This document shows, in pieces, positions 1-64,000 of a DNA stretch of 64,000 nt. Location: NCBI RefSeq assembly GCF_014647495.1, contig NZ_BMPH01000003.1, positions 62,001 to 126,000 of the forward strand, given 5' to 3'. The notes under the pieces are model-generated. The model saw only the letters and a list, made by a program, of their open reading frames with translations, did not search any database and was not told the DNA's origin. How positions within the stretch are numbered: the first letter of the stretch is position 1; each line of letters begins with the position of its first letter. A program made the translations under genes and the position numbers. This stretch comes from Glutamicibacter protophormiae. Its GTDB lineage: Bacteria > Actinomycetota > Actinomycetes > Actinomycetales > Micrococcaceae.

Positions 1-722
1 ACCAGGTCCAGGCTATCCGCTTCGCCGCCACCTCCGCCGCCCGCGACGCGTCGAACCGCGAGCTGTTCACCAGCAAGATCACCTCGATCCTCGGTGTCGA
101 GCCGGAAATCATCAGCGGCGAGGAGGAAGCCGAGCTGTCCTTCACCGGTGCCGCCTCGGTCCGCGCCGGCAAGCCCGGGCAGGTGCTGGTCATCGACCTG
201 GGCGGCGGTTCCACCGAGTTCGTCCTGGGCGGCGAGAACGGCCCGGTCGCGGCCAAGAGCCTGGACATGGGCTGCGTGCGCGTCACCGAGCGCTTCCACA
301 TCGACGGGCTGCGGTCGCGCCAGAGCCTGGAATTCCTCGACGCCACCCTGCAGCGCCTGGACGGCGCGGTGGACGTGAGCCAGGTGGACGCGGTCATCAT
401 GGTCGCCGGCACCTGCACCACCCTCACCGCGCAGGCGCTGGGGCTGAAGCAGTACGATTCCGCGGCCATCCACGGCGCCGAGCTGAGCTTCGCCCAGATG
501 CGCCAGGCCACCGCCTCGATGCTCTCCTACACCCGCGAACAGCGCCAGGCGCTGGGCTTCATGCACCCGGGACGCGTGGACGTCATCCAGGCCGGAGCGG
601 TCATCGTCGAGCGCATCCTGGACTACCTGGAACGCGCCAGCGGACACCGCGAGATGGTCCTGGTCGCCTCGGAGCACGACATCCTCGACGGCATCGCGGC
701 TTCCGCCGCGCAGCGCGCTTAA
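1..722 (+). CDS. Ppx/GppA family phosphatase (exopolyphosphatase), 5' truncated by window edge
   Basis: The reading frame is open from base 3 and runs into TAA at 720-722; the start lies outside the window. The visible part begins VQAIRFAATSAARDA and contains the hallmark sugar-kinase/Hsp70-type phosphate-binding loop VIDLGGGSTEFVLGG around bases 189-233, preceded by ISGEEEAELSFTGA, which is typical of the N-terminal ASKHA fold of exopolyphosphatase/guanosine pentaphosphate phosphatases. A second ATP-binding-like motif MVAGTCTTLTA follows. About 240 residues are visible, consistent with the short actinobacterial Ppx type lacking the long C-terminal HD domain. Family role: removal of terminal phosphate from polyphosphate or pppGpp in the cytosol. 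Substrate preference cannot be judged. It runs into the protease gene with a 34-nt gap to the preferred TTG start and may be cotranscribed. Confidence 0.9.
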   Translation, partial: QVQAIRFAATSAARDASNRELFTSKITSILGVEPEIISGEEEAELSFTGAASVRAGKPGQVLVIDLGGGSTEFVLGGENGPVAAKSLDMGCVRVTERFHIDGLRSRQSLEFLDATLQRLDGAVDVSQVDAVIMVAGTCTTLTAQALGLKQYDSAAIHGAELSFAQMRQATASMLSYTREQRQALGFMHPGRVDVIQAGAVIVERILDYLERASGHREMVLVASEHDILDGIAASAAQRA

Positions 723-756
723 TGACACCCCAGGCAAGACAGGGCAGGAGATGACC

Positions 757-2262
757 TTGAAAGCACCAGCACGTTCCGGCCTCCCGGCCGGCGCACGCAC
801 CGCCGTTTCGGCCCTGCTCGCGACCCTGCTGGCCTTCGCGTTCCTGCTGCCCAGCCCCGCGGCGCAGGCCGATGACATGCGCAACGCCGAATACTGGCTG
901 AAGTCGCTGGGCATCACCGAGGCGCAGAAGGAAACCAAGGGCGAGGGCGTGAAAGTCGCCGTCATCGACACCGGCATCGACACCGGCCACCGGGACCTGA
1001 AGGGCGCCGTCGTGGGCGGCGCCGACATGTCCGGGGCCGGGGGAGCCAAAGGCGAGAAGCCCATCGGCGTCATGAGCGAGCACGGCACCCTGGTGGCGAC
1101 CCTGCTGGCCGGGCGCGGCAACAACCAAGGGGAAATCGACCGGGTCACCTCCGAGAACCAGCGGCTGAAGTCGGCCTGGGAACAGGCCAAGAAGACCGCC
1201 GAGGAAGAGGACAAGGACGTCCCGGAGGAACCCGAATACGAAAAGGTCCCCGCGCTGTCCGGCGGCAAGGACGGGGTGCTCGGCGTGGCGCCCAAGGCAG
1301 AGCTGCTGTCCGTGTCGTTGTGGATGGGGGACGGCAACCCTTCCGGCATCTCCGTGGAGCAGCAGATCCCCAGGGCGGTGAAGTACGCGGTGGACTCCGG
1401 CGCGAAGGTCATCAACATGTCCCTGGGCTCCACCAGCCCTGCCTGGCCCGAAAGCTGGGACGAAGCCTTCAAGTACGCCGAGGAACGCGACGTGGTCGTC
1501 GTGGCCGCTGCGGGCAACCGCTCCGGCGGCATGAACCAGGTCGGCGCGCCGGCGACCATCCCGGGCGTGCTGACCGTGGCCGGCGTCGACGAGAACGACA
1601 AGGCTTCGCAGGATTCATCCACCGAAGGCATCTCCATCGGTGTGGCCGCCCCGGCCGAGAAGCTGGTCGGCGGGCTGCCGGACAACGGCTACGCGCGCTG
1701 GTCCGGAACCTCCGGCGCCGCGCCGATCGTCGCGGGCGTGGCGGCGCTGATTCGCTCCAAGTACCCGGACATGCCGGCCGAGCAGGTCATCAACCGCATC
1801 CTGAAGACCGCCAAGGACACCGGAGCCGCCTGGGTCGACAACCTCTACGGCTACGGCATCATCGATGCGAACGCCGCCGTGAATGCTGACGTCCCGGTGG
1901 CGACCGAGAATCCGCTGGGCACCATCACCGAATGGATCCGGGTGCACCGCCGCAATACCGAAGGCGTCTCGGATGCTCCGGACCCGGGCGTCTCCAACGA
2001 GAAGTCGGACCTGAAGCAGGTGGCCGCCCCGGAGCCGATCGCCCCGGACACCTCGACGCCGGTGCTGCAACCGGTGCTGGTGATCGGCGGATCGCTGATC
2101 CTGCTGCTGGTACTGGCCATCGGCGGGGTGCAGGTCAGCACCAGGGCAAGGAAGCAGGCGCTGTCCGCACGGGTGGCCTCGGCCAAACTGGGCGACCTGC
2201 AGGTCGGGAAGCCCAATGAGGGCCGCGACCTGTTCGACGACATTCCTGAAGACGAGAAGTAG
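757..2262 (+). CDS. Secreted S8 (subtilisin-like, mycosin-type) serine protease with C-terminal membrane anchor
   Basis: An N-terminal signal peptide (positively charged start, hydrophobic core, AQA cleavage site) is followed by a subtilase domain with the catalytic triad readable. Counting from the ATG at 751, Asp73 lies in VAVIDTGID, His111 in EHGTLVATLLAG and Ser321 in GTSGAAPIVAG; the oxyanion Asn is in AAAGNRSGG. The last ~70 residues hold a single membrane segment (VLVIGGSLILLLVLAIGGV) and a basic cytosolic tail, the topology of mycosins that process type VII secretion substrates. The ATG at 751 directly abuts AGGAG (746-750) with no spacer, so the TTG at 757, six bases after AGGAG, is the better start. 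A ~60-residue charged insertion between His and Ser (EEEDKDVPEEPEYEKV) is mycosin-like. No ESX genes are visible nearby. Confidence 0.85.
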   Translation: MKAPARSGLPAGARTAVSALLATLLAFAFLLPSPAAQADDMRNAEYWLKSLGITEAQKETKGEGVKVAVIDTGIDTGHRDLKGAVVGGADMSGAGGAKGEKPIGVMSEHGTLVATLLAGRGNNQGEIDRVTSENQRLKSAWEQAKKTAEEEDKDVPEEPEYEKVPALSGGKDGVLGVAPKAELLSVSLWMGDGNPSGISVEQQIPRAVKYAVDSGAKVINMSLGSTSPAWPESWDEAFKYAEERDVVVVAAAGNRSGGMNQVGAPATIPGVLTVAGVDENDKASQDSSTEGISIGVAAPAEKLVGGLPDNGYARWSGTSGAAPIVAGVAALIRSKYPDMPAEQVINRILKTAKDTGAAWVDNLYGYGIIDANAAVNADVPVATENPLGTITEWIRVHRRNTEGVSDAPDPGVSNEKSDLKQVAAPEPIAPDTSTPVLQPVLVIGGSLILLLVLAIGGVQVSTRARKQALSARVASAKLGDLQVGKPNEGRDLFDDIPEDEK

Positions 2263-2265
2263 ATG

Positions 2266-2297
2266 ATGACCCGGTGCCCGCAAGGACGCCGGGTCAT
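2266..2297. terminator. Hairpin between convergent genes
   Basis: ATGACCCGG at 2266-2274 pairs with CCGGGTCAT at 2289-2297. It lies just after the protease stop and before the convergent gene end at 2306, so it probably terminates in both directions. There is no long T tract, as is common in GC-rich actinobacteria. Confidence 0.6.
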
Positions 2298-2305
2298 TTG
2301 CCTCT

Positions 2306-2641
2306 TCATTGCTTTTCGTCCGCGGAATGCAGTTTGGAAGGGACGGGCGGGGCGCCCGAGGCCGGTGACGCCGGAAGCGCCCCGAAAGGCGCCGCGAATT
2401 CACAGGTGATCCTCTGGTACCGGGGAACGGCGGCGATCCAGAGGACGAGCCCGATCAGCATTGCGGCAACTGCCAGCCCCAGCAGCGCGAGGTCGCTTTC
2501 GGTGGCGGGGCAGCCGGCGGAACTGTCATCGATCTCCGGGCAGCTGCGCCAGGGCTGGAGGAACATGATCACGCTGGCGGCAGCTCCCAGCAGCGTCAGC
2601 AGGGCCGCCAGCCAAATCAGGAACCTTCGGAATACGCGCAT
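2306..2641 (-). CDS. Small two-TM membrane protein of unknown function
   Basis: The 111-residue product has an N-terminal membrane helix (FLIWLAALLTLLGAAASVIMF) and a second one (LALLGLAVAAMLIGLVLWIAA) separated by a ~25-residue loop carrying two cysteines (RSCPEIDDSSAGCPA) that could form a disulfide outside the cell. The C-terminus is proline/alanine-rich. Hydrophobic layout and codon use match a real gene. It is convergent with the protease. I do not recognise a family and assign no function. Confidence 0.7.
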   Translation of the reverse strand: MRVFRRFLIWLAALLTLLGAAASVIMFLQPWRSCPEIDDSSAGCPATESDLALLGLAVAAMLIGLVLWIAAVPRYQRITCEFAAPFGALPASPASGAPPVPSKLHSADEKQ

Positions 2642-2842
2642 GCTCCAACCATTGCACGTCCGACGCGCCTCGGCTGGGCGGCCCCACAGCGTGCCGTCCG
2701 CCAGCTTACGTGGACGGCGCTTGCGGGCAGTGAATCAGCCGCGAAAAACACGGAATCCGAACCCTGATCACCGGCTGCCATGGCGAACGCTCCTTACCGT
2801 GTCCGGACGGGCGACGGTTACGTGATTAAACATACCCATTAA
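2642..2842. other. Intergenic region without recognised gene
   Basis: The ~200 bp between the divergent membrane-protein gene and the ndh operator hold no convincing ORF and no RNA that I can recognise. It presumably holds the promoter of the minus-strand gene at 2306-2641. Confidence 0.4.
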
Positions 2843-2864
2843 GTTAGTGAATATTTTCACTAAC
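2843..2864. promoter_or_regulatory. Rex-like operator upstream of ndh
   Basis: A perfect inverted repeat GTTAGTGAA-TATT-TTCACTAAC. Its core GTGAA-N4-TTCAC is the core of the redox repressor Rex site (consensus TTGTGAA-N4-TTCACAA); each half here matches 6 of 7 consensus bases. It overlaps the candidate -35 region of the ndh promoter, the position expected for a repressor. Rex control of a type II NADH dehydrogenase is established in Bacillus subtilis and fits NADH sensing. Confidence 0.6.
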
Positions 2865-2884
2865 TCCGAAAATCCGCGTAGAAT
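2855..2884 (+). promoter_or_regulatory. ndh promoter giving a probable leaderless mRNA
   Basis: TAGAAT at 2879-2884 is a good -10 element and TTTCAC at 2855-2860 a weak -35 with an 18-bp spacer. Transcription starting 7-8 bases after the -10 would begin at the ATG at 2892. No Shine-Dalgarno sequence precedes that ATG. Confidence 0.55.
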
Positions 2885-2891
2885 CGACAGT

Positions 2892-4259
2892 ATGTCGATC
2901 ATCGAAAGCTCCCAGAAGCGTCCTCGCATTCTCGTCGTTGGCGGTGGCTATGTTGGCCTGTACGTTGCGATGAATCTGCAGAAAAAGGTTAAGTCCCACG
3001 GCGGCATCGTCACCGTGGTCGACCCGAACCCATACATGACCTACCAGCCGTTCCTGCCGGAAGTTGCAGGCGGCCAGATTGAACCACGCCACGTTGTGGT
3101 CTCCCACCGTCAGCACCTGAAGCACTCCGAGCTGATCAACGGCCGCGTGCTGAGCATCGACCACGCCAGCAAGAAGGCAGTCATTGCTCCGGTCAACGGC
3201 GAAGAGTACGAAATTGAATACACCGATGTCGTGATGTCCGCTGGCGCGGTCACCCGCACCTTCCCGATCACCGGCCTGGCCGAGCAGGGCATCGGCCTGA
3301 AGACCATCGAAGAGGCCATCGCGCTGCGCAACAAGGTTGCCGAGCGCATCGAGTCCGCTTCGAACATGACCGATCCGGCAGAGCGCAAGCGCGCCCTGAC
3401 CTTCGTGGTGGTCGGCGGCGGCTTCGCCGGCATCGAGACCATCGCCGAGCTCGAGGACATGGCCCGCCACCTGGTCAGCCTGAACGACCGCGTGCAGCAG
3501 AGCGAAGTCCGCTTCGTGCTGGTTGAGGCCATGGGCCGCATCATGCCGGAAGTCACCGCCGAACAGGCCGAATGGGTTGTCGAGCACCTGCGCAGCCGCG
3601 GTGTCGAGGTCCTGCTGAACACCTCGCTGGCCGATGCCACCGACGGCTACCTGCAGCTGATCAACATGGCCGACAAGTCCCCGGCCGACGCCTTCTACTC
3701 TGACACCCTGATCTGGTGCGCCGGCGTCATGGCCAACCCGATGGTCCGCTCCACCGATTTCCCGATCGAGCAGCGCGGCCGCATTGAGACCCGCACCGAC
3801 CTGCGCATCAAGGATGCGAACGGCGATGCGCTGGATGGCGCGTGGGCAGCCGGCGACGTATCGGCAGTCAAGGACGTCACCGGCGGCCTGCCGGACGGCA
3901 CCTGCGTGCCCAACGCGCAGCACGCCGTGCGCCAGGCCAAGCTGCTGGCGAAGAACCTGTATGCAGCCCGCTACGGCGTTGGCCGCATCAAGGAATACAA
4001 GCACAAGAACCTCGGCGCCGTGGCAGGCTTCGGCAAGAACAAGGGTGTTGCCAAGGTCGTGGGCATCAAGCTCAAGGGCTGGCCGGCATGGATGGCCCAC
4101 CGCGGCTACCACGGCATGGCCATGCCGACCTTCGAGCGCAAGTTCCGCGTGCTCGGCGACTGGATGGTTGCCTGGTTCTTCACCCGCGACGCGCTGCAGC
4201 TGAACAACCTCGACGCGCCGCGCACCGCCTTCGAGGAAACTGCCAAGCCGAAGAAGTAG
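2892..4259 (+). CDS. ndh: Type II NADH:quinone oxidoreductase (NDH-2)
   Basis: The 455-residue flavoprotein has two dinucleotide-binding Rossmann motifs: VVGGGYVGLYVAMNLQKK near the N-terminus (FAD) and VVVGGGFAGIETIAEL in the middle (NADH). The C-terminal part has the WAAGDVSAV and PNAQHAVRQAKLLAKN motifs of the family and ends with the membrane-associating amphipathic region of NDH-2. It oxidises NADH and passes electrons to menaquinone at the inner face of the membrane without proton pumping. The frame is open upstream to a GTG at 2847, but that lies inside the operator; the ATG at 2892 (MSIIESSQKRPRILVVGGG) matches family length and is preceded by a well-placed -10. Codon use differs a little from neighbours (more GTT/GCA), typical of a highly expressed gene. 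Confidence 0.93.
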   Translation: MSIIESSQKRPRILVVGGGYVGLYVAMNLQKKVKSHGGIVTVVDPNPYMTYQPFLPEVAGGQIEPRHVVVSHRQHLKHSELINGRVLSIDHASKKAVIAPVNGEEYEIEYTDVVMSAGAVTRTFPITGLAEQGIGLKTIEEAIALRNKVAERIESASNMTDPAERKRALTFVVVGGGFAGIETIAELEDMARHLVSLNDRVQQSEVRFVLVEAMGRIMPEVTAEQAEWVVEHLRSRGVEVLLNTSLADATDGYLQLINMADKSPADAFYSDTLIWCAGVMANPMVRSTDFPIEQRGRIETRTDLRIKDANGDALDGAWAAGDVSAVKDVTGGLPDGTCVPNAQHAVRQAKLLAKNLYAARYGVGRIKEYKHKNLGAVAGFGKNKGVAKVVGIKLKGWPAWMAHRGYHGMAMPTFERKFRVLGDWMVAWFFTRDALQLNNLDAPRTAFEETAKPKK

Positions 4260-4373
4260 CACTTCACGGCCGATGATCGAATCACGGGTTGGGGATCGCC
4301 ATGGGCGGTCCCCAACCTGTGTGCTGGGCAATTTCTTTTTTCCCGAATCGATCGCGTAGGATTTTAGAGTCCT

Positions 4374-4458
4374 GCCCCTATGGTGGAATTGGCATACACG
4401 GCTGACTTAAAATCAGCTGCCGCAAGGCTTGTGGGTTCGAGTCCCACTGGGGGCACCA
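4374..4458 (+). tRNA. tRNA-Leu (anticodon UAA)
   Basis: Cloverleaf is readable: acceptor GCCCCTA (4374-4380) with TGGGGGC (4448-4454); anticodon stem GCTGA/TCAGC around loop CTTAAAA giving anticodon TAA at 4408-4410; a class II variable arm (CTGCCGCAAGGCTTG region); T-loop GGTTCGAGTCCC; encoded ACCA end (4455-4458). The 85-nt length and long variable arm fit leucine. Its 3' end is the insertion site of the integrative element; the element's left end regenerates the complete tRNA. Confidence 0.95.
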
Positions 4459-4459
4459 C
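4436..4459. repeat. attL core (24-bp direct repeat, tRNA-Leu 3' end)
   Basis: TTCGAGTCCCACTGGGGGCA followed by CCAC, identical to 14378-14401. It covers the T-loop, T-stem 3' side, acceptor 3' strand and CCA of the tRNA gene, the usual attB for tyrosine integrases. Confidence 0.9.
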
Positions 4460-4529
4460 TGCATATGGCCTCTACTTCCCTTTAGTTACGGGGGAGTGGA
4501 AGCCATTGCTGTTTCTGGAAACACTGAAA

Positions 4530-4548
4530 AGGGCACATTTAGGGCACA
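4530..4548 (+). repeat. Integrase arm-type sites, left end (2 x AGGGCACA)
   Basis: AGGGCACA occurs at 4530-4537 and 4541-4548, in the same orientation and 11 bp apart (one helical turn). The same pair with the same spacing recurs at 14264-14282. The copies overlap the end of the integrase gene, 70 bp from the core. Confidence 0.65.
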
Positions 4549-5654
4549 TTCATCCGAGATACTGCCTCATTCAAGGCCACTGCAACGCCGTCCAAATCGT
4601 CATCGAACAGCTCTGCATACACGTCAAGCGTCATCGCAGCTGAGCTATGGCCAAGCATCCGCTGAACTGCTTTCACGTTCGCCCCGGCGCTCACTGCGAA
4701 GCTCGCAGCGGTGTGCCTTAGGTCGTGAGGCGTCACCCTTGGAACGCCTGAATCTATGACAGCTGAACCGAACCAGGATTTACGTTCGCGCATGTCGATG
4801 TGGCGAAGGTACGTTCCATCAGGATTCGGGAACACCAGGTCTTCACGATGCTTGCCCTTGCATAGTTCACCAATGGCAGGCGCCATGAACTCGGGGAACG
4901 GCACAGATCTTTGCTCATGGCTTTTTGGTGTTCCCACCTTGATCTTCCCGCCAACATCGACAGCGTTCTGGTTAACACTCAAGCGCCGGCGAATCATGTC
5001 TACATCTTGCACCCGCAGCGCGGTCGCTTCACCCCACCGCAGCCCACAGTATGCCAGCACGCGAACCAGCGTAGGGTATTTCGCGTGATCCGCCAGATCC
5101 CGTATTTGCTCATGGCTCAGAAAGACATGAGCCTTCTTCTTTTTCCTCGGTAGATCCACTCCACGCGCAGGATTGGTTTGCAAACGGCGGTCTTTTACCG
5201 CGTCATCCAGGATCGCAGCTAGCACACCATAGGCGCGGATTACCGTTGTCGCTGATTTCGGCTTCATTGCGGGCGTAGATTTAGCGTCACCGATAGATAG
5301 TTTCGTAACCCAGGCTTGCACTTCAGTATGGATAATTTCAGTGATGGGCCACTTGCCCCAGGCTGGCTCAACATGAACCCGCCAAGCTATCTCTAGTGGT
5401 CGATAGGCGGAAGGTTTGAGTGTTTGCTTGCGTTCCAGCCAGGATGGCCCCAGAGACGCAATGGTTACGTTTGCTTTGGCGGGATCTATGTAGGTTCCGT
5501 TGGCCTTATCAACTTCCACCGTGGCACGGAATACCTCTGCATCTCGCTTGGTCTTGAAGCCCTTTTTCTTGGTTTGGCTTCGGTCAGGTTTCCGATACCT
5601 GACCATGTACCTAAGTGCGCCATCATTTAGTAGGTATTTCTCAATCGTTGCCAT
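4539..5654 (-). CDS. int: Tyrosine site-specific integrase
   Basis: The 371-residue protein has an N-terminal arm-binding region (MVRYRKPDRSQTKKKGF, an AP2-like integrase DNA-binding fold), a SAM-like core-binding domain around residues 60-170 and a C-terminal catalytic domain. Catalytic residues are visible: Arg206 (CGLRWGEA), Lys244, His310 and Arg313 (HDLRHT), His336 (LGHSS) and Tyr346 (LDVYAELF). It catalyses recombination between the tRNA-Leu attB and the element attP. It abuts the left attachment site, and its start overlaps the 3' end of the upstream repressor gene by 14 nt, so int is probably translated from the repressor transcript. Its base composition is visibly less GC-rich than the flanking chromosome. 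Confidence 0.93.
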   Translation of the reverse strand: MATIEKYLLNDGALRYMVRYRKPDRSQTKKKGFKTKRDAEVFRATVEVDKANGTYIDPAKANVTIASLGPSWLERKQTLKPSAYRPLEIAWRVHVEPAWGKWPITEIIHTEVQAWVTKLSIGDAKSTPAMKPKSATTVIRAYGVLAAILDDAVKDRRLQTNPARGVDLPRKKKKAHVFLSHEQIRDLADHAKYPTLVRVLAYCGLRWGEATALRVQDVDMIRRRLSVNQNAVDVGGKIKVGTPKSHEQRSVPFPEFMAPAIGELCKGKHREDLVFPNPDGTYLRHIDMRERKSWFGSAVIDSGVPRVTPHDLRHTAASFAVSAGANVKAVQRMLGHSSAAMTLDVYAELFDDDLDGVAVALNEAVSRMNVP

Positions 5655-6420
5655 CGGCTGAATCCTTCAACGCCTTCTTGAGATCTTCTCGAACGAGGCT
5701 TGCTTCAACGGATTTTGTAGCTATACCGAGAATAGTTTCCTTGATCCTAGCGACCCAAAGATTCATATGGCCGCCAAGGTAGGGCAGAGATGCTACCTCT
5801 GTGGCCTGACCTTCGCCGTTAATGTGCCACAGCGATAGCGATTCATCATCTTTAAGATTCATAGCGTGATAATGAGCCTGGAACATTAGGCGTTGTTCAG
5901 CCTCGTATCCATCGTCGCCCAGTGGGAAAAGCATAATAGTGTTCTCGAGTTCGGTGTCTGCTTTTCGCATGACTTTATGAGCGCTATGTAAGGGATCATC
6001 ATTCCTTGCATGCGCCTCAGCGCCGGGAGGAAAATAGAGCTCTTTCAGCGGCTCCTGATTATCGAGCAGGCGAAGACCGTTGGCCCATTCCCATATCTCA
6101 CCTTCGGTTTGTCCCTTTGGGGCGGCGGTCACCTGTTCGCTCATATCGTCACTAGGTGAGTTCGCGGGGAACAGTAGGGCGTTAGGGTTTACGTTCAATG
6201 CGACAGCTAAGGCCATGAGTTCATCAGCATCGACGCGTCTTGTCCCGGCTTCAATTTTCTGAAGACCACTAGCGGAAATCTTCACTCCAAGCTTTTCTAG
6301 TCTGTCTTCAAGTTCGCGAAGGGATACTCGATCGCTTCGGTATCTCTTAATGTTCGCGGCCACAGTTGCCCCGGTTTTGCCTATATCGCGGCCACGTTCA
6401 CGCTTCTTCTCAGGTTCCAT
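5641..6420 (-). CDS. XRE-family transcriptional repressor of the element
   Basis: The N-terminal ~75 residues form a Cro/CI-type helix-turn-helix (GATVAANIKRYRSDRVSLRE, then KLGVKISASGLQKIEAG). The remaining ~180 residues are acidic and without a motif I recognise; there is no HExxH (ImmA-type) protease motif. The frame is open back to an ATG at 6459, but MEPEKKRERG at 6420 is the more typical N-terminus and keeps the divergent promoter region free. It probably represses the divergent xis-rep operon and its own int-containing transcript, keeping the element integrated. Confidence 0.8.
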   Translation of the reverse strand: MEPEKKRERGRDIGKTGATVAANIKRYRSDRVSLRELEDRLEKLGVKISASGLQKIEAGTRRVDADELMALAVALNVNPNALLFPANSPSDDMSEQVTAAPKGQTEGEIWEWANGLRLLDNQEPLKELYFPPGAEAHARNDDPLHSAHKVMRKADTELENTIMLFPLGDDGYEAEQRLMFQAHYHAMNLKDDESLSLWHINGEGQATEVASLPYLGGHMNLWVARIKETILGIATKSVEASLVREDLKKALKDSADGND

Positions 6421-6442
6421 ATAAGAAACACTACACACCATA

Positions 6443-6472
6443 TTGACATCACGCCACATTAGAGATTAGTGT
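6443..6472 (+). promoter_or_regulatory. Candidate promoter of the xis/replication operon
   Basis: TTGACA at 6443-6448 is a perfect -35 hexamer; the -10 at 17-18 bp spacing is weak (TTAGTG/TAGTGT, 6466-6472). It overlaps the upstream end of the palindromic operator at 6473-6505. Confidence 0.4.
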
Positions 6473-6505
6473 TTCCAGTAGAGCGTAACTAATGCTCTAT
6501 TGGAA
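6473..6505. promoter_or_regulatory. Palindromic operator in the divergent repressor/xis region
   Basis: TTCCAGTAGAGC (6473-6484) and GCTCTATTGGAA (6494-6505) are 12-bp inverted arms with one G-T mismatch and a 9-bp centre. It lies between the divergent repressor and Xis genes, the natural place for the element's lysogeny switch operator. Confidence 0.6.
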
Positions 6506-6525
6506 CTAATAGGGAGGACAGGGAA

Positions 6526-6732
6526 ATGACTACAGTCACCATCCCCGAGGTCGAAGTACTCCATACTCCGGCAGCTTTGGGGGACCGGCTCGGCTTGTCA
6601 GTTGGAGCACTCGCTCAAATGCGATATCGGGGCAATGGGCCTCGATTCATAAAACTAGGTGGACGTCAGGTTCGTTATCGAGAGTCAGATATCCAAGCCT
6701 GGCTCGATCAGCAGACCAGGGATCGCACCTAA
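6526..6732 (+). CDS. AlpA/Xis-like winged helix-turn-helix protein (excisionase or activator)
   Basis: This 68-residue protein has the HTH_17/MerR-like layout: LGDRLGLSVGALAQMRYRGNGPRFIKLGGRQVRYRESDIQAWL (helix-turn-helix, then the wing G..RYR..D...WL) covering residues ~17-60. Such proteins act as excisionases or transcriptional activators in actinobacterial phages and integrative elements. A strong ribosome site (GGGAGG at 6511-6516) precedes the ATG. It is the first gene of the rightward operon, divergent from the repressor. Confidence 0.85.
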   Translation: MTTVTIPEVEVLHTPAALGDRLGLSVGALAQMRYRGNGPRFIKLGGRQVRYRESDIQAWLDQQTRDRT

Positions 6733-6767
6733 AATCTCTATCTCGCAACGCGGGAGGGAAAGCAGAA

Positions 6768-7046
6768 ATGCCAACAACTGAATCGACAGACAAAAACGGT
6801 CTAACAACTGTCTACCGAGGCGAAGGGGCACTGATCCCGCAAAAGGATCTAATCACCCATCTTCGCAAAGAGTGCGGTCACTCACTCAACGCGGCCAAGG
6901 CAATCGCTAAGGAATGCCGGACGCACCAGAATACGGCTAACCGATGGTTGCCGACAGGCTGGGTAGATGTGCTCCACCCGCCCAAAGTTTTATTCGTTCG
7001 CAGGCTCTCAGTTGAACAGCGAATGATGCACCAGAGAGATGACTAA
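6768..7046 (+). CDS. Hypothetical element protein (92 aa)
   Basis: Starts at ATG 6768 after GGGAGG (6751-6756). It contains a helical segment (KDLITHLRKECGHSLNAAKAIAKECRTHQNTANRWL) that could be a small DNA- or RNA-binding helix-turn-helix, with basic residues around it. The next gene starts 3 bp after its stop, so it belongs to the same operon as the Xis-like gene. I do not recognise a family. Confidence 0.65.
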   Translation: MPTTESTDKNGLTTVYRGEGALIPQKDLITHLRKECGHSLNAAKAIAKECRTHQNTANRWLPTGWVDVLHPPKVLFVRRLSVEQRMMHQRDD

Positions 7047-7049
7047 CCA

Positions 7050-7835
7050 ATGTTCCGAAAGAATGACCGCGTGACTCTACGCGACGCATGGGGAGAACCG
7101 GGAACCATCGTCAAGGTCACCAAGAACGAGATCCGAGTCCGCTGGGATGACGGGCTCGAAACCCCAGTTCACCCGCAGCAACTCGCCCACATCTTAGAGG
7201 CAGAAAAAGACGGTAGCTACTCCGACCAAGAACCAGCTACCGCCAACGAAACCAACACTCAAGAAAAGGATGATTCCATGAACAACATTACCAAGTACAC
7301 CACTGCCCAGCTAGTCGCCGAAGCCGACCGCCGAGGCGTACCCGTCCCCGCCAACCTCCGCGCCGAAAACCCACCAGCCGGCTTCAAGCTGGAGTACCAC
7401 TGCGCATGTGGCATGGGCTGCACCCCCGAAGATCTGAATACCGAAGAAAAATGTCACATCATTGGACACAGTTTCGACGGCCCCGGCGTGTACCTCGACA
7501 GCTCCAGCGTGCAACTGAACAGCAATTGGACCGCGAAGCACGGCATCACGTTCCACCTGTCCAACTACAAGTCCCAGGACCGTGACGGCAACTGGGTCGA
7601 AAGCAGCTGGACCCGCGACGAACTGTCACAGCTCCCAGCCATGGTTACCAAGGTCCTAAGCACCATCGACTACGCCGCCGCGAAGGAGTTCTTCGAGCAG
7701 CACCCCGAACACTTCGACCGCGTACCCGGCGTTGGAGCACTCGCAGTGCTAGCGGACCAGAACAATCTCAGCGCCCCCGAAGCCTTCCAGGCATACATGG
7801 ATCTGACCAAGCAGCGGAGCGTCGAAAATGCGTAA
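7050..7835 (+). CDS. Hypothetical element protein with N-terminal SH3/KOW-like domain
   Basis: 261 residues. Residues 1-50 (FRKNDRVTLRDAWGEPGTIV... IRVRWDDG.....VHPQQLAHI) look like a small SH3-like beta-barrel. A ~25-residue acidic linker follows, then a second region beginning at an internal ATG (7278) that has its own ribosome site AAAAGGATG nearby. The second region has a Cys/His cluster (YHCACGMGCTPEDLNTEEKCHIIGH, read as CxCxxxC...C...H) suggestive of zinc binding. Both parts share one frame, so this may be a fusion with a shorter second product from 7278. Function unknown. Confidence 0.65.
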   Translation: MFRKNDRVTLRDAWGEPGTIVKVTKNEIRVRWDDGLETPVHPQQLAHILEAEKDGSYSDQEPATANETNTQEKDDSMNNITKYTTAQLVAEADRRGVPVPANLRAENPPAGFKLEYHCACGMGCTPEDLNTEEKCHIIGHSFDGPGVYLDSSSVQLNSNWTAKHGITFHLSNYKSQDRDGNWVESSWTRDELSQLPAMVTKVLSTIDYAAAKEFFEQHPEHFDRVPGVGALAVLADQNNLSAPEAFQAYMDLTKQRSVENA

Positions 7836-7944
7836 GACCGTCCAGAGCCTCGCACAGGCCGCTTTCTGGGCTACTGGCTTTATCGCACTCGTAACCATCC
7901 CGCAGCTGGTCTGCACGGCAGTAGGAGCTCCGATTGCATATTGA
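7828..7944 (+). CDS. Small single-TM peptide (38 aa)
   Basis: ATG at 7828 overlaps the end of the previous gene (stop at 7833-7835); the ORF ends at TGA 7942-7944. The product starts MRKTVQSLAQAAF and has one hydrophobic segment (WATGFIALVTIPQLVCTAV). The position inside a tightly packed operon and the overlap on both sides support translation, but there is no clear ribosome site, so confidence is limited. Confidence 0.45.
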   Translation: MRKTVQSLAQAAFWATGFIALVTIPQLVCTAVGAPIAY

Positions 7945-8137
7945 TCCACGAGCCTTCGTAGACAACATTCATGTGGTCGTAGTCGAAGTAGACAAGCCCG
8001 ACAGCGTGCACTACCGCCGACGCACTTACTTCAACTTGCCCAGCGCCCAGCGAGCCGTTGACCGGGCCACCGAACGCGGACAGTCCGCAAAGCTGATCCT
8101 TTGCAAGCTAGTGCCAGCAGGTGAAGCCGATGCATGA
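7934..8137 (+). CDS. Hypothetical element protein (67 aa)
   Basis: Likely starts at TTG 7934, seven bases after GGAG (7923-7926). The short protein has a beta-strand-rich start (NIHVVVVEVDKPDSVHYRRRTYF) and an amphipathic helix (PSAQRAVDRATERGQSAKLIL). It overlaps the small membrane ORF upstream and the following gene by a few bases. No family recognised. Confidence 0.6.
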   Translation: MHIDPRAFVDNIHVVVVEVDKPDSVHYRRRTYFNLPSAQRAVDRATERGQSAKLILCKLVPAGEADA

Positions 8138-8423
8138 CCAGGATGCGCAACGTGCCCAGTTCATCAGCTCGAACGCCAAGGCCCGTGAGATCTTCCTCGA
8201 AGGCTACGAACGTGGCTACAAGGCCGCCATGGACGAACTCGACGACCGAATCGGTCTAGCCCTGGTCAGTCAGTCCTACCTCGACGACCCGGCAGGCTAT
8301 CAACGCCGGTTCGCCAAGTCCGCAGCTAACGCGGTGGACGTATATGCAGCAAGGCAAGCCATGGGCACCCACAATACCGGCCCAGAGCCAAAACCGCTTT
8401 ACCCGCTCCGACTCGTCGGATAA
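8130..8423 (+). CDS. Hypothetical element protein (97 aa), alpha-helical
   Basis: ATG 8130 follows AGGTG (8119-8123) at a normal distance; a GTG at 8121 is an alternative. The sequence is mostly helical with charged residues (REIFLEGYERGYKAAMDELDDRIGLAL) and no recognisable motif. It overlaps the previous gene by 8 nt and is followed by a strong terminator hairpin, so it ends the first small-gene block. Confidence 0.6.
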   Translation: MHDQDAQRAQFISSNAKAREIFLEGYERGYKAAMDELDDRIGLALVSQSYLDDPAGYQRRFAKSAANAVDVYAARQAMGTHNTGPEPKPLYPLRLVG

Positions 8424-8441
8424 CCAACAAATACAAACCCT

Positions 8442-8471
8442 GAAGACCCCAGCAAACCCGCTGGGGTCTTC
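8442..8471 (+). terminator. Hairpin terminator
   Basis: GAAGACCCCAGC (8442-8453) and GCTGGGGTCTTC (8460-8471) form a perfect 12-bp stem with a 6-nt AAACCC loop, between the small-gene block and the ATPase gene. Confidence 0.8.
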
Positions 8472-8503
8472 TGCTTACCTATCCATCTAGGAGAGGATGA
8501 CTC

Positions 8504-9751
8504 TTGTCCGATGCGCTACGAACCAAGAAACTACTACTGACCCCCGCGAGCCACATCAAGCCACGTCGCCAGAAATGGCTATGGGAACCATTCAAGGGGC
8601 AAGGCGTAATCCCATTGGGAACCGCTACCATCGTCGCCGGCAAGGGCGGTGAAGGTAAAACCACCTTCATGCTTGACCTCGCAGCGCAAGCTTCACGTGG
8701 ACAGCTATCCGGCGATCTCTACGGCAAACTGCTCACCACGATCATCATCGGCCCCGAAGATGACTGGGATACGGTCATGGTTCCTCGGCTCATGGCAGCG
8801 GGAACCGATCTGGATCGGGTATTCAAGATCGACGCTCAAACCGAGGAAAACAACCTCACGCGAGAACGTTCGCTGAAGTTCCCGCTGGACGTTGACTTGA
8901 TCGAACAAGCAATCCAGGAAACCGGGGCAAAAATCATCGTCGTGGACCCGGCGCCATCGGTCATGGGCGGCGACATGAACAAGGCACAGGAGGTCCGCAG
9001 TTCCTACGAACCGCTGATCGCACTGGCCCAGAAATACGAGTTCTCGCTGATCCTGATCAATCACTTCAACAAGGGTGGAACATCAGTAAGCGGCGGGCTC
9101 TCGGGTTCCCACGCATGGCGTGACCTTACCCGCTCATACCTAGCATTCGCCACGAACGATGAAACCGGGGAGAGGATCTTCAGTCAGGACAAGAACAACT
9201 ACGGAGAGTCAAAAGGCTCTTACAAGTTTGCTCTCGAATCCGTAGATGTGGATCTTGGCGACGGGGAAACCAGCAACGTCGCCAAGGTGAGATTTCTCGG
9301 TGAAACAGACGAAACCGTCGGGGATCTCATGGCACAAGGGCGCGGGGATGACCCGGAGCACGAGGACCGCAACGCAGCGCAAGCTTTCATCCTGGACTTC
9401 ATCAAGCAAACCGAAACATGGGAAGCGAAAGCCGGTGACGTACTCAAAGCAGGGCGTGGCGCAGGCTTCTCAGACATGGATCTGAAGAATGCTCGCAGGC
9501 GAAGTAAGTCACCAAAAATCGTTTCTCGAAAGAGCGATTTCAGCAGCGGTTGGGTTTGGGCGATTGAAGACAAATTAGGCGAAGGTGTCACCCAAGGTGC
9601 TGTAGGTGTCACGGTTCCAGAACATGACACCTTAGACACCTTCATGACACCTTCGACCGATCTGGCACCTGTGATCTGCAAATTGCACGGCACAGAAGAC
9701 ATCGAAGAATGCTACACCTGCACGCAGATCCGAGAGGCGGCCTCAGCGTGA
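8504..9751 (+). CDS. RepA/RecA-like AAA ATPase, probable replication helicase of the element
   Basis: 415 residues, starting at TTG 8504 seven bases after a strong AGGAGAGG (8489-8496). Residues 30-60 carry a Walker A motif GKGGEGKTT (46-54) in the context typical of hexameric RepA/RSF1010-like and phage helicases (AAA_25 type); Walker B is KIIVVDPAPSV with Asp148. A DEK-type catalytic context follows (LILINHFNKGG, SGSHAWRDLTRSYL). The C-terminal ~100 residues hold a winged-helix-like region and a final Cys/His cluster (CKLHGTEDIEECYTC) that may bind zinc. It most likely unwinds or loads the element's origin for autonomous replication after excision. Its 3' coding part contains an iteron-like repeat cluster. 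Confidence 0.85.
   Translation: MSDALRTKKLLLTPASHIKPRRQKWLWEPFKGQGVIPLGTATIVAGKGGEGKTTFMLDLAAQASRGQLSGDLYGKLLTTIIIGPEDDWDTVMVPRLMAAGTDLDRVFKIDAQTEENNLTRERSLKFPLDVDLIEQAIQETGAKIIVVDPAPSVMGGDMNKAQEVRSSYEPLIALAQKYEFSLILINHFNKGGTSVSGGLSGSHAWRDLTRSYLAFATNDETGERIFSQDKNNYGESKGSYKFALESVDVDLGDGETSNVAKVRFLGETDETVGDLMAQGRGDDPEHEDRNAAQAFILDFIKQTETWEAKAGDVLKAGRGAGFSDMDLKNARRRSKSPKIVSRKSDFSSGWVWAIEDKLGEGVTQGAVGVTVPEHDTLDTFMTPSTDLAPVICKLHGTEDIEECYTCTQIREAASA
9582..9653. repeat. Iteron-like cluster inside the ATPase gene (5 x AGGTGTCA/TGACACCT)
   Basis: Five copies: AAGGTGTCA 9582-9590, TAGGTGTCA 9603-9611, TGACACCTT 9625-9633, AGACACCTT 9634-9642, TGACACCTT 9645-9653. Two point right and three left; starts are 21, 22, 9 and 11 bp apart, close to whole or half multiples of the helical turn. 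The copy at 9645 is read in a different codon phase from the others, so a repeated peptide does not explain it. Candidate replication origin or binding site for the ATPase. Confidence 0.6.
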
Positions 9752-9954
9752 AACCTGAAACCAAGAAACGGCCTTTCCTCAACATCCGACGCAGAACGTG
9801 GGCACACGAAGACGGTTCACTGACACCGGGCTTAGCTCTCCACCAGGCGGGGAAAGTCTACGCCCATCTCACTGCCGACGAAGCTCGCGCCATGGCCGAC
9901 AAACTACACGACTATGCCGACAAATTAGATCAGGAGTTCCAACATGAGCACTAA
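9748..9954 (+). CDS. Small element protein with HLTADEAR helix motif, copy 1
   Basis: GTG at 9748 overlaps the ATPase stop (GTGA), giving a 68-residue product. The C-terminal half is AHLTADEARAMADKLHDY followed by ADKLDQ, which recurs almost exactly in the gene at 10555-10863. The N-terminal half has basic strand residues (FLNIRRRTWAHEDG). Translational coupling to the ATPase is likely. It forms a two-gene cassette with the overlapping gene 9944-10171. Function unknown. Confidence 0.65.
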   Translation: MKPETKKRPFLNIRRRTWAHEDGSLTPGLALHQAGKVYAHLTADEARAMADKLHDYADKLDQEFQHEH

Positions 9955-10171
9955 CGTGCCTACTGCCCCGGTAATAGATTCATGGCCAAACCGAACCTAC
10001 CCAGGGCACTACATCATCGAAGTTCGCTGCCCCTACTGCACCAAAACGCACACCCACGGCGTGCAAAGCCTGACAGCCCCCGCAGGGCACCGTGCCGCGC
10101 ATTGTTCCGCCACTATGCGCAACCCCGGATATTTCGTCGCGTTTACTGAAGAACTGAAACCGGGCAACTAA
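9944..10171 (+). CDS. Small CPxC/His-rich (zinc-ribbon-like) protein, cassette copy 1
   Basis: 75 residues, start ATG 9944 overlapping the preceding gene. It shows VRCPYCTKTHTHGVQSL, a later AGHRAAHC, and a C-terminal aromatic strand (GYFVAFTEEL). The pattern strand-CPxC-x(2-4)-H-x-(H/Y)G ... H is repeated in the gene at 10875-11087, the partner in the second cassette. Probably a small zinc-binding fold; no known family is claimed. Confidence 0.65.
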   Translation: MSTNVPTAPVIDSWPNRTYPGHYIIEVRCPYCTKTHTHGVQSLTAPAGHRAAHCSATMRNPGYFVAFTEELKPGN

Positions 10172-10186
10172 AAACACTCATTCGAG

Positions 10187-10218
10187 AGCGGTCACTGGAC
10201 TCTGCCCCAGTGGCCGCT
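10187..10218 (+). terminator. Hairpin after cassette 1
   Basis: AGCGGTCACTGG (10187-10198) pairs with CCAGTGGCCGCT (10207-10218), a 12-bp stem with one G-T pair. It separates the first cassette from the next small genes. Confidence 0.6.
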
Positions 10219-10240
10219 TTCCACATTCCAAGGAATACCC

Positions 10241-10378
10241 ATGATTGACCCATGCGACCGGGAACAGGTCATAAAGCTACTGCGCCGAGCAGCAGACCAC
10301 ATCGCACAAGGCGTTTCCTCGACACAGATCCACGCGCAACTGCACCACCTTGCAGACCACCTAGAGAACGGTGACTAG
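10241..10378 (+). CDS. Small helical element protein (45 aa)
   Basis: ATG 10241, preceded by AAGGA (10229-10233), to TAG 10376-10378. Product begins MIDPCDREQVIKLLRRAADH and ends HHLADHLENGD. The LH(H)LADHLE end resembles the LHDLADQLE helix of the neighbouring HLTADEAR proteins. It lies in a compact series of tiny genes on the same strand. Confidence 0.55.
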   Translation: MIDPCDREQVIKLLRRAADHIAQGVSSTQIHAQLHHLADHLENGD

Positions 10379-10380
10379 AC

Positions 10381-10554
10381 ATGGCCGGCTATTACTACTC
10401 AGACCGACAGATCCAGACCTACTCAGAACACGCCCAAGCCGCCGTCCTATGGGAACGCGCCGCCCACTGGGAACAGAACGCGAACTACTGGAAACACCGC
10501 GCCGAATCGGCAGAACGCCGAATGCTCGAACACCACTGCGAAGGAGACCACTAA
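10381..10554 (+). CDS. Small element protein rich in aromatic and charged residues (57 aa)
   Basis: ATG 10381 to TAA 10552-10554; the next gene's ATG follows immediately. The product is MAGYYYSDRQIQTYSEHAQA followed by a Trp/Glu/His-rich helix (VLWERAAHWEQNANYWKHRA). Heptad-like spacing suggests an amphipathic or coiled-coil helix. No family recognised. Confidence 0.55.
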   Translation: MAGYYYSDRQIQTYSEHAQAAVLWERAAHWEQNANYWKHRAESAERRMLEHHCEGDH

Positions 10555-10863
10555 ATGACCTGCAACCGCCCGCCCTACATCGGCTCAGTCAGAATCCAAG
10601 AGTGGATCACCAAAGACAAACAGCGCACCAACGGCATCCAGCTACGCGGCGCATGGGGACTAGCCGCCCACCTGACCGCCGACGAAGCCCGAACCCTGGC
10701 AGACACCCTCCACGACCTCGCAGACCAATTAGAGCAGGCCACGGAGGCACCAGAGCACCGGGAACCACCCCGAGTCCTACAGCCGGCCTACACCAGCCGT
10801 AGCACCCTCACCGCAGCAGACGGACACCCCGAACCACTGCTACCGGCCACCAGTGCGGACTGA
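10555..10863 (+). CDS. Small element protein with HLTADEAR helix motif, copy 2
   Basis: 102 residues from ATG 10555, directly after the previous stop. The middle contains AAHLTADEARTLADTLHD then LADQLEQ, matching copy 1 (9748-9954) at nearly every position of the helix pair. This copy has a longer N-terminus with a conserved-looking IRIQEWITKD-like strand and an extra ~30-residue proline-rich tail. It pairs with the zinc-ribbon-like gene at 10875 as the second cassette. Confidence 0.65.
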   Translation: MTCNRPPYIGSVRIQEWITKDKQRTNGIQLRGAWGLAAHLTADEARTLADTLHDLADQLEQATEAPEHREPPRVLQPAYTSRSTLTAADGHPEPLLPATSAD

Positions 10864-10874
10864 GGAAACGAGCC

Positions 10875-11087
10875 GTGAACATCACCCCAGACAACATCAG
10901 CGACATTGCCGTATCAGTGCAATGCCCAGCATGTGACTACGTCCACGCCTACGGGCGACACGAATTCAATACATGGCCGCCGACCCCCGGCAGCAAAGTA
11001 CGCATCAGATGCAAAACGCACCGCTCAGCAACCCCGAGCGAACGCAACTGGATCTACGCAATCTCACACATCACTATCCAATTCTGA
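10875..11087 (+). CDS. Small CPxC/His-rich (zinc-ribbon-like) protein, cassette copy 2
   Basis: 70 residues from GTG 10875, with GAGG (10862-10865) upstream. It has VSVQCPACDYVHAYGRHEF and a later RIRCKTH, then a C-terminal aromatic strand (WIYAISHITIQF). The Cys/His layout parallels the product of 9944-10171. It follows copy 2 of the HLTADEAR gene in the same order as in cassette 1. Confidence 0.6.
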   Translation: MNITPDNISDIAVSVQCPACDYVHAYGRHEFNTWPPTPGSKVRIRCKTHRSATPSERNWIYAISHITIQF

Positions 11088-11101
11088 AAGGCAACAAAAC
11101 C

Positions 11102-11986
11102 ATGGAAAACAACATGATCAACTTCGCCGGCAACACCAACAACAACCAGAACGAAAGCGACGAACTGCATATGAACTACAACATCGAAGACCGCCTCGAC
11201 CAGACCCACACCATCACCCCACGACTGCGCGGCATCACCCGAGCAATCCGAAAGCACAACCTCAAAGCACCAAAGATCCTCACCGAAGATCTCATCACCA
11301 ACCAGCAGCAAGCAGCAGCACGAGTCCGCGATCTTGCACCCGCCGCCAACATCCCGAACCTCGAAGCCGCAGCACAAGCCATCATCGCCGGCGAAGACCC
11401 CAGCGAACACATGGCAAATTACGCGGCATGGTACGGAATCCACGCCCTCACCGAACAGATCGTAACCACCGCACGCGCACAGTTCATCGACGCACTGAAC
11501 GAGCACGCCGACGACCTCACCGAACAGGTACGCCGAACCATCTTCGAACCAGCTCTACGCCGGCTCAAGACCCTCATCGAGAAGCACCCCGGCAAGAACT
11601 GGGATCTTGAAGCAGCAGTCCAGAACAAGGACTACGCCCACGCCCAGCTCATCGACAAGAACCAAGACATTGCCGAACAGCTCGATCAGGCCTACATGCT
11701 GCGCGCCATGTTCTACAACAGCAACGCCTTCACCACCCCCGCCGCCGTCGTAACCACCGCCGGCTACAAGGGCAGCACCAACACCGCAAGCCTGCAATGG
11801 TGGGCAATGACCATCGGCAACGGACACACTGCGCACCTGCCCACCGCCACCGAATGGGAAGACCTGCATAACAGCAAGGAACACGCCGAGGTGCGCAAGG
11901 CAGACGCGGAAGCCCTCGCCGCCGACCAGCCCGAAGCGCAGGTTGTGCAGACCCTCATGCACGAAGGCCGCATGATGTCCCGCTAA
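11102..11986 (+). CDS. Unknown 294-aa alpha-helical element protein
   Basis: ATG 11102 is preceded by AAAGG (11087-11091) and matches the start of the coding-like sequence; the frame is open further upstream but overlaps the previous gene. The protein is Asn/Gln-rich at the N-terminus, then largely helical and charged (LTEDLITNQQQAAARVRDLA, IEKHPGKNWDLEAAVQNKDY). There are no Cys pairs, membrane helices or nucleotide-binding motifs. Size and position, last in the rightward operon and before a hairpin, are reminiscent of structural or scaffold-type proteins of actinophages, but I cannot assign a role. Confidence 0.7.
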   Translation: MENNMINFAGNTNNNQNESDELHMNYNIEDRLDQTHTITPRLRGITRAIRKHNLKAPKILTEDLITNQQQAAARVRDLAPAANIPNLEAAAQAIIAGEDPSEHMANYAAWYGIHALTEQIVTTARAQFIDALNEHADDLTEQVRRTIFEPALRRLKTLIEKHPGKNWDLEAAVQNKDYAHAQLIDKNQDIAEQLDQAYMLRAMFYNSNAFTTPAAVVTTAGYKGSTNTASLQWWAMTIGNGHTAHLPTATEWEDLHNSKEHAEVRKADAEALAADQPEAQVVQTLMHEGRMMSR

Positions 11987-11992
11987 ACCACA

Positions 11993-12024
11993 GGTAGCCC
12001 GCACCTCAACAGGTGTGGGCTACC
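11993..12024. terminator. Strong hairpin between convergent genes
   Basis: GGTAGCCCGCACCT (11993-12006) pairs with AGGTGTGGGCTACC (12011-12024), 14 bp with one G-T pair and a CAAC loop, just after the 294-aa gene stop. Confidence 0.75.
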
Positions 12025-12245
12025 CACCAAAAGACACGGCGTGAACGTCACCAGCGATCTGCAACACGGCAAGAGCCGGAACGATGGCCAGGAGCGACAA
12101 CGACGACCGTCGCACAGATCGGCCAGCGCCTAGGCGACACACAAAAGATAGCGGTTGACCAAGAGAGGAATCCTCTACAAGACGCCGCTAGTGTCGCCCT
12201 ACAGTCCCTCGACCCAATACACGCGGGTCGGGGGACAAACCAATA
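12025..12245. other. Structured non-coding segment of the element
   Basis: About 220 bp between convergent genes without a credible ORF. It contains several self-complementary stretches: the palindrome CGCCTAGGCG (12127-12136), AGAGGAATCCTCT near 12166-12178, and GACCC...GGGTC near 12212-12231. It could be a small RNA, a cis-acting site or simply spacer; no known RNA family is recognised. Confidence 0.3.
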
Positions 12246-12791
12246 TCACCACACCCCACGCCACAACGACCGGCCAGCAGTCAACGGCACAGGATCCATC
12301 GGAGGCTTCCCAGCCTGCACCCAACCCCGCACCCACGGACGCAACCGAGCACGTCGCAATTCCTCATACCTCAACGACACAGTATGCAGCCGGTACCCAC
12401 AGAACCTACGACCAAACACCCCAGGCTCAAACCAGTACATCGCCACCACAGGCTCAGCACCAGCAAGCACAGCAGCCCTATGCGCAATGAACCTATAGGA
12501 CACCTCAGCATCCCTAAACGTGTAGCAGCGCGGGAACTCACCAGACACTAACGAACCATGCAACACATCAAGGAACGCGCCCTCCATCGTCCCCTCACCC
12601 ACAGCATGTATCCGCCCCTGATCCCACACCTCACGGTAACGCTCATCAGGATCATCCAGCGACCGCTTATCACGCTGAGGCAACCAACTAGGCGTGACCC
12701 TACTGCGCGTCCGCTCCACCAGATACACAACCACAGCAACCAACGCAGCAACACCAGAGACAACCAAAGACAGCACAGCAACCATCCCCAC
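12246..12791 (-). CDS. Unknown membrane-anchored protein, only reverse-strand gene in the right half of the element
   Basis: 181 residues with an N-terminal membrane helix (VAVLSLVVSGVAALVAVVVYLV), then a basic stop-transfer (ERTRSR) and a ~150-residue cytosolic domain starting with KRSLDDPDERYREVWDQGRIHAVGEG. Start may be ATG 12791 or ATG 12785. The opposite strand has overlapping open frames of low-complexity proline/threonine/glutamine composition that look like shadows. The gene is transcribed against the element's main operon, a common arrangement for cargo genes such as superinfection exclusion or defence. No family recognised; cargo role is inference. Confidence 0.65.
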   Translation of the reverse strand: MGMVAVLSLVVSGVAALVAVVVYLVERTRSRVTPSWLPQRDKRSLDDPDERYREVWDQGRIHAVGEGTMEGAFLDVLHGSLVSGEFPRCYTFRDAEVSYRFIAHRAAVLAGAEPVVAMYWFEPGVFGRRFCGYRLHTVSLRYEELRRARLRPWVRGWVQAGKPPMDPVPLTAGRSLWRGVW

Positions 12792-12850
12792 AGCCTAACC
12801 GCACCACACCCCAGCAACACCAACAGACCCACACACAGAGACGAACACCA

Positions 12851-13156
12851 ATGGCCACATCACGCACAGGCACAGCCCAATGGTTCAACGTGCGCAACCA
12901 CGCCCTACGCCTCGCACAACAGAACGACCAAACACAATGCCCATACTGTGGGATCCCACTCGACTACAAGAACAAGAGAGCACCCAACGGCGCACAAGTG
13001 GATCACATCGTGCCACACTCACGCGGAGGCAGCGACAGAATCACAAACCTAATCGTGTGCTGCGCCCGCTGCAACCAATCCAAATCAAACAGATCAGCAC
13101 CCAAGCAACACACCAAACCCCAGAGCAAACCACTATGGACAAGCCGCAAATGGTAG
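12851..13156 (+). CDS. HNH endonuclease
   Basis: 101 residues with a complete small HNH fold: first zinc knuckle CPYCGIPL, the HNH signature QVDHIVPHSRGGSDRITNL and the second knuckle VCCARCNQSK. The product is short and stand-alone, like phage HNH proteins that lie next to the packaging site and assist terminase cleavage. In this element it is not followed by terminase genes; instead a G-rich tract follows its stop codon. It may cut cos-type sites during packaging by a helper phage, or act as a homing or defence nuclease. Confidence 0.88.
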   Translation: MATSRTGTAQWFNVRNHALRLAQQNDQTQCPYCGIPLDYKNKRAPNGAQVDHIVPHSRGGSDRITNLIVCCARCNQSKSNRSAPKQHTKPQSKPLWTSRKW

Positions 13157-13461
13157 AGCAAACCCAATGGGGGGAGGGGGTTAGACCGGCCTCGCGTTCG
13201 TACAACAGGCATAGCTAGAATATTTCCCCCCGAGCTGCTGACAGCCCCGCGAAGCCTAGGGGAGAGGGGGTAAAACGCCTTTTTCGAAGCCTCGTACCTC
13301 CAGCATTGCGTTATATTTTCAGCCGATTTCCACAGATGGTATTTTTCCGCAGATGGTGCCGATCTTCCTGTGAGGAGATTGGGAATGCCCCCTACCAAAA
13401 TGATCAGCGGCTTTCTCGCTGGGGGCGAAGCTAACGCTAAGGCAACCTTCGAACAAACAAA
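13157..13461. other. Intergenic region with G-rich tracts after the HNH gene
   Basis: Holds no credible gene. It contains GGGGGGAGGGGG at 13170-13181, TTTCCCCCC near 13222-13230 and AGGGGAGAGGGGG near 13258-13270, then an AT-rich stretch with two CAGATGGT copies (13333 and 13350 regions). G tracts directly after an HNH gene are where packaging (cos) sites sit in some phages; this is only a candidate here. Confidence 0.35.
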
Positions 13462-13487
13462 AACGGCACTCACGAATGAGTGCCGTT
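13462..13487. terminator. Perfect hairpin upstream of the NYN gene
   Basis: AACGGCACTCA (13462-13472), loop CGAA, TGAGTGCCGTT (13477-13487): 11-bp perfect stem with a stable CGAA tetraloop and A residues upstream. It insulates the NYN gene from the preceding region and may act in both directions. Confidence 0.65.
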
Positions 13488-13580
13488 GGGCCACGGCTGG
13501 CTGAGGACAACCGGGCGGGGTATGCAATAACTATACACACAGATTCCCCTAAAAATGCAACTATGTGATTTGATAATCAT

Positions 13581-14222
13581 GTGAATGAGATCCCGAAACC
13601 TGCGCCACCAGCTGAGCGCCTTATGGTGTACGTAGACGGTTTCAATCTTTACCACGGATTGCATAGCACGAGTAAAAGACAGCACCTATGGCTCGATCTA
13701 GTCAAGCTTTCGAAATCGCTCCGACCCAATCAGAAACTCGTGGGCGTTAGGTACTTCACTGCTACAGTGCTGAATGATCCAGATGCTCAATCTCGACAAG
13801 CACACTATATCGATGCGTTGCAAGCTAAGTACCCCAATCTGATTCAGGTCATCTTGGGTAGGTATCAGGCGAAAACAAAGACATGTTTCAAATGCCAGAA
13901 CATGTATACCTCGTATGAGGAAAAGGAAACCGACGTCAACATGGCGCTTTCGATAGCAACTGATGGTCTAAAAGGTTTGTACGATTCGGCTTTGATTATT
14001 TCTGGCGATAGCGACATGGCCCCCGCGGTCAAGGCCGCTCAGTCGGCCGGCCGGCCTCTGTTTATAGCGGCTGCTTTCCCACCCGGGCGCAACTCGCAGG
14101 AACTTCGATCTTTGATGCCAGCGTCGTTTCCCATCAACGCCTATAAAATTCGCAAGGCACAACTGCCTAACAAGTTCGATGCGCAGGGCAAGACATTCCA
14201 ACGCCCCGCGAAATGGCGATAA
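13581..14222 (+). CDS. NYN-domain (PIN-like, LabA-type) ribonuclease, probable cargo
   Basis: 213 residues with PIN/NYN acidic catalytic positions: LMVYVDGFNLYHGL (first Asp), YEEKETDVNMALSIATD (Glu/Asp pair) and LIISGDSDMAPAV (last Asp). A CFKCQ pair in the middle may bind zinc. The NYN family comprises metal-dependent RNases. The GTG at 13581 is the longest start; an in-frame ATG at 13623 leaves the domain intact. It stands alone behind its own hairpin at the right end of the element, is visibly richer in A+T than the chromosome, and lies just before the attachment site: the usual place for cargo such as defence genes. A defence role is inference. Confidence 0.85.
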   Translation: MNEIPKPAPPAERLMVYVDGFNLYHGLHSTSKRQHLWLDLVKLSKSLRPNQKLVGVRYFTATVLNDPDAQSRQAHYIDALQAKYPNLIQVILGRYQAKTKTCFKCQNMYTSYEEKETDVNMALSIATDGLKGLYDSALIISGDSDMAPAVKAAQSAGRPLFIAAAFPPGRNSQELRSLMPASFPINAYKIRKAQLPNKFDAQGKTFQRPAKWR

Positions 14223-14263
14223 TAGCTTCTTTTGTACCTTACTGCGATCTGTAGATAGCGCAG

Positions 14264-14282
14264 AGGGCACAGAAAGGGCACA
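14264..14282 (+). repeat. Integrase arm-type sites, right end (2 x AGGGCACA)
   Basis: AGGGCACA at 14264-14271 and 14275-14282, 11 bp apart, in the same orientation as the pair at 4530-4548. They lie 95 bp from the right core repeat. In the excised circle the two pairs flank the core, as expected for attP arm sites. Confidence 0.65.
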
Positions 14283-14377
14283 TCCTCCGAAGAGCAGCGG
14301 TGATTTAGCGTTATCCAAAGTAGTCAAAAACCTCTAAAATCCGCAGAACTAGCGCAGTGGCCAGAGGAACTAGAGGT

Positions 14378-14401
14378 TTCGAGTCCCACTGGGGGCACCA
14401 C
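14378..14401. repeat. attR core (24-bp direct repeat)
   Basis: Identical to the tRNA-Leu 3' end at 4436-4459. Only the 3' fragment of the tRNA is present, so this marks the right junction of the element rather than a second tRNA gene. Confidence 0.9.
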
Positions 14402-14407
14402 ATCTGA

Positions 14408-14442
14408 AAGCTCCGGACTTCCCGCAAGGGCGGCCGGAGCTT
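14408..14442. terminator. Hairpin downstream of attR (original tRNA-Leu terminator)
   Basis: AAGCTCCGG (14408-14416) pairs with CCGGAGCTT (14434-14442); an inner CCCGCAAGGG can also fold. Before insertion it would have lain directly behind the tRNA-Leu gene. Confidence 0.5.
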
Positions 14443-14643
14443 GAGTGCATTGCAGCACTGCTGTCCCTGCTGTTCACCGGCGCTACACCGGGATTTTCGC
14501 TGACGGAGTAGAAAATTCAGGTCGTCAAGAGGGGAAATCATCCCTTTGACTGAGCAGATTCACAGCATTTATCAATACTGTTAAGAGCAGTAACATTTAG
14601 CACTGCCGTGCCTACTGACCACACAACCTACGGGGGAATAATC
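14443..14643. other. Leader/promoter region of the Bax inhibitor-1 gene
   Basis: About 200 bp of chromosomal DNA without a gene between the element and the next CDS. It is AT-richer near 14560-14600 and presumably carries the promoter; no clear operator was recognised. Confidence 0.35.
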
Positions 14644-15456
14644 TTGAGCGGCAACCCAATCTTTGGTTCGAAGAACCAGGCCGACGCATGGGCCACCAAG
14701 CCCGGTGCTCCGGTTGGATTCCGTGACACCGCCAATTTGAGCGCCGACCAGCTGGACAGCATGTACCAGCAGCCGGCCGCCACCAGCGCCGACATGGGTC
14801 GCATGACCATCGGCGATACCATCAACAAAACCGTGTTCACCCTCGGTCTGGTGGTGATCGGTGCCGCCATCGGCTGGGCCGTCCCGGCCCTGATGCTCCC
14901 CGGTGCGCTGGTCGGTTTCGTCCTCGGCCTGGTCAACGCCTTCAAGAAGAAGCCTTCCCCGGCGCTGATCCTCCTTTACGCTGCGGCAGAAGGCCTGTTC
15001 CTCGGCGGCCTGTCGCAGTTCCTTGACGGAATGTACCCGGGCGTTGCCATCCAGGCTGTTGTGGCGACCTTCGCAGTGGCCGGCGTAACCCTGGCCCTGT
15101 ACCGCTCGGGCAAGTACCGCATGACCCCGAAGCTGAACAAGATGTTCATGGTCGCCATGATCGGCATGGTTGTCTTCTCGCTGCTGAACATGGTGCTCAT
15201 GCTCACCGGCGTGGTCGACGGCATGTTCGGCCTGCGCAGCGCCGGCGGCGGCGCGCTGGGCCTGATCATCGGCGTCCTGGCGATCCTGTTGGCCACTTAC
15301 TCGCTGGTTTCGGACTTCACCATGATCGAGGAGCTGTCCAAGCAGGGCGCCCCGGCCATCATGGCCTGGCGCGGTGCCTTCGGCCTGACCGTGACCCTGG
15401 TCTGGCTCTACACCGAGATTCTGCGCATTCTGGTTATCTTGCGCGGCGACGACTAG
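14644..15456 (+). CDS. Bax inhibitor-1/YccA family membrane protein
   Basis: A cytosolic start (SGNPIFGSKNQADAWATK) is followed by about seven hydrophobic helices covering residues ~55-270, including GLFLGGLSQFLDG and the conserved C-terminal LYTEILRILVILRGDD. The family comprises pH-sensitive calcium leak channels (BsYetJ) or modulators of membrane proteases. TTG at 14644 with a GGGGGA ribosome site (14632-14637) six bases upstream is the preferred start; a GTG at 14608 is open but lacks a ribosome site. It is a stand-alone gene ending in a strong terminator. The physiological role in actinobacteria is not established. Confidence 0.88.
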   Translation: MSGNPIFGSKNQADAWATKPGAPVGFRDTANLSADQLDSMYQQPAATSADMGRMTIGDTINKTVFTLGLVVIGAAIGWAVPALMLPGALVGFVLGLVNAFKKKPSPALILLYAAAEGLFLGGLSQFLDGMYPGVAIQAVVATFAVAGVTLALYRSGKYRMTPKLNKMFMVAMIGMVVFSLLNMVLMLTGVVDGMFGLRSAGGGALGLIIGVLAILLATYSLVSDFTMIEELSKQGAPAIMAWRGAFGLTVTLVWLYTEILRILVILRGDD

Positions 15457-15474
15457 CCATATTGAATTAGATTC

Positions 15475-15515
15475 CAAGGACCAGTGCCCATATCGGGTAC
15501 TGGTCCTTGTTTTTT
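15475..15515 (+). terminator. Rho-independent terminator
   Basis: CAAGGACCAGT (15475-15485) pairs with ACTGGTCCTTG (15499-15509), with an inner GCCC/GGGT extension, followed by TTTTTT (15510-15515). Textbook intrinsic terminator after the Bax inhibitor-1 gene. Confidence 0.92.
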
Positions 15516-15571
15516 GTCACAATCTCGACATGGAATCCGCCGGGGCGCAGTCCGCGCGGTAGCGTAGGGAC

Positions 15572-16873
15572 ATGAAGAGTAATCGGTTAGAGCGTCTGCG
15601 CCGTCTGCGAGGCAACCTGCCGACCCTGAAACCAGAGGCCCCCGCCGCGGTTCCGGCCGAGCAGCTGGACCTGCATACGGCCGAGGATCTGCCCTACGGG
15701 GTGCGCCTGGCCGCGAGCTGGGCGTGGCGCTTGCTGATCATTGTCGCGGCGCTGGGTGTTGTCTTCTGGATGCTGTCCAAGGTCTCGCTGCTGCTGATCT
15801 CCGTCATGGTCGCCGCGCTGCTGACCAGCTTGCTTTCGCCGGTCGTCAAGATCCTGCACGCCAAGCTCGCGGTGCCCCACGGCCTGGCCGTGGGCATTAC
15901 GCTGATCGGATTTCTGGCCCTGGTTGCGGCGGGCCTGTCCGTTGCCGGCCAGCGGCTGAGCGTCGGCTTCGCCGACCTGTGGACACAGGCCCTGACCGGC
16001 ATCCAGCAGATCCAGGACTGGCTGTTCAACGGCCCCCTGCAACTGACCAACGACGACCTGCAGACGGTGCTGGACGACGCGCTGACCGAGCTGCGCGGCA
16101 ATGCCAGCAACATTCTCAGCGAAGCCATCAGCTGGGGCTCGGCACTGGGCCAGATCCTCACCGGCGTCCTGCTGACGCTCTTCTGCCTGATCTTCCTGCT
16201 GCTGGACGGACGCCGTGTCGGGTTGTTCCTGATCAACCTGCTGCCGCGCCGTGCCCGGCCTGCCATGGACGGGGCGCTGACCAGGGGCTGGTCCTCGCTG
16301 GTGCGTTACGTGCGCGTGCAGATGCTGGTGGCACTGATCGATGCGCTGGGCATCGGTTTCGGCGCGTTTTTCCTGGGTGTCCCGCTGGCCCTGCCGCTGG
16401 GTGTGCTGGTTTTCATCGGCTCGTTCATCCCGGTGGTCGGCGCGCTGCTGACCGGAGCGCTGGCCGTGCTGCTGGCGCTGGTCTCCAACGGCTGGCTCAA
16501 CGCCCTGATCATGCTGGCCATCGTGCTGCTGGTGCAGCAGGCCGAATCGCACATCCTGCAGCCGTTGATCATGGGCAAGGCTGTCAGCCTGCACCCGCTG
16601 GCAGTGGTGCTGTCGGTGGCCGGAGGCACCATGCTGGCTGGCATCGCCGGCGCGCTGTTCGCCGTGCCGCTGCTGGCGGTGCTGAACACCGTGGTCAAAT
16701 ACCTTTCGCGGCGAGGCTGGGAAGACGACCCGTTCGTCGCCGAAACCTACGGCACGGATCTGGCCGGCGCAAGAGCCCCTGCCGCCGAGCCGGAGGCTCC
16801 GGCCATCGCGACTCCTTCATCCAAATCATCACCTGCGCCGACACCCCGGCTTACCGACCATCCCGAGGACTAG
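15572..16873 (+). CDS. AI-2E family transporter (predicted permease)
   Basis: 433 residues with a charged ~50-residue cytosolic N-terminus, then the AI-2E/PerM pattern: paired N-terminal helices (LLIIVAALGVVFWMLSKVSLLLISVMVAALLTSL), a soluble middle segment with DLWTQALTGIQQIQDWLF, and five C-terminal helices including FIGSFIPVVGALLTGALAVLLAL and the family end PLIMGKAVSLHPLAVVLSV. Members export AI-2 or act as Na+/H+ antiporters, so the substrate is uncertain. ATG 15572 follows TAGCGT by six bases, which could give a leaderless mRNA. The ilvA gene starts 4 bp after its stop, so the two are cotranscribed. Confidence 0.9.
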   Translation: MKSNRLERLRRLRGNLPTLKPEAPAAVPAEQLDLHTAEDLPYGVRLAASWAWRLLIIVAALGVVFWMLSKVSLLLISVMVAALLTSLLSPVVKILHAKLAVPHGLAVGITLIGFLALVAAGLSVAGQRLSVGFADLWTQALTGIQQIQDWLFNGPLQLTNDDLQTVLDDALTELRGNASNILSEAISWGSALGQILTGVLLTLFCLIFLLLDGRRVGLFLINLLPRRARPAMDGALTRGWSSLVRYVRVQMLVALIDALGIGFGAFFLGVPLALPLGVLVFIGSFIPVVGALLTGALAVLLALVSNGWLNALIMLAIVLLVQQAESHILQPLIMGKAVSLHPLAVVLSVAGGTMLAGIAGALFAVPLLAVLNTVVKYLSRRGWEDDPFVAETYGTDLAGARAPAAEPEAPAIATPSSKSSPAPTPRLTDHPED

Positions 16874-16877
16874 AATC

Positions 16878-18149
16878 ATGAGCACTGAAACCAAATTGCC
16901 GGTCAGCTTGGCGGATATCGAAGAAGCAGCGAAGGTCCTCAAGCCGGTCATCGCGCTGACCCCCGTGGAGCACTCCCGCGTACTGTCCCAGCACCTGGGC
17001 AGCGAGGTCTACCTCAAGTGCGAGAACATGCAGCGCGCCGGCTCCTTCAAGGTCCGCGGAGCCTACGTGCGCATGGCCAAGCTCAGCGAGGAGGAGAAGG
17101 CCCGCGGCGTCGTGGCCGCCTCAGCCGGCAACCACGCCCAGGGCGTCGCGCAGGCCGCCAGCCACCTGGGCATCAAGGCCCGCATCTACATGCCGCTGGG
17201 CGTGGCGCTGCCCAAGCTCACCGCGACCCGCGACCACGGCGCGGAGGTGGTGCTGTTCGGCGACACGGTGGACCAGGCGCTGGCCGAAGCGCAGCGCTAC
17301 GCGGATGAAACCGGCGCCGTGTTCGTGCACCCCTTCGACCACCCGGACATCATCGCCGGGCAGGGCACCATCGGGCTGGAGCTGCTGGAGCAGCTGCCGG
17401 AGGTGGACACCGTGCTCATGGGCGTGGGCGGCGGCGGGCTGCTGGCCGGAGTGGCCATCGCGCTGAAGGAACGCGCCCGCGAGCTGGGCCGCGAGATCCG
17501 CGTGGTAGGTGTGCAGGCGGAGAACGCCGCGGCCTACCCGCCGTCGCTGGCAGCGGACGCCTTGGTCCCGCTGGACACCGTGCACACCATCGCAGACGGC
17601 ATCGCCGTGGGCAAGCCGGGCCAGCTGCCCTTCGCGATCATCAAGGAATTGGTGGACGACGTGGTCACCGTTTCCGAGGACGCACTGGCCCGCGCCCTGG
17701 TGGTGCTGCTGGAGCGCAACAAGCTGGTGGTCGAACCGGCCGGCGCGGTGGGCGTCGCGGCCCTGCTGGAGAACAAGCTGGAAGAGCACGGCATCAACCC
17801 TGGCACCACCGCGGTGATCCTCTCGGGCGGCAACATCGACCCGCTGCTGATGCTCAAGGTCATCCAGCGCGGCCTGTCCGCCGCCGGACGCTTCCTGACC
17901 ATCCGCATGATGCTGCCGGACCGTCCCGGCGCCCTGGCGCAGATCTCCCGCATCATCGCCGAATCGGATGCCAACGTGACCCGGCTGGACCACACCCGCA
18001 TCGGCGGCTCGCTGTCCATGGGCGACGTGGCGATCACCATCGATTTGGAGACCAAGGGGCACGAACATTCCAGGATGGTGCTGAACAACCTGCGTGCCGA
18101 AGGTTTCGACCCGCACATCACCAACACCGCCGGCGGCTCCGTCGCCTAG
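16878..18149 (+). CDS. ilvA: Threonine ammonia-lyase (threonine dehydratase)
   Basis: 423 residues. PLP-lysine is Lys58 in AGSFKVRGAY; the phosphate-binding glycine loop is MGVGGGGLLAGV near residue 180; SAGNHAQGVA is the fold-type II signature. A C-terminal ACT-like domain (LTIRMMLPDRPGALAQISRI ... VAITIDLETKGHEH) spans residues ~335-405. The enzyme deaminates threonine to 2-oxobutanoate and ammonia, the first step to isoleucine. The single ACT-like domain resembles the shorter IlvA of Bacillus and actinobacteria; whether it is isoleucine-inhibited cannot be read. It is cotranscribed with the upstream AI-2E gene. Confidence 0.93.
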   Translation: MSTETKLPVSLADIEEAAKVLKPVIALTPVEHSRVLSQHLGSEVYLKCENMQRAGSFKVRGAYVRMAKLSEEEKARGVVAASAGNHAQGVAQAASHLGIKARIYMPLGVALPKLTATRDHGAEVVLFGDTVDQALAEAQRYADETGAVFVHPFDHPDIIAGQGTIGLELLEQLPEVDTVLMGVGGGGLLAGVAIALKERARELGREIRVVGVQAENAAAYPPSLAADALVPLDTVHTIADGIAVGKPGQLPFAIIKELVDDVVTVSEDALARALVVLLERNKLVVEPAGAVGVAALLENKLEEHGINPGTTAVILSGGNIDPLLMLKVIQRGLSAAGRFLTIRMMLPDRPGALAQISRIIAESDANVTRLDHTRIGGSLSMGDVAITIDLETKGHEHSRMVLNNLRAEGFDPHITNTAGGSVA

Positions 18150-18159
18150 CCGGAACCCG

Positions 18160-18202
18160 AAAAACCGCTGGCCGCCCCCGAAAGGGGCGGCCAGCGGTTT
18201 TT
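18160..18202. terminator. Bidirectional terminator
   Basis: A 19-bp perfect inverted repeat (arms 18160-18178 and 18184-18202; core CCGCTGGCCGCCCC) flanked by A5 and T5, between the convergent ilvA and greA genes. Confidence 0.92.
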
Positions 18203-18221
18203 GGTCTTGCCTGAGCTGTTG

Positions 18222-18716
18222 CTAGGCGGAGAACGGCTTGGCGGAGAGGATCTCCACCTTGATGTCGCGGCCGTTCGGTGCGGCGTAGGTCAGCTTGTCG
18301 CCCACCTTGGCGCCGTGCACTGCCACGCCGATGGGGGACTGCTCGGAGTAGACCTCCAGGTCGGTGTCGCCGGCCACTTCGCGCGAGCCGAACAGGAAGG
18401 TGGTCTCGTCGCCGGCGATGTTGGCCACGACCAGCATGCCCGGTTCGACAACGCCGTCATCGGCTGGAGCCTCGCCGACGTGCGCGCGGCGCAGCAGGTC
18501 CTTCAAGTACAGGATGCGCGCTTCGGCCTTGCCCTGCTCTTCGCGGGCTGCGTGGTATCCACCGTTTTCCTTCAGATCGCCCTCGGAACGGGCCTGCTCG
18601 ATACGGGCAACGATCTCGGCACGACCCGGGCCGGAGAGGAAGGTCAGTTCATTATTGAGCCGATCGTAGGCTTCCTGAGTCAGCCAAACGATGGGTTCGT
18701 TGCTGTTGGTGCTCAC
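18222..18716 (-). CDS. greA: Transcription elongation factor GreA
   Basis: 164 residues with the GreA layout: N-terminal coiled coil (YDRLNNELTFLSGPGRAEIV ... EARILYLKDLL) with the LKENGGYHAAREEQ motif near its turn, whose acidic tip residues act at the RNA polymerase active site, and a C-terminal FKBP-like domain (ARIGVAVHGAKVGD-type core, here SPIGVAVHGAKVGDKLTY). It stimulates cleavage of backtracked RNA. The GTG at 18716 has a strong AAGGAAG ribosome site seven bases upstream and gives the normal family length. The frame stays open for 76 more codons, but that extension has no GreA similarity. Confidence 0.95.
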   Translation of the reverse strand: MSTNSNEPIVWLTQEAYDRLNNELTFLSGPGRAEIVARIEQARSEGDLKENGGYHAAREEQGKAEARILYLKDLLRRAHVGEAPADDGVVEPGMLVVANIAGDETTFLFGSREVAGDTDLEVYSEQSPIGVAVHGAKVGDKLTYAAPNGRDIKVEILSAKPFSA

Positions 18717-18956
18717 GGTTGTACTTCCTTTGGTCAGTCGGGACCTCGCCGCACCTTCCTCAGGAAAGTGGAAAGCCACCGGTACGGTGGCCTCGACGAA
18801 GTCGGATTCGGTACGTTCGGCGGATGCCGCATTCCTACAGATGCAAGCAAAGACCCCGCCAGCAACATGCTCCGGTTCGTTCATTATTCCGGTCATGCGC
18901 CGATGCGGGGCGAAACGTATCTTTTCATCGATAGTAGTCGCCAAACCTGAATAAAC

Positions 18957-18985
18957 CCAATAGTTTCAGCTATCAGGAAAGTCAA
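18957..18985 (-). promoter_or_regulatory. Candidate greA promoter with long leader
   Basis: On the minus strand TTGACT (18985-18980) and TATTGG (18962-18957) are separated by 17 bp. Transcription from here would give a leader of roughly 230 nt before the greA start at 18716. The stretch 18717-18996 contains no convincing gene. Confidence 0.35.
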
Positions 18986-18996
18986 CGGGGAAAATA

Positions 18997-19416
18997 TCAG
19001 CCTTTGAAGTCCTGCGGGACGACGGAGCATTCTTCAATTCCCGCGGTCACCGCGAGGTTGTCGGTATGCAAGTCCACGGTGAGCGTCTGGCTCACCACGC
19101 CGGTCTGTTCCCCCGGATCCATCACGATCGTCTTGAAGCCGACGATGGCTTTGGTCTTGTTCATGGCGCGCACATCGCACTGCACCCGGTCCTTGGCATT
19201 GTATTCCACGGCAATCGTTGCCTGGGCCATGGTGGGCGACTCGATGTCGAAACGAACGTCCTGGTAGGAAAGCGCGTCGTAATTCGCCGAAGCGAAATAG
19301 CCGGCGCCGGCGATTCCAACAACCAGGGCCGCACCGATCAGGATGTTGCGGTTCCTCTTCGACAGGTGGCGTTTCTTGGGGTTGTTGTAGCGAGCCGTTA
19401 AGCTTGGATCAGACAT
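18997..19416 (-). CDS. DUF4307 family membrane protein
   Basis: 139 residues: a basic cytosolic N-terminus (RYNNPKKRHLSKRNRNILIG), one membrane helix (ILIGAALVVGIAGAGYFASA), and an extracytoplasmic beta-rich domain with two cysteines (QCDVRAMN and EECSVV). This matches the DUF4307 family, which in actinobacteria lies between greA and mca, as here. ATG 19416 (MSDPSL) is the preferred start; the frame is open upstream but the extra residues are unstructured and the family begins here. Function unknown. Confidence 0.8.
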   Translation of the reverse strand: MSDPSLTARYNNPKKRHLSKRNRNILIGAALVVGIAGAGYFASANYDALSYQDVRFDIESPTMAQATIAVEYNAKDRVQCDVRAMNKTKAIVGFKTIVMDPGEQTGVVSQTLTVDLHTDNLAVTAGIEECSVVPQDFKG

Positions 19417-19608
19417 TGCGCGCCTTGCTCCACTCTCTTGCCTTGGCGGTGGCCCGGTAATCGAGGGCCTGCCGTTCGTTGGGTCCTGGAGGTTAAGTCT
19501 ACCGTTGACTTGCCCTGGGGAATAACGAGAGGTCGGACAACGGTTGAGGTAGAGGGTGGGTGCCAAAGTCCCGCGCGAATGTACAAAAGTGCCGAAGGAA
19601 GTTGACCA

Positions 19609-20526
19609 GTGGAGAACCACGTGATGAAAAAGATCGCCCCTTCCCAGGGCCTGCGCCTCATGGCGATCCATGCGCATCCTGACGACGAATCATCCAAGGG
19701 CGCCGCAACCATGGCGGCCTACATCGATGCCGGCGCCGAAGTCATGGTCGTCAGCTGCACCGGCGGTGAACGCGGAGACATTCTCAACGCGGCGGCCGGG
19801 GAACTGGCCCACGCGCACCGCGACCTGCCCGGCGTGCGCCGCACCGAGATGGCCGAAGCCGCCGCGGTTCTCGGCATCAAGCACCGCTGGCTGGGATATG
19901 TCGACTCGGGACTTCCCGAGGGCGACCCGCTGCCCGAGCTTCCATTCGGGGCGTTCGCCCTGCAGCCGGTGGAGACCGCCGCCGCCGGTGTCATCAAGCT
20001 GATCCGCGAATTCCGTCCGCATGTCATCGTCACCTATGACGAAAACGGCGGCTACCCGCACCCGGACCACATCCAGTGCCACAAGGTTTCCACCTTCGCC
20101 TTCGAGCACGCCGGAAACCCGGAAATGTATCCGGAACTGGGCGACCCGTGGCAGGTCGGCAAGCTGTACTACGACCGCGCGTTCTCCCCGGAGCGCTTCC
20201 GCACCTTGCATTACGCGATGATCGAGGCAGGCTACGAGTCGCCCTATACCGAACGCGTGGCCCAGTGGGAAGCCGACGAGGACAACCAGATGTTCAAGTG
20301 GGTTTCGCCACACACCACGACCACCCAGATCCTGTGCGCCGACTACTTCTCCCTGCGCGATCAGGCCCTGCTGGCCCACCGAACCCAGATCGACCCCGAG
20401 GGTTTCTTCTTCGCCGTTCCGGAACACGTCTATGCTGAAAGCTGGCCGTGGGAGGACTACACCTTGATTTCCTCCAAGGTGCCCACCGAACTGCCGGAGT
20501 CCGACCTGTTTGCCGGACTAAGATAG
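19609..20526 (+). CDS. mca: Mycothiol S-conjugate amidase
   Basis: 305 residues of the LmbE/PIG-L metal-dependent amidase family. The zinc motif AHPDDE is at residues 22-27, followed by VSCTGGERGDILN, which is characteristic of Mca, and by the YDENGGYPHPDHIQCH metal-binding segment. Mca cleaves mycothiol S-conjugates of electrophiles and drugs into a mercapturic acid, which is exported, and GlcN-Ins, which is recycled. GTG 19609 lies seven bases after AAGGAAG; ATG 19624 is an alternative. Its presence shows that the organism makes mycothiol. Gene order DUF4307 (divergent)-mca-small membrane protein-DUF255 is typical of actinobacteria. Confidence 0.93.
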   Translation: MENHVMKKIAPSQGLRLMAIHAHPDDESSKGAATMAAYIDAGAEVMVVSCTGGERGDILNAAAGELAHAHRDLPGVRRTEMAEAAAVLGIKHRWLGYVDSGLPEGDPLPELPFGAFALQPVETAAAGVIKLIREFRPHVIVTYDENGGYPHPDHIQCHKVSTFAFEHAGNPEMYPELGDPWQVGKLYYDRAFSPERFRTLHYAMIEAGYESPYTERVAQWEADEDNQMFKWVSPHTTTTQILCADYFSLRDQALLAHRTQIDPEGFFFAVPEHVYAESWPWEDYTLISSKVPTELPESDLFAGLR

Positions 20527-20551
20527 TTCCTAATAACTTCCAGCTGTAGAA

Positions 20552-20851
20552 ATGAGTTGTCTGTACACCGTGAATGCGATCTACGCGTCCGTGATCCTGG
20601 CATCGACCCGCAATACCTTCGGAACGGAGAAGGCCAGCGACTACGGACCGGGTTTCCTCGGCTTCGTCTTCACCGCCGTGATGGTTGTTGCCGGCATCTT
20701 CCTGATGCGTGACATGGTCCGCCGTGTGCGCCGTGTGCGCTACCAATCAGAAGCCGAACTGCGCCAGCATCAGATGATGGAAGACGGCGAAAAGCGCAAG
20801 CTTGAGGAGCCTGACGAGCCGATCGACCCGAAGACCAGCGAAGAGAAGTAG
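20552..20851 (+). CDS. Small membrane protein downstream of mca
   Basis: 99 residues with a weakly hydrophobic N-terminal segment, one clear helix (GFLGFVFTAVMVVAGIFLM), a basic stretch (RDMVRRVRRVRYQSEAELR) and an acidic tail. The start is uncertain: ATG 20552 or GTG 20570. It is sandwiched between mca (25-nt gap) and the DUF255 gene (19-nt gap) and probably cotranscribed. Function unknown. Confidence 0.7.
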   Translation: MSCLYTVNAIYASVILASTRNTFGTEKASDYGPGFLGFVFTAVMVVAGIFLMRDMVRRVRRVRYQSEAELRQHQMMEDGEKRKLEEPDEPIDPKTSEEK

Positions 20852-20870
20852 TCCGTGCTAGCTTGAAGTC

Positions 20871-22985
20871 GTGGCTCAGCGACTTTCAGGCTCTTCGAGC
20901 CAGTACCTCAGGCAACATGCACACCAGCTAGTGGACTGGTTCCCGTACGGGGACCAGGCCTTTGAACAGGCGCGCCTGCGCGACGTTCCGGTGATGCTCT
21001 CCATCGGGTATTCGGCATGCCACTGGTGCCATGTCATGAGCCATGAGTCTTTTGACGATCCCGCCATCGCGCAGCTGCTCAACGAGCATTTCGTCGCCAT
21101 CAAGGTGGACCGGGAGGAACACCCGCTGGTGGACGACACCTACATGATGGCCACCCAGGCGCTCACCGGCGCCGGCGGCTGGCCCATGACCATCTTCGCC
21201 CTGCCCGACGGGCGCGCCTTCCACGCCGGAACCTATTATCCGGCTGCGCCCCGCGGCAAGACCCCCTCTTTCACCCAGGTGCTCAACGCCGTCAGCGAAG
21301 CCTGGGAATCCAAGCGCGAAGGCCTGACCGAGCAGGCCGACATGCTCGCCGGACATCTGGCCGAGCTCGGCAGCAGGCAGGGCGCGCTGCTGTCCCTGCA
21401 TTCGGCGCTGCCGGCGCAGCAGGCCCAAGAAGCCGCCATAGCCCACTGGGTCTCCGCCACCCGCCCCGAGGGCGGCACCACCCCTGCACCGAAATTTCCG
21501 CCGACCTGGGCGTTGAAAACCCTGTGGCGCTCGGTGCCCGCCGGCGGGAGCCGCAGCGACGAAGTTTTCAACGCCGCGGCCACCACACTGGAAGCGATGC
21601 TGCGCGGCGGCCTGCAGGACCACCTGGGCGGCGGTTTCGCGCGCTACTGCGTGGATGAGCAGTGGTCGGTGCCGCACTTCGAGAAGATGCTCTACGACAA
21701 CGCCGGGCTGCTCTCACTGTGCGCCCGCAGCGCAGTGCTCGCCGGGGAATACGCACGCAGCGCCACCGGCGCCCAGCAGCAGCGCGCCGAAGCCCTGGCC
21801 GCCGCGGCCCGGTCGGCGGCCCTGGACACCGCCGGCTTCCTGCGCCGTGAAATGCGCGTCGCCGCGCACGGTGCCGGGCGCCAGGCCCTGGCCAGCTCGC
21901 TCGACGCCGATTCGCCGCGCGGGGGACAAAGCATCGAAGGAGCCTATTACACGTTCTCCCGGGCCGAGCTGAACGCCGCCCTGGACGAGCTCGACGCCCT
22001 GCCGCCGAACCTGCTCCGGCTCGCCGAGGTCGCAGAGGACCCCGGGCATTACTGCCTGTCGCTCGCCCGATTCCCCAACGCCGGCGAAGAGCGCCTGTGG
22101 GAGCGGCTGAAGCAGGAACTGGGCCTGGTCCGGGCCCAACGCCAGCGGCCGGGACGGGATGACAAGGTCATCGCCGGGTGGAACGGGCTGGCCATCGAGG
22201 CCTTGTGCGAGGCCGGCGCGCTGCTGGATGCACCCGAACTGCTGGAAACGGCCGAGGACGCCGCCGAAGCGGTGTGGCAGGCGCACTGGGACCCCGCAAC
22301 ACGCCGCTTGGCCCGGGTCAGCTTCGACGGGAAGGCCGAGCACTCCAACGAGGGGACCTTGCAGGACTACGCGGCGCTGGCCCTAGGGCTGCTGGCATTG
22401 GACAGCGCACAGGAGCGGGGGTGGTGGACCGCGCGCGCCGATGCACTGCTGGAACGCGCGGCCGACTTCATCGATCCGGAAACCGGCGTGCCGCGCGACG
22501 CGGTGCAGCTGGACGCGCGGCTGAGCGCCCAGCGGGCTGCCGGCGCGGCGACCGTGCTCGACGACGCGATTCCGGCCGCCGGTGCGTTGTACGCCATGGC
22601 CCTGGCCCGCCGGGCGGTCTCGGCCATGGCCGACGGCACCTGGAACGAAGCCCAAGCCGCGGGCCTTGAGCGGGCGCGCGGGCTGACGGCTCATGCGCTG
22701 GCGCTGGCGACCGAGGTCCCCACCCAGGTCGCCACCGCGTTGGAAGTCCAGGCAGTGCTCAACTCGCCGGTGCAGTATGTGACGGTGGGCGGGGGCCAGC
22801 CGGAGCAGCTGGCACGGCTGCGCCGGCTGTGCCGGCTGTGCCGATCGCTGGGTCTTGAAGTACGCGCGGCGAAGGACCCGGCGGACCCGGCGGGGATGCT
22901 GCGCATCCAGGGATGCCGTGAGGAGTTGTGCCAGGCTCCGGTGGACTCCTTGGAGCGCTTTGTACAAACCCTGTACAAGCACTGA
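20871..22985 (+). CDS. DUF255 thioredoxin-domain protein (YyaL/spermatogenesis-associated protein 20 family)
   Basis: 704 residues. The N-terminal thioredoxin-like domain has a CxxC motif at Cys50-Cys53 (YSACHWCHVM) and the family signatures SSQYLRQHAHQLVDW and GGWPMTIF. The C-terminal ~500 residues form an (alpha/alpha)6-barrel, with DDKVIAGWNGLAIEALCEAG and YAALALGLLAL readable; this region resembles glycosidase or epimerase barrels. The biochemical activity is not established for the family. The GTG at 20871 gives the conserved N-terminus. Confidence 0.88.
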   Translation: MAQRLSGSSSQYLRQHAHQLVDWFPYGDQAFEQARLRDVPVMLSIGYSACHWCHVMSHESFDDPAIAQLLNEHFVAIKVDREEHPLVDDTYMMATQALTGAGGWPMTIFALPDGRAFHAGTYYPAAPRGKTPSFTQVLNAVSEAWESKREGLTEQADMLAGHLAELGSRQGALLSLHSALPAQQAQEAAIAHWVSATRPEGGTTPAPKFPPTWALKTLWRSVPAGGSRSDEVFNAAATTLEAMLRGGLQDHLGGGFARYCVDEQWSVPHFEKMLYDNAGLLSLCARSAVLAGEYARSATGAQQQRAEALAAAARSAALDTAGFLRREMRVAAHGAGRQALASSLDADSPRGGQSIEGAYYTFSRAELNAALDELDALPPNLLRLAEVAEDPGHYCLSLARFPNAGEERLWERLKQELGLVRAQRQRPGRDDKVIAGWNGLAIEALCEAGALLDAPELLETAEDAAEAVWQAHWDPATRRLARVSFDGKAEHSNEGTLQDYAALALGLLALDSAQERGWWTARADALLERAADFIDPETGVPRDAVQLDARLSAQRAAGAATVLDDAIPAAGALYAMALARRAVSAMADGTWNEAQAAGLERARGLTAHALALATEVPTQVATALEVQAVLNSPVQYVTVGGGQPEQLARLRRLCRLCRSLGLEVRAAKDPADPAGMLRIQGCREELCQAPVDSLERFVQTLYKH

Positions 22986-23082
22986 AACACCGGTTCTGCC
23001 ATGCCAGATGAAGGGATCGGGCCGGCGGACACGGTAGATTTGGAATCTAGGGTTTTTAATTTTCAAGGAAAGGCAGGGCGCG

Positions 23083-23844
23083 GTGCAGCTTCCCAACCTC
23101 GCGTACCGTTTCTACGAACGGCGCCTGGCGAAGTCGCTTCCTGCCGACAAGCTGCCGCACCACATCGGCGTCATGGTGGACGGCAACCGCCGCTGGGCCA
23201 AGTTGGCCGGAACGCCGACGGTTGCAGGCCACCAAGCCGGCGCGGACAAGATCCTGGAGTTCCTGGACTGGTGCGAAGAGCTGAACATCAAGGTCGTCAC
23301 CCTCTACATGCTCTCCACCGACAACCTCAACCGCGAGCCGGGTGAACTGCGTGATCTGCTCGAGGTCATCGGAACCACGCTGGATCGGCTGGGGGAGACC
23401 AACCGGGTCAAGGTCCAGCAGGTCGGCGCCCGGGACCTGCTGCCGGCAGAGCTGGCCCAGAAGCTGGCGGCGCTGGAAGCCTCGACGGCTCACCGCACCG
23501 GCGTGCACGTGAACGTGGCCATCGGTTACGGAGGACGCCGCGAAATCCTGGACGCCATCAAGTCGCTGCTGCGCGATGCCGCCAAGGACGGGCGCACCCT
23601 CGAACAGGTCACCGACGAGTTGAGCACCGACGGCATCGAGTCCTACCTGTACACCAAGGGCCAGCCGGACCCGGATTTGGTCATCCGAACCAGCGGGGAA
23701 CAGCGCCTGAGCGGCTTTTTGACTTGGCAGAGCGCCTACTCCGAGTTCTACTTCTGCGAGGCCCTGTGGCCCGACTTCCGCCGGGTCGACTTCCTGCGCG
23801 CCCTGCGCGACTTCGCGGATCGCCAGCGCCGCTTCGGCACCTAG
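23083..23844 (+). CDS. uppS: Isoprenyl transferase (cis-prenyl diphosphate synthase)
   Basis: 253 residues with all UPP-synthase signatures: HIGVMVDGNRRWAK (catalytic Asp33), GHQAGADKILEFLDWCEELN, LYMLSTDNLNR (the Z-farnesyl/decaprenyl type actinobacterial variant), NVAIGYGGRREI and the C-terminal LVIRTSGEQRLSGFLTWQSA. It adds isoprene units in cis to allylic diphosphates to make the polyprenyl phosphate carriers for cell-wall glycans. Chain length cannot be read reliably. GTG start with AAGGAAAGG upstream. Confidence 0.93.
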   Translation: MQLPNLAYRFYERRLAKSLPADKLPHHIGVMVDGNRRWAKLAGTPTVAGHQAGADKILEFLDWCEELNIKVVTLYMLSTDNLNREPGELRDLLEVIGTTLDRLGETNRVKVQQVGARDLLPAELAQKLAALEASTAHRTGVHVNVAIGYGGRREILDAIKSLLRDAAKDGRTLEQVTDELSTDGIESYLYTKGQPDPDLVIRTSGEQRLSGFLTWQSAYSEFYFCEALWPDFRRVDFLRALRDFADRQRRFGT

Positions 23845-23860
23845 GAATTCCGCTGGAGGC

Positions 23861-23880
23861 CAACGTTCGTGAAAACGTTG
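23861..23880. repeat. Inverted repeat after uppS
   Basis: CAACGTT (23861-23867) and AACGTTG (23874-23880) are perfect 7-bp arms with a 6-nt centre. It could be a weak terminator or an operator for the following transcript; there is no T tract. Confidence 0.35.
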
Positions 23881-23984
23881 CCTACTCTTAACCCTTCCCC
23901 GTATTCATTGGCCTGTCTTTGGGGCTATCGTGAGCACTAAGGCAGGGGCAAACAGCCCCCGCTGAGCGAAGGGTTTCTCACTAG

Positions 23985-24110
23985 ATGACCACAGCAGCGT
24001 TCGCCGGTTTCACCACCGGAATCGCCTCTGGACATCCGGTGCCGGGAGTCCCCACACATGCGTGGGGCATGCTCCCCACGCCGGATCCGAGAACAGGTGC
24101 GCTGCCATGA
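23985..24110 (+). CDS. Short upstream ORF overlapping phoH2 (phoAT-like candidate)
   Basis: ATG 23985 opens a 41-residue frame ([16 protein letters not shown] ... PDPRTGALP) whose TGA (24108-24110) overlaps the phoH2 ATG (24107) as ATGA, the classic signal for translational coupling. In mycobacteria a small antitoxin gene, phoAT, overlaps the start of phoH2 in the same way. An AAGGG lies ~12 bases upstream of the ATG. The peptide is proline- and glycine-rich and is not recognisably similar to PhoAT by eye. The call rests on position and overlap. Confidence 0.45.
24050..24081 (+). promoter_or_regulatory. Two mutually exclusive hairpins in the phoH2 leader
   Basis: GTGGGG (24062-24067) can pair upstream with CCCCAC (24050-24055) or, as part of GCGTGGGG (24060-24067), downstream with CCCCACGC (24074-24081). 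The shared arm makes the two folds exclusive, as in attenuator-like controls. Both lie inside the short upstream ORF. Confidence 0.4.
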
Positions 24111-25423
24111 CCCGAAATGCCGACGAGACTGTCCGGACCTACGTGATCGATACGTCGGTCCTGCTCTCCGACCCGCGGGCGATGTTCCGCTTCGAGGAGC
24201 ACCATGTGGTGCTCCCGCTGACCGTCATCACCGAGCTGGAGAACAAGCGCAAGGACCCCGAACTCGGGTACTTCGCCCGCCAGGCCCTGCGGCTGCTGGA
24301 CGACCTGATTGCCAGCCACAGCGGGCTCTCCCGCGCGGTGCCGGTCTCCGACAGCGGAGGCACGCTGCGCATCGAGCTGAACAACATCGCCGCCGAAGTG
24401 CTTCCGGTGGGCATGCGCGGGGGAGACAACGACACCCGCATCCTCGCCGTGGCCAAGCACCTGCTGGATGAAGGCCAGGACGTCGCCCTGGTGACCAAGG
24501 ACCTGCCGATGCGCATCAAGGCCTCGGCCATCGGCATCCATGCGGAGGTCTACCGCAGCGAGCTGATCACCACTACCGGCTGGAGCGGGATCCAGCAGCT
24601 GGAACTGGGCGAGGACACCATGGCCTCGCTCTACGAACGTGAACAGCTGGCCAACCTGCCGGAGATCGCCGATGCCCCGGTCAACACGGGTTTCGTGATC
24701 ACCTCGCCGCGCGGCAGCGCGCTGGGGCGCAAGACGGATGCCACCACGTTGAAGCTGGTGCGCGGCGACCAGCAGGCCTTCGGGCTGCACGGACGCAGCG
24801 CCGAGCAGCGCATCGCCCTGGACCTGCTGATGGACCCCGGGGTGGGCATTGTTTCGCTCGGCGGCAACGCCGGCACCGGAAAGTCCGCCCTGGCGCTGTG
24901 CGCCGGCATGGAGGCGGTCATGGAGCGCAGGGAGCACCGGAAGATCACCGTGTTCCGCCCGCTGTATGCGGTCGGCGGGCAGGAGCTGGGCTACCTGCCC
25001 GGCTCCGAGGGCGAGAAGATGGGACCCTGGGCCCAGGCGGTCTTCGACACCCTCGGCTCCATCGTGTCCAAGAACGTCATCGACGAGGTGGTGGACCGCG
25101 GCATGCTGGAAGTGCTGCCGCTGACCCACATCCGCGGCCGTTCGCTGCATGACTCGTTCGTGATCGTGGACGAGGCGCAGTCCCTGGAACGCAATGTGCT
25201 GCTCACCGTGCTGTCGCGCATCGGGCAGAATTCCAAGGTGGTGCTGACCCACGACGTGGCCCAGCGGGACAACCTGCATGTGGGACGCCACGACGGCGTG
25301 GCCGCCGTGGTGGAGCAGCTCAAGGGGCATTCGCTGTTCGGGCACGTGACGCTGACCCGGTCGGAACGTTCGGCCATCGCCGCGCTGGTCACCGAGATGC
25401 TGGACGGCCCCTACCTGGGTTAG
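24107..25423 (+). CDS. phoH2: PhoH2: PIN domain fused to PhoH-type ATPase
   Basis: 438 residues. The N-terminal PIN domain (residues 1-140) shows its acidic residues in [20 protein letters not shown] and [12 protein letters not shown]. The C-terminal PhoH ATPase has Walker [13 protein letters not shown], a [17 protein letters not shown] motif typical of PhoH, and Walker [11 protein letters not shown]. Mycobacterial PhoH2 is an RNA helicase and sequence-preferring RNase working as a toxin with PhoAT. ATG 24107 fits the domain start; an open frame continues upstream to GTG 24062. It ends 4 bp inside the convergent gene. Confidence 0.92.
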
Positions 25424-26235
25424 CCGTTGCCGGCGTCGCCGCGCAGCTCCCACGGGATCGGTGCCCTGACATCGGTCAGCGTGGGGGCCGGCGCGGTGAA
25501 CAGCGAGTCGATGTAGTACTCGTTGTGCGCCAGCACCTGCAGGCTGATCTCGGACGCCCGGCTGCCGGCATCCAGCACGCGGCGGTGCACGCAGATCCCG
25601 GTGTCCGCATCCAGCATGAGCAGCGTCCGGGTCTCCGGCGGAACCAGCGCGAAGTCAGCGAGGCACGGGCGGTAGCTGTAGCCGGCCGACAGCACCGCGG
25701 CCATCACCCTGCGTCCGGCGAACTCGGTCTCGGCCAGCTCGTGGATGTAGGTCGGATGGTCGAAGGCCAGATCCAGTGAGGCAGGTTCAGCACCGGCAAC
25801 TTCGAACGGGTCGAGCATCGTGGACAGGAATGGCAGGGGCAGCAGGTCGCCGAACCCGGCGATCTGCGGGCGGCGCAGCACCAGCCGGTCGCTGGTGAAG
25901 ACCGGGGATGTCAGGCCAGCCGGCAGCTGCCAGGACGAGGCCGAGGCGGCGGCCACATAGTCGCGCCCGCGGTCGGCGGTGAACTGCTCGCGTTGGTAGA
26001 CCAGCCGTCCGGACTCATCGAAGGCCGCCACGGCCTCGCGCTGCCGGATGATCATCTCCACACGGCCTTCCATGCCGCGGGCGGGATCCTGGAATGCCGG
26101 GGGCACCGCGAAGGAGAAGCGCACGGAGGTGCTCAGCCAGGGGGCCGAACGGGCCAAGGCGCGGAAATGCCGTCGGGCTGCCGAATCGGGCAGCGGATGC
26201 CCTGGGAAACGCTGCGGTGCTGCTGGCTGGGTCAT
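25420..26235 (-). CDS. Conserved hypothetical protein (271 aa)
   Basis: A soluble protein with a regular alternation of strands and helices and no signal peptide, e.g. [20 protein letters not shown] and [23 protein letters not shown] 26235 is preceded by TAGACT six bases upstream (26247-26242 on the minus strand), so the mRNA is probably leaderless. It is convergent with phoH2 and overlaps its end by 4 bp. I do not recognise a family and give no function. Confidence 0.75.
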
Positions 26236-26333
26236 GACTCCAGTCTAGGAGCAGGAACGGTGAATGGCACCGGTTGTGCACATTCCCTCCGGCGCCGGCC
26301 GACAGGCTCGGCGCCCGCGCCTATGCTGGAAGC

Positions 26334-26852
26334 ATGTTGGAGCGCAACCCGGTGCAGATCCTGGCCGTCGCCCAGGAATCGTGGGCGGCGGCGCTGCTGG
26401 TCGCCGCACTGCTCGCCTGTTTTGCCTGCTTCGGGTATGCGCTGTCCGCCGCAGACATCGCCGGGCACCGGCTGCCGAACCGGCTGATCGCCAGGTGGCT
26501 GCTGGCTTCCGTGATCATCCTCTCGCTGCTGGGGGCGGTCCGCATGGACTTCTGGCCTGTGCTGCGGGCGCTGTTCGGAATGGCGCTGCTGTGCGGAGGG
26601 TACCTGCTGGTCTCGGTGGTTTCCTCCGGCGCCCTGGGCATGGGGGACGTGAAGCTCTCCTCCGTGCTCGGGCTGAACCTGGCCTATTTTTCCTTGGCCT
26701 CGCTGTTCCTTGCCACGCTGCTGGCATTCGTCATGGCAACGCTGTTCGTGCTGCTGGGGACGATCCTGCGCCGGCTGACGCTGAAATCAGCGGTGCCCTT
26801 CGGCCCGTTCATGATTATCGGCGCGCTGATTGCACTCTTTGTGGCACGATAG
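26334..26852 (+). CDS. A24 prepilin-peptidase-like membrane protein
   Basis: 172 residues with six hydrophobic helices and the two aspartates of type IV prepilin peptidases: the first in SAADIAGHRLPNRL and the second in the GMGDVKL (GxGD) motif. The cytosolic methyltransferase domain of full PilD is absent, as in FlaK/TadV-type peptidases. It would cleave leader peptides of Flp/Tad or type IV pilins, but no pilin genes are visible nearby. ATG 26334 follows TATGCT by six bases, suggesting a leaderless start. The NUDIX gene begins 4 bp downstream. Confidence 0.82.
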   Translation: MLERNPVQILAVAQESWAAALLVAALLACFACFGYALSAADIAGHRLPNRLIARWLLASVIILSLLGAVRMDFWPVLRALFGMALLCGGYLLVSVVSSGALGMGDVKLSSVLGLNLAYFSLASLFLATLLAFVMATLFVLLGTILRRLTLKSAVPFGPFMIIGALIALFVAR

Positions 26853-26856
26853 GCTC

Positions 26857-27324
26857 ATGCCCACACCTGAGTTCATCACGAATCTAAGAACCCATATCGG
26901 ACACGAAATGTTGTGGCTTTCCGGGGTGAAGGTCGTGGTCCTCGACGGGGATCGGGTGCTGCTGGTGCGCCGTGCGGACAACGGCAAATGGACGCTTCCG
27001 GCCGGAATCATCGAACCCGGGGAAGAAGCCTCGCACACCGCTGCCCGCGAGGTGCTGGAGGAGACCGGGGTGGAGTGCGAAATCACCGACCTGCTGGGCG
27101 TCGGCGTCACTGCGCCCACCGTCTACCCCAACGGGGATCATGCGCAGTACCTGGACATCGTCTTCAAGGCCGCGCACCGCTCCGGTCAGGCGGTCCGCGG
27201 CGATGACGAGAACCTTGAGGTCGGCTACTTCGATCTGGACGACCGCCCGCAGTTGCCGCCGCTGCACGAGCGGGCCATCGGCTGGGCGCTGAACCCGCGC
27301 CCGGGCGGATACTTCGCCGCCTGA
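26857..27324 (+). CDS. NUDIX hydrolase
   Basis: 155 residues; complete NUDIX box G-x5-E-x7-REVLEETG as GIIEPGEEASHTAAREVLEE then TGV. Flanking strands VKVVVLDGDRVLLVRRADNG and the C-terminal DIVFKAAHRSGQ are typical of ADP-ribose or (d)NTP pyrophosphatases of MutT type; the substrate cannot be read. Cotranscribed with the prepilin-peptidase-like gene upstream (4-bp gap) and followed by a terminator. Confidence 0.9.
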   Translation: MPTPEFITNLRTHIGHEMLWLSGVKVVVLDGDRVLLVRRADNGKWTLPAGIIEPGEEASHTAAREVLEETGVECEITDLLGVGVTAPTVYPNGDHAQYLDIVFKAAHRSGQAVRGDDENLEVGYFDLDDRPQLPPLHERAIGWALNPRPGGYFAA

Positions 27325-27360
27325 CACCCACCCCCGCACCGTGCTCGGGCCCGGTCATGG

Positions 27361-27397
27361 CAACAATGCCCCGCACCATTGGTGCGGGGCATCGTTG
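27361..27397. terminator. Terminator between convergent NUDIX and MFS genes
   Basis: ATGCCCCGCACC (27366-27377) pairs with GGTGCGGGGCAT (27381-27392), with an outer CAAC/GTTG extension. Confidence 0.8.
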
Positions 27398-27412
27398 CAG
27401 CGAGGAAGCGGG

Positions 27413-29816
<2,404 letters not shown>

Positions 29817-29836
29817 AAAGTGCATTTTTGCACTTT
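29817..29836. promoter_or_regulatory. Palindromic TetR operator overlapping the regulator promoter
   Basis: AAAGTGCA-TTTT-TGCACTTT, perfect 8-bp arms, immediately before the regulator ATG and overlapping its -10 (AAAAAT, read on the minus strand). The candidate -35 is TTGCAC 17 bp further upstream. Related half-sites (TTGCACT at 29801, GGTGCAAATAAAGTG near 29847) flank it. Confidence 0.65.
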
Positions 29837-29914
29837 AACTTCCATGGTGCAAATAAAGTGTCGTGGTGCACAACGGCTTCGACAACTGCCGCAGCTGCGA
29901 CATAGGATCGCCCC

Positions 29915-30481
29915 ATGACAACCGTTGTGCTTCGCCCGCCGACCGCCGCGCTGTTCGACTCCTGGCTTCAGAGCTGGGACGAGTGGGGAACTGCCGACCA
30001 GGACGGCGCCGGCGTCTTCTTCGCGCAGAAGTTCGGCTGGGATCTGCGTTCGCCGCAGGGATTCGCGCGGTGGGTGCAGCTGCTCAACGAGATGGGCATG
30101 CCGGGCGCGGTGCCGCCGGAGGGCTTCGCCCCGCAAAGCACGCTGTGGCTTGAGCGCGCCGGAGAGTACCTCGGGGCGGTGAGCCTGCGCCACACGCTGA
30201 TGAACGACTTCCTGGAGAAAATCGGTGGGCACATCGGCTACGGGATTCGTCCCGGGGCCCGCGGCCAAGGGTTGGCCAAGCTCGCGCTCGCGGGGGCGCT
30301 GGACCGAGCCCGGGAGCTGGGCCTGCACCGCGTGCTGGTCACCTGCGACGACTCGAATATCGCCTCAGCGAAGACCATCGAGGCCTGCGGCGGCGAACTG
30401 GAGCGAATTGTGCCGCGGGAGGAAATCGCCGAGTCCTTCGGCGCGGTCGAGGACCTGCGCCGCTACTGGATCAGGCTTTAG
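29915..30481 (+). CDS. GNAT-family N-acetyltransferase
   Basis: 188 residues with the acetyl-CoA-binding motif HIGYGIRPGARGQGLAKLAL (R/Q-x-x-G-x-G/A) and the following helix ALDRARELGLHRVLVTCDDS; NIASAKTIEACGGELE is the usual C-terminal GNAT segment. The substrate is unknown. TAGGAT (29903-29908) lies six bases before ATG 29915, so the mRNA is probably leaderless. Divergent from the tetR gene, with ~80 bp between. Confidence 0.88.
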   Translation: MTTVVLRPPTAALFDSWLQSWDEWGTADQDGAGVFFAQKFGWDLRSPQGFARWVQLLNEMGMPGAVPPEGFAPQSTLWLERAGEYLGAVSLRHTLMNDFLEKIGGHIGYGIRPGARGQGLAKLALAGALDRARELGLHRVLVTCDDSNIASAKTIEACGGELERIVPREEIAESFGAVEDLRRYWIRL

Positions 30482-30496
30482 CCGCGGATTTTCGGT

Positions 30497-31687
30497 CTAG
30501 CCAGCCGGAAGCACCCGGCCCAGCACGCGCAGGGTATTGCCGCCCATGATGGCCTGGATCTCCGCCTCCGAGCGGCCGCGGTTCATCAGCTCCTGGGTGA
30601 CCAGCGCGATCTGGCTGGCGTCCCAGGCGACCTCGGTCGCCCCGTCGAAGTCGCTGCCCAGCGCCGCGCTGTCCAGGCCTCCCACCAGGATCACATGCTC
30701 GATGGCATCCACGACTGCCTGAACGTCCAGCCGGCAGATGGCCGCGTCCCAATAGCCGATGCCGATGACCCCGCCGGTGGCGGCCACTGCGCGGATCTGC
30801 GCATCGCTCAGGTTGCGGTTCACCTGGCAGGTGGCCTGCACTCCGCCGTGGCTGAAGACCACCGGCCGGGTGGCCATGGCAAGTACCTCGTCGATGCTCT
30901 GGTTGCTGGCGTGGGCCAGGTCGACGACGATTCCCAGCTCCTCCATGCGGGCGACCGCCTCGCGTCCCAGATCGGTGAGCCCGCCCTTGGCTGCACCGTG
31001 CATGGAGCCGGCCGCCTCGTTGTCGAAGAAGTGCGTCAGTCCCGCCATGCGCATGCCGTCGGCGAAGAGCACGTCCAGGTTGTTGATGTCTCCTTCCAGA
31101 TTCTGCAGTCCCTCGACCGAGAACAGCGCCCCGGTGACGTTGGCGCCCCGGGCGCGCTGGGCCAGCAGGTCCTCGAGCTCGGCCTTGGAAGTGATGGTGC
31201 GCAGTGCGCCGTCGGAGCGCCGCGCGGCGTCGCGCAGTTTCTTGGCATGGAAGCGCGAGCGCTCGAACGGGGAGAACCAGGTCTTCGGCGGCTGCAGCTG
31301 GGCGATGCTCAGCAGCGTGATGTTGTCCGAATCCGCGCTGTTCGACTCGTAGTTCTGGCCCACCGGGGACTTGGAGACGGAGGAGAAGACCTGCAGCGCC
31401 ACGTTGCCTTCCTGCAGCCGGGGAAGGTCCACATGCCCGCGGGTGGAGCGTTTGAGCAGGGACCGGTCCCACATGAGCGTATCGGCGTGCATGTCCACGA
31501 CCTGCAGCTTGCCATGCGCGGCCTTCGCCTCGTCGCCGAGCTGAGGCAGCTGCGTGTCGGCCAACTCGTTGCGGCTGCGCTCCACGACCCCCGGCGCGAA
31601 GATGAAGAACGCGGCCAAGGCGAGGACCAGCAGCAACCCTAGGCCCAGCGCCAGTCGCTTGAACGGCGTGCGTGTGGTGCGGCTCAT
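30497..31687 (-). CDS. Membrane-anchored M19 dipeptidase (renal dipeptidase family)
   Basis: 396 residues. An N-terminal membrane anchor (LALGLGLLLVLALAAFFIFA) is followed by the M19 fold with metal ligands VVDMHADTLMWD (His-x-Asp), SVEGLQNLEGD (bridging Glu), VDLAHASNQSI and VFSHGGVQAT (His), and GLDSAALGSDFDGA. It would hydrolyse dipeptides outside the membrane. Typical substrate contacts around the second His are SHS in many members and SHGG here. ATG 31687 follows TAGCCT (minus strand) by seven bases, another leaderless-type start. Confidence 0.88.
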   Translation of the reverse strand: MSRTTRTPFKRLALGLGLLLVLALAAFFIFAPGVVERSRNELADTQLPQLGDEAKAAHGKLQVVDMHADTLMWDRSLLKRSTRGHVDLPRLQEGNVALQVFSSVSKSPVGQNYESNSADSDNITLLSIAQLQPPKTWFSPFERSRFHAKKLRDAARRSDGALRTITSKAELEDLLAQRARGANVTGALFSVEGLQNLEGDINNLDVLFADGMRMAGLTHFFDNEAAGSMHGAAKGGLTDLGREAVARMEELGIVVDLAHASNQSIDEVLAMATRPVVFSHGGVQATCQVNRNLSDAQIRAVAATGGVIGIGYWDAAICRLDVQAVVDAIEHVILVGGLDSAALGSDFDGATEVAWDASQIALVTQELMNRGRSEAEIQAIMGGNTLRVLGRVLPAG

Positions 31688-31725
31688 AGTGTTGAGGCTA
31701 GCAAAGTTCCGCCGGTTTGCGGAGG

Positions 31726-32178
31726 CTATGTCTCGGGGACGAACCACGCCCGCGCATGCCGGAAGCGCACCGCATGCCCCTTGACTCCGGCAGGACGGAG
31801 GTCGACCCGGTCCACGACCCCTACCGAGGGCGCCGTGGCGGGTTGCGGTTCGCCGGATGCTTCTCCTTGGCCTCGTTCGACGGCCCGATCCGGCGTTTCC
31901 GGGAACTCAACGGTTCCCTGGGATGTAGCGGTACCGTAGTAGCCGGTATAGGCCGCGCCAGAGAAGCCGACCACCACCGGTATCTCACCCGGGTCGTCGG
32001 AGCATAACGGGACCGTGGACTGCGGATCCCACAGCCAACTCGAGCCGGCCGCACGCCGGAATTCCTCGGGGGTCATCGCATTGAGCGCATCGATCCCGTG
32101 GATGGGGCAGTGATTGTTGGCGCTGACTTCGGGGCTTGAACGGATATCGAGGGCCTCGTCGGGGAAGACCTGAAGGAG
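31726..32178 (-). pseudogene. In-frame C-terminal continuation beyond an amber codon
   Basis: The frame of the upstream membrane-protein gene continues without interruption for 150 codons after its TAG (32179-32181): LLQVFPDEALDIRSSPEVSA, then NNHCPIHGIDALNAMTPEEF and a proline-rich end. The first 34 codons precede any ATG, yet read as ordinary coding sequence. This suggests either one gene broken by a nonsense mutation, a sequencing error, readthrough, or a separate gene from ATG 32076 (116 aa). Function unknown. Confidence 0.5.
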
Positions 32179-33045
32179 CTAGGTGACGCAAATGCAACGC
32201 GCTTCGGCGGTATCACGCCCGACGTCGATCATTCCTGCTTCGAGGTCCGACTCCGGTGACAACTCCGCGACGGGGCCGGGGACGGCGGGCAACTGCCAGG
32301 CATGGACGCCGGTCAGGGACCGGGCGACTCCTCCCAAGGTAAACCGCAGCAACAGATAGCATCCCATCGCCGAGGCCAGCACCGCAGCACTGGCCAGGGA
32401 ATCGGACCACCAAGAACGCTCCGGATCGGCAGCACCCGGTCCGGGCATGCTGTTGAAGATCCGCAGCGTGATCCACCAGAGCACTGCCGCCAGCAGCCAC
32501 CAGGCGATCGCGAGCATCAGATTCACCCCGGTGCCGAATCGCAGCTGGTAGCGGGAGTCTTCGGTCAGTCTCAGTGCGGTTCCCGGGCTCAGGTCGCGAA
32601 CCAGACCGCGCAGGTGCAGTGTCTGGCGGAGCATGAACCCGGAATCAAGCAGTGCCCACAAGGAGGCAAACAGCGCCCCCAGCCACCAGAACGGTGCCTC
32701 GGTGCGCGATTCCATCGTCTGGGTCATCGCCACCAGGCCAAGCATCAGCGGCGCCAGCCCATGGTTGAAGCGGTAGATGAGCCAGCCGACGGCGCTGAAC
32801 GCGACGACCAGGCCGATCCCGGCAATGTCCAGCACGTCAAGCAGCGTGTAACCGCTAACCCGGTCACTCGGCCCGGAATCCTCCCAGCGGCGGAATCCTG
32901 CGTAGATACCCACCGTCGTGGACGCCAGAATCAGCCATGCGACGCGACCAACGAACGGCCGCGAAAGGCGGAGCGGAATCCCAGTCCACTGGTCGGGGGA
33001 GGGACTGAGAAGGGCGCAGTCCAGGCCCTGATGCGGATGCTTCAT
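32179..33045 (-). CDS. Multi-pass membrane protein of unknown function, possibly prematurely terminated
   Basis: 288 residues with about six hydrophobic helices (VAWLILASTTVGIYAGF, VLDIAGIGLVVAFSAVGWLI, FWWLGALFASLWALLDSGFM, NLMLAIAWWLLAAVLWWITL, SAAVLASAMGCYLLLRFTLG) and a cytosolic tail ending ...AEARCICVT. ATG 33045 (MKHPHQG) has GGAAAA upstream. The layout, with N-terminal sensor-like helices and a C-terminal soluble part, resembles actinobacterial DUF4328-like membrane proteins, but I am not sure. Its TAG is in frame with 150 further open codons. Confidence 0.65.
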   Translation of the reverse strand: MKHPHQGLDCALLSPSPDQWTGIPLRLSRPFVGRVAWLILASTTVGIYAGFRRWEDSGPSDRVSGYTLLDVLDIAGIGLVVAFSAVGWLIYRFNHGLAPLMLGLVAMTQTMESRTEAPFWWLGALFASLWALLDSGFMLRQTLHLRGLVRDLSPGTALRLTEDSRYQLRFGTGVNLMLAIAWWLLAAVLWWITLRIFNSMPGPGAADPERSWWSDSLASAAVLASAMGCYLLLRFTLGGVARSLTGVHAWQLPAVPGPVAELSPESDLEAGMIDVGRDTAEARCICVT

Positions 33046-33171
33046 TTTTCCAGTGTGGCATGTGGCCACGCGGGATCAGAATTGTGCAGGACACGCAACC
33101 GGAGCCCTGTGGAGAACGTGGGCGAAGCCCGGCGCAGGAGGGTGCCTGCGCCGGGCTGGAAGAAGGAACCG

Positions 33172-34584
33172 CTAGTGCTTGCCCACCATGGTGGAGACAT
33201 CCAGCAGCGCATCCAGCTGCTCTTCGGTGACCTCGCCGCGCTCGATGAAGCCCAGCGCCACGGTGGCCTCGCGGACGGTCAGCCCGTCGGCCACGGCCTT
33301 CTTGGCGATCTTGGCCGCGTTCTCGTAGCCGATCAGCTTGTTCAGCGGGGTGACGATGGACGGGGAGGCCTCGGCCAGGAACCGCGCGCGCTCCACATTG
33401 GCGGTGATCCCGTCGATCATCTTTTCCGCCATGACGGTGGAGACGTTGGCCAGCAGGCGGATGGATTCCAGCAGGTTGGAGGCCATGACCGGGATGCCCA
33501 CGTTCAGCTCGAAGGCGCCGTTGGTACCGGCCCAGGCGATGGTGGTGTCGTTGCCGATGACCTGCGCGGCGACCTGGATGGCTGCCTCGGAGATCACCGG
33601 GTTGACCTTGCCCGGCATGATCGAGGAACCCGGCTGCAGATCCGGGATGGCGATTTCGCCCAGGCCGGTGTTCGGTCCCGAGCCCATCCAGCGCAGGTCG
33701 TTGGCGATCTTCATCTGGGAGATCGCGATGGAGCGCAACGCGGCCGAGGCCTCGACCAGGCCGTCGCGGTTGGCCTGTGCCTCGAAGTGGTTGCGGGCCT
33801 CGGTGACCGGCAGGCCGGTGTCGCCGCGCAGGAATTCAATGACCTTTTCCGGGAAGCCGTCCGGGGTGTTGATGCCGGTGCCCACGGCGGTGCCGCCCAG
33901 GGGAACCTCGGCCACGCGCGGCAGGGCCGCCTGGACGCGTTCGATGCCGTAGCGCATCTGGGCTGCGTACCCGCCGAATTCCTGGCCCAGGGTGACCGGG
34001 GTGGCATCCATCAGGTGGGTGCGGCCGGACTTGACCACGTCGGTGAACTCCGCGGCCTTCGCCTCAAGGGAAGAAGCCAGGGTATCCAGCGCGGGCACCA
34101 GGTCGTTGGCCAGTGCGGCGGTCGCCGCCACGTGCACGGAGGTCGGGAAGACGTCGTTGGAGGACTGCGAGGCGTTCACGTGGTCGTTCGGGTGGACCTC
34201 GGTGTCGCTGCCGGAGGCCTTCAAGGCGCGGGTGGCCAATTCGGCAATGACCTCGTTGGCATTCATGTTCGAGCTGGTGCCGGAACCGGTCTGGAAGACG
34301 TCGATGGGGAAGTGGGCGTCGTACTGCCCGCTGGCCACGAGATCGGCCGCCGCGATGATCGCCTCGGCGCGTTCGGCGTCGAGCACGCCCAAGGCGCGGT
34401 TTGCGTGGGCTGCGGCCTTCTTGACCTGGGCCAAGGCCCTGATATGGGCCGGCTCCAGGGTCTTTCCCGAGATGGGGAAGTTCTCCACGGCGCGCTGGGT
34501 TTGCGCGCGGTACAGGGCTTGTGCCGGAACCCGGACTTCGCCCATGGTGTCATGTTCGATGCGGAAATCGTCACTGTTGATCAT
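33172..34584 (-). CDS. fumC: Class II fumarate hydratase
   Basis: 470 residues with the aspartase/fumarase signatures: the superfamily loop [16 protein letters not shown] (catalytic Ser), [36 protein letters not shown] and [20 protein letters not shown]. It interconverts fumarate and malate in the TCA cycle; being class II it needs no Fe-S cluster. ATG 34584 is six bases after TAATCT on the minus strand (34596-34591), suggesting a leaderless mRNA in addition to any readthrough from the carbonic anhydrase gene upstream. Confidence 0.96.
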
Positions 34585-34714
34585 AGGGTCAGATTACGCC
34601 TCAAGCGTCCGCGAAGGACAGGCTTTGGCGAAAACATCACAACCAACAGTGACGATGTCCAGATCTGGGAATTTCCCCTGTCAGGAGATGGTTGAGGCTG
34701 CGGTCCCGGAGCGC

Positions 34715-35350
34715 TTAGGCGACATCCAGACCGAGGCTGGAAACCAGCTGCGCCTTGCCGTCGTCCAGGTGGTAGGCCACGCCGGCCACGGCGGTGCGGC
34801 CCTCGGTGATGGCCTTGGACAGGACGGTGGACAGTTCCACCAGACGCTCGGTGGTCTGCTTGACGTGCTCCACCACGGTGCCGTTGACATCGGTGACGCC
34901 CTGGCGCTCGGCGGCCTGGACCGACGGGGCGATGTGCTCCACCAGGTCGCGCACGAAGCCCTTGGGCATGACGCCGCTGTTGCGGCTGTTGATGGCTTCG
35001 GTGACGGCACCGCACGAGTTGTGGCCCAGGATGACGATCAATGGGACGTTGAGCTCATCCACAGCGAATTCGAGGGAGCCGATGCTGGCCAGGTCGATGA
35101 CGTGGCCGGCGGTGCGCACCACGAACATGTCGCCCAGTCCGACGTCGAAGATGATTTCCGCGGCCAGCCGGGAGTCCGAGCAGCCGAAAATCACGGCAAA
35201 GGGTTCCTGGCCGGCGACCAGGGACTGGCGGCGGGCGCTGTCCTGGTTCGGGTGCTGGGTCTCGTCGTTCACGAACCGCAGGTTGCCGTCGCGGAGCTTC
35301 GCCCACGCTTCGTTCGGGGTCATTGAATGCTGTGTGGTTTCAAGAGGCAT
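34715..35350 (-). CDS. Beta-carbonic anhydrase
   Basis: 211 residues with the zinc ligands Cys57 and Asp59 (GCSDSR), His110 and Cys113 (LGHNSCGA), and the conserved MFVVRTAGHVIDLASIGSLE. It interconverts CO2 and bicarbonate in the cytosol. ATG 35350 is seven bases after TAGAAT (35363-35358, minus strand). It lies between DUF4245 and fumC on the same strand; this grouping with glpX is common in Micrococcaceae. Confidence 0.94.
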   Translation of the reverse strand: MPLETTQHSMTPNEAWAKLRDGNLRFVNDETQHPNQDSARRQSLVAGQEPFAVIFGCSDSRLAAEIIFDVGLGDMFVVRTAGHVIDLASIGSLEFAVDELNVPLIVILGHNSCGAVTEAINSRNSGVMPKGFVRDLVEHIAPSVQAAERQGVTDVNGTVVEHVKQTTERLVELSTVLSKAITEGRTAVAGVAYHLDDGKAQLVSSLGLDVA

Positions 35351-35423
35351 GATTTGGATTCTATCCGGTGCAGTGTTCGGATATCGAATAAATGACGCGC
35401 CTCGACGTCAAAAGCGAAAAAAT

Positions 35424-36104
35424 CTATTTGGCGTCCTGGGAGGCCAAACGGGCCATCTCGACCAGTTCTTCCTCGCCGGTGTCGCTGGACAGCACGAAGG
35501 TCGTGTCCTTGCCTTCGGAAATCAGGTAGGTCTTGGCATCCTTGATGCGCACTTCCCACTGCACCCCGTCGATCTCCTTGGTGCCGGTCGGGAGTGCCGA
35601 GTCGGTGATCAGCGCGACCCACGTCGGATTGGAATCCACGGCCTGGCGCACCCAGACGAACTTGCTGTCCTCGATCACCACGCCGAATTCCCAGTAGGGC
35701 ACACCCTGGGCGGTGTTGGCCTGCCAGCGGGCGAAGTTCGCGTACTCGTCGTCGGCAAGCTCCGGGGCGAAGAGCTCGGTGCCCGCCATTTCCGAGGCGC
35801 CCTGGGCGGTGGCCTGCAGGTCGACGGTGGACTCGAAGGCCTTTTCGTCCGGGGTCGGGTTCAGCAGGTAGAGCGGGATGAATACCGCAATGCAGAACGC
35901 GACGGAGATGATCATTCCCTTGAGGGTCTGGTTGGCGCGCTTGGCCTGCTTCTCCGTCAGCTGCGGCTTGTACGGAAGATCCTCAAAGGTCGCCTTGGGG
36001 TCGTTCAGGTCGCGGCGGGTCGGCTCATCGCTGATGACGGGGACCGCCCCGGCTTCGCTCGCGGGCGTGTTGTTCTCGGTATTCTCGGGCTGCACGCTAT
36101 CCAT
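35424..36104 (-). CDS. DUF4245 family membrane protein
   Basis: 226 residues: a disordered Glu/Asn-rich N-terminus, a conserved-looking motif [20 protein letters not shown] directly before one membrane helix ([19 protein letters not shown]), and an extracytoplasmic beta-rich domain ([20 protein letters not shown]). The layout matches DUF4245. ATG 36104 has GGGGAGA directly upstream, too close for an ideal ribosome site; a GTG nine bases inside is an alternative. Divergent from glpX, its usual neighbour. Function unknown. Confidence 0.82.
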
Positions 36105-36208
36105 TCTCCCCGAAGTTTCTGTGGAATTCGAACTGCAGTGCCCTAGCCCACGTTGCAGTGTGCGCAGGATAGCTGCGACACAACATGCGTCGCCGAAAGC
36201 AAAGAGGA

Positions 36209-36214
36209 TAGAAT
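36209..36214 (+). promoter_or_regulatory. Candidate -10 of glpX
   Basis: TAGAAT at 36209-36214 in the divergent region, with a poor -35. It lies 39 bp before the ATG at 36253, so this mRNA would have a short leader. Confidence 0.4.
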
Positions 36215-36252
36215 GGGTCTGTTTGCATAGGCGCAATGACTACGACTCAGTG

Positions 36253-37287
36253 ATGGGATCTTTCGTGACCGAAAAGAACAACTACGCCCACCTATCTTCG
36301 CGACTGTCGGTAACCGACGCGGAGCCGGACCGCAACCTGGCATTGGAACTTGTCCGTGCCACGGAGGCGGCTGCCATTGCCTCCTCGCCATGGGTTGGGT
36401 TCGGTGACAAGAATGCCGCAGACGGTGCCGCAGTGGACGCGATGCGCGGCCTGCTGTCCACCGTGAACTTCAACGGCGTCGTGGTGATCGGCGAAGGCGA
36501 AAAAGACGAAGCTCCAATGCTCTTCAACGGCGAGCAGGTCGGCAACGGCACCGGTGCCGAGTGCGACGTGGCCGTTGACCCGATCGACGGCACCCGCCTG
36601 ACCGCGCTGGGCCTGAACAACGCCCTGTCCGTGCTGGCAGTGGCCGACCGCGGAACGATGTTCGACCCGTCCGCCGTCTTCTACATGGAAAAGCTGGTGA
36701 CCGGTCCGGAGGCCGCCGAGCTGGTTGACCTGCGTCTGCCGGTAAAGCAGAACCTGCACCTGATCGCCAAGGCCAAGGGCAAGAAGATCAGCCAGGTCAC
36801 CGTGACCGTGCTGGACCGCCCGCGCCATGCCGGCCTGATCGAGGAAATCCGCCAGGCAGGCGCCCGCACCAAGCTGATCATGGACGGCGACGTGGCCGGA
36901 GCCATCGCCGCCACCCGCGAGGGCACCGGCGTGGACGCGCTGATGGGCATCGGCGGCACCCCGGAAGGCATCGTGACCGCCTGCGCGATCAAGTCGCTGG
37001 GCGGCGTGATCCAGGGCCGCCTGTGGCCAACCGACGACGATGAGAAGCAGAAGGCCATTGACGCGGGCCACGAGCTGGGCCGCGTGCTGACCACCAACGA
37101 CCTGGTCACCTCGGACAACTGCTACTTTGCTGCCACCGGCATCACCGATGGCGACCTGCTGCGCGGAGTTCGCTACAAGAACGGCCGCATCTCCACCCAG
37201 TCGATCGTGATGCGTTCCAAGTCCGGAACCATCCGCTTCGTCGAGGGCGAGCACAAGCAGGACAAGTGGGACGCCTACACCCGCTAA
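36253..37287 (+). CDS. glpX: Class II fructose-1,6-bisphosphatase
   Basis: 344 residues of the GlpX family: metal-binding and phosphatase motifs [35 protein letters not shown], and the C-terminal [20 protein letters not shown]. It removes the 1-phosphate of fructose-1,6-bisphosphate for gluconeogenesis, the main type in actinobacteria. ATG 36253 or GTG 36265 can serve as start; an upstream open frame covers the divergent promoter and is not used. Ends before a very strong terminator. Confidence 0.95.
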
Positions 37288-37320
37288 GCCGCAGCCGGTC
37301 CAAGACCAGCTGACTTGTAA

Positions 37321-37364
37321 CGCATCGAGCCGCAGCCTTCCTCGGAAGGCTGCGGCTCGATGCG
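37321..37364. terminator. Very strong bidirectional terminator
   Basis: CGCATCGAGCCGCAGCCTTC plus one more base (37321-37341) is the exact inverted complement of 37344-37364, followed by TTT. It separates convergent glpX and manA. Confidence 0.9.
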
Positions 37365-37396
37365 TTTCGCCGATTGGCGGCCGGACTGTCCCGGGC

Positions 37397-38605
37397 CTAG
37401 ATGCGCTGGGCGCTGGCCGCGAACAGCCGCCCGGATCCCGGTGACAGGCAGGCGGCGGTCGCGGGAAGTTCCGCGGCGGACAGGAACACCGAATCGCCCC
37501 GGCGCAGCAACTGCTCGCCCTGCGTCCCGCGGATCGCGAACTCGCCCTCGGTGCACAGCAGGATGCCGGCACCGTGCAGGGCCAGCGGCTGCGGGAGCGA
37601 ATCCCCGGCGCCGCTGATGACCTGGAGCTGGAATTCATCGAATTCCGGCTGGTACAGCAGGCTGGAGCCGCTCAGGGCCTGCGGGGTGAGCAACGGGGGA
37701 GCCGATGCCTGCGCGATGGTCACGTCCAGCAGCTCCGGGACATCGATGTGCTTGCTGGTCAGCCCGCCGCGCAGCACGTTGTCGGAGTTGGCCATGACCT
37801 CGATGCCCAGCCCGCGCAGGTACGCGTGGACGTTGCCTGCGGCTAGGCTGATGGCCTGACCGGGGGCCAGGAAGACCAGGTTCAGCAGCAGCGCCACCAA
37901 GACTCCCGCGTCTCCCGGGTAGATCCCGTTGATGTTCACCAGCTCCGAGAAATGCTCGCGCCCGCCAAGCGACGGATCGGCCTGGATGGCTGAGCAGATC
38001 TGCTGCACCACCGCGGAGATCCCGCCCGGACGGGTCAGCACGAACTCCAGGGCCGCGGCCAGCGGTTCCTCGCCGCGCAGCAGGCCGGCCAGCTCGGCGA
38101 CCGCGGCCCGTGCCTCGTCGGGCAGCGCACCGCCCAGCAGCTCCAGGTCCGCGAGGATTTCCTCGGGACGGCGGAACCCCGACAGCGCGGTGAACTCGGT
38201 CAGCGCATAGAGCATCTCCGGCTTGTGGTTGTCGTCCCGATAGTTGCGGTCGGCGGCATCCAGCGCCTTGCCCGCGGCGTTCTCCAGGGCGAAGCGCTCC
38301 CTGGCTTGCTGCAGGGTCGGATGCACCTGGATGGACAGCGGCTGGGCCGCGGAGAGCACCTTGAACAGGAACGGCAGCCTGCCGTAGCGTTCGGCGACAT
38401 CCGTACCCAGCGTGGCCGCAGGGTCGCCGGCAATGACCGCGTCCAGCCCCTGCCCGTTGCCCGCCAACCGGCTCGGGCATCCCGGGTGGGCGCCGAGCCA
38501 GAGCTCTGCCTGCGGGCCCTTCGTATCTTCCAGCCCCAACAAGTCGGAGATCTGGCTGTCAGATCCCCAGTGGTAGTCCCTAATCGTGTTGTTCAGTTCG
38601 AACAC
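37397..38605 (-). CDS. manA: Mannose-6-phosphate isomerase, class I
   Basis: 402 residues. Type I PMI cupin signatures: MFELNNTIRDYHWGS start, ELWLGAHPGCPS, and LSIQVHPTLQQARERFALEN with zinc-ligand residues; NVHAYLRGLGIEVMANSDNV is the C-terminal signature including LRGGLTSKHIDVPELL. It converts fructose-6-phosphate and mannose-6-phosphate, feeding GDP-mannose and polyprenyl-phosphomannose synthesis, which fits the protein mannosyltransferase gene elsewhere in the window. GTG 38605 follows GAAGG by nine bases. Last gene of the minus-strand run purK-purE-LCP-manA. Confidence 0.93.
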   Translation of the reverse strand: MFELNNTIRDYHWGSDSQISDLLGLEDTKGPQAELWLGAHPGCPSRLAGNGQGLDAVIAGDPAATLGTDVAERYGRLPFLFKVLSAAQPLSIQVHPTLQQARERFALENAAGKALDAADRNYRDDNHKPEMLYALTEFTALSGFRRPEEILADLELLGGALPDEARAAVAELAGLLRGEEPLAAALEFVLTRPGGISAVVQQICSAIQADPSLGGREHFSELVNINGIYPGDAGVLVALLLNLVFLAPGQAISLAAGNVHAYLRGLGIEVMANSDNVLRGGLTSKHIDVPELLDVTIAQASAPPLLTPQALSGSSLLYQPEFDEFQLQVISGAGDSLPQPLALHGAGILLCTEGEFAIRGTQGEQLLRRGDSVFLSAAELPATAACLSPGSGRLFAASAQRI

Positions 38606-38672
38606 GTCTTGTAGCCTTCGCCTTTCACAAACGGATGTGGATTGCCAGTCGGTCGGGGGGGGTCTTAACCGT

Positions 38673-40295
38673 TTACGGCACCGAGCATTCGTCGTTGTTT
38701 GCTGCAATCTGGGCGATGCGGGTCGTGTAACCCATCAGCTCCAGCTGCACCAGGTATTCCTCGGTGATCGGGCTGCCGTCAGGCTGCGTGAATTCTTCCT
38801 GTTCGCCGTTGGACAGCTTCGGCGCGTTGTTCACGTCCGTGGCGTCCTCGGGAGCCTCGGACTGCTCCGGAGCCTGCGACGCCTCGGTGGTCTTCTTGGT
38901 CTCTTCGGTCTTCGTGGTTTCCTCGGTCTTCTTCTTTTCCTTCTTCGGGGCGTTCTGCTTGTCGATGATCGACTGGATGCGCTCGTGGATCTGGTCGAAC
39001 TTCGGGTAGGTGGAGAACGAACGCGGGAAGTCGGGGGCGCCCAGGGTCAGGCGGGCGAACGGGCTGGAGGACACCTTTTCCGCCACCGACACGAACGAGG
39101 CGAGCTGGCTGGCCGGGATGTCGGTTTCCACCAGCTGTTCGCCAGCAGACATGATGCCGGTGAAGTTGGTCAGAATGGTCTGCGGGGTGAACTGCTTGAT
39201 GATCGCCTGCTGCAGGCACTGCTGGCGCTTGATGCGGTGGTAGTCGTCGGTGAAGTCGCGCGAGCGGGCGAACCACAGCGCCTGCTTGCCGTTGAACGTC
39301 TGGACTCCCGGAGCGAACCAGTGGGTGCGCAGGTTGGTGCCTTCCCATTTCTTGCCGTTGTACGGCACCCAGCCGCCCGAATCGATGGTGACTCCGCCCA
39401 AGGCGTCGACGAACTGGGAGAAGCCGGCCATGTCGACCATTACGTAGCCCTGGACTTCGAGGCCGGTGGTGCCCTCCAGCGCATCCATGGCCGCTTGGGC
39501 GCCGACGTTCTTCACCGAATCGGGGAACAGGTCCGCGTGGTTGTCCACGGCATCGCGGTAGATGGCGTTGAACAGGCATTCGTTGCCGCAGTTGTAGCCG
39601 TCGGGCCAGACCTTCTTCATGGGGGAGTCATCCGCAAAGCGGGCGCCCTGGAAGTTGCGCGGCATGGAAATCATCAGGGTCTTGCCGGTCTTCGCGTCAA
39701 CCGACATCAGCGCCACCGAGTCGGTGCGGACGCCTTCGCGGTTGTCGCCCGAGTCCGCGCCGAACACCGCGATGTTGTAGCGTCCATCGACCGGGTCGAA
39801 GGCAGGTCCTTCCTCGAAGACCTTTTCAATGGTCTGGCGTCCGGTGTTGACCAGCGAGGCGCCGTAGATGAACAGGCCGCTGGTGGCGACCACGGCGGCC
39901 AGCGTGAAGACCGAGACGATCACGCGCATGCCCGGGGCCAGGAACTTCGGCTTGATGATCACCAACGTGTTGATGAACATGATCAGCCAGAGCACGGCCA
40001 GGGTGCCCAGCACGACCACCAGCACCATCTGGAAGTTCGGGTGGGCTACCCAGCTGAGGATGACGGACCTGTTGATGAAGTACAGGGCCACCAGGCCGAT
40101 GACGGCCAGCCAACACAGCATGGTGACCGACACCGCGAGGCGCCCCAGCTTGCGGTTGCCCGCAATCAGCTGGGCGCTGCCCGGAAAGAAAATGGTCAAG
40201 ATGACCAGGATCAGGGCGCGCTTGCTGCGCTGCGGAGAGCTGATGCTCTCCGGATTGCGCAACGGATTTGGAGCGCGGTGACTGGCAGAACCCAT
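38673..40295 (-). CDS. LytR-CpsA-Psr (LCP) family glycopolymer transferase
   Basis: 540 residues. N-terminal cytosolic part followed by about four membrane helices (two or three are usual, so the N-terminus is larger than average), then the LCP domain: NIAVFGADSGDNREGVRTDS, LMISMPRNFQGARF and the C-terminal ARSRDFTDDYHRIKRQQCLQ, with the Arg/Asp residues that bind polyprenyl pyrophosphate. The tail is Lys/Glu/Thr-rich and ends with a Cys. It attaches wall teichoic-acid-like or arabinogalactan-like polymers to peptidoglycan outside the membrane. It starts 18 bp after purE. Confidence 0.92.
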   Translation of the reverse strand: MGSASHRAPNPLRNPESISSPQRSKRALILVILTIFFPGSAQLIAGNRKLGRLAVSVTMLCWLAVIGLVALYFINRSVILSWVAHPNFQMVLVVVLGTLAVLWLIMFINTLVIIKPKFLAPGMRVIVSVFTLAAVVATSGLFIYGASLVNTGRQTIEKVFEEGPAFDPVDGRYNIAVFGADSGDNREGVRTDSVALMSVDAKTGKTLMISMPRNFQGARFADDSPMKKVWPDGYNCGNECLFNAIYRDAVDNHADLFPDSVKNVGAQAAMDALEGTTGLEVQGYVMVDMAGFSQFVDALGGVTIDSGGWVPYNGKKWEGTNLRTHWFAPGVQTFNGKQALWFARSRDFTDDYHRIKRQQCLQQAIIKQFTPQTILTNFTGIMSAGEQLVETDIPASQLASFVSVAEKVSSSPFARLTLGAPDFPRSFSTYPKFDQIHERIQSIIDKQNAPKKEKKKTEETTKTEETKKTTEASQAPEQSEAPEDATDVNNAPKLSNGEQEEFTQPDGSPITEEYLVQLELMGYTTRIAQIAANNDECSVP

Positions 40296-40313
40296 GTACT
40301 TATATGACTTTCC

Positions 40314-40844
40314 CTAGGAGGCGAAATTCTCGTTCGCGACTTCTTCACGGAGCGATGCACCCTTTGCATGGGCGGAATCACGCAGAGATTCAGCGAACTG
40401 AAGCAACTTTACCTGTAACGACTCGGCCAGCTCGTCGGTTCCCGACGCGAGCATGCGCACGGCGAGCAGTCCTGCGTTGCGTGCGCCGCCGATGGAAACG
40501 GTTGCCACAGGGACCCCGGCCGGCATCTGCACGATGGACAGCAGGGAATCCATTCCATCCAGCTTAGCCAGCGGAACTGGTACTCCGATGACAGGCAGCG
40601 GTGTAACTGATGCAAGCATGCCCGGCAGGTGGGCGGCGCCGCCGGCGCCGGCGATGATCACGCGCAGGCCGCGTTCATGTGCCTTCTTCCCGTAATCGAT
40701 CATTTCGGTCGGCATGCGGTGCGCCGACACGACGTCCGCTTCGAAGGGTATGCCGAATTCGGCCAGGGCCTGGGCAGCTAGGCGCATTACCGGCCAATCC
40801 GAGTCGGAACCCATTACGAGGCCGACAAGTGGTGCTTCAGTCAT
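40314..40844 (-). CDS. purE: 5-(carboxyamino)imidazole ribonucleotide mutase
   Basis: 176 residues; class I PurE signatures [13 protein letters not shown], the phosphate/carboxyamino loop [24 protein letters not shown] and [18 protein letters not shown]. It converts N5-CAIR to CAIR in purine synthesis. ATG 40844 has AAGGA at the proper distance. Downstream partner of purK (78-bp gap). Confidence 0.95.
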
Positions 40845-40922
40845 TGCGAGATATTCCTTGGGTCTGGTGGTCAAACGCCGCCGCCTCCCTGACGGGGAAG
40901 CGGCAGCGCTCTAGGTAACAGG

Positions 40923-42083
40923 CTAGGCGGTGGCGGGCACGCCGTCGCGGATCAACGCGGCCACGAGGTCGGCGCGTTGGCGAAGTTCATCTACGCTTTG
41001 CCCGGCGTTTGCCACGATGTTCACATGGCCGATCTTGCGGCCCGGGCGGACGGACTTGCCGTAGGCATGCACCTTGACCTCCGGGGCGGCGGCCAGCGCC
41101 GCGGCGAAGGCCGAGTACAGGTCCTGGTTGGCGCCGCCCAGGTAGTTCTTCATGACGGTGACACCCAGTTCGCGGGTTTCGCCCAGCGGCAGGTCGAGCA
41201 CCGCGCGCAGGTGCTGCTCGAACTGGCTGGTGACCGAACCGTTCATGGTCCAGTGGCCGGTGTTGTGCGGGCGCATGGCCAGCTCGTTGATCACGAAGCC
41301 GGCGCCAACGCCGGGGGTCTCGAACAGCTCGGCCGCCATGACGCCGGTGACGCCGAATTCCTCGGCGATGCGCAGCGCGGCGTTGGCCGCGGTGCGGGCG
41401 GTGTCCTCGGAGATGTCCTGGGCCGGGGCGATGACTTCGTCGCAGACGCCGTCGACCTGGATGGTGTGGACCACCGGCCAGGCCTTGGCCTGTCCGGAGG
41501 GGGTGCGGGCCACCATGGCGGACAGCTCGCGGGAGAAATCGACCTTGTCCTCGGCCAGCAGCGGGCCGTTCTCGAACCAGTCCGCCGAGTCGCGTGCTTG
41601 GCCGGCGTCGTCCAGGATGCGCACGCCCTTGCCGTCGTAGCCGCCGCGCGGGGTCTTCAGCACGATCGGCCAGCCGATCTCGTCGCCGAAGGCGACCAGC
41701 TCGTCGACCGAGCCGACCTTGGCCCAGGCCGGGTTGGGCAGTCCGAGCTTTTCAATGGCTTCGCGCATGACCAGCTTGTCCTGGGCATGGATCAGTGCGG
41801 CCGGGCGCGGCTGGATGTTGACACCCTCATTGATCAAGGTGGTCAGGAATTCGTTGGGGACGTGCTCGTGGTCGAAGGTCACCACGTCCTTGCCCTTGGC
41901 GAACTCGCGCAGGGTTTCGAGGTCCTTGTAGTCGCCGACCGGTGCATCCGGAACGCTGCGTGCGGCCGAGACGTCCGGGCCTTCGGCCAGGACGTGAAGT
42001 TCAAAACCAAGGTTCAGGGCCTCAGGGGCCATCATTCGGGCTAGCTGCCCGCCACCAATTACACCAATTTTTGGAAAGCTCAC
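40923..42083 (-). CDS. purK: 5-(carboxyamino)imidazole ribonucleotide synthase
   Basis: 386 residues of the ATP-grasp family: IGVIGGGQLARMMAPEA start, VVTFDHEHVPNEFL, ATP-grasp core PIVLKTPRGGYDGKGVRIL and FVINELAMRPHNTGHWTM. It makes N5-CAIR from AIR, bicarbonate and ATP; bicarbonate supply may benefit from the carbonic anhydrase elsewhere in the window. GTG 42083 is six bases after TAATCT on the minus strand, so the operon mRNA is probably leaderless. Confidence 0.95.
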   Translation of the reverse strand: MSFPKIGVIGGGQLARMMAPEALNLGFELHVLAEGPDVSAARSVPDAPVGDYKDLETLREFAKGKDVVTFDHEHVPNEFLTTLINEGVNIQPRPAALIHAQDKLVMREAIEKLGLPNPAWAKVGSVDELVAFGDEIGWPIVLKTPRGGYDGKGVRILDDAGQARDSADWFENGPLLAEDKVDFSRELSAMVARTPSGQAKAWPVVHTIQVDGVCDEVIAPAQDISEDTARTAANAALRIAEEFGVTGVMAAELFETPGVGAGFVINELAMRPHNTGHWTMNGSVTSQFEQHLRAVLDLPLGETRELGVTVMKNYLGGANQDLYSAFAAALAAAPEVKVHAYGKSVRPGRKIGHVNIVANAGQSVDELRQRADLVAALIRDGVPATA

Positions 42084-42313
42084 CCTACTAGATTAGCGAA
42101 CCGACGGTGGATGCCTTGTATGGCGGAAGTTGGATGACTCTCATTCCCCGGCTAATTAACAGGAAATCTCGCTAAAATAGCGGGATGCCGTCTCTGCGCT
42201 GACCGCCGAAGACGACCGTTAATACTACCGTGCGGGGCAGATCGCCCCCGGGGACACCGGGCAGCCAGTGCCGCGAGGACTCTGGCCGCGCCGCGGTGAA
42301 GGGCTGGAGGAAA

Positions 42314-42907
42314 ATGTTCGAGCGCATCAGACTGAAAATCACCGGACTCATTTCGCTGCTGTGGCGCGAAGTGGCCAAATTCGGTGTGGTCGGCGGCGTC
42401 GCCTTCATCATCGACTCCGGCATCTATGTCTGGCTGCTCCATGGCCCCATGAGCGATTCACAGGTGAAGGCGAAGATCATCGCCGGCGTAGTCGCCACGC
42501 TCTTTTCCTGGCTGGCAAACCGCTTCTGGACCTTCCGCCACCGCCGCCAGGCCAATGTGGTGCGCGAACTGGTGATGTTCCTGATCATGAACGCGATCGG
42601 CCTGGGTATCGCGGCCGCCTGCGTCTGGGTGACGAAATACTGGATCGGCCTGACGGATCCGACGAGCCTGTTCATCGCCGGTTCGGTGGTGGGCCTGGTG
42701 CTCGGTACGATCTTCCGTTTCTTCGCCTACCGTTTCTGGGTCTTCGGCGCCGAGATGGACCAGGAAGAGAACTTCGCCCACGACCACGACCTGCTGGCTG
42801 CGCCCAAGCACCAGGTGCAGGGCGGCGCGCAGCAGGCTTCCGGTGCCGACCGATCCGCTGATTCGGATTGCGCGGACACCGGAAGTGTTCCCACGGTGGT
42901 CAATTAG
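42314..42907 (+). CDS. GtrA-family membrane protein
   Basis: 197 residues with four hydrophobic helices (VAKFGVVGGVAFIIDSGIYV, IIAGVVATLFSWLANRFWTF, LVMFLIMNAIGLGIAAACVW, FIAGSVVGLVLGTIFRFFAY) and the GtrA signature NRFWTFRHRR. GtrA proteins are thought to translocate lipid-linked sugars or assist glycosyltransferases. The C-terminal ~50 residues are hydrophilic, with Ala, Asp and Gln. ATG 42314 has GGAGG just upstream. Convergent with the TIGR03089 gene. Confidence 0.88.
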   Translation: MFERIRLKITGLISLLWREVAKFGVVGGVAFIIDSGIYVWLLHGPMSDSQVKAKIIAGVVATLFSWLANRFWTFRHRRQANVVRELVMFLIMNAIGLGIAAACVWVTKYWIGLTDPTSLFIAGSVVGLVLGTIFRFFAYRFWVFGAEMDQEENFAHDHDLLAAPKHQVQGGAQQASGADRSADSDCADTGSVPTVVN

Positions 42908-42916
42908 CCGGACGGA

Positions 42917-43642
42917 TCAGGCCTCGGGGGAGTAGTCGGCCGTGATGCGCTCGCCTTCGCGCAGCCGGTCGGTAGCTTCCACCCCGTCCTCCAGCAGCAC
43001 TATGGCGTCGCCCGCAGCCCACTGGGCGATGGCGTAGGGAAGGAATTCGAGGACCGGAAGGCCGGCCCGAGCCAGGATGGTGCCCTTGGCTTCCGCGGGG
43101 GTGGCGAACAGCGTTTCCAGAGCGGTATTGTTCCCGCCGATGGCAATCGCGGCCGCCGCTCCGGAGACGGACGACGGGAAGAACTGGTCCCCAAAGGAGC
43201 GCACCGAGGCATTGAAGTCCTCGGCGACCGGGCCCAGGTCCCCGCCGAAGGACAGCGCAAGCGCCGCCGGGTCGACGGCGAGGATCTCCGAGGATGCGGG
43301 AATGCTTGCGTCGGCAGGGCTGGCGGTGATCCAGAGGACGGCGTCGGAGGCACGCTCATGCGAAGGCGCAGCCAGCGTCGCTCCATGGTGCAGCGCCGCC
43401 AAGGCCAGCACCAGCGACTTCCAGTGGGTCGGCAGGTCAAGCACGACAATCTGGTTTTCTTCGAGGTCGAAGGACTCGGCCAGCAGGTTGGCGCTTTTCG
43501 CCACCCAGTTGTCGAACACCCGGCCCGATAATTCAATACGTTCTGAGTTGGCTCCGTACCAGGTGAGCCATGGCGAGGCTGAGGCCCGATGCGGTGCCAG
43601 TAGGTTTTCCACGAAAGTGCCGGAAATCAAGTTGAGACTCAC
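42917..43642 (-). CDS. TIGR03089 family protein
   Basis: 241 residues resembling the N-terminal part of AMP-dependent synthetases: WLTWYGANSERIELSGRVFD then NWVAKSANLLAESFDLEENQ, as in the actinobacterial TIGR03089 family. It lacks the ATP-binding P-loop (TSGTTG) and the C-terminal subdomain of active acyl-CoA ligases, so it is unlikely to be an adenylating enzyme by itself. GTG 43642 has AAAGG at proper distance and is preferred to an open frame further upstream. Role unknown. Confidence 0.82.
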   Translation of the reverse strand: MSLNLISGTFVENLLAPHRASASPWLTWYGANSERIELSGRVFDNWVAKSANLLAESFDLEENQIVVLDLPTHWKSLVLALAALHHGATLAAPSHERASDAVLWITASPADASIPASSEILAVDPAALALSFGGDLGPVAEDFNASVRSFGDQFFPSSVSGAAAAIAIGGNNTALETLFATPAEAKGTILARAGLPVLEFLPYAIAQWAAGDAIVLLEDGVEATDRLREGERITADYSPEA

Positions 43643-43872
43643 CTGTACCTTTATTTTTCTTAACTGAGAATTCGCCGGGAATTCGGGCAAGTTGCGACTC
43701 GCCCGGTTGATCTGCCCGTTTGAACGGCGTGTTGTGCCGAGAGTTTGCTGGGAAGTGTTCTTAGAATACCTTCCCCGCTTGACTCAGGCTTAGTTACAAA
43801 GATGTAATTAGATGGTGAGTTCGGCTCGCACCATCATTTTCCATATTTCGATGGAATAAATGAAGCCGAATG

Positions 43873-43897
43873 GATCGGGCGCTAGGATGGCCCGATC
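43873..43897. promoter_or_regulatory. Inverted repeat around the whiB -10 element
   Basis: GATCGGGC (43873-43880) and GCCCGATC (43890-43897) are perfect arms with a 9-bp centre that contains TAGGAT (43883-43888), a good -10. Either an operator for a dimeric regulator of whiB or a hairpin in an upstream transcript. Confidence 0.5.
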
Positions 43898-43929
43898 TTC
43901 TCAAACCAACGTGAAAGGTCTACATCACC

Positions 43930-44454
43930 ATGGCGAAGCTGGAGCAGGGGTACTCCGAATTCTCGACCTCGGCTGTTGCGTCCGCCCAATACGGGCTGGA
44001 AGACGCACCGTCGGATTGGTTTGTCGATCCGCAAGCCGGAGAGTTCGCACGCCTTGCCGTCGCGGCCGACCTGGAATCTGCTGCCGATAATTTCCTGAAG
44101 GACAACGACACCGCGGAAACCGTCGAGGAGATTCCATCCGCAGGGTCGTGGGCCCCGGAGCTGGATGAAGACGACGAAACCCGCGAAGCGATCAAGGCCG
44201 TATGGCTGGGCGTCGGCGGGGAAGTGGATGAAGGCGAACTTGGATGGCAGGCCCGCGCACTGTGCGCGCAGACTGATCCCGAGGCTTTCTTCCCCGAAAA
44301 GGGCGGCTCAACCCGCGATGCTAAAAGAGTTTGCGGAGCATGTGTTGTACGTTCGGAATGTTTGGAATACGCGTTGAGCAATGACGAGCGCTTCGGCATT
44401 TGGGGAGGGCTCTCGGAGCGCGAACGCCGCCGTCTACGGAAACGAGCAATCTAA
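43930..44454 (+). CDS. WhiB-family iron-sulfur transcriptional regulator (WhiB2/WhmD-like)
   Basis: 174 residues. The C-terminal WhiB domain has the four Fe-S cysteines Cys112, Cys135, Cys138 and Cys144 (C-x22-CGAC-x5-C), the GIWGG turn at 156-160 and a basic C-terminus (SERERRRLRKRAI). The N-terminal ~105 residues are acidic and unusual in length. WhiB2-type proteins partner with sigma factor to control cell division and septation. GAAAGG lies upstream of ATG 43930. It overlaps the start of the large glycosyltransferase gene. Confidence 0.92.
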   Translation: MAKLEQGYSEFSTSAVASAQYGLEDAPSDWFVDPQAGEFARLAVAADLESAADNFLKDNDTAETVEEIPSAGSWAPELDEDDETREAIKAVWLGVGGEVDEGELGWQARALCAQTDPEAFFPEKGGSTRDAKRVCGACVVRSECLEYALSNDERFGIWGGLSERERRRLRKRAI

Positions 44455-47400
44455 TTCGCCCGCCAATTCATGTCACCGCCATCGTTGCCACGCACGATGG
44501 CGCTGACTTTTTACCACGCACTTTAGCCGCGCTGAGAAACCAGTCCCGGCCCATTGAACGCTTCATCGGTGTCGATGCATCATCCACCGACGGCTCGCTG
44601 GACGTCTTGAAGGCCAACCTGCCGTCGAACGCGGCGTTGATCGTCGCGGACGAAGGCTCGCTCGGACTGTCCTTGGACACCGCGGTGGCAGAGCTGCCGG
44701 AAGCCCGCGCGGACCGCGACGAATGGCTGTGGATCATCCATGACGACTCGATGCCGGCTCCCGACGCGTTGGAATTCCTGACCCGCACGGTTGAAGCCTC
44801 CGAATCGGTCACCATTGCCGGCTGCAAGCTCCTGGACATCGACAACCCCCGCCACCTGGTGGAGGTGGGCCTGAGCGTTGATCGCAAGGCGCAGCGCCTG
44901 ACCATGATCGACATCGACGAAGTCGACCAGGGCCAGTACGACGCGCGCAGCGACTACTTCGCCGTGTCCTCCGCAGGCATGTTCATCCGGCGCGACGTCT
45001 TCGAGCAGCTCGGCGGCTTCGACCTGGCACTGCCGGGCCGCGGCGACGACGTCGACATCTGCTGGCGCAACCGGTTGGCCGGACACCGCGTGATCGTGGT
45101 GCCCGAAGCGAAGATCTACCACCAGGTGGAGATCGTCGAGACCCTGGCCGGCCCGCGCGAGGCCAAACGCGCCGAGGTCTTCCAGCGGCTGAAGTACGCC
45201 TCCGGCCCCGGCCTGCCCTTTGTCTGGCTCGGCATCCTGCTCGGCGGCATCGGCCACTTCCTGGTCTCGCTGCTGGCCAAGGACCCGGGCCACGGCTTCA
45301 GCCATCTGGGCTCGACCCTGCGCGGGCTGTTCTCCCCGGTGAAGCTCGGCGCCTCGCGCCGCAATGTCAAGCAGATCCGCACCGTGCCGCGCCGCCAGGT
45401 GCGCAAGCTGATGGCTTCGGGCGCCGAGGTGCGCGAATACCGCCGCAACCTGAACACCGGCCGCGAGGACTCTCGGGTCTTCGGGGACGGCAGCGGATCC
45501 GACGGCGCGCTGGAGCCCAGCGGCGACAACTTCTCGGATTTCGTGTCCATCGCGCGCCCTCCGCGCACCACCGCGGTGCTCTCGCTGATCTTCGCGCTGC
45601 TGCTGGCCGCCGCTGCCTCGCTGGTGGCCTGGCGCACGCTGTTCGGCGCCGGCGCGCTGTCCGGCGGGGCGGCCCGTCCGTTCTCCCAGACCCTCGGCGA
45701 GATCGGCGCCAACGCCGCCTCCTGGTGGCAGAACACCGGCACGGGACTGAGCGCCGCACCGGACAACAGCGATTCGCTGTTCTGGTTCTTCTCCCTGCTG
45801 ACCTTGGACCATGCAAACCAGGCCTCGGTCTACCTGTACTTCGCCGCGATGCCGCTGGCCGCCCTGACGGCCTGGTGGGGCATGGGCGCACTGAGCCGTT
45901 CGCGTGCCGTGCGTTTCATCGCCGCGCTGCTCTGGGCCCTGTCCCCGTCGCTGGCTTCCTCCCTGGCCTCGGGCCGGGTCGGCTCGGCACTGGTGCACCT
46001 GATGCTGCCGTTGCTCTTCCTCGCGGTGCTGCGCGCCATGGATTCCCACGTGGCCCCCGAAAGCCAGGGCGTGCGCGATGCCCGGCAGCGCACCACCTCG
46101 GCATGGACCGCCTCGGCCAGCGCGGCGCTGATCCTGTGGGTCATCTCCGCCGGTTCCATGGCCTTCTTCCTGACCGCAACGGTGCTGGTCTACGTGCTGG
46201 CGCTGCTTTCCCCGCAGCGCTCCCGCACCCTGTGGTGGATCCCGGTTCCGGCACTGATCTGGAACCTGCCGCTGCTGATTTCCGCGCTGGGCACCCCTCG
46301 GCTGCTGTTCACCGAACCGGGCGCGCTCACCGCGTTCTCCCCGGCCTCGCTGTGGCAGATGGCCCTGGGCTTCCCCGAATCCTTTGACGCCGCGGCGGTC
46401 CCGGTGGGTTGGGGTTTCCTGCCCGAGGGCCCTTGGGCACTGGTTGCCGCGCTGCTGGTCGGCGCACCGCTGGTGCTGCTGGCAGTCTTCGGAACGCTGA
46501 GCAGCGCCGCCAGCGCCAATGCGAACATGCGCCGCAACTCGCGCCGCCTGCTGTGGAGCGCGGCCCTGTCGCTGGCAGCCGGGTGGGCGGTGGGATTCAT
46601 CCCGGTCGGGCTGGATTCGCACACCACCGTCAGCGCCTACACCGGCCCATTCGTCTCCATGGCGGCCTTCGCGCTGCTGGCGGCAGCGGCCAATGCCAGC
46701 GCCGCGCTGCGCCGCGAAGATCTTCCGCGCGCCGCGCGGCTGTCCAGCGGCCGACCGGCGCTGGGCGCCATGGCGGCGCTGTCCACCGTGGCGATCCTCG
46801 CCAGCGGTGCGGTGCTGCTCGGCGCCCAGCTGAACCCGGCCAACCCGGACGGCACGCTGACCGCCCTGAACGCGCCACTGCAAGTCGGCTCCTCGCAAGA
46901 GCGCACCATCCCGGCCACCGCGGCCGACGCCGGACGCTCCGACTTCCATGAACGCACGCTGGTGCTCACCCCCCGGTCATCCGGCGAAATCGACAGCGTC
47001 GTGGTTTCCGGCAATGGCGAGAGCCTGGATACGCTCAGCCGCTATTCGCAGGTATCCACGCTGGCCGGTTCGCTGCTGGACCCGGTGCGCAACGAGAAGC
47101 CCGCCGTGGACGCCGTGCAGCGCGAATCGGTGGCCTTGCTGCTGTCCGAATCCGGGCTGGACGCCCGCGAGCAGCTGCGCGATTTGGGCATCGGCTATGT
47201 GGTGCTGAACGAAACCGGCGAAGCGGTCTCCTCGACCGTGCGCCTGCTGGACGCCGCCACCGGCCTTGCCTCCGTGGGCCAGACCGACAGCGGATGGCTG
47301 TGGCGAGTGGACTACTCCACTACCGATGCCGCCCGCGGCGCGGGATTCGCCCGACTGGTCGCGCAGGACGGCACCGTCACGGTGCTGCCAAGCCACCGGG

Positions 47401-47933
47401 CGAAGATCCAGGATGTGCAGATCCCCGCCTCCGACTCCGCTCGGACCCTGGTGCTGGCCACCGCAGCCGACCCGAAGCTGCGTGCTTCGATCGACGGACA
47501 GGCGCTGCGCACGGTGTCCTACCCCGAGGATTCGCAGACCCGCTGGGCCCAGGCTTATGAGGTCCCGGCCGCCGGCGGCACCCTGGCGCTCAGCCACCGT
47601 GAACCGATGGCCGTGCCGATGCTGGTCCTCAGCGGCTTGGTCCTGCTGATCACCGTCCTGCTGGCGATCCCGGTGCCGAGCACCCGCCGCCTGGCCAACT
47701 ACCGTAATGACTCCTACCGGATCCGCGAGACCCGGCGGAATCCTCAGGAAGTCGCCGACGGCGAGCAAGTGCTCGCCGCCGCGCAGCCCGGAACCAGCCA
47801 GGTGCAGGAGGCCGGCCGCCCGCGCAGCCGCCGGGAGGCCCGTGCCCAGGCAAGCCAGATTCGTGAAGACTTGACCCCGAAGCTCAACGACCGCATTTCG
47901 GACGATGAGTCGGAGCAGGAGAAAAACCAGTGA
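44400..47933 (+). CDS. Large membrane glycosyltransferase (GT2 domain plus multi-TM region)
   Basis: About 1160-1177 residues. N-terminal GT2 domain: HVTAIVATHDGADFLPRTLA, WIIHDDSMPAPDALEF (DxD-like), GRGDDVDICWRNRLAGHRVI. A single helix near residue 290 is followed by a linker and then ~12 membrane helices (residues ~395-815), and a C-terminal extracytoplasmic domain before a last helix and a basic tail. This is the actinobacterial WhiB-linked cell-wall glycosyltransferase layout. The start is unclear: no ATG/GTG/TTG lies between the conserved IHVTAIV and TTG 44400 inside whiB; ATT at 44454 overlaps the whiB stop. The next gene overlaps its stop (GTGA). Confidence 0.88.
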   Translation: MGRALGARTPPSTETSNLIRPPIHVTAIVATHDGADFLPRTLAALRNQSRPIERFIGVDASSTDGSLDVLKANLPSNAALIVADEGSLGLSLDTAVAELPEARADRDEWLWIIHDDSMPAPDALEFLTRTVEASESVTIAGCKLLDIDNPRHLVEVGLSVDRKAQRLTMIDIDEVDQGQYDARSDYFAVSSAGMFIRRDVFEQLGGFDLALPGRGDDVDICWRNRLAGHRVIVVPEAKIYHQVEIVETLAGPREAKRAEVFQRLKYASGPGLPFVWLGILLGGIGHFLVSLLAKDPGHGFSHLGSTLRGLFSPVKLGASRRNVKQIRTVPRRQVRKLMASGAEVREYRRNLNTGREDSRVFGDGSGSDGALEPSGDNFSDFVSIARPPRTTAVLSLIFALLLAAAASLVAWRTLFGAGALSGGAARPFSQTLGEIGANAASWWQNTGTGLSAAPDNSDSLFWFFSLLTLDHANQASVYLYFAAMPLAALTAWWGMGALSRSRAVRFIAALLWALSPSLASSLASGRVGSALVHLMLPLLFLAVLRAMDSHVAPESQGVRDARQRTTSAWTASASAALILWVISAGSMAFFLTATVLVYVLALLSPQRSRTLWWIPVPALIWNLPLLISALGTPRLLFTEPGALTAFSPASLWQMALGFPESFDAAAVPVGWGFLPEGPWALVAALLVGAPLVLLAVFGTLSSAASANANMRRNSRRLLWSAALSLAAGWAVGFIPVGLDSHTTVSAYTGPFVSMAAFALLAAAANASAALRREDLPRAARLSSGRPALGAMAALSTVAILASGAVLLGAQLNPANPDGTLTALNAPLQVGSSQERTIPATAADAGRSDFHERTLVLTPRSSGEIDSVVVSGNGESLDTLSRYSQVSTLAGSLLDPVRNEKPAVDAVQRESVALLLSESGLDAREQLRDLGIGYVVLNETGEAVSSTVRLLDAATGLASVGQTDSGWLWRVDYSTTDAARGAGFARLVAQDGTVTVLPSHRAKIQDVQIPASDSARTLVLATAADPKLRASIDGQALRTVSYPEDSQTRWAQAYEVPAAGGTLALSHREPMAVPMLVLSGLVLLITVLLAIPVPSTRRLANYRNDSYRIRETRRNPQEVADGEQVLAAAQPGTSQVQEAGRPRSRREARAQASQIREDLTPKLNDRISDDESEQEKNQ

Positions 47934-50380
47934 GCGACGAGAAGAACGTGAACACCCCCGGTTCCTCCGACGAATCCCAGGAGCCCGCGGGCCAGCCCGA
48001 ATCGCAGACTGGAGCCCCGTCAGGGCAGTCCGACCAGCCGCAACCCGCGCAACCCGCATCGGTGCCCGCCGCCGTGCCTGCCGCGATTCCGGTCTCCGCC
48101 GCCGTCACCAAGGCCGAGTTGAAAGCCGCCAAGGCCAAGTCGAAGGCCGACGCCAAACTGGCCAAGGTGCGCGAGAAGGAAGCGCAGATCCAGGCCAAGG
48201 CCGCGAAGTCCAAAAAGGCCGAGCCTGCCGCCGAAAAACCTGCCAAACCCGAGACGGCATCCGCCGTCCCTGCCTCGGCAGCGGAAACGGTTCCGGCAAG
48301 CGATGCGAAACCTGGCCAAGACGCGGCTCCCGGAGCTCCGGCCAAACCTGCTGACCCGGAGGCGGACGACAGCGCTGCTGGGGCACCAACCCCGGCAGCC
48401 GGGACTGCCTCGTCGCCGGAGACTGGCTCCGGCGGGCCCATCGGGACCCCGGGAGCAGCCGGCCCCGCCCCGGAGGAGAACACCGCTCCGCCCGTGCCGG
48501 AGACAAGCGACACCACCCCGACGTCCCCGGCCGGCGAACAGCCCAAGAAGCGTTCGGAGGCCGCCGCCGCGGCAGGAGCAGTGTCCGCGGACACCCCGGT
48601 GCCAGGGGCGCAAGAACCGTCCAAGGCCACGATTGCGCAGGCCACGCCGGCGGCGCCCCGGAATCCCCGGGATCCCAAGGAATCCGGGGAGCAGGGTGCC
48701 GTGACGGGAGCCCCGGCCGAGGCGCCCAAGTCGCAGGAAAGCCCCAAGGCCGCACGCCGCCGCGAAAAGCTCGAACGCGCTCGCGCCGCGGCAGCACGGG
48801 ATGCGGAACATTCCTCGACCCGTCGGAAGACCGGCGCGGTGCTGTTGAGCCTGACCGCGGTGCTCGCCTCGGGGGGACTTGTTGCGGCTGGCTCGCTGCT
48901 GGCTCCGGTCCCGGACACCACCACCCTCCCCGCCGCGGTGACCAGCCTGCCGGCCGGCGACGCGCTGAGCGTCTGCGCCTCGACCCCGCAGCTGCTCAAG
49001 GGCGTGGACGGGACCGATCCGCAGTTTGCTCCGGGTGCCAAGGAAATCTCCAGCAACCTGCGCAGCGTCGTGGTTTCAGACCTCGCCAAGCGCATCCCGG
49101 GATCCACCTTCTCCGCCTTGGGCGGCAGCTCGAAGCAGACCCTGACCGAACGCCTCGACGACGCCGAAGCTTCCGAGTCGCGCAGCGCGGACGACCAGGG
49201 CCTGACCGGACGCTCGTCCAAGATCAGCACCGTGAACAACGCCGATGGCAAGCAGATCTTCGAGGTGCAGCCGCTGGGCGAGCTCCCGTCCATCGGCAGC
49301 ACCCTGCGCAGCTATCAGGCCAAGGACGGCGACCTCGCCGGGCTTGCCGCCGCCAGCTGCCAGGTGCCGGCTTCGACCTGGCGTTTCACCGGGCTGCAGA
49401 CCACTACAGGCTCAACCTCGGTGCTGCACCTGGCCAACCCGACCAGCACTGCCGCCCAGGTCGCGGTGGACCTGCGCGGCCCCGAGGGACCAATTGACAC
49501 GTCGACGCTGCAGAACGTGGTCATCGCCCCTGGCGAGCAGCGGGCCATCGTGCTCGGCGGCTACGCGCAGAACCTGTCCGCGGTGGCCGCCACCGTCACC
49601 AGCACCGGCGGCAAGGTGACCGGCTATGTGCAGCAAGCCGCGCTGCGCGGACTCACGCCTTCGGGCGTGGACCTGGTCGCCGGCAACGCCTCGGCCTCCA
49701 ACACCCAGGTGATTCCGGGGGTGTGGATCGACAACAAGAACAACTCCGCCAAGCTGTCCAAGGACGACAAGTCACTGGTGCCGCAGCTGCACGTCGCCGC
49801 CGCAGGTGCGCAGGGCGCCGGCTACAAGGTGAAGGTGCTGGGTGCCAGCGGTGAAGTGGCCGCAAGCTTCGAGCAGAACCTGGCCGCTTCCTCCAATGCG
49901 GTCTCGGTCCTGAACCTAGACCAGCTGGCCGGCGGCTACTACACGCTGGTGGTCGAGGCCGACGCCCCGGTGACCGCGTCCGTGAAGATGGTGCGCGGGG
50001 CAGACCCGAAGGACGCTTCGGATACCGCGTGGGCCGTCAGTTCCAACCCGCTGGCAGGCAACCAGGTCATGCCGTTGTCGGCCAACGGCACCGGGAAGTT
50101 CGTGATCGCGGCGACGGACGTGGATTCCTCGATCGACGCGGTGGTTGTGGCCAAGGACGGCACGCTGCAGAAGACGCAGAAGCTGAGCATCAAGGCCGGG
50201 CAGAGCCTGGTCTTCGACCCGCGCGAAACCACCGAGGACGCCCAGGCGGTGGTCTTCTCCTCGGATGCCAACGCCTATATCGGCCAGGTGATTCTGGGCT
50301 CCGACCAGTCCATTGGCTGGGCCGCCATGCCCGCGGCGAACGCCGGACGCGAGGGCATCGTGGTCAACGTCGGGGGATAG
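47930..50380 (+). CDS. DUF5719 family anchored extracellular protein
   Basis: 816 residues. Residues 1-300 are a disordered Ala/Pro/Lys/Glu-rich cytosolic region with a lysine-alanine helix (KAELKAAKAKSKADAKLAKV); a membrane helix (TGAVLLSLTAVLASGGLVAA) follows; the rest is an extracytoplasmic beta-rich domain with repeated strands (TSVLHLANPTSTAAQVAVDL, GEQRAIVLGGYAQNLSAVAA), as in DUF5719. GTG 47930 overlaps the glycosyltransferase stop, so the two are translationally coupled, suggesting a joint role in envelope glycan assembly. The very long disordered N-terminus is unusual. Confidence 0.85.
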   Translation: MSDEKNVNTPGSSDESQEPAGQPESQTGAPSGQSDQPQPAQPASVPAAVPAAIPVSAAVTKAELKAAKAKSKADAKLAKVREKEAQIQAKAAKSKKAEPAAEKPAKPETASAVPASAAETVPASDAKPGQDAAPGAPAKPADPEADDSAAGAPTPAAGTASSPETGSGGPIGTPGAAGPAPEENTAPPVPETSDTTPTSPAGEQPKKRSEAAAAAGAVSADTPVPGAQEPSKATIAQATPAAPRNPRDPKESGEQGAVTGAPAEAPKSQESPKAARRREKLERARAAAARDAEHSSTRRKTGAVLLSLTAVLASGGLVAAGSLLAPVPDTTTLPAAVTSLPAGDALSVCASTPQLLKGVDGTDPQFAPGAKEISSNLRSVVVSDLAKRIPGSTFSALGGSSKQTLTERLDDAEASESRSADDQGLTGRSSKISTVNNADGKQIFEVQPLGELPSIGSTLRSYQAKDGDLAGLAAASCQVPASTWRFTGLQTTTGSTSVLHLANPTSTAAQVAVDLRGPEGPIDTSTLQNVVIAPGEQRAIVLGGYAQNLSAVAATVTSTGGKVTGYVQQAALRGLTPSGVDLVAGNASASNTQVIPGVWIDNKNNSAKLSKDDKSLVPQLHVAAAGAQGAGYKVKVLGASGEVAASFEQNLAASSNAVSVLNLDQLAGGYYTLVVEADAPVTASVKMVRGADPKDASDTAWAVSSNPLAGNQVMPLSANGTGKFVIAATDVDSSIDAVVVAKDGTLQKTQKLSIKAGQSLVFDPRETTEDAQAVVFSSDANAYIGQVILGSDQSIGWAAMPAANAGREGIVVNVGG

Positions 50381-50400
50381 CCTTCCCGGCAACACTGCAT

Positions 50401-50434
50401 CAGGGCCCGGAATCGTGATCGATTCCGGGCCCTG
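50401..50434. terminator. Strong terminator after the whiB-GT operon
   Basis: CAGGGCCCGGAATCG (50401-50415), loop TGAT, CGATTCCGGGCCCTG (50420-50434): 15-bp perfect stem. Confidence 0.9.
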
Positions 50435-50476
50435 GACTGTCCGTGGAAGCGCCAGCCACGGCTCGGGACAGCGGGA

Positions 50477-50680
50477 CTAATCGCCGTCGCCGCCGCAATC
50501 GGCGAGCACCCCTACCAGGCATTCTCCGTGTGGAGCTTCGAGCAAGGCGAGGCTCGAGGGATAGCCAGTGTCCGCGCACCAGGGCTTCCTGTCGCGGGAT
50601 GTGACTTCGATGAACAGTGATACGACCTCGACCGGCTGCGACCCGTCAGCAGCGGGAATCGAAAAAGCTAGGGCGTCCAT
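50477..50680 (-). CDS. Small hypothetical protein (67 aa)
   Basis: ATG 50680 is preceded by AAAGG at a five-base spacing on the minus strand. The product has alternating strands (VEVVSLFIEVTSRDRKPWCA) and three cysteines, ending GVLADCGGDGD. Flanked by terminators and the metallopeptidase-like gene. The good ribosome site favours a real gene; no family recognised. Confidence 0.5.
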   Translation of the reverse strand: MDALAFSIPAADGSQPVEVVSLFIEVTSRDRKPWCADTGYPSSLALLEAPHGECLVGVLADCGGDGD

Positions 50681-50745
50681 GTCGAACCTTTCAAGGGTTC
50701 ATCAAGTGTAAGCGCCGCTGAGCCGCTCGCCAAGACGGCGGCCCG

Positions 50746-51204
50746 TCAGAAATCGGGGTCTTCGGGAAAGTACTCGGGATCGACTTCGCTTACCGGAATC
50801 ATCCAGAGCTCGGACACCTCGTGCACCACGCATTGGTGCACCAGATCCACCAGTTCCACCGGGCTGCTGGCCAGCTGCTCCAGCGGCAGCCGGAAGATCG
50901 TGATCTGGGCGCGTTCGTGCGCGGTGGCCGAACGCGAGCTGGACAACGGCACACGTTCACCGGCACCTTCGGCCCGGGAAAGCAGCGCATCGGAGGGCAC
51001 CGGTTCGATGAGGAAATCGATTTTCATCATTCGGGACTCCCAGCGTTCGGCCAAGCGCTGGGCGCTGGCCATGACGGCGTCGTCGAATCGTTCGGGGCGG
51101 TTGCGATAGGCCGGCAGGTGCATGGGAACCAGCGGCCCGCGCCGGCCCCTGCCATGCCGGTTGCGGCGTGGTCCGCTGGGTTCATCCGGCAATTTGGCGT
51201 TCAT
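50746..51204 (-). CDS. DUF1025-like (zinicin-type) metallopeptidase family protein, active site degenerate
   Basis: 152 residues. The layout, with a basic N-terminus followed by FDDAVMASAQRLAERWESRM, IDFLIEPVP and a helix VDLVHQCVVHEVSELWMIPV, fits the small zinicin-like family found next to DUF3499 in actinobacteria. The usual HExxH is HEVSE here, so the second His ligand is absent and peptidase activity is doubtful. ATG 51204 lies six bases after TAGTCT (minus strand); the 67-bp region to the divergent DUF3499 gene is very short. Confidence 0.7.
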   Translation of the reverse strand: MNAKLPDEPSGPRRNRHGRGRRGPLVPMHLPAYRNRPERFDDAVMASAQRLAERWESRMMKIDFLIEPVPSDALLSRAEGAGERVPLSSSRSATAHERAQITIFRLPLEQLASSPVELVDLVHQCVVHEVSELWMIPVSEVDPEYFPEDPDF

Positions 51205-51271
51205 GGCTCCAGACTACCCCCGGGAACCCAATTGCCGGTGAACCGTCGCTGACACGAGTAGACTGGAGGGC

Positions 51272-51664
51272 GTGGATGGTCTTCGTATTTGCTCTCGCCC
51301 AGCCTGCCGTGAAACGGCCCGCGCAACCCTCACCTATGTTTATGCGGATTCAACCGCGGTGCTGGGGCCGCTGGCGACCTATCCGGAGCCGCACTGCTAC
51401 GACCTGTGTGCCCGGCATGCCAACCGACTGACCGTGCCCAGCGGGTGGAGCCTGATCCGCGGCACCATTCCGGATGTCATCGAGCCCGAAGATGAGCTGA
51501 ACGCGCTGGTCGAAGCCGTACGGGAACACCGGCCGCGGGAACGCGCACCGCGCCATGCCGCCGACGTCGAGGCCGACGCCACCGAGTCGCGTGACCCGCG
51601 CGGCCCCCGCTTCGACGCCCGGGTGCGGCTGTCCGTGCTGCCTGATGCCACGGACAACCAGTAG
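51272..51664 (+). CDS. DUF3499 family protein
   Basis: 130 residues with two Cys pairs (LRICSRPACRETARATLTYV and CYDLCARHANRLTVPSGW) that suggest a zinc ribbon; this is the DUF3499 pattern. The C-terminal half is Arg/Glu-rich and likely disordered. GTG 51272 follows TAGACT (51259-51264) by seven bases, so leaderless translation is likely. Divergent from the metallopeptidase-like gene, its usual neighbour. Function unknown. Confidence 0.85.
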   Translation: MDGLRICSRPACRETARATLTYVYADSTAVLGPLATYPEPHCYDLCARHANRLTVPSGWSLIRGTIPDVIEPEDELNALVEAVREHRPRERAPRHAADVEADATESRDPRGPRFDARVRLSVLPDATDNQ

Positions 51665-51926
51665 CTCCCAGCCTTGTCCTGCGCCGTCACCGGCGCGCGC
51701 CGCTGCCAACGGATCCCCACCGGGGAGCCGGGCGGCGGCTTTTGCGTTTCCGCCGGGGCCAGCGGGCCGGGGAACGGAAGGTGTGGCGCACCCGGTGGGG
51801 AAATCAGGTGTGGCTATCCGCTGGATGCGAGTTTCTGCTGGATATGCTAAAGGCGCGAGGCCTGTCACCATGCCCGCAAGCCACCCCAAACATCACTTGA
51901 TCGCGCAAATTGCAGGAGGACTCCTC

Positions 51927-53393
51927 ATGGCTGAGGCTGCGAAGGACCCCGTAGGGGCCCCGGATCCCGGAACAACGCAGATGCCCAAGGCCTCGTTGAG
52001 CCAGAAGGCCGAAGAGCTTGCTGCTCGCCTGGAAGAGCACAAGAACAAGGCGCAGGCAGACGCCGCGGCCAAGGCCGCAGCCGAGCGCCGGGCCGCCGCC
52101 AAAGCCGTGATCAAGGGCGAAGCGCCCGCCTCCAAGCCGGAACCGGCGCGGCCGGCCGAGCAGAAGCCGGCCGCGGCAAAGCCTGCGGCCGCCGCCCAGC
52201 CTGTGCAGAAGCCGGCCCCGGCAAAGCCTGCGGGCCCCGCCGAACCGGTGCAGAAGCCGGCCCCCGCAAAGCCGGCAGCTGCCAAGCCTGCCCCTGCAGA
52301 GCCTGCCGCTGCGGCGCCCGCGAAGCCCGCAGCCAAGACCACCGTGCAGCCGGCAGTGAAGGCGGAGCCGTCCGCGGCTGCCGCCCCGGTTGCTTCCGAG
52401 AAGGCGGAGAACCCGGTGGAGGACATCATCCGGGCAATCAAGCTGCCCCACGAAATTGCGGCGGAAAAGGCCGCGAAGGCGCAATCAGCCCCGGCCCCCG
52501 CCGTGGCGGATGGCCCCGTGGTTCCGCCGGTGTCCGTGGCGCCCAAGGACGAAGCCAGCGCATCCACCGCGGCGGCCGTGGCCCAGGCCCGCTCCCGCGT
52601 TTTCGGCAGCTCGGGTCCCGAGGAGGAACCCTCGGAAGCCGCCTTGAAGCGGCGTGTGGCCCGTGAACGGGCCTTGAACTCCAAGCCGGCGATGGCCCGC
52701 CCGGCCCAGATCCTCGTCGCGGTGATCTTCCCGATCCTGACCCTGATCGCCGCTATCCGCCTGGTGGCGACCCCCGGTTTCCTCGCGCTGTCCTACGGCC
52801 GGCCGGGGTTCCCCGACGATCTCTTCGGGTTCAGCGCCGCCGAACGGCTTACCTACGGAAGCTACGGGGTCGACTACCTGAACAACTTTGCCGGTCCGGA
52901 ATTCCTCTCGGGGCTGGTGTTGCCCACGGGCTCTGCCATGTTCACCGCCGGGGAAGTCCAGCACATGGTGGACGTGAAGAACCTGATCGGTTTCGCCTAC
53001 GTCCTGGGCGCCTGCCTTGCCGTGCTGATGGCCATCGGCATCTGGTACCTGGCCAAGCGCTACGCCGGCGGCGTGCGCCGCGCGCTGTTCTCCGGGGCCA
53101 TCGCCACCCTGGTGCTGATTGCCGGACTGGTTGCCTTGGCGTTCATGGGCTGGCAGTCGTTCTTCAGCGACTTCCACGCGCTGTTCTTCTCCGAGGGCAG
53201 CTGGACATTCAGCATCAGCGACACCCTGATCCGCCTGTACCCGGAGCAGTTCTGGATGGATTCGGCCGTGGCCGTCGCCGGGCTGATCCTGCTGGCCGTG
53301 ATCATCGTGCTGATCACCTGCTGGCCCACCGGGCGCCGCCGCGAAGCGGCCCGCCTGCGCCAGGAAGCGCGCGCCTTCGGACTGGGCGGCTAG
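51927..53393 (+). CDS. TIGR01906/DUF1461-type membrane protein with long Ala/Pro/Lys N-terminus
   Basis: 488 residues. Residues ~30-250 are low-complexity, with repeats of the type KPAPAKPAAA and QKPAPAKPAG; then a first membrane helix (ILVAVIFPILTLIAAIRLV), an extracytoplasmic segment with YGRPGFPDDLFGFSAAERLT (TIGR01906 signature), and three further helices. AGGAGG (51914-51919) precedes ATG 51927. An open frame continues upstream but without ribosome site or conservation-like sequence. The repetitive N-terminus is much longer than in typical family members. Function unknown. Confidence 0.82.
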   Translation: MAEAAKDPVGAPDPGTTQMPKASLSQKAEELAARLEEHKNKAQADAAAKAAAERRAAAKAVIKGEAPASKPEPARPAEQKPAAAKPAAAAQPVQKPAPAKPAGPAEPVQKPAPAKPAAAKPAPAEPAAAAPAKPAAKTTVQPAVKAEPSAAAAPVASEKAENPVEDIIRAIKLPHEIAAEKAAKAQSAPAPAVADGPVVPPVSVAPKDEASASTAAAVAQARSRVFGSSGPEEEPSEAALKRRVARERALNSKPAMARPAQILVAVIFPILTLIAAIRLVATPGFLALSYGRPGFPDDLFGFSAAERLTYGSYGVDYLNNFAGPEFLSGLVLPTGSAMFTAGEVQHMVDVKNLIGFAYVLGACLAVLMAIGIWYLAKRYAGGVRRALFSGAIATLVLIAGLVALAFMGWQSFFSDFHALFFSEGSWTFSISDTLIRLYPEQFWMDSAVAVAGLILLAVIIVLITCWPTGRRREAARLRQEARAFGLGG

Positions 53394-53408
53394 AGAGCAC
53401 ACGGGCTG

Positions 53409-53463
53409 AAAAGCACGCAGGCTGGTCCACCACGAATCGTGGTGGACCAGCCTGCGTGCTTTT
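53409..53463. terminator. Exceptionally long bidirectional terminator
   Basis: A ~25-bp perfect inverted repeat (53410-53434 and 53438-53462; inner part GGCTGGTCCACCACG) with a three-base centre AAT, flanked by A4 and T4, between convergent genes. Confidence 0.92.
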
Positions 53464-53478
53464 GCGGGGGAGCTGGCC

Positions 53479-55320
53479 CTAGCGCTGGTAGAGCTCGTCG
53501 GCGCGCTGCGCGAAATCGCGGAGCACGTCATGGCGCTTCAGCTTCAGCGTGCTGGTCAGATGCCCCGACTCCTCGGTGAACTCCACCGGAAGCACCACGA
53601 ACTTGCGGATGGATTCGGCCTTGGAGACGGTGGAATTCGCGAGGTCGAGGTAGCTTTGCACTTCCTGGATCACCTGGGGATTCGCTGCTGCCTCGGCCAG
53701 CGACATGGGTCCGAGCCCCTGCGCCTTGGCCCAGAGCACCAGTTCCTCCGGGTCCAAGGACACCATGGCGGCGATGAACGGCCGGTTTTCCCCGACCAGC
53801 ACGCACTGCGCCACGATGCGCCCGGCACGGACCATTTCCTCCAGCGGGCCGGGGGAGACGTTCTTGCCGCCCGCGGTGACAATCAGCTCCTTCTTGCGGC
53901 CGGTGACCTTCAGGTAGCCGGCGTCGTCCAGCATGCCGGTGTCGCCGGTCTTGAAATAGCCCTCCGCATCGAATGCTTCGGCGCTGGCCGCGGGATTCTG
54001 GTGGTATCCGGAGAAGACGCCGATGCCCTTGATCAGGATTTCGCCGTCCTCGGCGATCCTGATGCTGGTGCCCGGGATCGGGCGGCCCACGGTGCCCACC
54101 CGGGTGCGGGTGGCCTGGTTGACGGTGGCCGGGGCTGTGGTTTCGGTCAGGCCGTAGCCTTCGACCAGCTGGATGCCGGCCCCGCGGAAGAAGTGCGCCA
54201 GATCCTCGTTCAATGCGCTGGCTCCGGAAATTGCGTAGCCGCAGTCGCCGCCGAAGACCGCCCGCAGCTTCGGGTAGAGCACCTTGTTGAACAGCGCGTA
54301 CCGGGCGCGCAGCCCCAGCGGCAGGCGGGCCTTCTGGCCGCGGGCCCTGGCATCGCGGATCCGGGAGACCGCGATGGCGGTCTGCTCGGCCTTCAGGAAC
54401 AGCTCGCCCTTGCCGCCCGCCTCGGCCGTGGACAGCGCGGCGGTGCGGATCTTCTCGAACACGCGCGGGACTGCCAGCAGGAAGCCCGGCTTGATCGCGG
54501 CCATGTCCTGGGCCAGGGTGGCGGTGGAATTCGAATGCGCGATGACGGTGCCGCCGTGGATGCAGGTCTGCTGGACTGCGCGGGCCAGCACATGGGCCAG
54601 CGGGAGGAACATCAGGGTGCGGCGTCGGTCGCCGAGGATGTCGTCCATATGAGCTGCGAGGTTGTGCGCGACCAGCGCGAAGTTCGCGTGGGTCATGTTG
54701 CAGCCCTTGGGGCGGCCGGTGGTGCCGGAGGTGTAGACCATGGTCGCGGTATCGGACAGCTTCATGGACGCACGGCGCTGCTCGATGAGCTGTTCATCGA
54801 CGTCGTGCGGGTCGGCCAGCAGCTTGTGCAGTCCCACCGAGGGGATCAGTTCCTTGTTGGAACCGTCGGAGCCTTCGAACATGTGGGTGATGACCGGTTC
54901 GCCCAGCTGGGCGGCGGCCTGGCGCACGTGCGAGCGCAGCTCGTGGTCCTCTGCGAACACCACGCGCGCCCCGGAATCACGCAGGATCCATTCAATCTGG
55001 AACGGGCTGGAGGTTTCGTAGATCGGCACGGAGATTCCGCCGGCGAACCAGATGGCCTCCTCGGCCAGCGCCCACTCGTAGCGGGTCCGCGAGATGATGG
55101 CGACCTTCCCGCCGGGCTGCAGCCCGTCGGAGACCAGCTTCATGGCCAGCCGCTTGACATCCGCCAGGAAGCGGTCGGCGGTCACCTCATGCCACGAACC
55201 CGAGCGCTGGACCATGAACAGGGCCTGCCCGCCGGATGCCGCAACGCGGTCCACCAGCAGGTTGGTGGCGTTCACCTCGGGCGCCAAATCCGTCAGTTGC
55301 TCGACGTGCACTTCTTGCAT
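53479..55320 (-). CDS. Long-chain acyl-CoA synthetase (AMP-dependent, FadD15-like)
   Basis: 613 residues of the ANL superfamily. Core motifs: MVYTSGTTGRPKGCNMTHAN (ATP-binding P-loop), VEGYGLTETTAPATVNQ, and YFKTGDTGMLDDAGYLKVTGRKKELIVTAGGKNVSP (hinge and C-terminal subdomain, A8 region). It activates fatty acids to acyl-CoA through an acyl-AMP. ATG 55320 (MQEVHVEQL) has AAGGAA at 55331-55336 (minus strand); ATG 55341 is seven codons further upstream but has no clear ribosome site. Confidence 0.92.
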   Translation of the reverse strand: MQEVHVEQLTDLAPEVNATNLLVDRVAASGGQALFMVQRSGSWHEVTADRFLADVKRLAMKLVSDGLQPGGKVAIISRTRYEWALAEEAIWFAGGISVPIYETSSPFQIEWILRDSGARVVFAEDHELRSHVRQAAAQLGEPVITHMFEGSDGSNKELIPSVGLHKLLADPHDVDEQLIEQRRASMKLSDTATMVYTSGTTGRPKGCNMTHANFALVAHNLAAHMDDILGDRRRTLMFLPLAHVLARAVQQTCIHGGTVIAHSNSTATLAQDMAAIKPGFLLAVPRVFEKIRTAALSTAEAGGKGELFLKAEQTAIAVSRIRDARARGQKARLPLGLRARYALFNKVLYPKLRAVFGGDCGYAISGASALNEDLAHFFRGAGIQLVEGYGLTETTAPATVNQATRTRVGTVGRPIPGTSIRIAEDGEILIKGIGVFSGYHQNPAASAEAFDAEGYFKTGDTGMLDDAGYLKVTGRKKELIVTAGGKNVSPGPLEEMVRAGRIVAQCVLVGENRPFIAAMVSLDPEELVLWAKAQGLGPMSLAEAAANPQVIQEVQSYLDLANSTVSKAESIRKFVVLPVEFTEESGHLTSTLKLKRHDVLRDFAQRADELYQR

Positions 55321-55410
55321 GGAAGTTGATTCCTTCGACATCGTTGGTGACGCGTTCCATAGGAAAACCGCATCTATTGGTGGTTTGCGGGGCGCGCAAA
55401 CCTCCGGGGA

Positions 55411-57021
55411 CTACCCCCAGTTGGGGATCCAGAGCAGCGCGCGCCAGTACTCATCGGCGATCAGCTCGCCGCTCCAAATTGGCCAGAAAAGGGCGGAAAC
55501 CAGGAGCAGCACTGCCAGGAACACGGAGACCGCGGCAATTCTGGGGCGTAGAGCTGCGCCCCGGCGCGGATCGCTGGAAATGAACTTCCCTATCATATAC
55601 GTCAGCGCGAGGACCATGGCCGGAACCATCGGCAGGGTGTAGAAGAAATACATGGTGCGCTCGGGGTACATCAGCCAGGGCAGGAAGCCGGCGGCGCCGG
55701 CCGAGAGGATGGCCCCGGCGCGCCAGTCCCGCGCGCCGATCCACCAGAGGACCAGCAGCAGCATGCTCAGCGAGCAGGCCCACCACATCACCGGGTTCGG
55801 CAGATCCGTGATGACCTCGGTGCAGCGCGAGACATCGCATCCGTTGACGCCCTGGTCGTAGCCTTCGAAATAGAACATCACGGGGCGTCCGGCGAAAGGC
55901 CAGGTCCACGGGGAGGACTGCCAGCCATGTGCGGACCCCAGGCCCGTGTGGAAGGTGTAGCCGGCCTGGTGGTATTCCCACAGCGAGCGCAGCGGTGCCG
56001 GCAGCCAGCCGACTCCCTCGCCGGGATGCTCCTCGGCCCAGTGCCGGTAGCGTCCGCCGCTGGTGGCGAACCAGCCGGCCCAGGTGGAAAGGTAGGTCAG
56101 CAGGACCACGGGCATCATGGCCACGAAGGCGTAGGCGCCATCGCGGGTCAGCGCCGAGCTGAACCATTTGTGGATGCCGGCGGTGCGCCGTGCGGAGAAG
56201 TCCCAGAGCACCGCCATGACGCAGAACACCGCGACAAACGAGAGCGCCGACCATTTCACGCCGACCGCGCAGCCGAGCATCACCGCCGCGGCAAGCCGCC
56301 ACGGCCGCCACCAGAGCATGGGGCCGTGGGCCAGCAGGAAATCATCGGGCCGGTTGCCGGCCGGCACCGCGAGTTTCCTGGCCAGGGACAGCCGTCCCTG
56401 GGCCCGGTCCTTGAGCAACGCGTAGAACGCGGCGGCGACGAAGAACATCAGGAAGATGTCCAGCAGCGCGGTGCGCGACATGACAATCGAGTGCCCGTCG
56501 ACGGCCATCAGCAGCCCGGCAACGCCGGCCAGGTAGTGCGAGCCGAACAGCAGTCGGGCGCTGAGCGTGACGAGCAGGACCGCCAGCGTGCCGAACAGCG
56601 CAGCGGAGAAACGCCAGCCCATGCCGTTGAAGTCCCCGAACAGCAGCATGCCCAGGCCAATCAGCCACTTGCCCAACGGCGGGTGCACCACAAAGGACGG
56701 ATCGCTGGTCAGCCGCGGATCGCCGGCGATGAACTGCGCGTTGACGTCCTCTTCCCACTCGCGTTCATAACCGCTTTGCAGCAGCGAATAGGCGTCCTTG
56801 ACGTAGTACGTCTCGTCGAAGATCAGCATGTGGGGATGCGACAGGTTGATGAAACGCAACAGCCCTGCAATGAGCGTGACCGCCAGCGGTATGATCCACA
56901 TCAGCGGCCCCCGGGGAGCCGTTGCGGTCAGCAGCCGAAGTTTCAGGCTCTCCAAGGTGAAGGCCTGGCGGGCAGATCGCACGTGACCGGTGTCCGGGGT
57001 TTGCAAGGCAAGGGGGCTCAT
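55411..57021 (-). CDS. pmt: Dolichyl-phosphate-mannose protein O-mannosyltransferase
   Basis: 536 residues, GT39 family. About 11 membrane helices; first loop contains FDETYYVKDAYSLLQSGYER (catalytic Asp-Glu) and HPPLGKWLIGLGMLLFGDFN, both Pmt signatures; the last loop has YPERTMYFFYTLPMVPAMVL. It transfers mannose from polyprenyl-phosphomannose to Ser/Thr of secreted proteins. ATG 57021 with TAGCAT eight bases upstream. Divergent from rsmI, the conserved actinobacterial arrangement. Confidence 0.92.
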   Translation of the reverse strand: MSPLALQTPDTGHVRSARQAFTLESLKLRLLTATAPRGPLMWIIPLAVTLIAGLLRFINLSHPHMLIFDETYYVKDAYSLLQSGYEREWEEDVNAQFIAGDPRLTSDPSFVVHPPLGKWLIGLGMLLFGDFNGMGWRFSAALFGTLAVLLVTLSARLLFGSHYLAGVAGLLMAVDGHSIVMSRTALLDIFLMFFVAAAFYALLKDRAQGRLSLARKLAVPAGNRPDDFLLAHGPMLWWRPWRLAAAVMLGCAVGVKWSALSFVAVFCVMAVLWDFSARRTAGIHKWFSSALTRDGAYAFVAMMPVVLLTYLSTWAGWFATSGGRYRHWAEEHPGEGVGWLPAPLRSLWEYHQAGYTFHTGLGSAHGWQSSPWTWPFAGRPVMFYFEGYDQGVNGCDVSRCTEVITDLPNPVMWWACSLSMLLLVLWWIGARDWRAGAILSAGAAGFLPWLMYPERTMYFFYTLPMVPAMVLALTYMIGKFISSDPRRGAALRPRIAAVSVFLAVLLLVSALFWPIWSGELIADEYWRALLWIPNWG

Positions 57022-57088
57022 CAAGAGTCATGCTACCGGCGAGCTTGGCAGAATGTGCGCTTTTCCCACATCGCGTAGGCTAAAGAAT

Positions 57089-57949
57089 GTGCAGAACTCA
57101 GAGAATGAGGGCGTCATCGTCCTGGGAGCCACCCCGATAGGCAATTTGTCCGACGCGTCCCCGCGCCTGAAGGAAATCATGCTGAGCGCGGATATCATCG
57201 CCGCGGAGGACACCAGGAACTTCCACCACCTGGCCAACGCCCTGGGGTTGAAGATCAGTGCCAGGGTCATGAGCTTGCATGAACACAACGAGGCCCACAA
57301 GCTCTCAGAGGTGCTGGAGCTGGCCAAGGCCGGGTCCACCATCCTGGTGGTTTCGGATGCCGGAATGCCCGCGGTTTCGGACCCCGGCTACCCGTTGGTG
57401 GCCGCCGCCTTGGACGAGGGAATCCGCGTTACCGCGGTGCCCGGCCCGTCCGCGGTGCTCACCGCCCTGGCCCTGTCCGGCCTGCCTACCGGCCGCTTCA
57501 CCTTCGAGGGATTCCTGCCGCGCAAAGCCGGCGAACGCCGCAAGCGGCTGGACGCGTTGCTGCACGAGGAGCGCACCATGGTGTTTTTCGAAGCACCTCA
57601 CCGCGTCGCAGATTTCCTGGAGGCGGCGATCGAGGCCTTCGGAGCCGACCGGCAGGCGGCGGTGGCCCGCGAACTGACCAAGAAGTTCGAGGAGGTCCGT
57701 CGCGACAGCCTGGGCGAATTGCACCGCTGGGCGCTTGGAGGGCTTCGCGGGGAAATCGTGGTGGTGGTCTCCGGTGCCCCCGAACCCGTTGCCGCCTCCA
57801 TCGAGGACCTGCTGCCCAAGGTCGCCGAACTCGTCGCCGCGGGAACCCGGATGAAGCAGGCCGTGGCGGATGTTGCCGAGCAGTTCGGGGTGAAGAAGCG
57901 GGACCTGTATGAAGCCGTCTTGGCCGAACGTAAGGTAAGTGAAATATAG
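57089..57949 (+). CDS. rsmI: 16S rRNA (cytidine(1402)-2'-O)-methyltransferase
   Basis: 286 residues of the tetrapyrrole-methylase-like fold: VLGATPIGNLSDASPRLKE, IIAAEDTRNFHHLANALGL, LVVSDAGMPAVSDPGYPLVA, AVPGPSAVLTALALSGLPTG and FEGFLPRKAGERRKRLDALL are all RsmI signatures. It methylates C1402 of 16S rRNA using S-adenosylmethionine. GTG 57089 is seven bases after TAGGCT (57076-57081), with no ribosome site, so leaderless translation is likely; an open frame upstream overlaps the divergent pmt start and is not used. Confidence 0.95.
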   Translation: MQNSENEGVIVLGATPIGNLSDASPRLKEIMLSADIIAAEDTRNFHHLANALGLKISARVMSLHEHNEAHKLSEVLELAKAGSTILVVSDAGMPAVSDPGYPLVAAALDEGIRVTAVPGPSAVLTALALSGLPTGRFTFEGFLPRKAGERRKRLDALLHEERTMVFFEAPHRVADFLEAAIEAFGADRQAAVARELTKKFEEVRRDSLGELHRWALGGLRGEIVVVVSGAPEPVAASIEDLLPKVAELVAAGTRMKQAVADVAEQFGVKKRDLYEAVLAERKVSEI

Positions 57950-58085
57950 CCGATTTGCCGTAGGCTGAATGCACAATGGATTCGCGCTTTCATAGTGCAA
58001 CGGGCGATTTACAGCGCACGCGTGGCAAGAATAGCGTTGGGATCAACGAAGATTAGCTTCATTTAGATTTTCAGGAGATGTGCGT

Positions 58086-59570
58086 ATGTCGATTACCGCT
58101 CAGCGCGAAGCCGAGTTGCTCGCCAAGGTGCCTACCGGCCTTTTGATCAACGGCGAATGGCGCGATGCCTCTGATGGCGGCACCTTTGACGTGCTTGACC
58201 CGGCCACCGGCGAGAAGCTTCTCACCCTGGCCAGCGCCACCAGCGAAGATGCCATGGCTGCCCTCGACGCCGCCGATGCAGTCCAGGCTGAGTGGGCCCT
58301 GACCGCTCCACGCGAGCGCGCCGAGATCCTGCGCCGCGCCTTCGATCTGGTCACCGAGCGCAAGGACGACTTCGCGCTGCTGATGAGCCTTGAAATGGGC
58401 AAGCCGCTGGCCGAGGCCTACGGCGAGGTCACCTACGGCGCCGAGTTCCTGCGCTGGTTCTCCGAAGAGACCGTGCGCCACTACGGCCGCTACATCACCA
58501 CTCCTGAGGGCAAGAACAAGGTCCTGGTCCAGCACAAGCCTGTCGGCCCGTGCCTGCTGATCACCCCGTGGAACTTCCCGCTGGCCATGGCCACCCGCAA
58601 GGTCGGCCCGGCAGTTGCCGCAGGCTGCACCATGGTGCTCAAGCCGGCCAAGCTGACCCCGCTGACCAGCCAGCTGTTCGCCGCCACCATGATGGAAGCC
58701 GGCCTGCCGGCAGGCGTGCTGAACGTGGTCTCCGGTGCTTCGGCCTCGAAGATCTCCGGTCCGCTGATGCAGGACGACCGCCTGCGCAAGGTCTCCTTCA
58801 CCGGCTCCACCCCGGTGGGCAAGCAGCTGATGAAGGACGCCGCAGACAAGGTGCTGCGCACCTCGATGGAACTGGGCGGCAACGCGCCGTTCATCGTCTT
58901 CGAGGACGCCGATCTGGATGCCGCAGTCGAGGGCGCCATGGCCGCCAAGATGCGCAACATGGGCGAAGCCTGCACCGCGGCCAACCGCTTCCTGGTGCAC
59001 CAGGACGTGGCCGAGGAATTCACCGCCAAGTTCGCCGCGGCGATGAAGGCGCTGAAGCCGGGACGCGGCACCGAAGCCGACTCCACCGTCGGCCCGCTGG
59101 TCGAGGAGAAGGCCCGCGACGAGGTCCACGCCTTGGTCGAGGCGGCCGTGGCCAGCGGCGCCACCGCCCTGGTCGGCGGTGCCCCGGTTGAAGGCCCGGG
59201 CTACTTCTACCAGCCGACCGTGCTGGTCAACGTGGCCAACGACGCGCAGATCCTGGGCCAGGAGATCTTCGGTCCGGTCGCCCCGGTGACCACCTTCACC
59301 TCTGAAGAGCACGCCATCAAGCTGGCCAACGCCTCGGAGTACGGCCTGGCGTCGTACATCTACTCCAAGGACTTCAGCCGCCTGTTCCGCGTGGCAGAGC
59401 AGATCGAATTCGGCCTGGTCGGATTCAACGCCGGCGTGATCTCCAACGCCGCCGCGCCGTTCGGCGGAGTGAAGCAGTCGGGCCTGGGCCGCGAGGGCGG
59501 CGCCGAGGGCCTGGCCGAGTACACCACCGTGCAGTACATCGGCATCGCCGATCCGTACGCAGCCAAGTAG
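58086..59570 (+). CDS. gabD: NAD(P)-dependent succinate-semialdehyde dehydrogenase
   Basis: 494 residues of the aldehyde dehydrogenase superfamily. Cofactor site LLITPWNFPLAMATRKVGPA and KPAKLTPL, catalytic Glu in MELGGNAPFIV, catalytic Cys in NMGEACTAANRFLV, and the C-terminal APFGGVKQSGLGREGGAEGL. The SSADH type is suggested by GKPLAEAYGEVTYGAEFLRW and SEYGLASYIYSKDFSR. It oxidises succinate semialdehyde to succinate in GABA catabolism. AGGAG lies eight bases before ATG 58086. Substrate assignment is by family resemblance. Confidence 0.9.
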   Translation: MSITAQREAELLAKVPTGLLINGEWRDASDGGTFDVLDPATGEKLLTLASATSEDAMAALDAADAVQAEWALTAPRERAEILRRAFDLVTERKDDFALLMSLEMGKPLAEAYGEVTYGAEFLRWFSEETVRHYGRYITTPEGKNKVLVQHKPVGPCLLITPWNFPLAMATRKVGPAVAAGCTMVLKPAKLTPLTSQLFAATMMEAGLPAGVLNVVSGASASKISGPLMQDDRLRKVSFTGSTPVGKQLMKDAADKVLRTSMELGGNAPFIVFEDADLDAAVEGAMAAKMRNMGEACTAANRFLVHQDVAEEFTAKFAAAMKALKPGRGTEADSTVGPLVEEKARDEVHALVEAAVASGATALVGGAPVEGPGYFYQPTVLVNVANDAQILGQEIFGPVAPVTTFTSEEHAIKLANASEYGLASYIYSKDFSRLFRVAEQIEFGLVGFNAGVISNAAAPFGGVKQSGLGREGGAEGLAEYTTVQYIGIADPYAAK

Positions 59571-59585
59571 GCAGCCAGCATCAGC

Positions 59586-59630
59586 AGCTGGCGGGCGGCC
59601 CCTTTTGACAGGGGCCGCCCGCCAGCTTTT
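59586..59630. terminator. Strong terminator between convergent genes
   Basis: AGCTGGCGGGCGGCCCC (59586-59602) pairs with GGGGCCGCCCGCCAGCT (59611-59627) around TTTTGACA, followed by TTT. Confidence 0.92.
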
Positions 59631-59639
59631 TAACGCCGC

Positions 59640-62078
59640 CTACGTTGCCGAGGCCCGGGGCGCCCGGGAATCGTCAAGCCGCCGCAGCCTTGCCGAGCGC
59701 AGGGAAGCGGGGAACAGCGCCGCGGCCATCCGGGAGCGCAGCGGCAGAGCCAGGTGCAGTTGCGCCCGCACCGTCTGCAGGTCGGAGACCAGCTGCGCCG
59801 CGGCATCGGGTTCCGGATGCCGCGCGGCGTAGAAGCTGGCCTGGACGGCAGATTCCAGCCGCCGCAGTTCGCCGTCGAGCCGGGCGAAGTCCTCGCCGAG
59901 CCTGCGTGTGTAGTCGCTGACCGACTCCTGCTCCCCGGCCCGCCTCCCGGCGTCGGCGCCGATGGCCTGCAGCTCCACCCACAGCGCCTCGGCCGCAGGC
60001 CCGCCGCCGGCGGCGATTAATGCCTGGCGCTGCCTGGACAGCCGCCGGCGCCGCAGCGGGGCCAGCGAGAGCGCCCCGCCGACCACTGCGATCAGCAGCG
60101 CCAGCGCCCACCAGCTGTTGGCGGGTTCTCCCGCGGCCACCTGCGGCGCGGCGGCCGGCGCGCTGGCCTCGGCCGATTCCGCGGGACGCTGGGTGGCGCG
60201 GTCCGTGGGAACTTCCTCGTCGCCGAACCCCGCCGGCCCGGCGGTGCTGGTTTCCTGCGGGGCATAGCTCGGCGGCTGGCCCTGGCCCGGGGTCGGCTCG
60301 AAGGGAACCCAGCCCAGGCCCTGGAGGTAGAGCTCGGGCCAGGAATGCGACTGCTGCCCGGTGACCGCATAGCCGGTCAGCGTGGTGCCCGGATCCAGCC
60401 GCGATTCGAGCTCGCTTTCGACGGGGTCCTTGCCGATTTCCACGCTCTTGCCGTTGGCCTTGCCCGGGGCGTAGCCCACCGCGATCCGCGAGGGGATCCC
60501 GGCCTGCCTGGCCATCAGGGCCATGGCGGAGGCGAAGTGCACGCAGTATCCCTGCCGGCGTTCCAGGAAGGCTTCGACCACACGCTTGTTCGCGCCGTCG
60601 TAGCCTTCACGCAGCGGGGTGCGCTCGGAATACCCGAACTTGCGCGAGCGCAGGAAATCCTGGATCGCCACGGCCTTCTCGAAATCGCTGCCGGTCGCCT
60701 CGGCATCCCGGTAGGCCTCGTCCAGCGCGCCGTCCAGGGCGGTGCGCAGCGTGTTCTCCGGATCCTCCGGCAGCTGGCGGTAGATTTCGCCGGGCGCGTT
60801 CGGGGCCACCCCGCCGAAGAATCCCAGGTTGCGGGCCATCTGCGGGCTGAGGTCCAATTCCGAATAGGCCACCGCAATGTCCCCGGTCGCCGCCACGGCG
60901 TCGCCGCTGAGCCGCGCCACCGAGGACTCGGGGACCCAGTTCCAGTTGCCGACGATGCCCTCCACGAAGTAGCTGCGGTCCGGCAGCGGCAGCACCGGGG
61001 AGGAGATGCCGTTGGCCCATTCCAGCCGGGCCACCTGCTCGTTGGCGTTGAAGGTGGTGAAGTCCTCCTGCATGGCCGTGTTGCCGAAGTAGGTGTCCTC
61101 CGGCAGCGCCTCGTTCGGTTCCCAACGGGCCTGCGACAGATCCTCGATGACCGAGGTGCGCAGGTAGGGGGCCTTGTCCGAACTGGTGTAGTAGCTGAGG
61201 ATGGTGCTGCCGTTATTGGCGCGCAGGTCGCGGCCCAGCGTCAGCAGCGGATCGACGTTGCTGGCCAGCAGGTCGCCGGAGGGGCGGATGCCCTCCGGCA
61301 GCATGCCCTTGCGGAAGCCCGGCATCCAGAAGCTGGCCGCCAGCATCGCCGCGATGCACACCAGCGCGGTGGCGGCCAGGAAGCCCAGCTGGCGCGGACC
61401 AGGGAAGTGCGCAGCGGCAGGCTGCTGCCCGCCGCGGAACAGGTAGGGAAGCAGCGCCGTGTAGCCCAGCACCGCGGCCAGCAGCAGCGCCACGTTCCAG
61501 ATGCCGGCGCCTTCCTGCTTGAACAGCGAAGCGATGACCGGGGCGAAACACAGCGGGGCGATCACCAGCAGCGCCACCTTGCGGAAACTGGCCAGCAGCT
61601 CGACGAGCAGGCTGATCGCCACCGCGCAGACCAGGATGGCAAACGCCACGTAGCGCGAATAGGCCACCGGCGGCACCTGGGTGGACAGCTGCAGGGCCGC
61701 CTCGGAGAGCACCGCGTTGAACCACTGGAAGCCGCTCAGCGTGTACCCGGTGGACAGCATGGCTTCGTGCTGGAACAGCGCGACCAGGCCGACCAGGGCG
61801 GCGACCGGGTAGGCGAACCAGTGCAGCCCGCTGATTCCGCGCAGCACCCCGGCGCTGAGGTGGATGGCCAGCACCGGCAGCACCAGCCCCGGGAACCAGG
61901 CCCGTCCCTCCACGACGCCGGTCAGCGAGGAGAATCCGGCAAGCACCGCCACGGCCAGGCAGACCGCGGCCGTGGCACGGGCCAGCAGGTTGTGGGCCAA
62001 GGGTTCGGTGGGCGCCGGCCGCCGCGGCTCGGCCTCCCGGGCCGGGCGGGCGGGGGAGTCGTGCAGGGCCGCGCTCAT
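59640..62078 (-). CDS. TgpA-like transglutaminase-domain membrane protein (DUF3488)
   Basis: 812 residues. About seven N-terminal membrane helices (DUF3488/TgpA_N), then an extracytoplasmic region with the transglutaminase core: catalytic Cys in RQGYCVHFASAMALMARQAG, His in SHSWPELYLQGLGWVPFEPT and a following Asp/Asn equivalent, then another helix (ALALLIAVVGGALSLAPL) and a cytosolic DUF4129-type tail. With the MoxR and DUF58 genes upstream it forms the conserved MoxR-DUF58-TgpA operon; its ATG overlaps the DUF58 stop (62075-62078). Confidence 0.92.
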   Translation of the reverse strand: MSAALHDSPARPAREAEPRRPAPTEPLAHNLLARATAAVCLAVAVLAGFSSLTGVVEGRAWFPGLVLPVLAIHLSAGVLRGISGLHWFAYPVAALVGLVALFQHEAMLSTGYTLSGFQWFNAVLSEAALQLSTQVPPVAYSRYVAFAILVCAVAISLLVELLASFRKVALLVIAPLCFAPVIASLFKQEGAGIWNVALLLAAVLGYTALLPYLFRGGQQPAAAHFPGPRQLGFLAATALVCIAAMLAASFWMPGFRKGMLPEGIRPSGDLLASNVDPLLTLGRDLRANNGSTILSYYTSSDKAPYLRTSVIEDLSQARWEPNEALPEDTYFGNTAMQEDFTTFNANEQVARLEWANGISSPVLPLPDRSYFVEGIVGNWNWVPESSVARLSGDAVAATGDIAVAYSELDLSPQMARNLGFFGGVAPNAPGEIYRQLPEDPENTLRTALDGALDEAYRDAEATGSDFEKAVAIQDFLRSRKFGYSERTPLREGYDGANKRVVEAFLERRQGYCVHFASAMALMARQAGIPSRIAVGYAPGKANGKSVEIGKDPVESELESRLDPGTTLTGYAVTGQQSHSWPELYLQGLGWVPFEPTPGQGQPPSYAPQETSTAGPAGFGDEEVPTDRATQRPAESAEASAPAAAPQVAAGEPANSWWALALLIAVVGGALSLAPLRRRRLSRQRQALIAAGGGPAAEALWVELQAIGADAGRRAGEQESVSDYTRRLGEDFARLDGELRRLESAVQASFYAARHPEPDAAAQLVSDLQTVRAQLHLALPLRSRMAAALFPASLRSARLRRLDDSRAPRASAT

Positions 62079-63400
62079 GAGAGGCCTCGCGCGTCATCCA
62101 ACGAACCATTGCCGTGCAGCACGTGGATGTTCCATCCGGTGCGGGCCAGCAGCTGCTGGACCTGGGCATGGCGTTCGGGGTGGGCGGCTAGCAGGAACAG
62201 CTCCACATCGCGCACCGTGCGGGACAGGGCGGCCAGGACCGCGGCCTGGTCCGGGCTCACGTGGCCAAGGATCATGATCACCGGTTCCTCGCGCAGCGAG
62301 AGCAGCTCGCGGTGCAGGTTCGTTCCAATCAGGTCCTGGACCGGGCGCTGGCCCGTCGCGGAGGGCAGCGGACCGAGTTCCGCGCTGGCCAGATGGAAGT
62401 CCTCGAAGCTCGAACGGGCGGCATGCTCGGACAGCTGCAGTGAATCCCCGCCCACCAGCGGGCTGCCGTCCAGATCCCGGAACAGCAGCTGGTACCCGCT
62501 CTCCGCGTAGCGCTGGCCGATGCTGCAGGCCAGCGACAGCGCGTTCTCGAAGCGGCGGCTGCTGGCCAGCTCCGGCCCCAGTCCCTGGGGGATGCCCACG
62601 CGCAGGTCAGCGCCGCCGGATTGCCAATGCTCCCCGGTGCGGTCCAGCACCATCAGCGCCTGGGCGGTGGCCACGTGGTTCTCCTGGCGCACCATGAGTT
62701 TTCCGTGGCGGGCGGTGGCCTTCCAATGCACCTGGCGGATCGAGTCCCCCTGCTGGTAGTCGCGGGTGGCCACGTCGTAGTAGTCGGCCGTGGTGCTGCG
62801 CGAGAACCGGGCATCTCCGGTGAGCATGCGTTCGCCCAGCGAGGCGAACCGCGACAGCGGGTGGATCTGGGCGCGCACCGGCACCGGCTGCGGCTGTCCG
62901 ATGGACACCATGCCGCGGATCAGTCCCAGCGGATCGGAGATCACCTGCCGGGCCGGGCCCAGCAGGTGGATGCCGCGCGAGCGGAACACCAGTTCGTAGT
63001 CCACCGCGCCGGGGCCGGCCAGCTCGGGGCCGGGGCCGAAGCCTTCGGGCAGGGTTTCGCGCAGGCGCACCTCGTCAGGGCATTCGAGGGTGACCAGCGC
63101 GGCCTCTCCCACGGTCGCCGCGGGGGAGTGCAGCGCCCGGCGCAGGCTGGTGGTGCGCCGGGCGCGCAGGACGATCAGCCAGCTGGAAACCGCCAGCGCG
63201 GCCAGCCCGACGCCCAAGGCCATCAGCTCGTGGCGCCCGAGCACATAGGCCAGGGCGACCAGCCCCGCCCCGGCACCCAGGGTGTACCAGCCGCGCGGGG
63301 TGAACAGGTCCAGATGCCACCGGCGCAGGGCCTCGGGGCCCTCGTCGGAGCGCGTCCAGGACAGGGCATTGCGCGAGTCGAAGCGCTGGGGCTTGTCCAT
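62075..63400 (-). CDS. DUF58 (VWA-like) protein
   Basis: 441 residues. Two N-terminal membrane helices (YTLGAGAGLVALAYVLGRHE, LMALGVGLAALAVSSWLIVL) and a soluble DUF58 domain with the signature YDVATRDYQQGDSIRQVHWK and ARHGKLMVRQENHVA, then a degenerate VWA fold (LMVLDRTGEHW). Such proteins work with MoxR ATPases in envelope maturation. The stop overlaps the transglutaminase start, and the start lies ~12 bp after the MoxR stop. Confidence 0.9.
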   Translation of the reverse strand: MDKPQRFDSRNALSWTRSDEGPEALRRWHLDLFTPRGWYTLGAGAGLVALAYVLGRHELMALGVGLAALAVSSWLIVLRARRTTSLRRALHSPAATVGEAALVTLECPDEVRLRETLPEGFGPGPELAGPGAVDYELVFRSRGIHLLGPARQVISDPLGLIRGMVSIGQPQPVPVRAQIHPLSRFASLGERMLTGDARFSRSTTADYYDVATRDYQQGDSIRQVHWKATARHGKLMVRQENHVATAQALMVLDRTGEHWQSGGADLRVGIPQGLGPELASSRRFENALSLACSIGQRYAESGYQLLFRDLDGSPLVGGDSLQLSEHAARSSFEDFHLASAELGPLPSATGQRPVQDLIGTNLHRELLSLREEPVIMILGHVSPDQAAVLAALSRTVRDVELFLLAAHPERHAQVQQLLARTGWNIHVLHGNGSLDDARGLS

Positions 63401-63412
63401 GCGTCCACCGCC

Positions 63413-64000
63413 CTAGCTGACCGGCGTGCTGGCCAGCAGTTCCTGCACGACGGCGGCAGGTTCCACGCCGTCGGCCAGGGCACGGCGGGTGAGGATCAGC
63501 CGGTGCCCGAGCACCATGTCGGCCACCGCGCGCACGTCTTCGGGCAGCACGTGGTCCCGGCCGGAGATCGCGGCATGCGACTTGGCGGCGCGAACCCACT
63601 GCAGCAGCGCGCGCGGCGAGGCGCCCAGCTGCACCTGCGGGTGCTCGCGCGAGGCGCGCCCCAGATCCACCACGTAGGCGCTCAGCCGGTCGGTGACCGT
63701 GACGAGCTTGACCTGGTCGATCATCCGGACCAGCTCCTGTAGCCGCAGCACCGGAACCAGCGACTGCAGCGGCTCGTCCCGGTGGTGGCTGCTGAGCATG
63801 GCCAGCTCGTCGTCGCGCTGCGGGTAGCCCATGGAAATCCTGCCCATGAACCGGTCGCGCTGGGCCTCGGGCAGCGCGAAGGTGCCCTCGGAATCGATGG
63901 GGTTCTGGGTGGCGACCACCATGAACGGGCGCTGCAGCGGGTGGGTGATGGAATCCACCGTCACCTGCTGCTCCTCCATGCACTCGAGCAAGGCGGACTG
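63413..64000 (-). CDS. MoxR-family AAA+ ATPase, 5' part outside the window
   Basis: At least 195 residues of the C-terminal half are visible; the frame is open to base 64000 and the start is beyond the edge. Motifs: LECMEEQQVTVDSITHPLQR, FMVVATQNPIDSEGTFALPE (sensor 1), RDRFMGRISMGYP (Arg finger region) and GASPRALLQWVRAAKSHAAI (sensor 2). Walker A and B lie outside. It acts as a chaperone-like ATPase for the DUF58/TgpA partners encoded downstream. Confidence 0.92.
   Translation of the reverse strand, partial: QSALLECMEEQQVTVDSITHPLQRPFMVVATQNPIDSEGTFALPEAQRDRFMGRISMGYPQRDDELAMLSSHHRDEPLQSLVPVLRLQELVRMIDQVKLVTVTDRLSAYVVDLGRASREHPQVQLGASPRALLQWVRAAKSHAAISGRDHVLPEDVRAVADMVLGHRLILTRRALADGVEPAAVVQELLASTPVS

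Follow-up and report, generated by a model that had tools for sequence, protein, structure and literature searches.

Closest Described Systems

PICIs, by their published description, lack structural and lytic genes, are typically about 15 kb long, occupy unique att sites never used by prophages and carry PICI-exclusive genes; their induction, interference and packaging are all phage-dependent (PMC6092414). The cos-type SaPIs SaPIbov4 and SaPIbov5, of about 14 kb, are described there as integrated, devoid of structural genes, provided with a phage cos and dependent on the helper terminase (PMC5052747, PMC6092414). The E. coli PICI EcCICFT073 is reported to have Int, AlpA, its own replication gene, no TerS and two cos sites, and both of its cosN sequences match those of a single phage, phage 4, exactly (PMC6092414). 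In the Streptomyces satellites MulchRoom and MiniFlayer, HNH is encoded distally; these satellites also encode terminase, portal and capsid proteins, and the genomes of their helpers end in direct terminal repeats (PMC10690885). In HK97, the cutting of cos is stated to be promoted by HNH (PMC9410871).

The element studied here is 9,942 bp long and is bounded by a 24-bp tRNA-Leu repeat. We consider it, with a probability of about 0.85, to be a cos-type phage satellite that is integrated in tRNA-Leu and would be packaged via the terminase of a helper. The satellite reading had been put forward in an earlier note and is now supported by phage-type cos sites beside an HNH gene of a packaging family, a candidate helper, an empty att site and related islands that share a protein absent from the phages searched. 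The element resembles SaPIbov4 and SaPIbov5 in having a helper-type cos sequence on the island and no terminase of its own, and EcCICFT073 in having Int, an AlpA-like regulator, a replication gene of its own and two cos sites but no TerS. It differs from the two SaPIs in the host phylum, in its smaller size (9.9 kb, also below the typical PICI length), in the HNH gene on the island, in the two cos sites of different terminase types and in the lack of a recognisable capsid-resizing gene, and from EcCICFT073 in that its sites follow different cos types. Like MulchRoom and MiniFlayer, it is actinobacterial with a distal HNH gene, whereas no terminase, portal or capsid gene is present. Among the features of cf-PICIs (own capsid, portal, TerL/TerS and HNH), HNH alone was found. 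As regards genes exclusive to PICIs, the element has a protein that seems exclusive to its own family, as judged against phages, plasmids and viral contigs.

Insertion Site and Gene Content

The host, Glutamicibacter protophormiae, is a soil bacterium. The window (the whole stretch of DNA analysed, 64,000 nucleotides) contains the following features outside the packaging region:

4374..4458, forward strand: tRNA-Leu(taa), integration target (ARAGORN)
4436..4459, no strand: attL, exact 24-bp repeat, empty site in G. soli
4539..5654, reverse strand: tyrosine integrase (PF00589 2.5e-22; phrog_1 2.8e-68)
5641..6459, reverse strand: Cro/C1-type repressor (HTH_3 3.6e-5; phrog_11503 2e-13)
6526..6732, forward strand: AlpA/xis-like regulator, divergent from the repressor (HTH_17 1.4e-7; phrog_66 6.1e-7)
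6768..8423, forward strand: small ORFs 6768-7046, 7050-7835, 7828-7944, 7934-8137 and 8121-8423, no confident family
8504..9751, forward strand: RepA-like AAA_25 ATPase (AAA_25 1.3e-24; phrog_10729 3.3e-33)
9583..9652, no strand: five AGGTGTC heptamers in both orientations inside repA, candidate origin
9748..11087, forward strand: small ORFs 9748-9954, 9944-10171, 10241-10378, 10381-10554, 10555-10863 and 10875-11087, no confident family
11102..11986, forward strand: signature protein of the satellites, 294 aa, modelled as all-helical (relatives, pN/pS, predicted model)
12246..12791, reverse strand: possible 181-aa membrane-type protein, no family match
13581..14222, forward strand: NYN protein of the HEC-09 candidate defence family, cargo (PF01936 6.4e-12; PADLOC HEC-09 2e-66)
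14378..14401, no strand: attR, exact 24-bp repeat, empty site in G. soli

Both copies of the repeat reported earlier at tRNA-Leu were recovered, and the exact sequence occurs nowhere else in the 3.83-Mb genome. The sister species Glutamicibacter soli has an uninterrupted site, with identities of 96.8% for the left and 91.1% for the right flank and an overlap of the flanks of exactly 24 bp. The G+C content is 0.49–0.61 inside the element and about 0.62–0.70 in its flanks.

Matches in Pfam and PHROGs bore out the earlier assignments of integrase, repressor, xis, RepA-like ATPase, HNH and NYN. The RepA-like ATPase was found in one of 18 genomes of the genus, the source genome itself, and the heptamers in the 3′ part of its gene may serve as iterons. 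Several small ORFs of 6768..8423 were found again in related islands, and those of 9748..11087 also have relatives in other islands. The reading frame of the possible membrane-type protein is open in G. soli as it is in the window, with a pN of 0.020 and a pS of 0.066. The NYN gene is plausibly anti-phage cargo. The comparison of 19 ORFs with Pfam and PHROGs yielded no confident match to capsid, tail, terminase, relaxase or FtsK/TraB proteins, as the earlier note had it, and no portal gene or any other phage structural or lytic gene. Thus, neither the gene set of a prophage nor the FtsK/TraB translocase of actinomycete ICEs is present among these ORFs.

Signature Protein and Related Islands

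The signature protein was found in eight of 395 Micrococcaceae genomes, i.e., the source and seven others, and was absent from the phages, plasmids and viral contigs searched; among 396 genomes drawn from the order, the source genome was the sole match. Comparison with G. soli (pN 0.010, pS 0.076) places it under purifying selection. The predicted model is all-helical with a mean pLDDT of 74.5, and the fold search gave no useful match (best E-value 0.26 in PDB and 1.3 in BFVD).

Relatives exist in other Micrococcaceae as islands of similar size (9.4–11.3 kb) at different tRNA genes, and the family is present at other sites without TerL. In four of the eight signature islands (L160, L161, L163 and L164), no HNH was seen adjoining the signature gene. 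Two relatives, L048 and L065, have a TerS gene; the gene preceding HNH in L065 was excluded from the signature family after alignment. The earlier note had named terminase, portal or capsid homologues, a relaxase or translocase, and a lack of similar elements as findings that would speak against a satellite; none of them was encountered.

HNH Gene and cos-like Sites

The packaging region lies near the right end of the element:

12851..13156, forward strand: HNH endonuclease, phage cos-end family (PF01844 4.7e-14; last gene of Zucker, 57%)
13168..13239, forward strand: cos-like site 1, type A, with its core at 13212-13235 (profile E-value 1.8e-6)
13290..13341, forward strand: cos-like site 2, type C (profile E-value 3.1e-6)

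Members of this HNH family are located at actinophage genome ends adjoining cos, and the HNH-cos order of the element is that of Arthrobacter phages Zucker (cos type A) and MrSmee (type B). Unlike the element, these two are complete phages: each encodes terminase, portal and capsid and has one cos. HNH places were found in 69 of 395 Micrococcaceae genomes; a peptide-pattern search of genome contigs gave none that was confirmed. Flanks were taken for the 26 strongest places beyond the element's own and one weak second place (G060), and HNH adjoins cos and TerL in 21 of the 27 Micrococcaceae loci examined. Since its relatives adjoin cos, a role of the HNH gene in homing or interference was rejected, the gene being more likely a packaging helper. 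A phage HNH reportedly has a role in cos-type SaPIs, going by the title of one cited study.

Site 1 lies just downstream of HNH and spans the match to the genome-end junction of Zucker. Site 2, 50 bp further, is of a type found in phages whose terminase differs. Profiles built from phages alone detected both sites and no other position in the window at E ≤ 2, nor any of 20 chromosomal control loci. BLAST of site 1 against phages gave no match, and that of site 2 only three weak, unrelated ones. The site 1 pattern occurs once in the window and in none of 100 shuffles; the site has GCTA instead of the GCGA of most phages and, in addition, a variant left half-site. The type A pattern matched 71 viral-contig stretches, with HNH upstream in 7 and TerL downstream in 10; most of the 71 are probably chance. 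The looser pattern for genomes was written after the prophage cos was known; under the stricter pattern, the element would be the sole match. These cos-type sites (13168-13341), absent from the earlier note, are the most informative feature of the locus.

The packaging block of the G. soli island is 97% identical to that of the element and has three cos-like sites, the third being weaker, while the integration and replication genes of the two islands differ. Of nine islands scanned, four had no cos at threshold and three others a single site.

The source genome also holds a 45,266-bp prophage whose cos is of type A and which, judging by its sequence, is a candidate helper. Several observations count against the satellite reading: the element has only about a fifth of the length of this prophage and no recognisable capsid-resizing gene, site 1 deviates from most phages, some related islands lack a cos at threshold or an HNH adjoining the signature gene, and the looser genome pattern was framed with the prophage cos already known. 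A helper phage would lift the repressor, after which Int and the xis-like protein would excise the element and the RepA-like ATPase would replicate it into concatemers, perhaps from the repeats in the 3′ end of repA. The helper terminase, with the HNH of the element or of the helper, may then cut the matching cos, and satellite DNA would be loaded into helper particles. The type A site would suit Zucker-type phages, such as the resident prophage, and the type C site phages like those in L058, L063, L066, L189 and L191. As a guess, the signature protein may adapt heads or terminase.

Alternative Explanations

Decay of a prophage down to its early region and its right end, with HNH and cos, after loss of the structural genes, would account for the phage-like order of the latter, for an integrase DNA that resembles the records of four Gordonia phages across 2% of the query, and for the relative L069, which looks like such a remnant, with a TerL match of only 41 residues. 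This origin is improbable and was rejected: the signature protein is present in seven other genomes, absent from the phages searched and under purifying selection, the att ends are intact, the islands are of similar size at different tRNA genes, and the two cos types stand in tandem. Two cos sites were seen in none of the 35 phage and prophage loci scanned (L060, L069, L074, L209, L214 and L217 being left out of the group, and no cos obtained for L070 and L071). Still less credible is an integrated self-replicating plasmid or minimal island mobilised by conjugation or transformation, with an incidental cos. The RepA-like ATPase and candidate iterons agree with it; the 19 ORFs without relaxase or translocase, the lack of any plasmid match and the conservation of cos in several relatives led to its rejection.

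Within the satellite reading, the number of working sites can be weighed. We rather favour a tandem array of different terminase specificities (A and C, with a third in G. soli) as a platform for pickup by unrelated helpers, the array and signature gene shifting as a block among satellites that differ in their modules for integration and replication. That only the type A site works, for a single helper type, with site 2 a relic or chance likeness, appears doubtful. The arrays of the window and of G. soli form a single homologous block and therefore one lineage, three other islands have one site, and site 2 has deviating halves (TCGT-N12-GCGT in place of TCGC-N12-GCGA) and a C2 score of 25.3, barely higher than the best cross-type score of 23.3. 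However, both species have kept site 2, and the G. soli copy reaches 36.9 bits with TCGC and GCGA halves. The exact type C 21-mer occurs in two of 395 genomes, in precisely these two islands, and the reversed control gave no match. Moreover, two of 14 viral contigs with an L058-type terminase begin at the type C motif; L199 and L200 among the same 14 start in a type B-like manner, and the remaining contigs did not show the motif. The exact 21-mer itself had no match in viral contigs. In a set of 18 loci, all but L219 and L220 were scanned for cos.

Novelty and Significance

The suggestion of a new class proved too strong, because the element would work like cos-type SaPIs and PICIs, albeit with a separate gene family and in another host group. 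The titles and abstract beginnings of the papers retrieved from open-licence PMC literature contained nothing on satellites of Glutamicibacter or Arthrobacter, nor on one satellite with cos sites of different terminase types. The kind is already known (cos-type PICI-like satellites); what looks new is the gene family, its host group and the mixing of cos types in one array.

The findings suggest that cos satellites without terminase genes exist in Micrococcaceae. The signature protein offers a handle for finding further ones, and the candidate helper sits in the same genome. A packaging role would give a reason for the stand-alone HNH gene on the island. One packaging signal binds a cos satellite to the helpers having that signal; if the proposed reading is true, carrying cos sites that suit different terminases in one array would be a simple route to several helper types.

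Element boundaries and gene content

The element is bounded by an exact 24-bp repeat (4436–4459 and 14378–14401), which forms the 3′ end of tRNA-Leu(taa) and has no further copy in the 3.83-Mb genome. Each of the 18 genomes of the genus that were searched, including that of the window, contains DNA resembling the right flank. An empty site was found in G. soli, where the left (96.8%) and right (91.1%) flanks join at tRNA-Leu and overlap by exactly 24 bp; hence, the insertion measures 9,942 bp.

The 19 ORFs of the element were scanned against Pfam and PHROG. Families were assigned to a tyrosine integrase, a Cro/C1-type repressor, an HTH_17/AlpA-like regulator, an AAA_25 RepA-like ATPase, an HNH endonuclease and an NYN protein; the remaining ORFs had no confident family in either database, and no capsid, tail, terminase, relaxase or FtsK/TraB gene was found among the 19. 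The NYN genes of the element (2e-66) and of the G. soli island (1.2e-36) both match PADLOC family HEC-09, HEC being a name for candidate defence genes. Five AGGTGTC heptamers in both orientations (11 in the whole 64 kb) occupy 70 bp at the 3′ end of repA (9583–9652); they are iteron-like and possibly mark a candidate replication origin.

ORFs 9748–9954 and 10555–10863 resemble duplicates (77% DNA repeat, 9861–9934 versus 10665–10738) with weak DUF6907 similarity, and the pair is found again in the related island L048. An ORF on the minus strand (12246–12791), opposed to its neighbours, has an open and reasonably well conserved counterpart in G. soli; no family was found for it. A strong coding-strand excess of A and C (GC skew −0.26, AT skew +0.46) was observed at 10240–13000 and at 9100–11700 of locus L160, and a weaker excess of the same sense in related islands and at the right end of Arthrobacter phage Zucker.

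HNH gene and cos sites

The best phage DNA match of the element's HNH gene is found in Zucker, where the matching gene stands last in the genome, some 110 bp short of its end. The protein matches 241 of 50,697 phage records, mostly from Cutibacterium/Propionibacterium and all at less than 60% identity. Among the 60 matches listed, the three Arthrobacter, two Rothia and eight P. freudenreichii rows place HNH no more than about 230 bp from the right end, and the Brevibacterium row places it 770 bp away; its position is different in a few Cutibacterium rows, perhaps because of where those records start. Around such genes in 27 Micrococcaceae loci, a TerL of the type of Zucker or of Arthrobacter phage MrSmee follows within a few kb downstream in 21, and one of the other six retains a 41-residue remnant. 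The element's HNH gene points to a packaging role. The following cos-like sites lie downstream of it (type names A, B and C are labels coined in the present analysis):

13168–13239, cos site 1, type A
13290–13341, cos site 2, type C

The Zucker record ends with ...GGGCAT and starts with AGCGAAAAATATCCCCCCGAGC; over this junction the element carries GGCATAGCTAGAATATTTCCCCCCGAGC, about 50 bp past the HNH stop. The window contains a single match to the pattern TAGCKAN{3,9}CCCCCCGAGC, and not one of 100 shuffles contains any. A looser pattern (end CGRGC), drawn up once the prophage site described below had already been read, occurs at exactly two places genome-wide, in the element and beside the prophage HNH gene (reversed control, 0). 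Of 16 viral-contig loci whose terminase is of the L047 type, 14 have a related motif upstream of that terminase.

After site 1 the element has CCTCGTACCTCCAGCATTGCGTTATATTTTCAGCCGATTTCCACAG, which is site 2. It fits three prophages (L058, L063 and L066), whose TerL is of MrSmee type (60–70%), and among 14 viral contigs whose terminase is of L058 type, two have its motif at the very start. The best TerL match is Zucker for type A loci and MrSmee for type B and C loci, cross-matches being mostly 24–32% identical.

Profiles built from phages and prophages alone, A2 (23 sequences), B (8) and C2 (5), were scanned over 383,829 bases. Site 1 scored 26.1 bits with A2 (E 1.8e-6) and site 2 scored 25.3 bits with C2 (E 3.1e-6); earlier, thinner profiles had given 0.0037 and 2.3e-4, respectively. 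No third place in the window reached E ≤ 2 with the three profiles, and the 20 chromosomal control loci included in the scan gave no match. One cos site was found in 33 of 35 phage/prophage loci, none in two and two in none of them. These single matches are not independent, since most of the loci trained the profiles; the absence of second sites does not depend on training. Among nine islands, the window has two sites and G. soli three, of which the last is weak (14.2 bits); three other islands have one and four have none. In-sample, type B and C phages score at most 16.8 on A2, and other types reach up to 23.3 on C2, so that the type call of site 2 also draws on the 36.9-bit score of the G. 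soli copy and on the viral contigs that begin at the motif.

Candidate helper prophage

The contig of the element also carries:

G000:C3:288145–333454, Zucker-like prophage of 45,266 bp (loci L072, L073 and L149), 44-bp att repeat at tRNA-Met

By similarity, it contains HNH, cos, TerS, TerL (45% to Zucker), portal, scaffold, capsid, connector and tail genes, and TerL, portal, capsid and a tape-measure protein of 1542 aa all have open frames. Its cos is of type A and belonged to the type A training set. Judged from sequence, this prophage is a candidate helper of the element.

Related islands

The signature protein (11102–11986) was found in 8 of 395 Micrococcaceae genomes, the window's own counted, and in none of the phages, plasmids and viral contigs searched; compared with G. 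soli, pN is 0.010 and pS 0.076. Related islands are flanked by 43-bp (L056, 10.8 kb apart) and 50-bp (L161, 11.3 kb apart) repeats at tRNA-Thr and by a 19-bp repeat at tRNA-Ser (L065, 9.4 kb apart). The HNH frame is broken in L056, and the signature protein is missing from L065. In L163, an apparent insertion sequence was seen by eye 3′ of the signature gene.

The G. soli island is 97.4% identical over the counterpart of 10380–12813 and 83% over that of 13170–13355. It has a serine-type recombinase and a D5-primase-like replication protein; thus, the packaging block is found with other modules too. The G. soli and G. ardleyensis islands keep cos, but no HNH was seen in them, so the helper's HNH would have to act there. 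As in SaPIs, a small-subunit terminase gene (phrog_1496) follows HNH in L048 (12654–12998) and L065 (13616–14110), with no large subunit seen in either.

After its HNH and downstream of its cos, the Sinomonas gamaensis island (L051) has a short gene with an Mtd_N tail-fibre-like domain (5801–6572), which may be relevant to host range or may be left over from a phage. The genus-g24 island (L164) has one weak cos-like stretch on each strand (10905–10966, + and 11252–11345, −), both of which score under the threshold of the 35-locus and nine-island scan.

Proposed mechanism and comparison with known satellites

The ends of the element, its empty site and gene set, two cos-type sites and a helper-type prophage are read directly from the DNA. 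In the proposed course, the repressor would be relieved, the element would replicate and its DNA would be cut and encapsidated, with putative roles for the signature protein and the cargo. In HK97, HNH proteins promote cos cutting (PMC9410871). The proposed mechanism resembles that of cos-type SaPIs (PMC5052747) and E. coli PICI EcCICFT073 (PMC6092414). EcCICFT073 has two cos sites as well, which are functional there; however, both its cosN match one phage, whereas the array of the element is mixed. Compared with the papers that the literature searches returned, the mixed array, the island-borne HNH, the signature family and the host group are all new. Both arrays seen come from a single lineage of the block, so that use of several helper types is a supported hypothesis and no rule.
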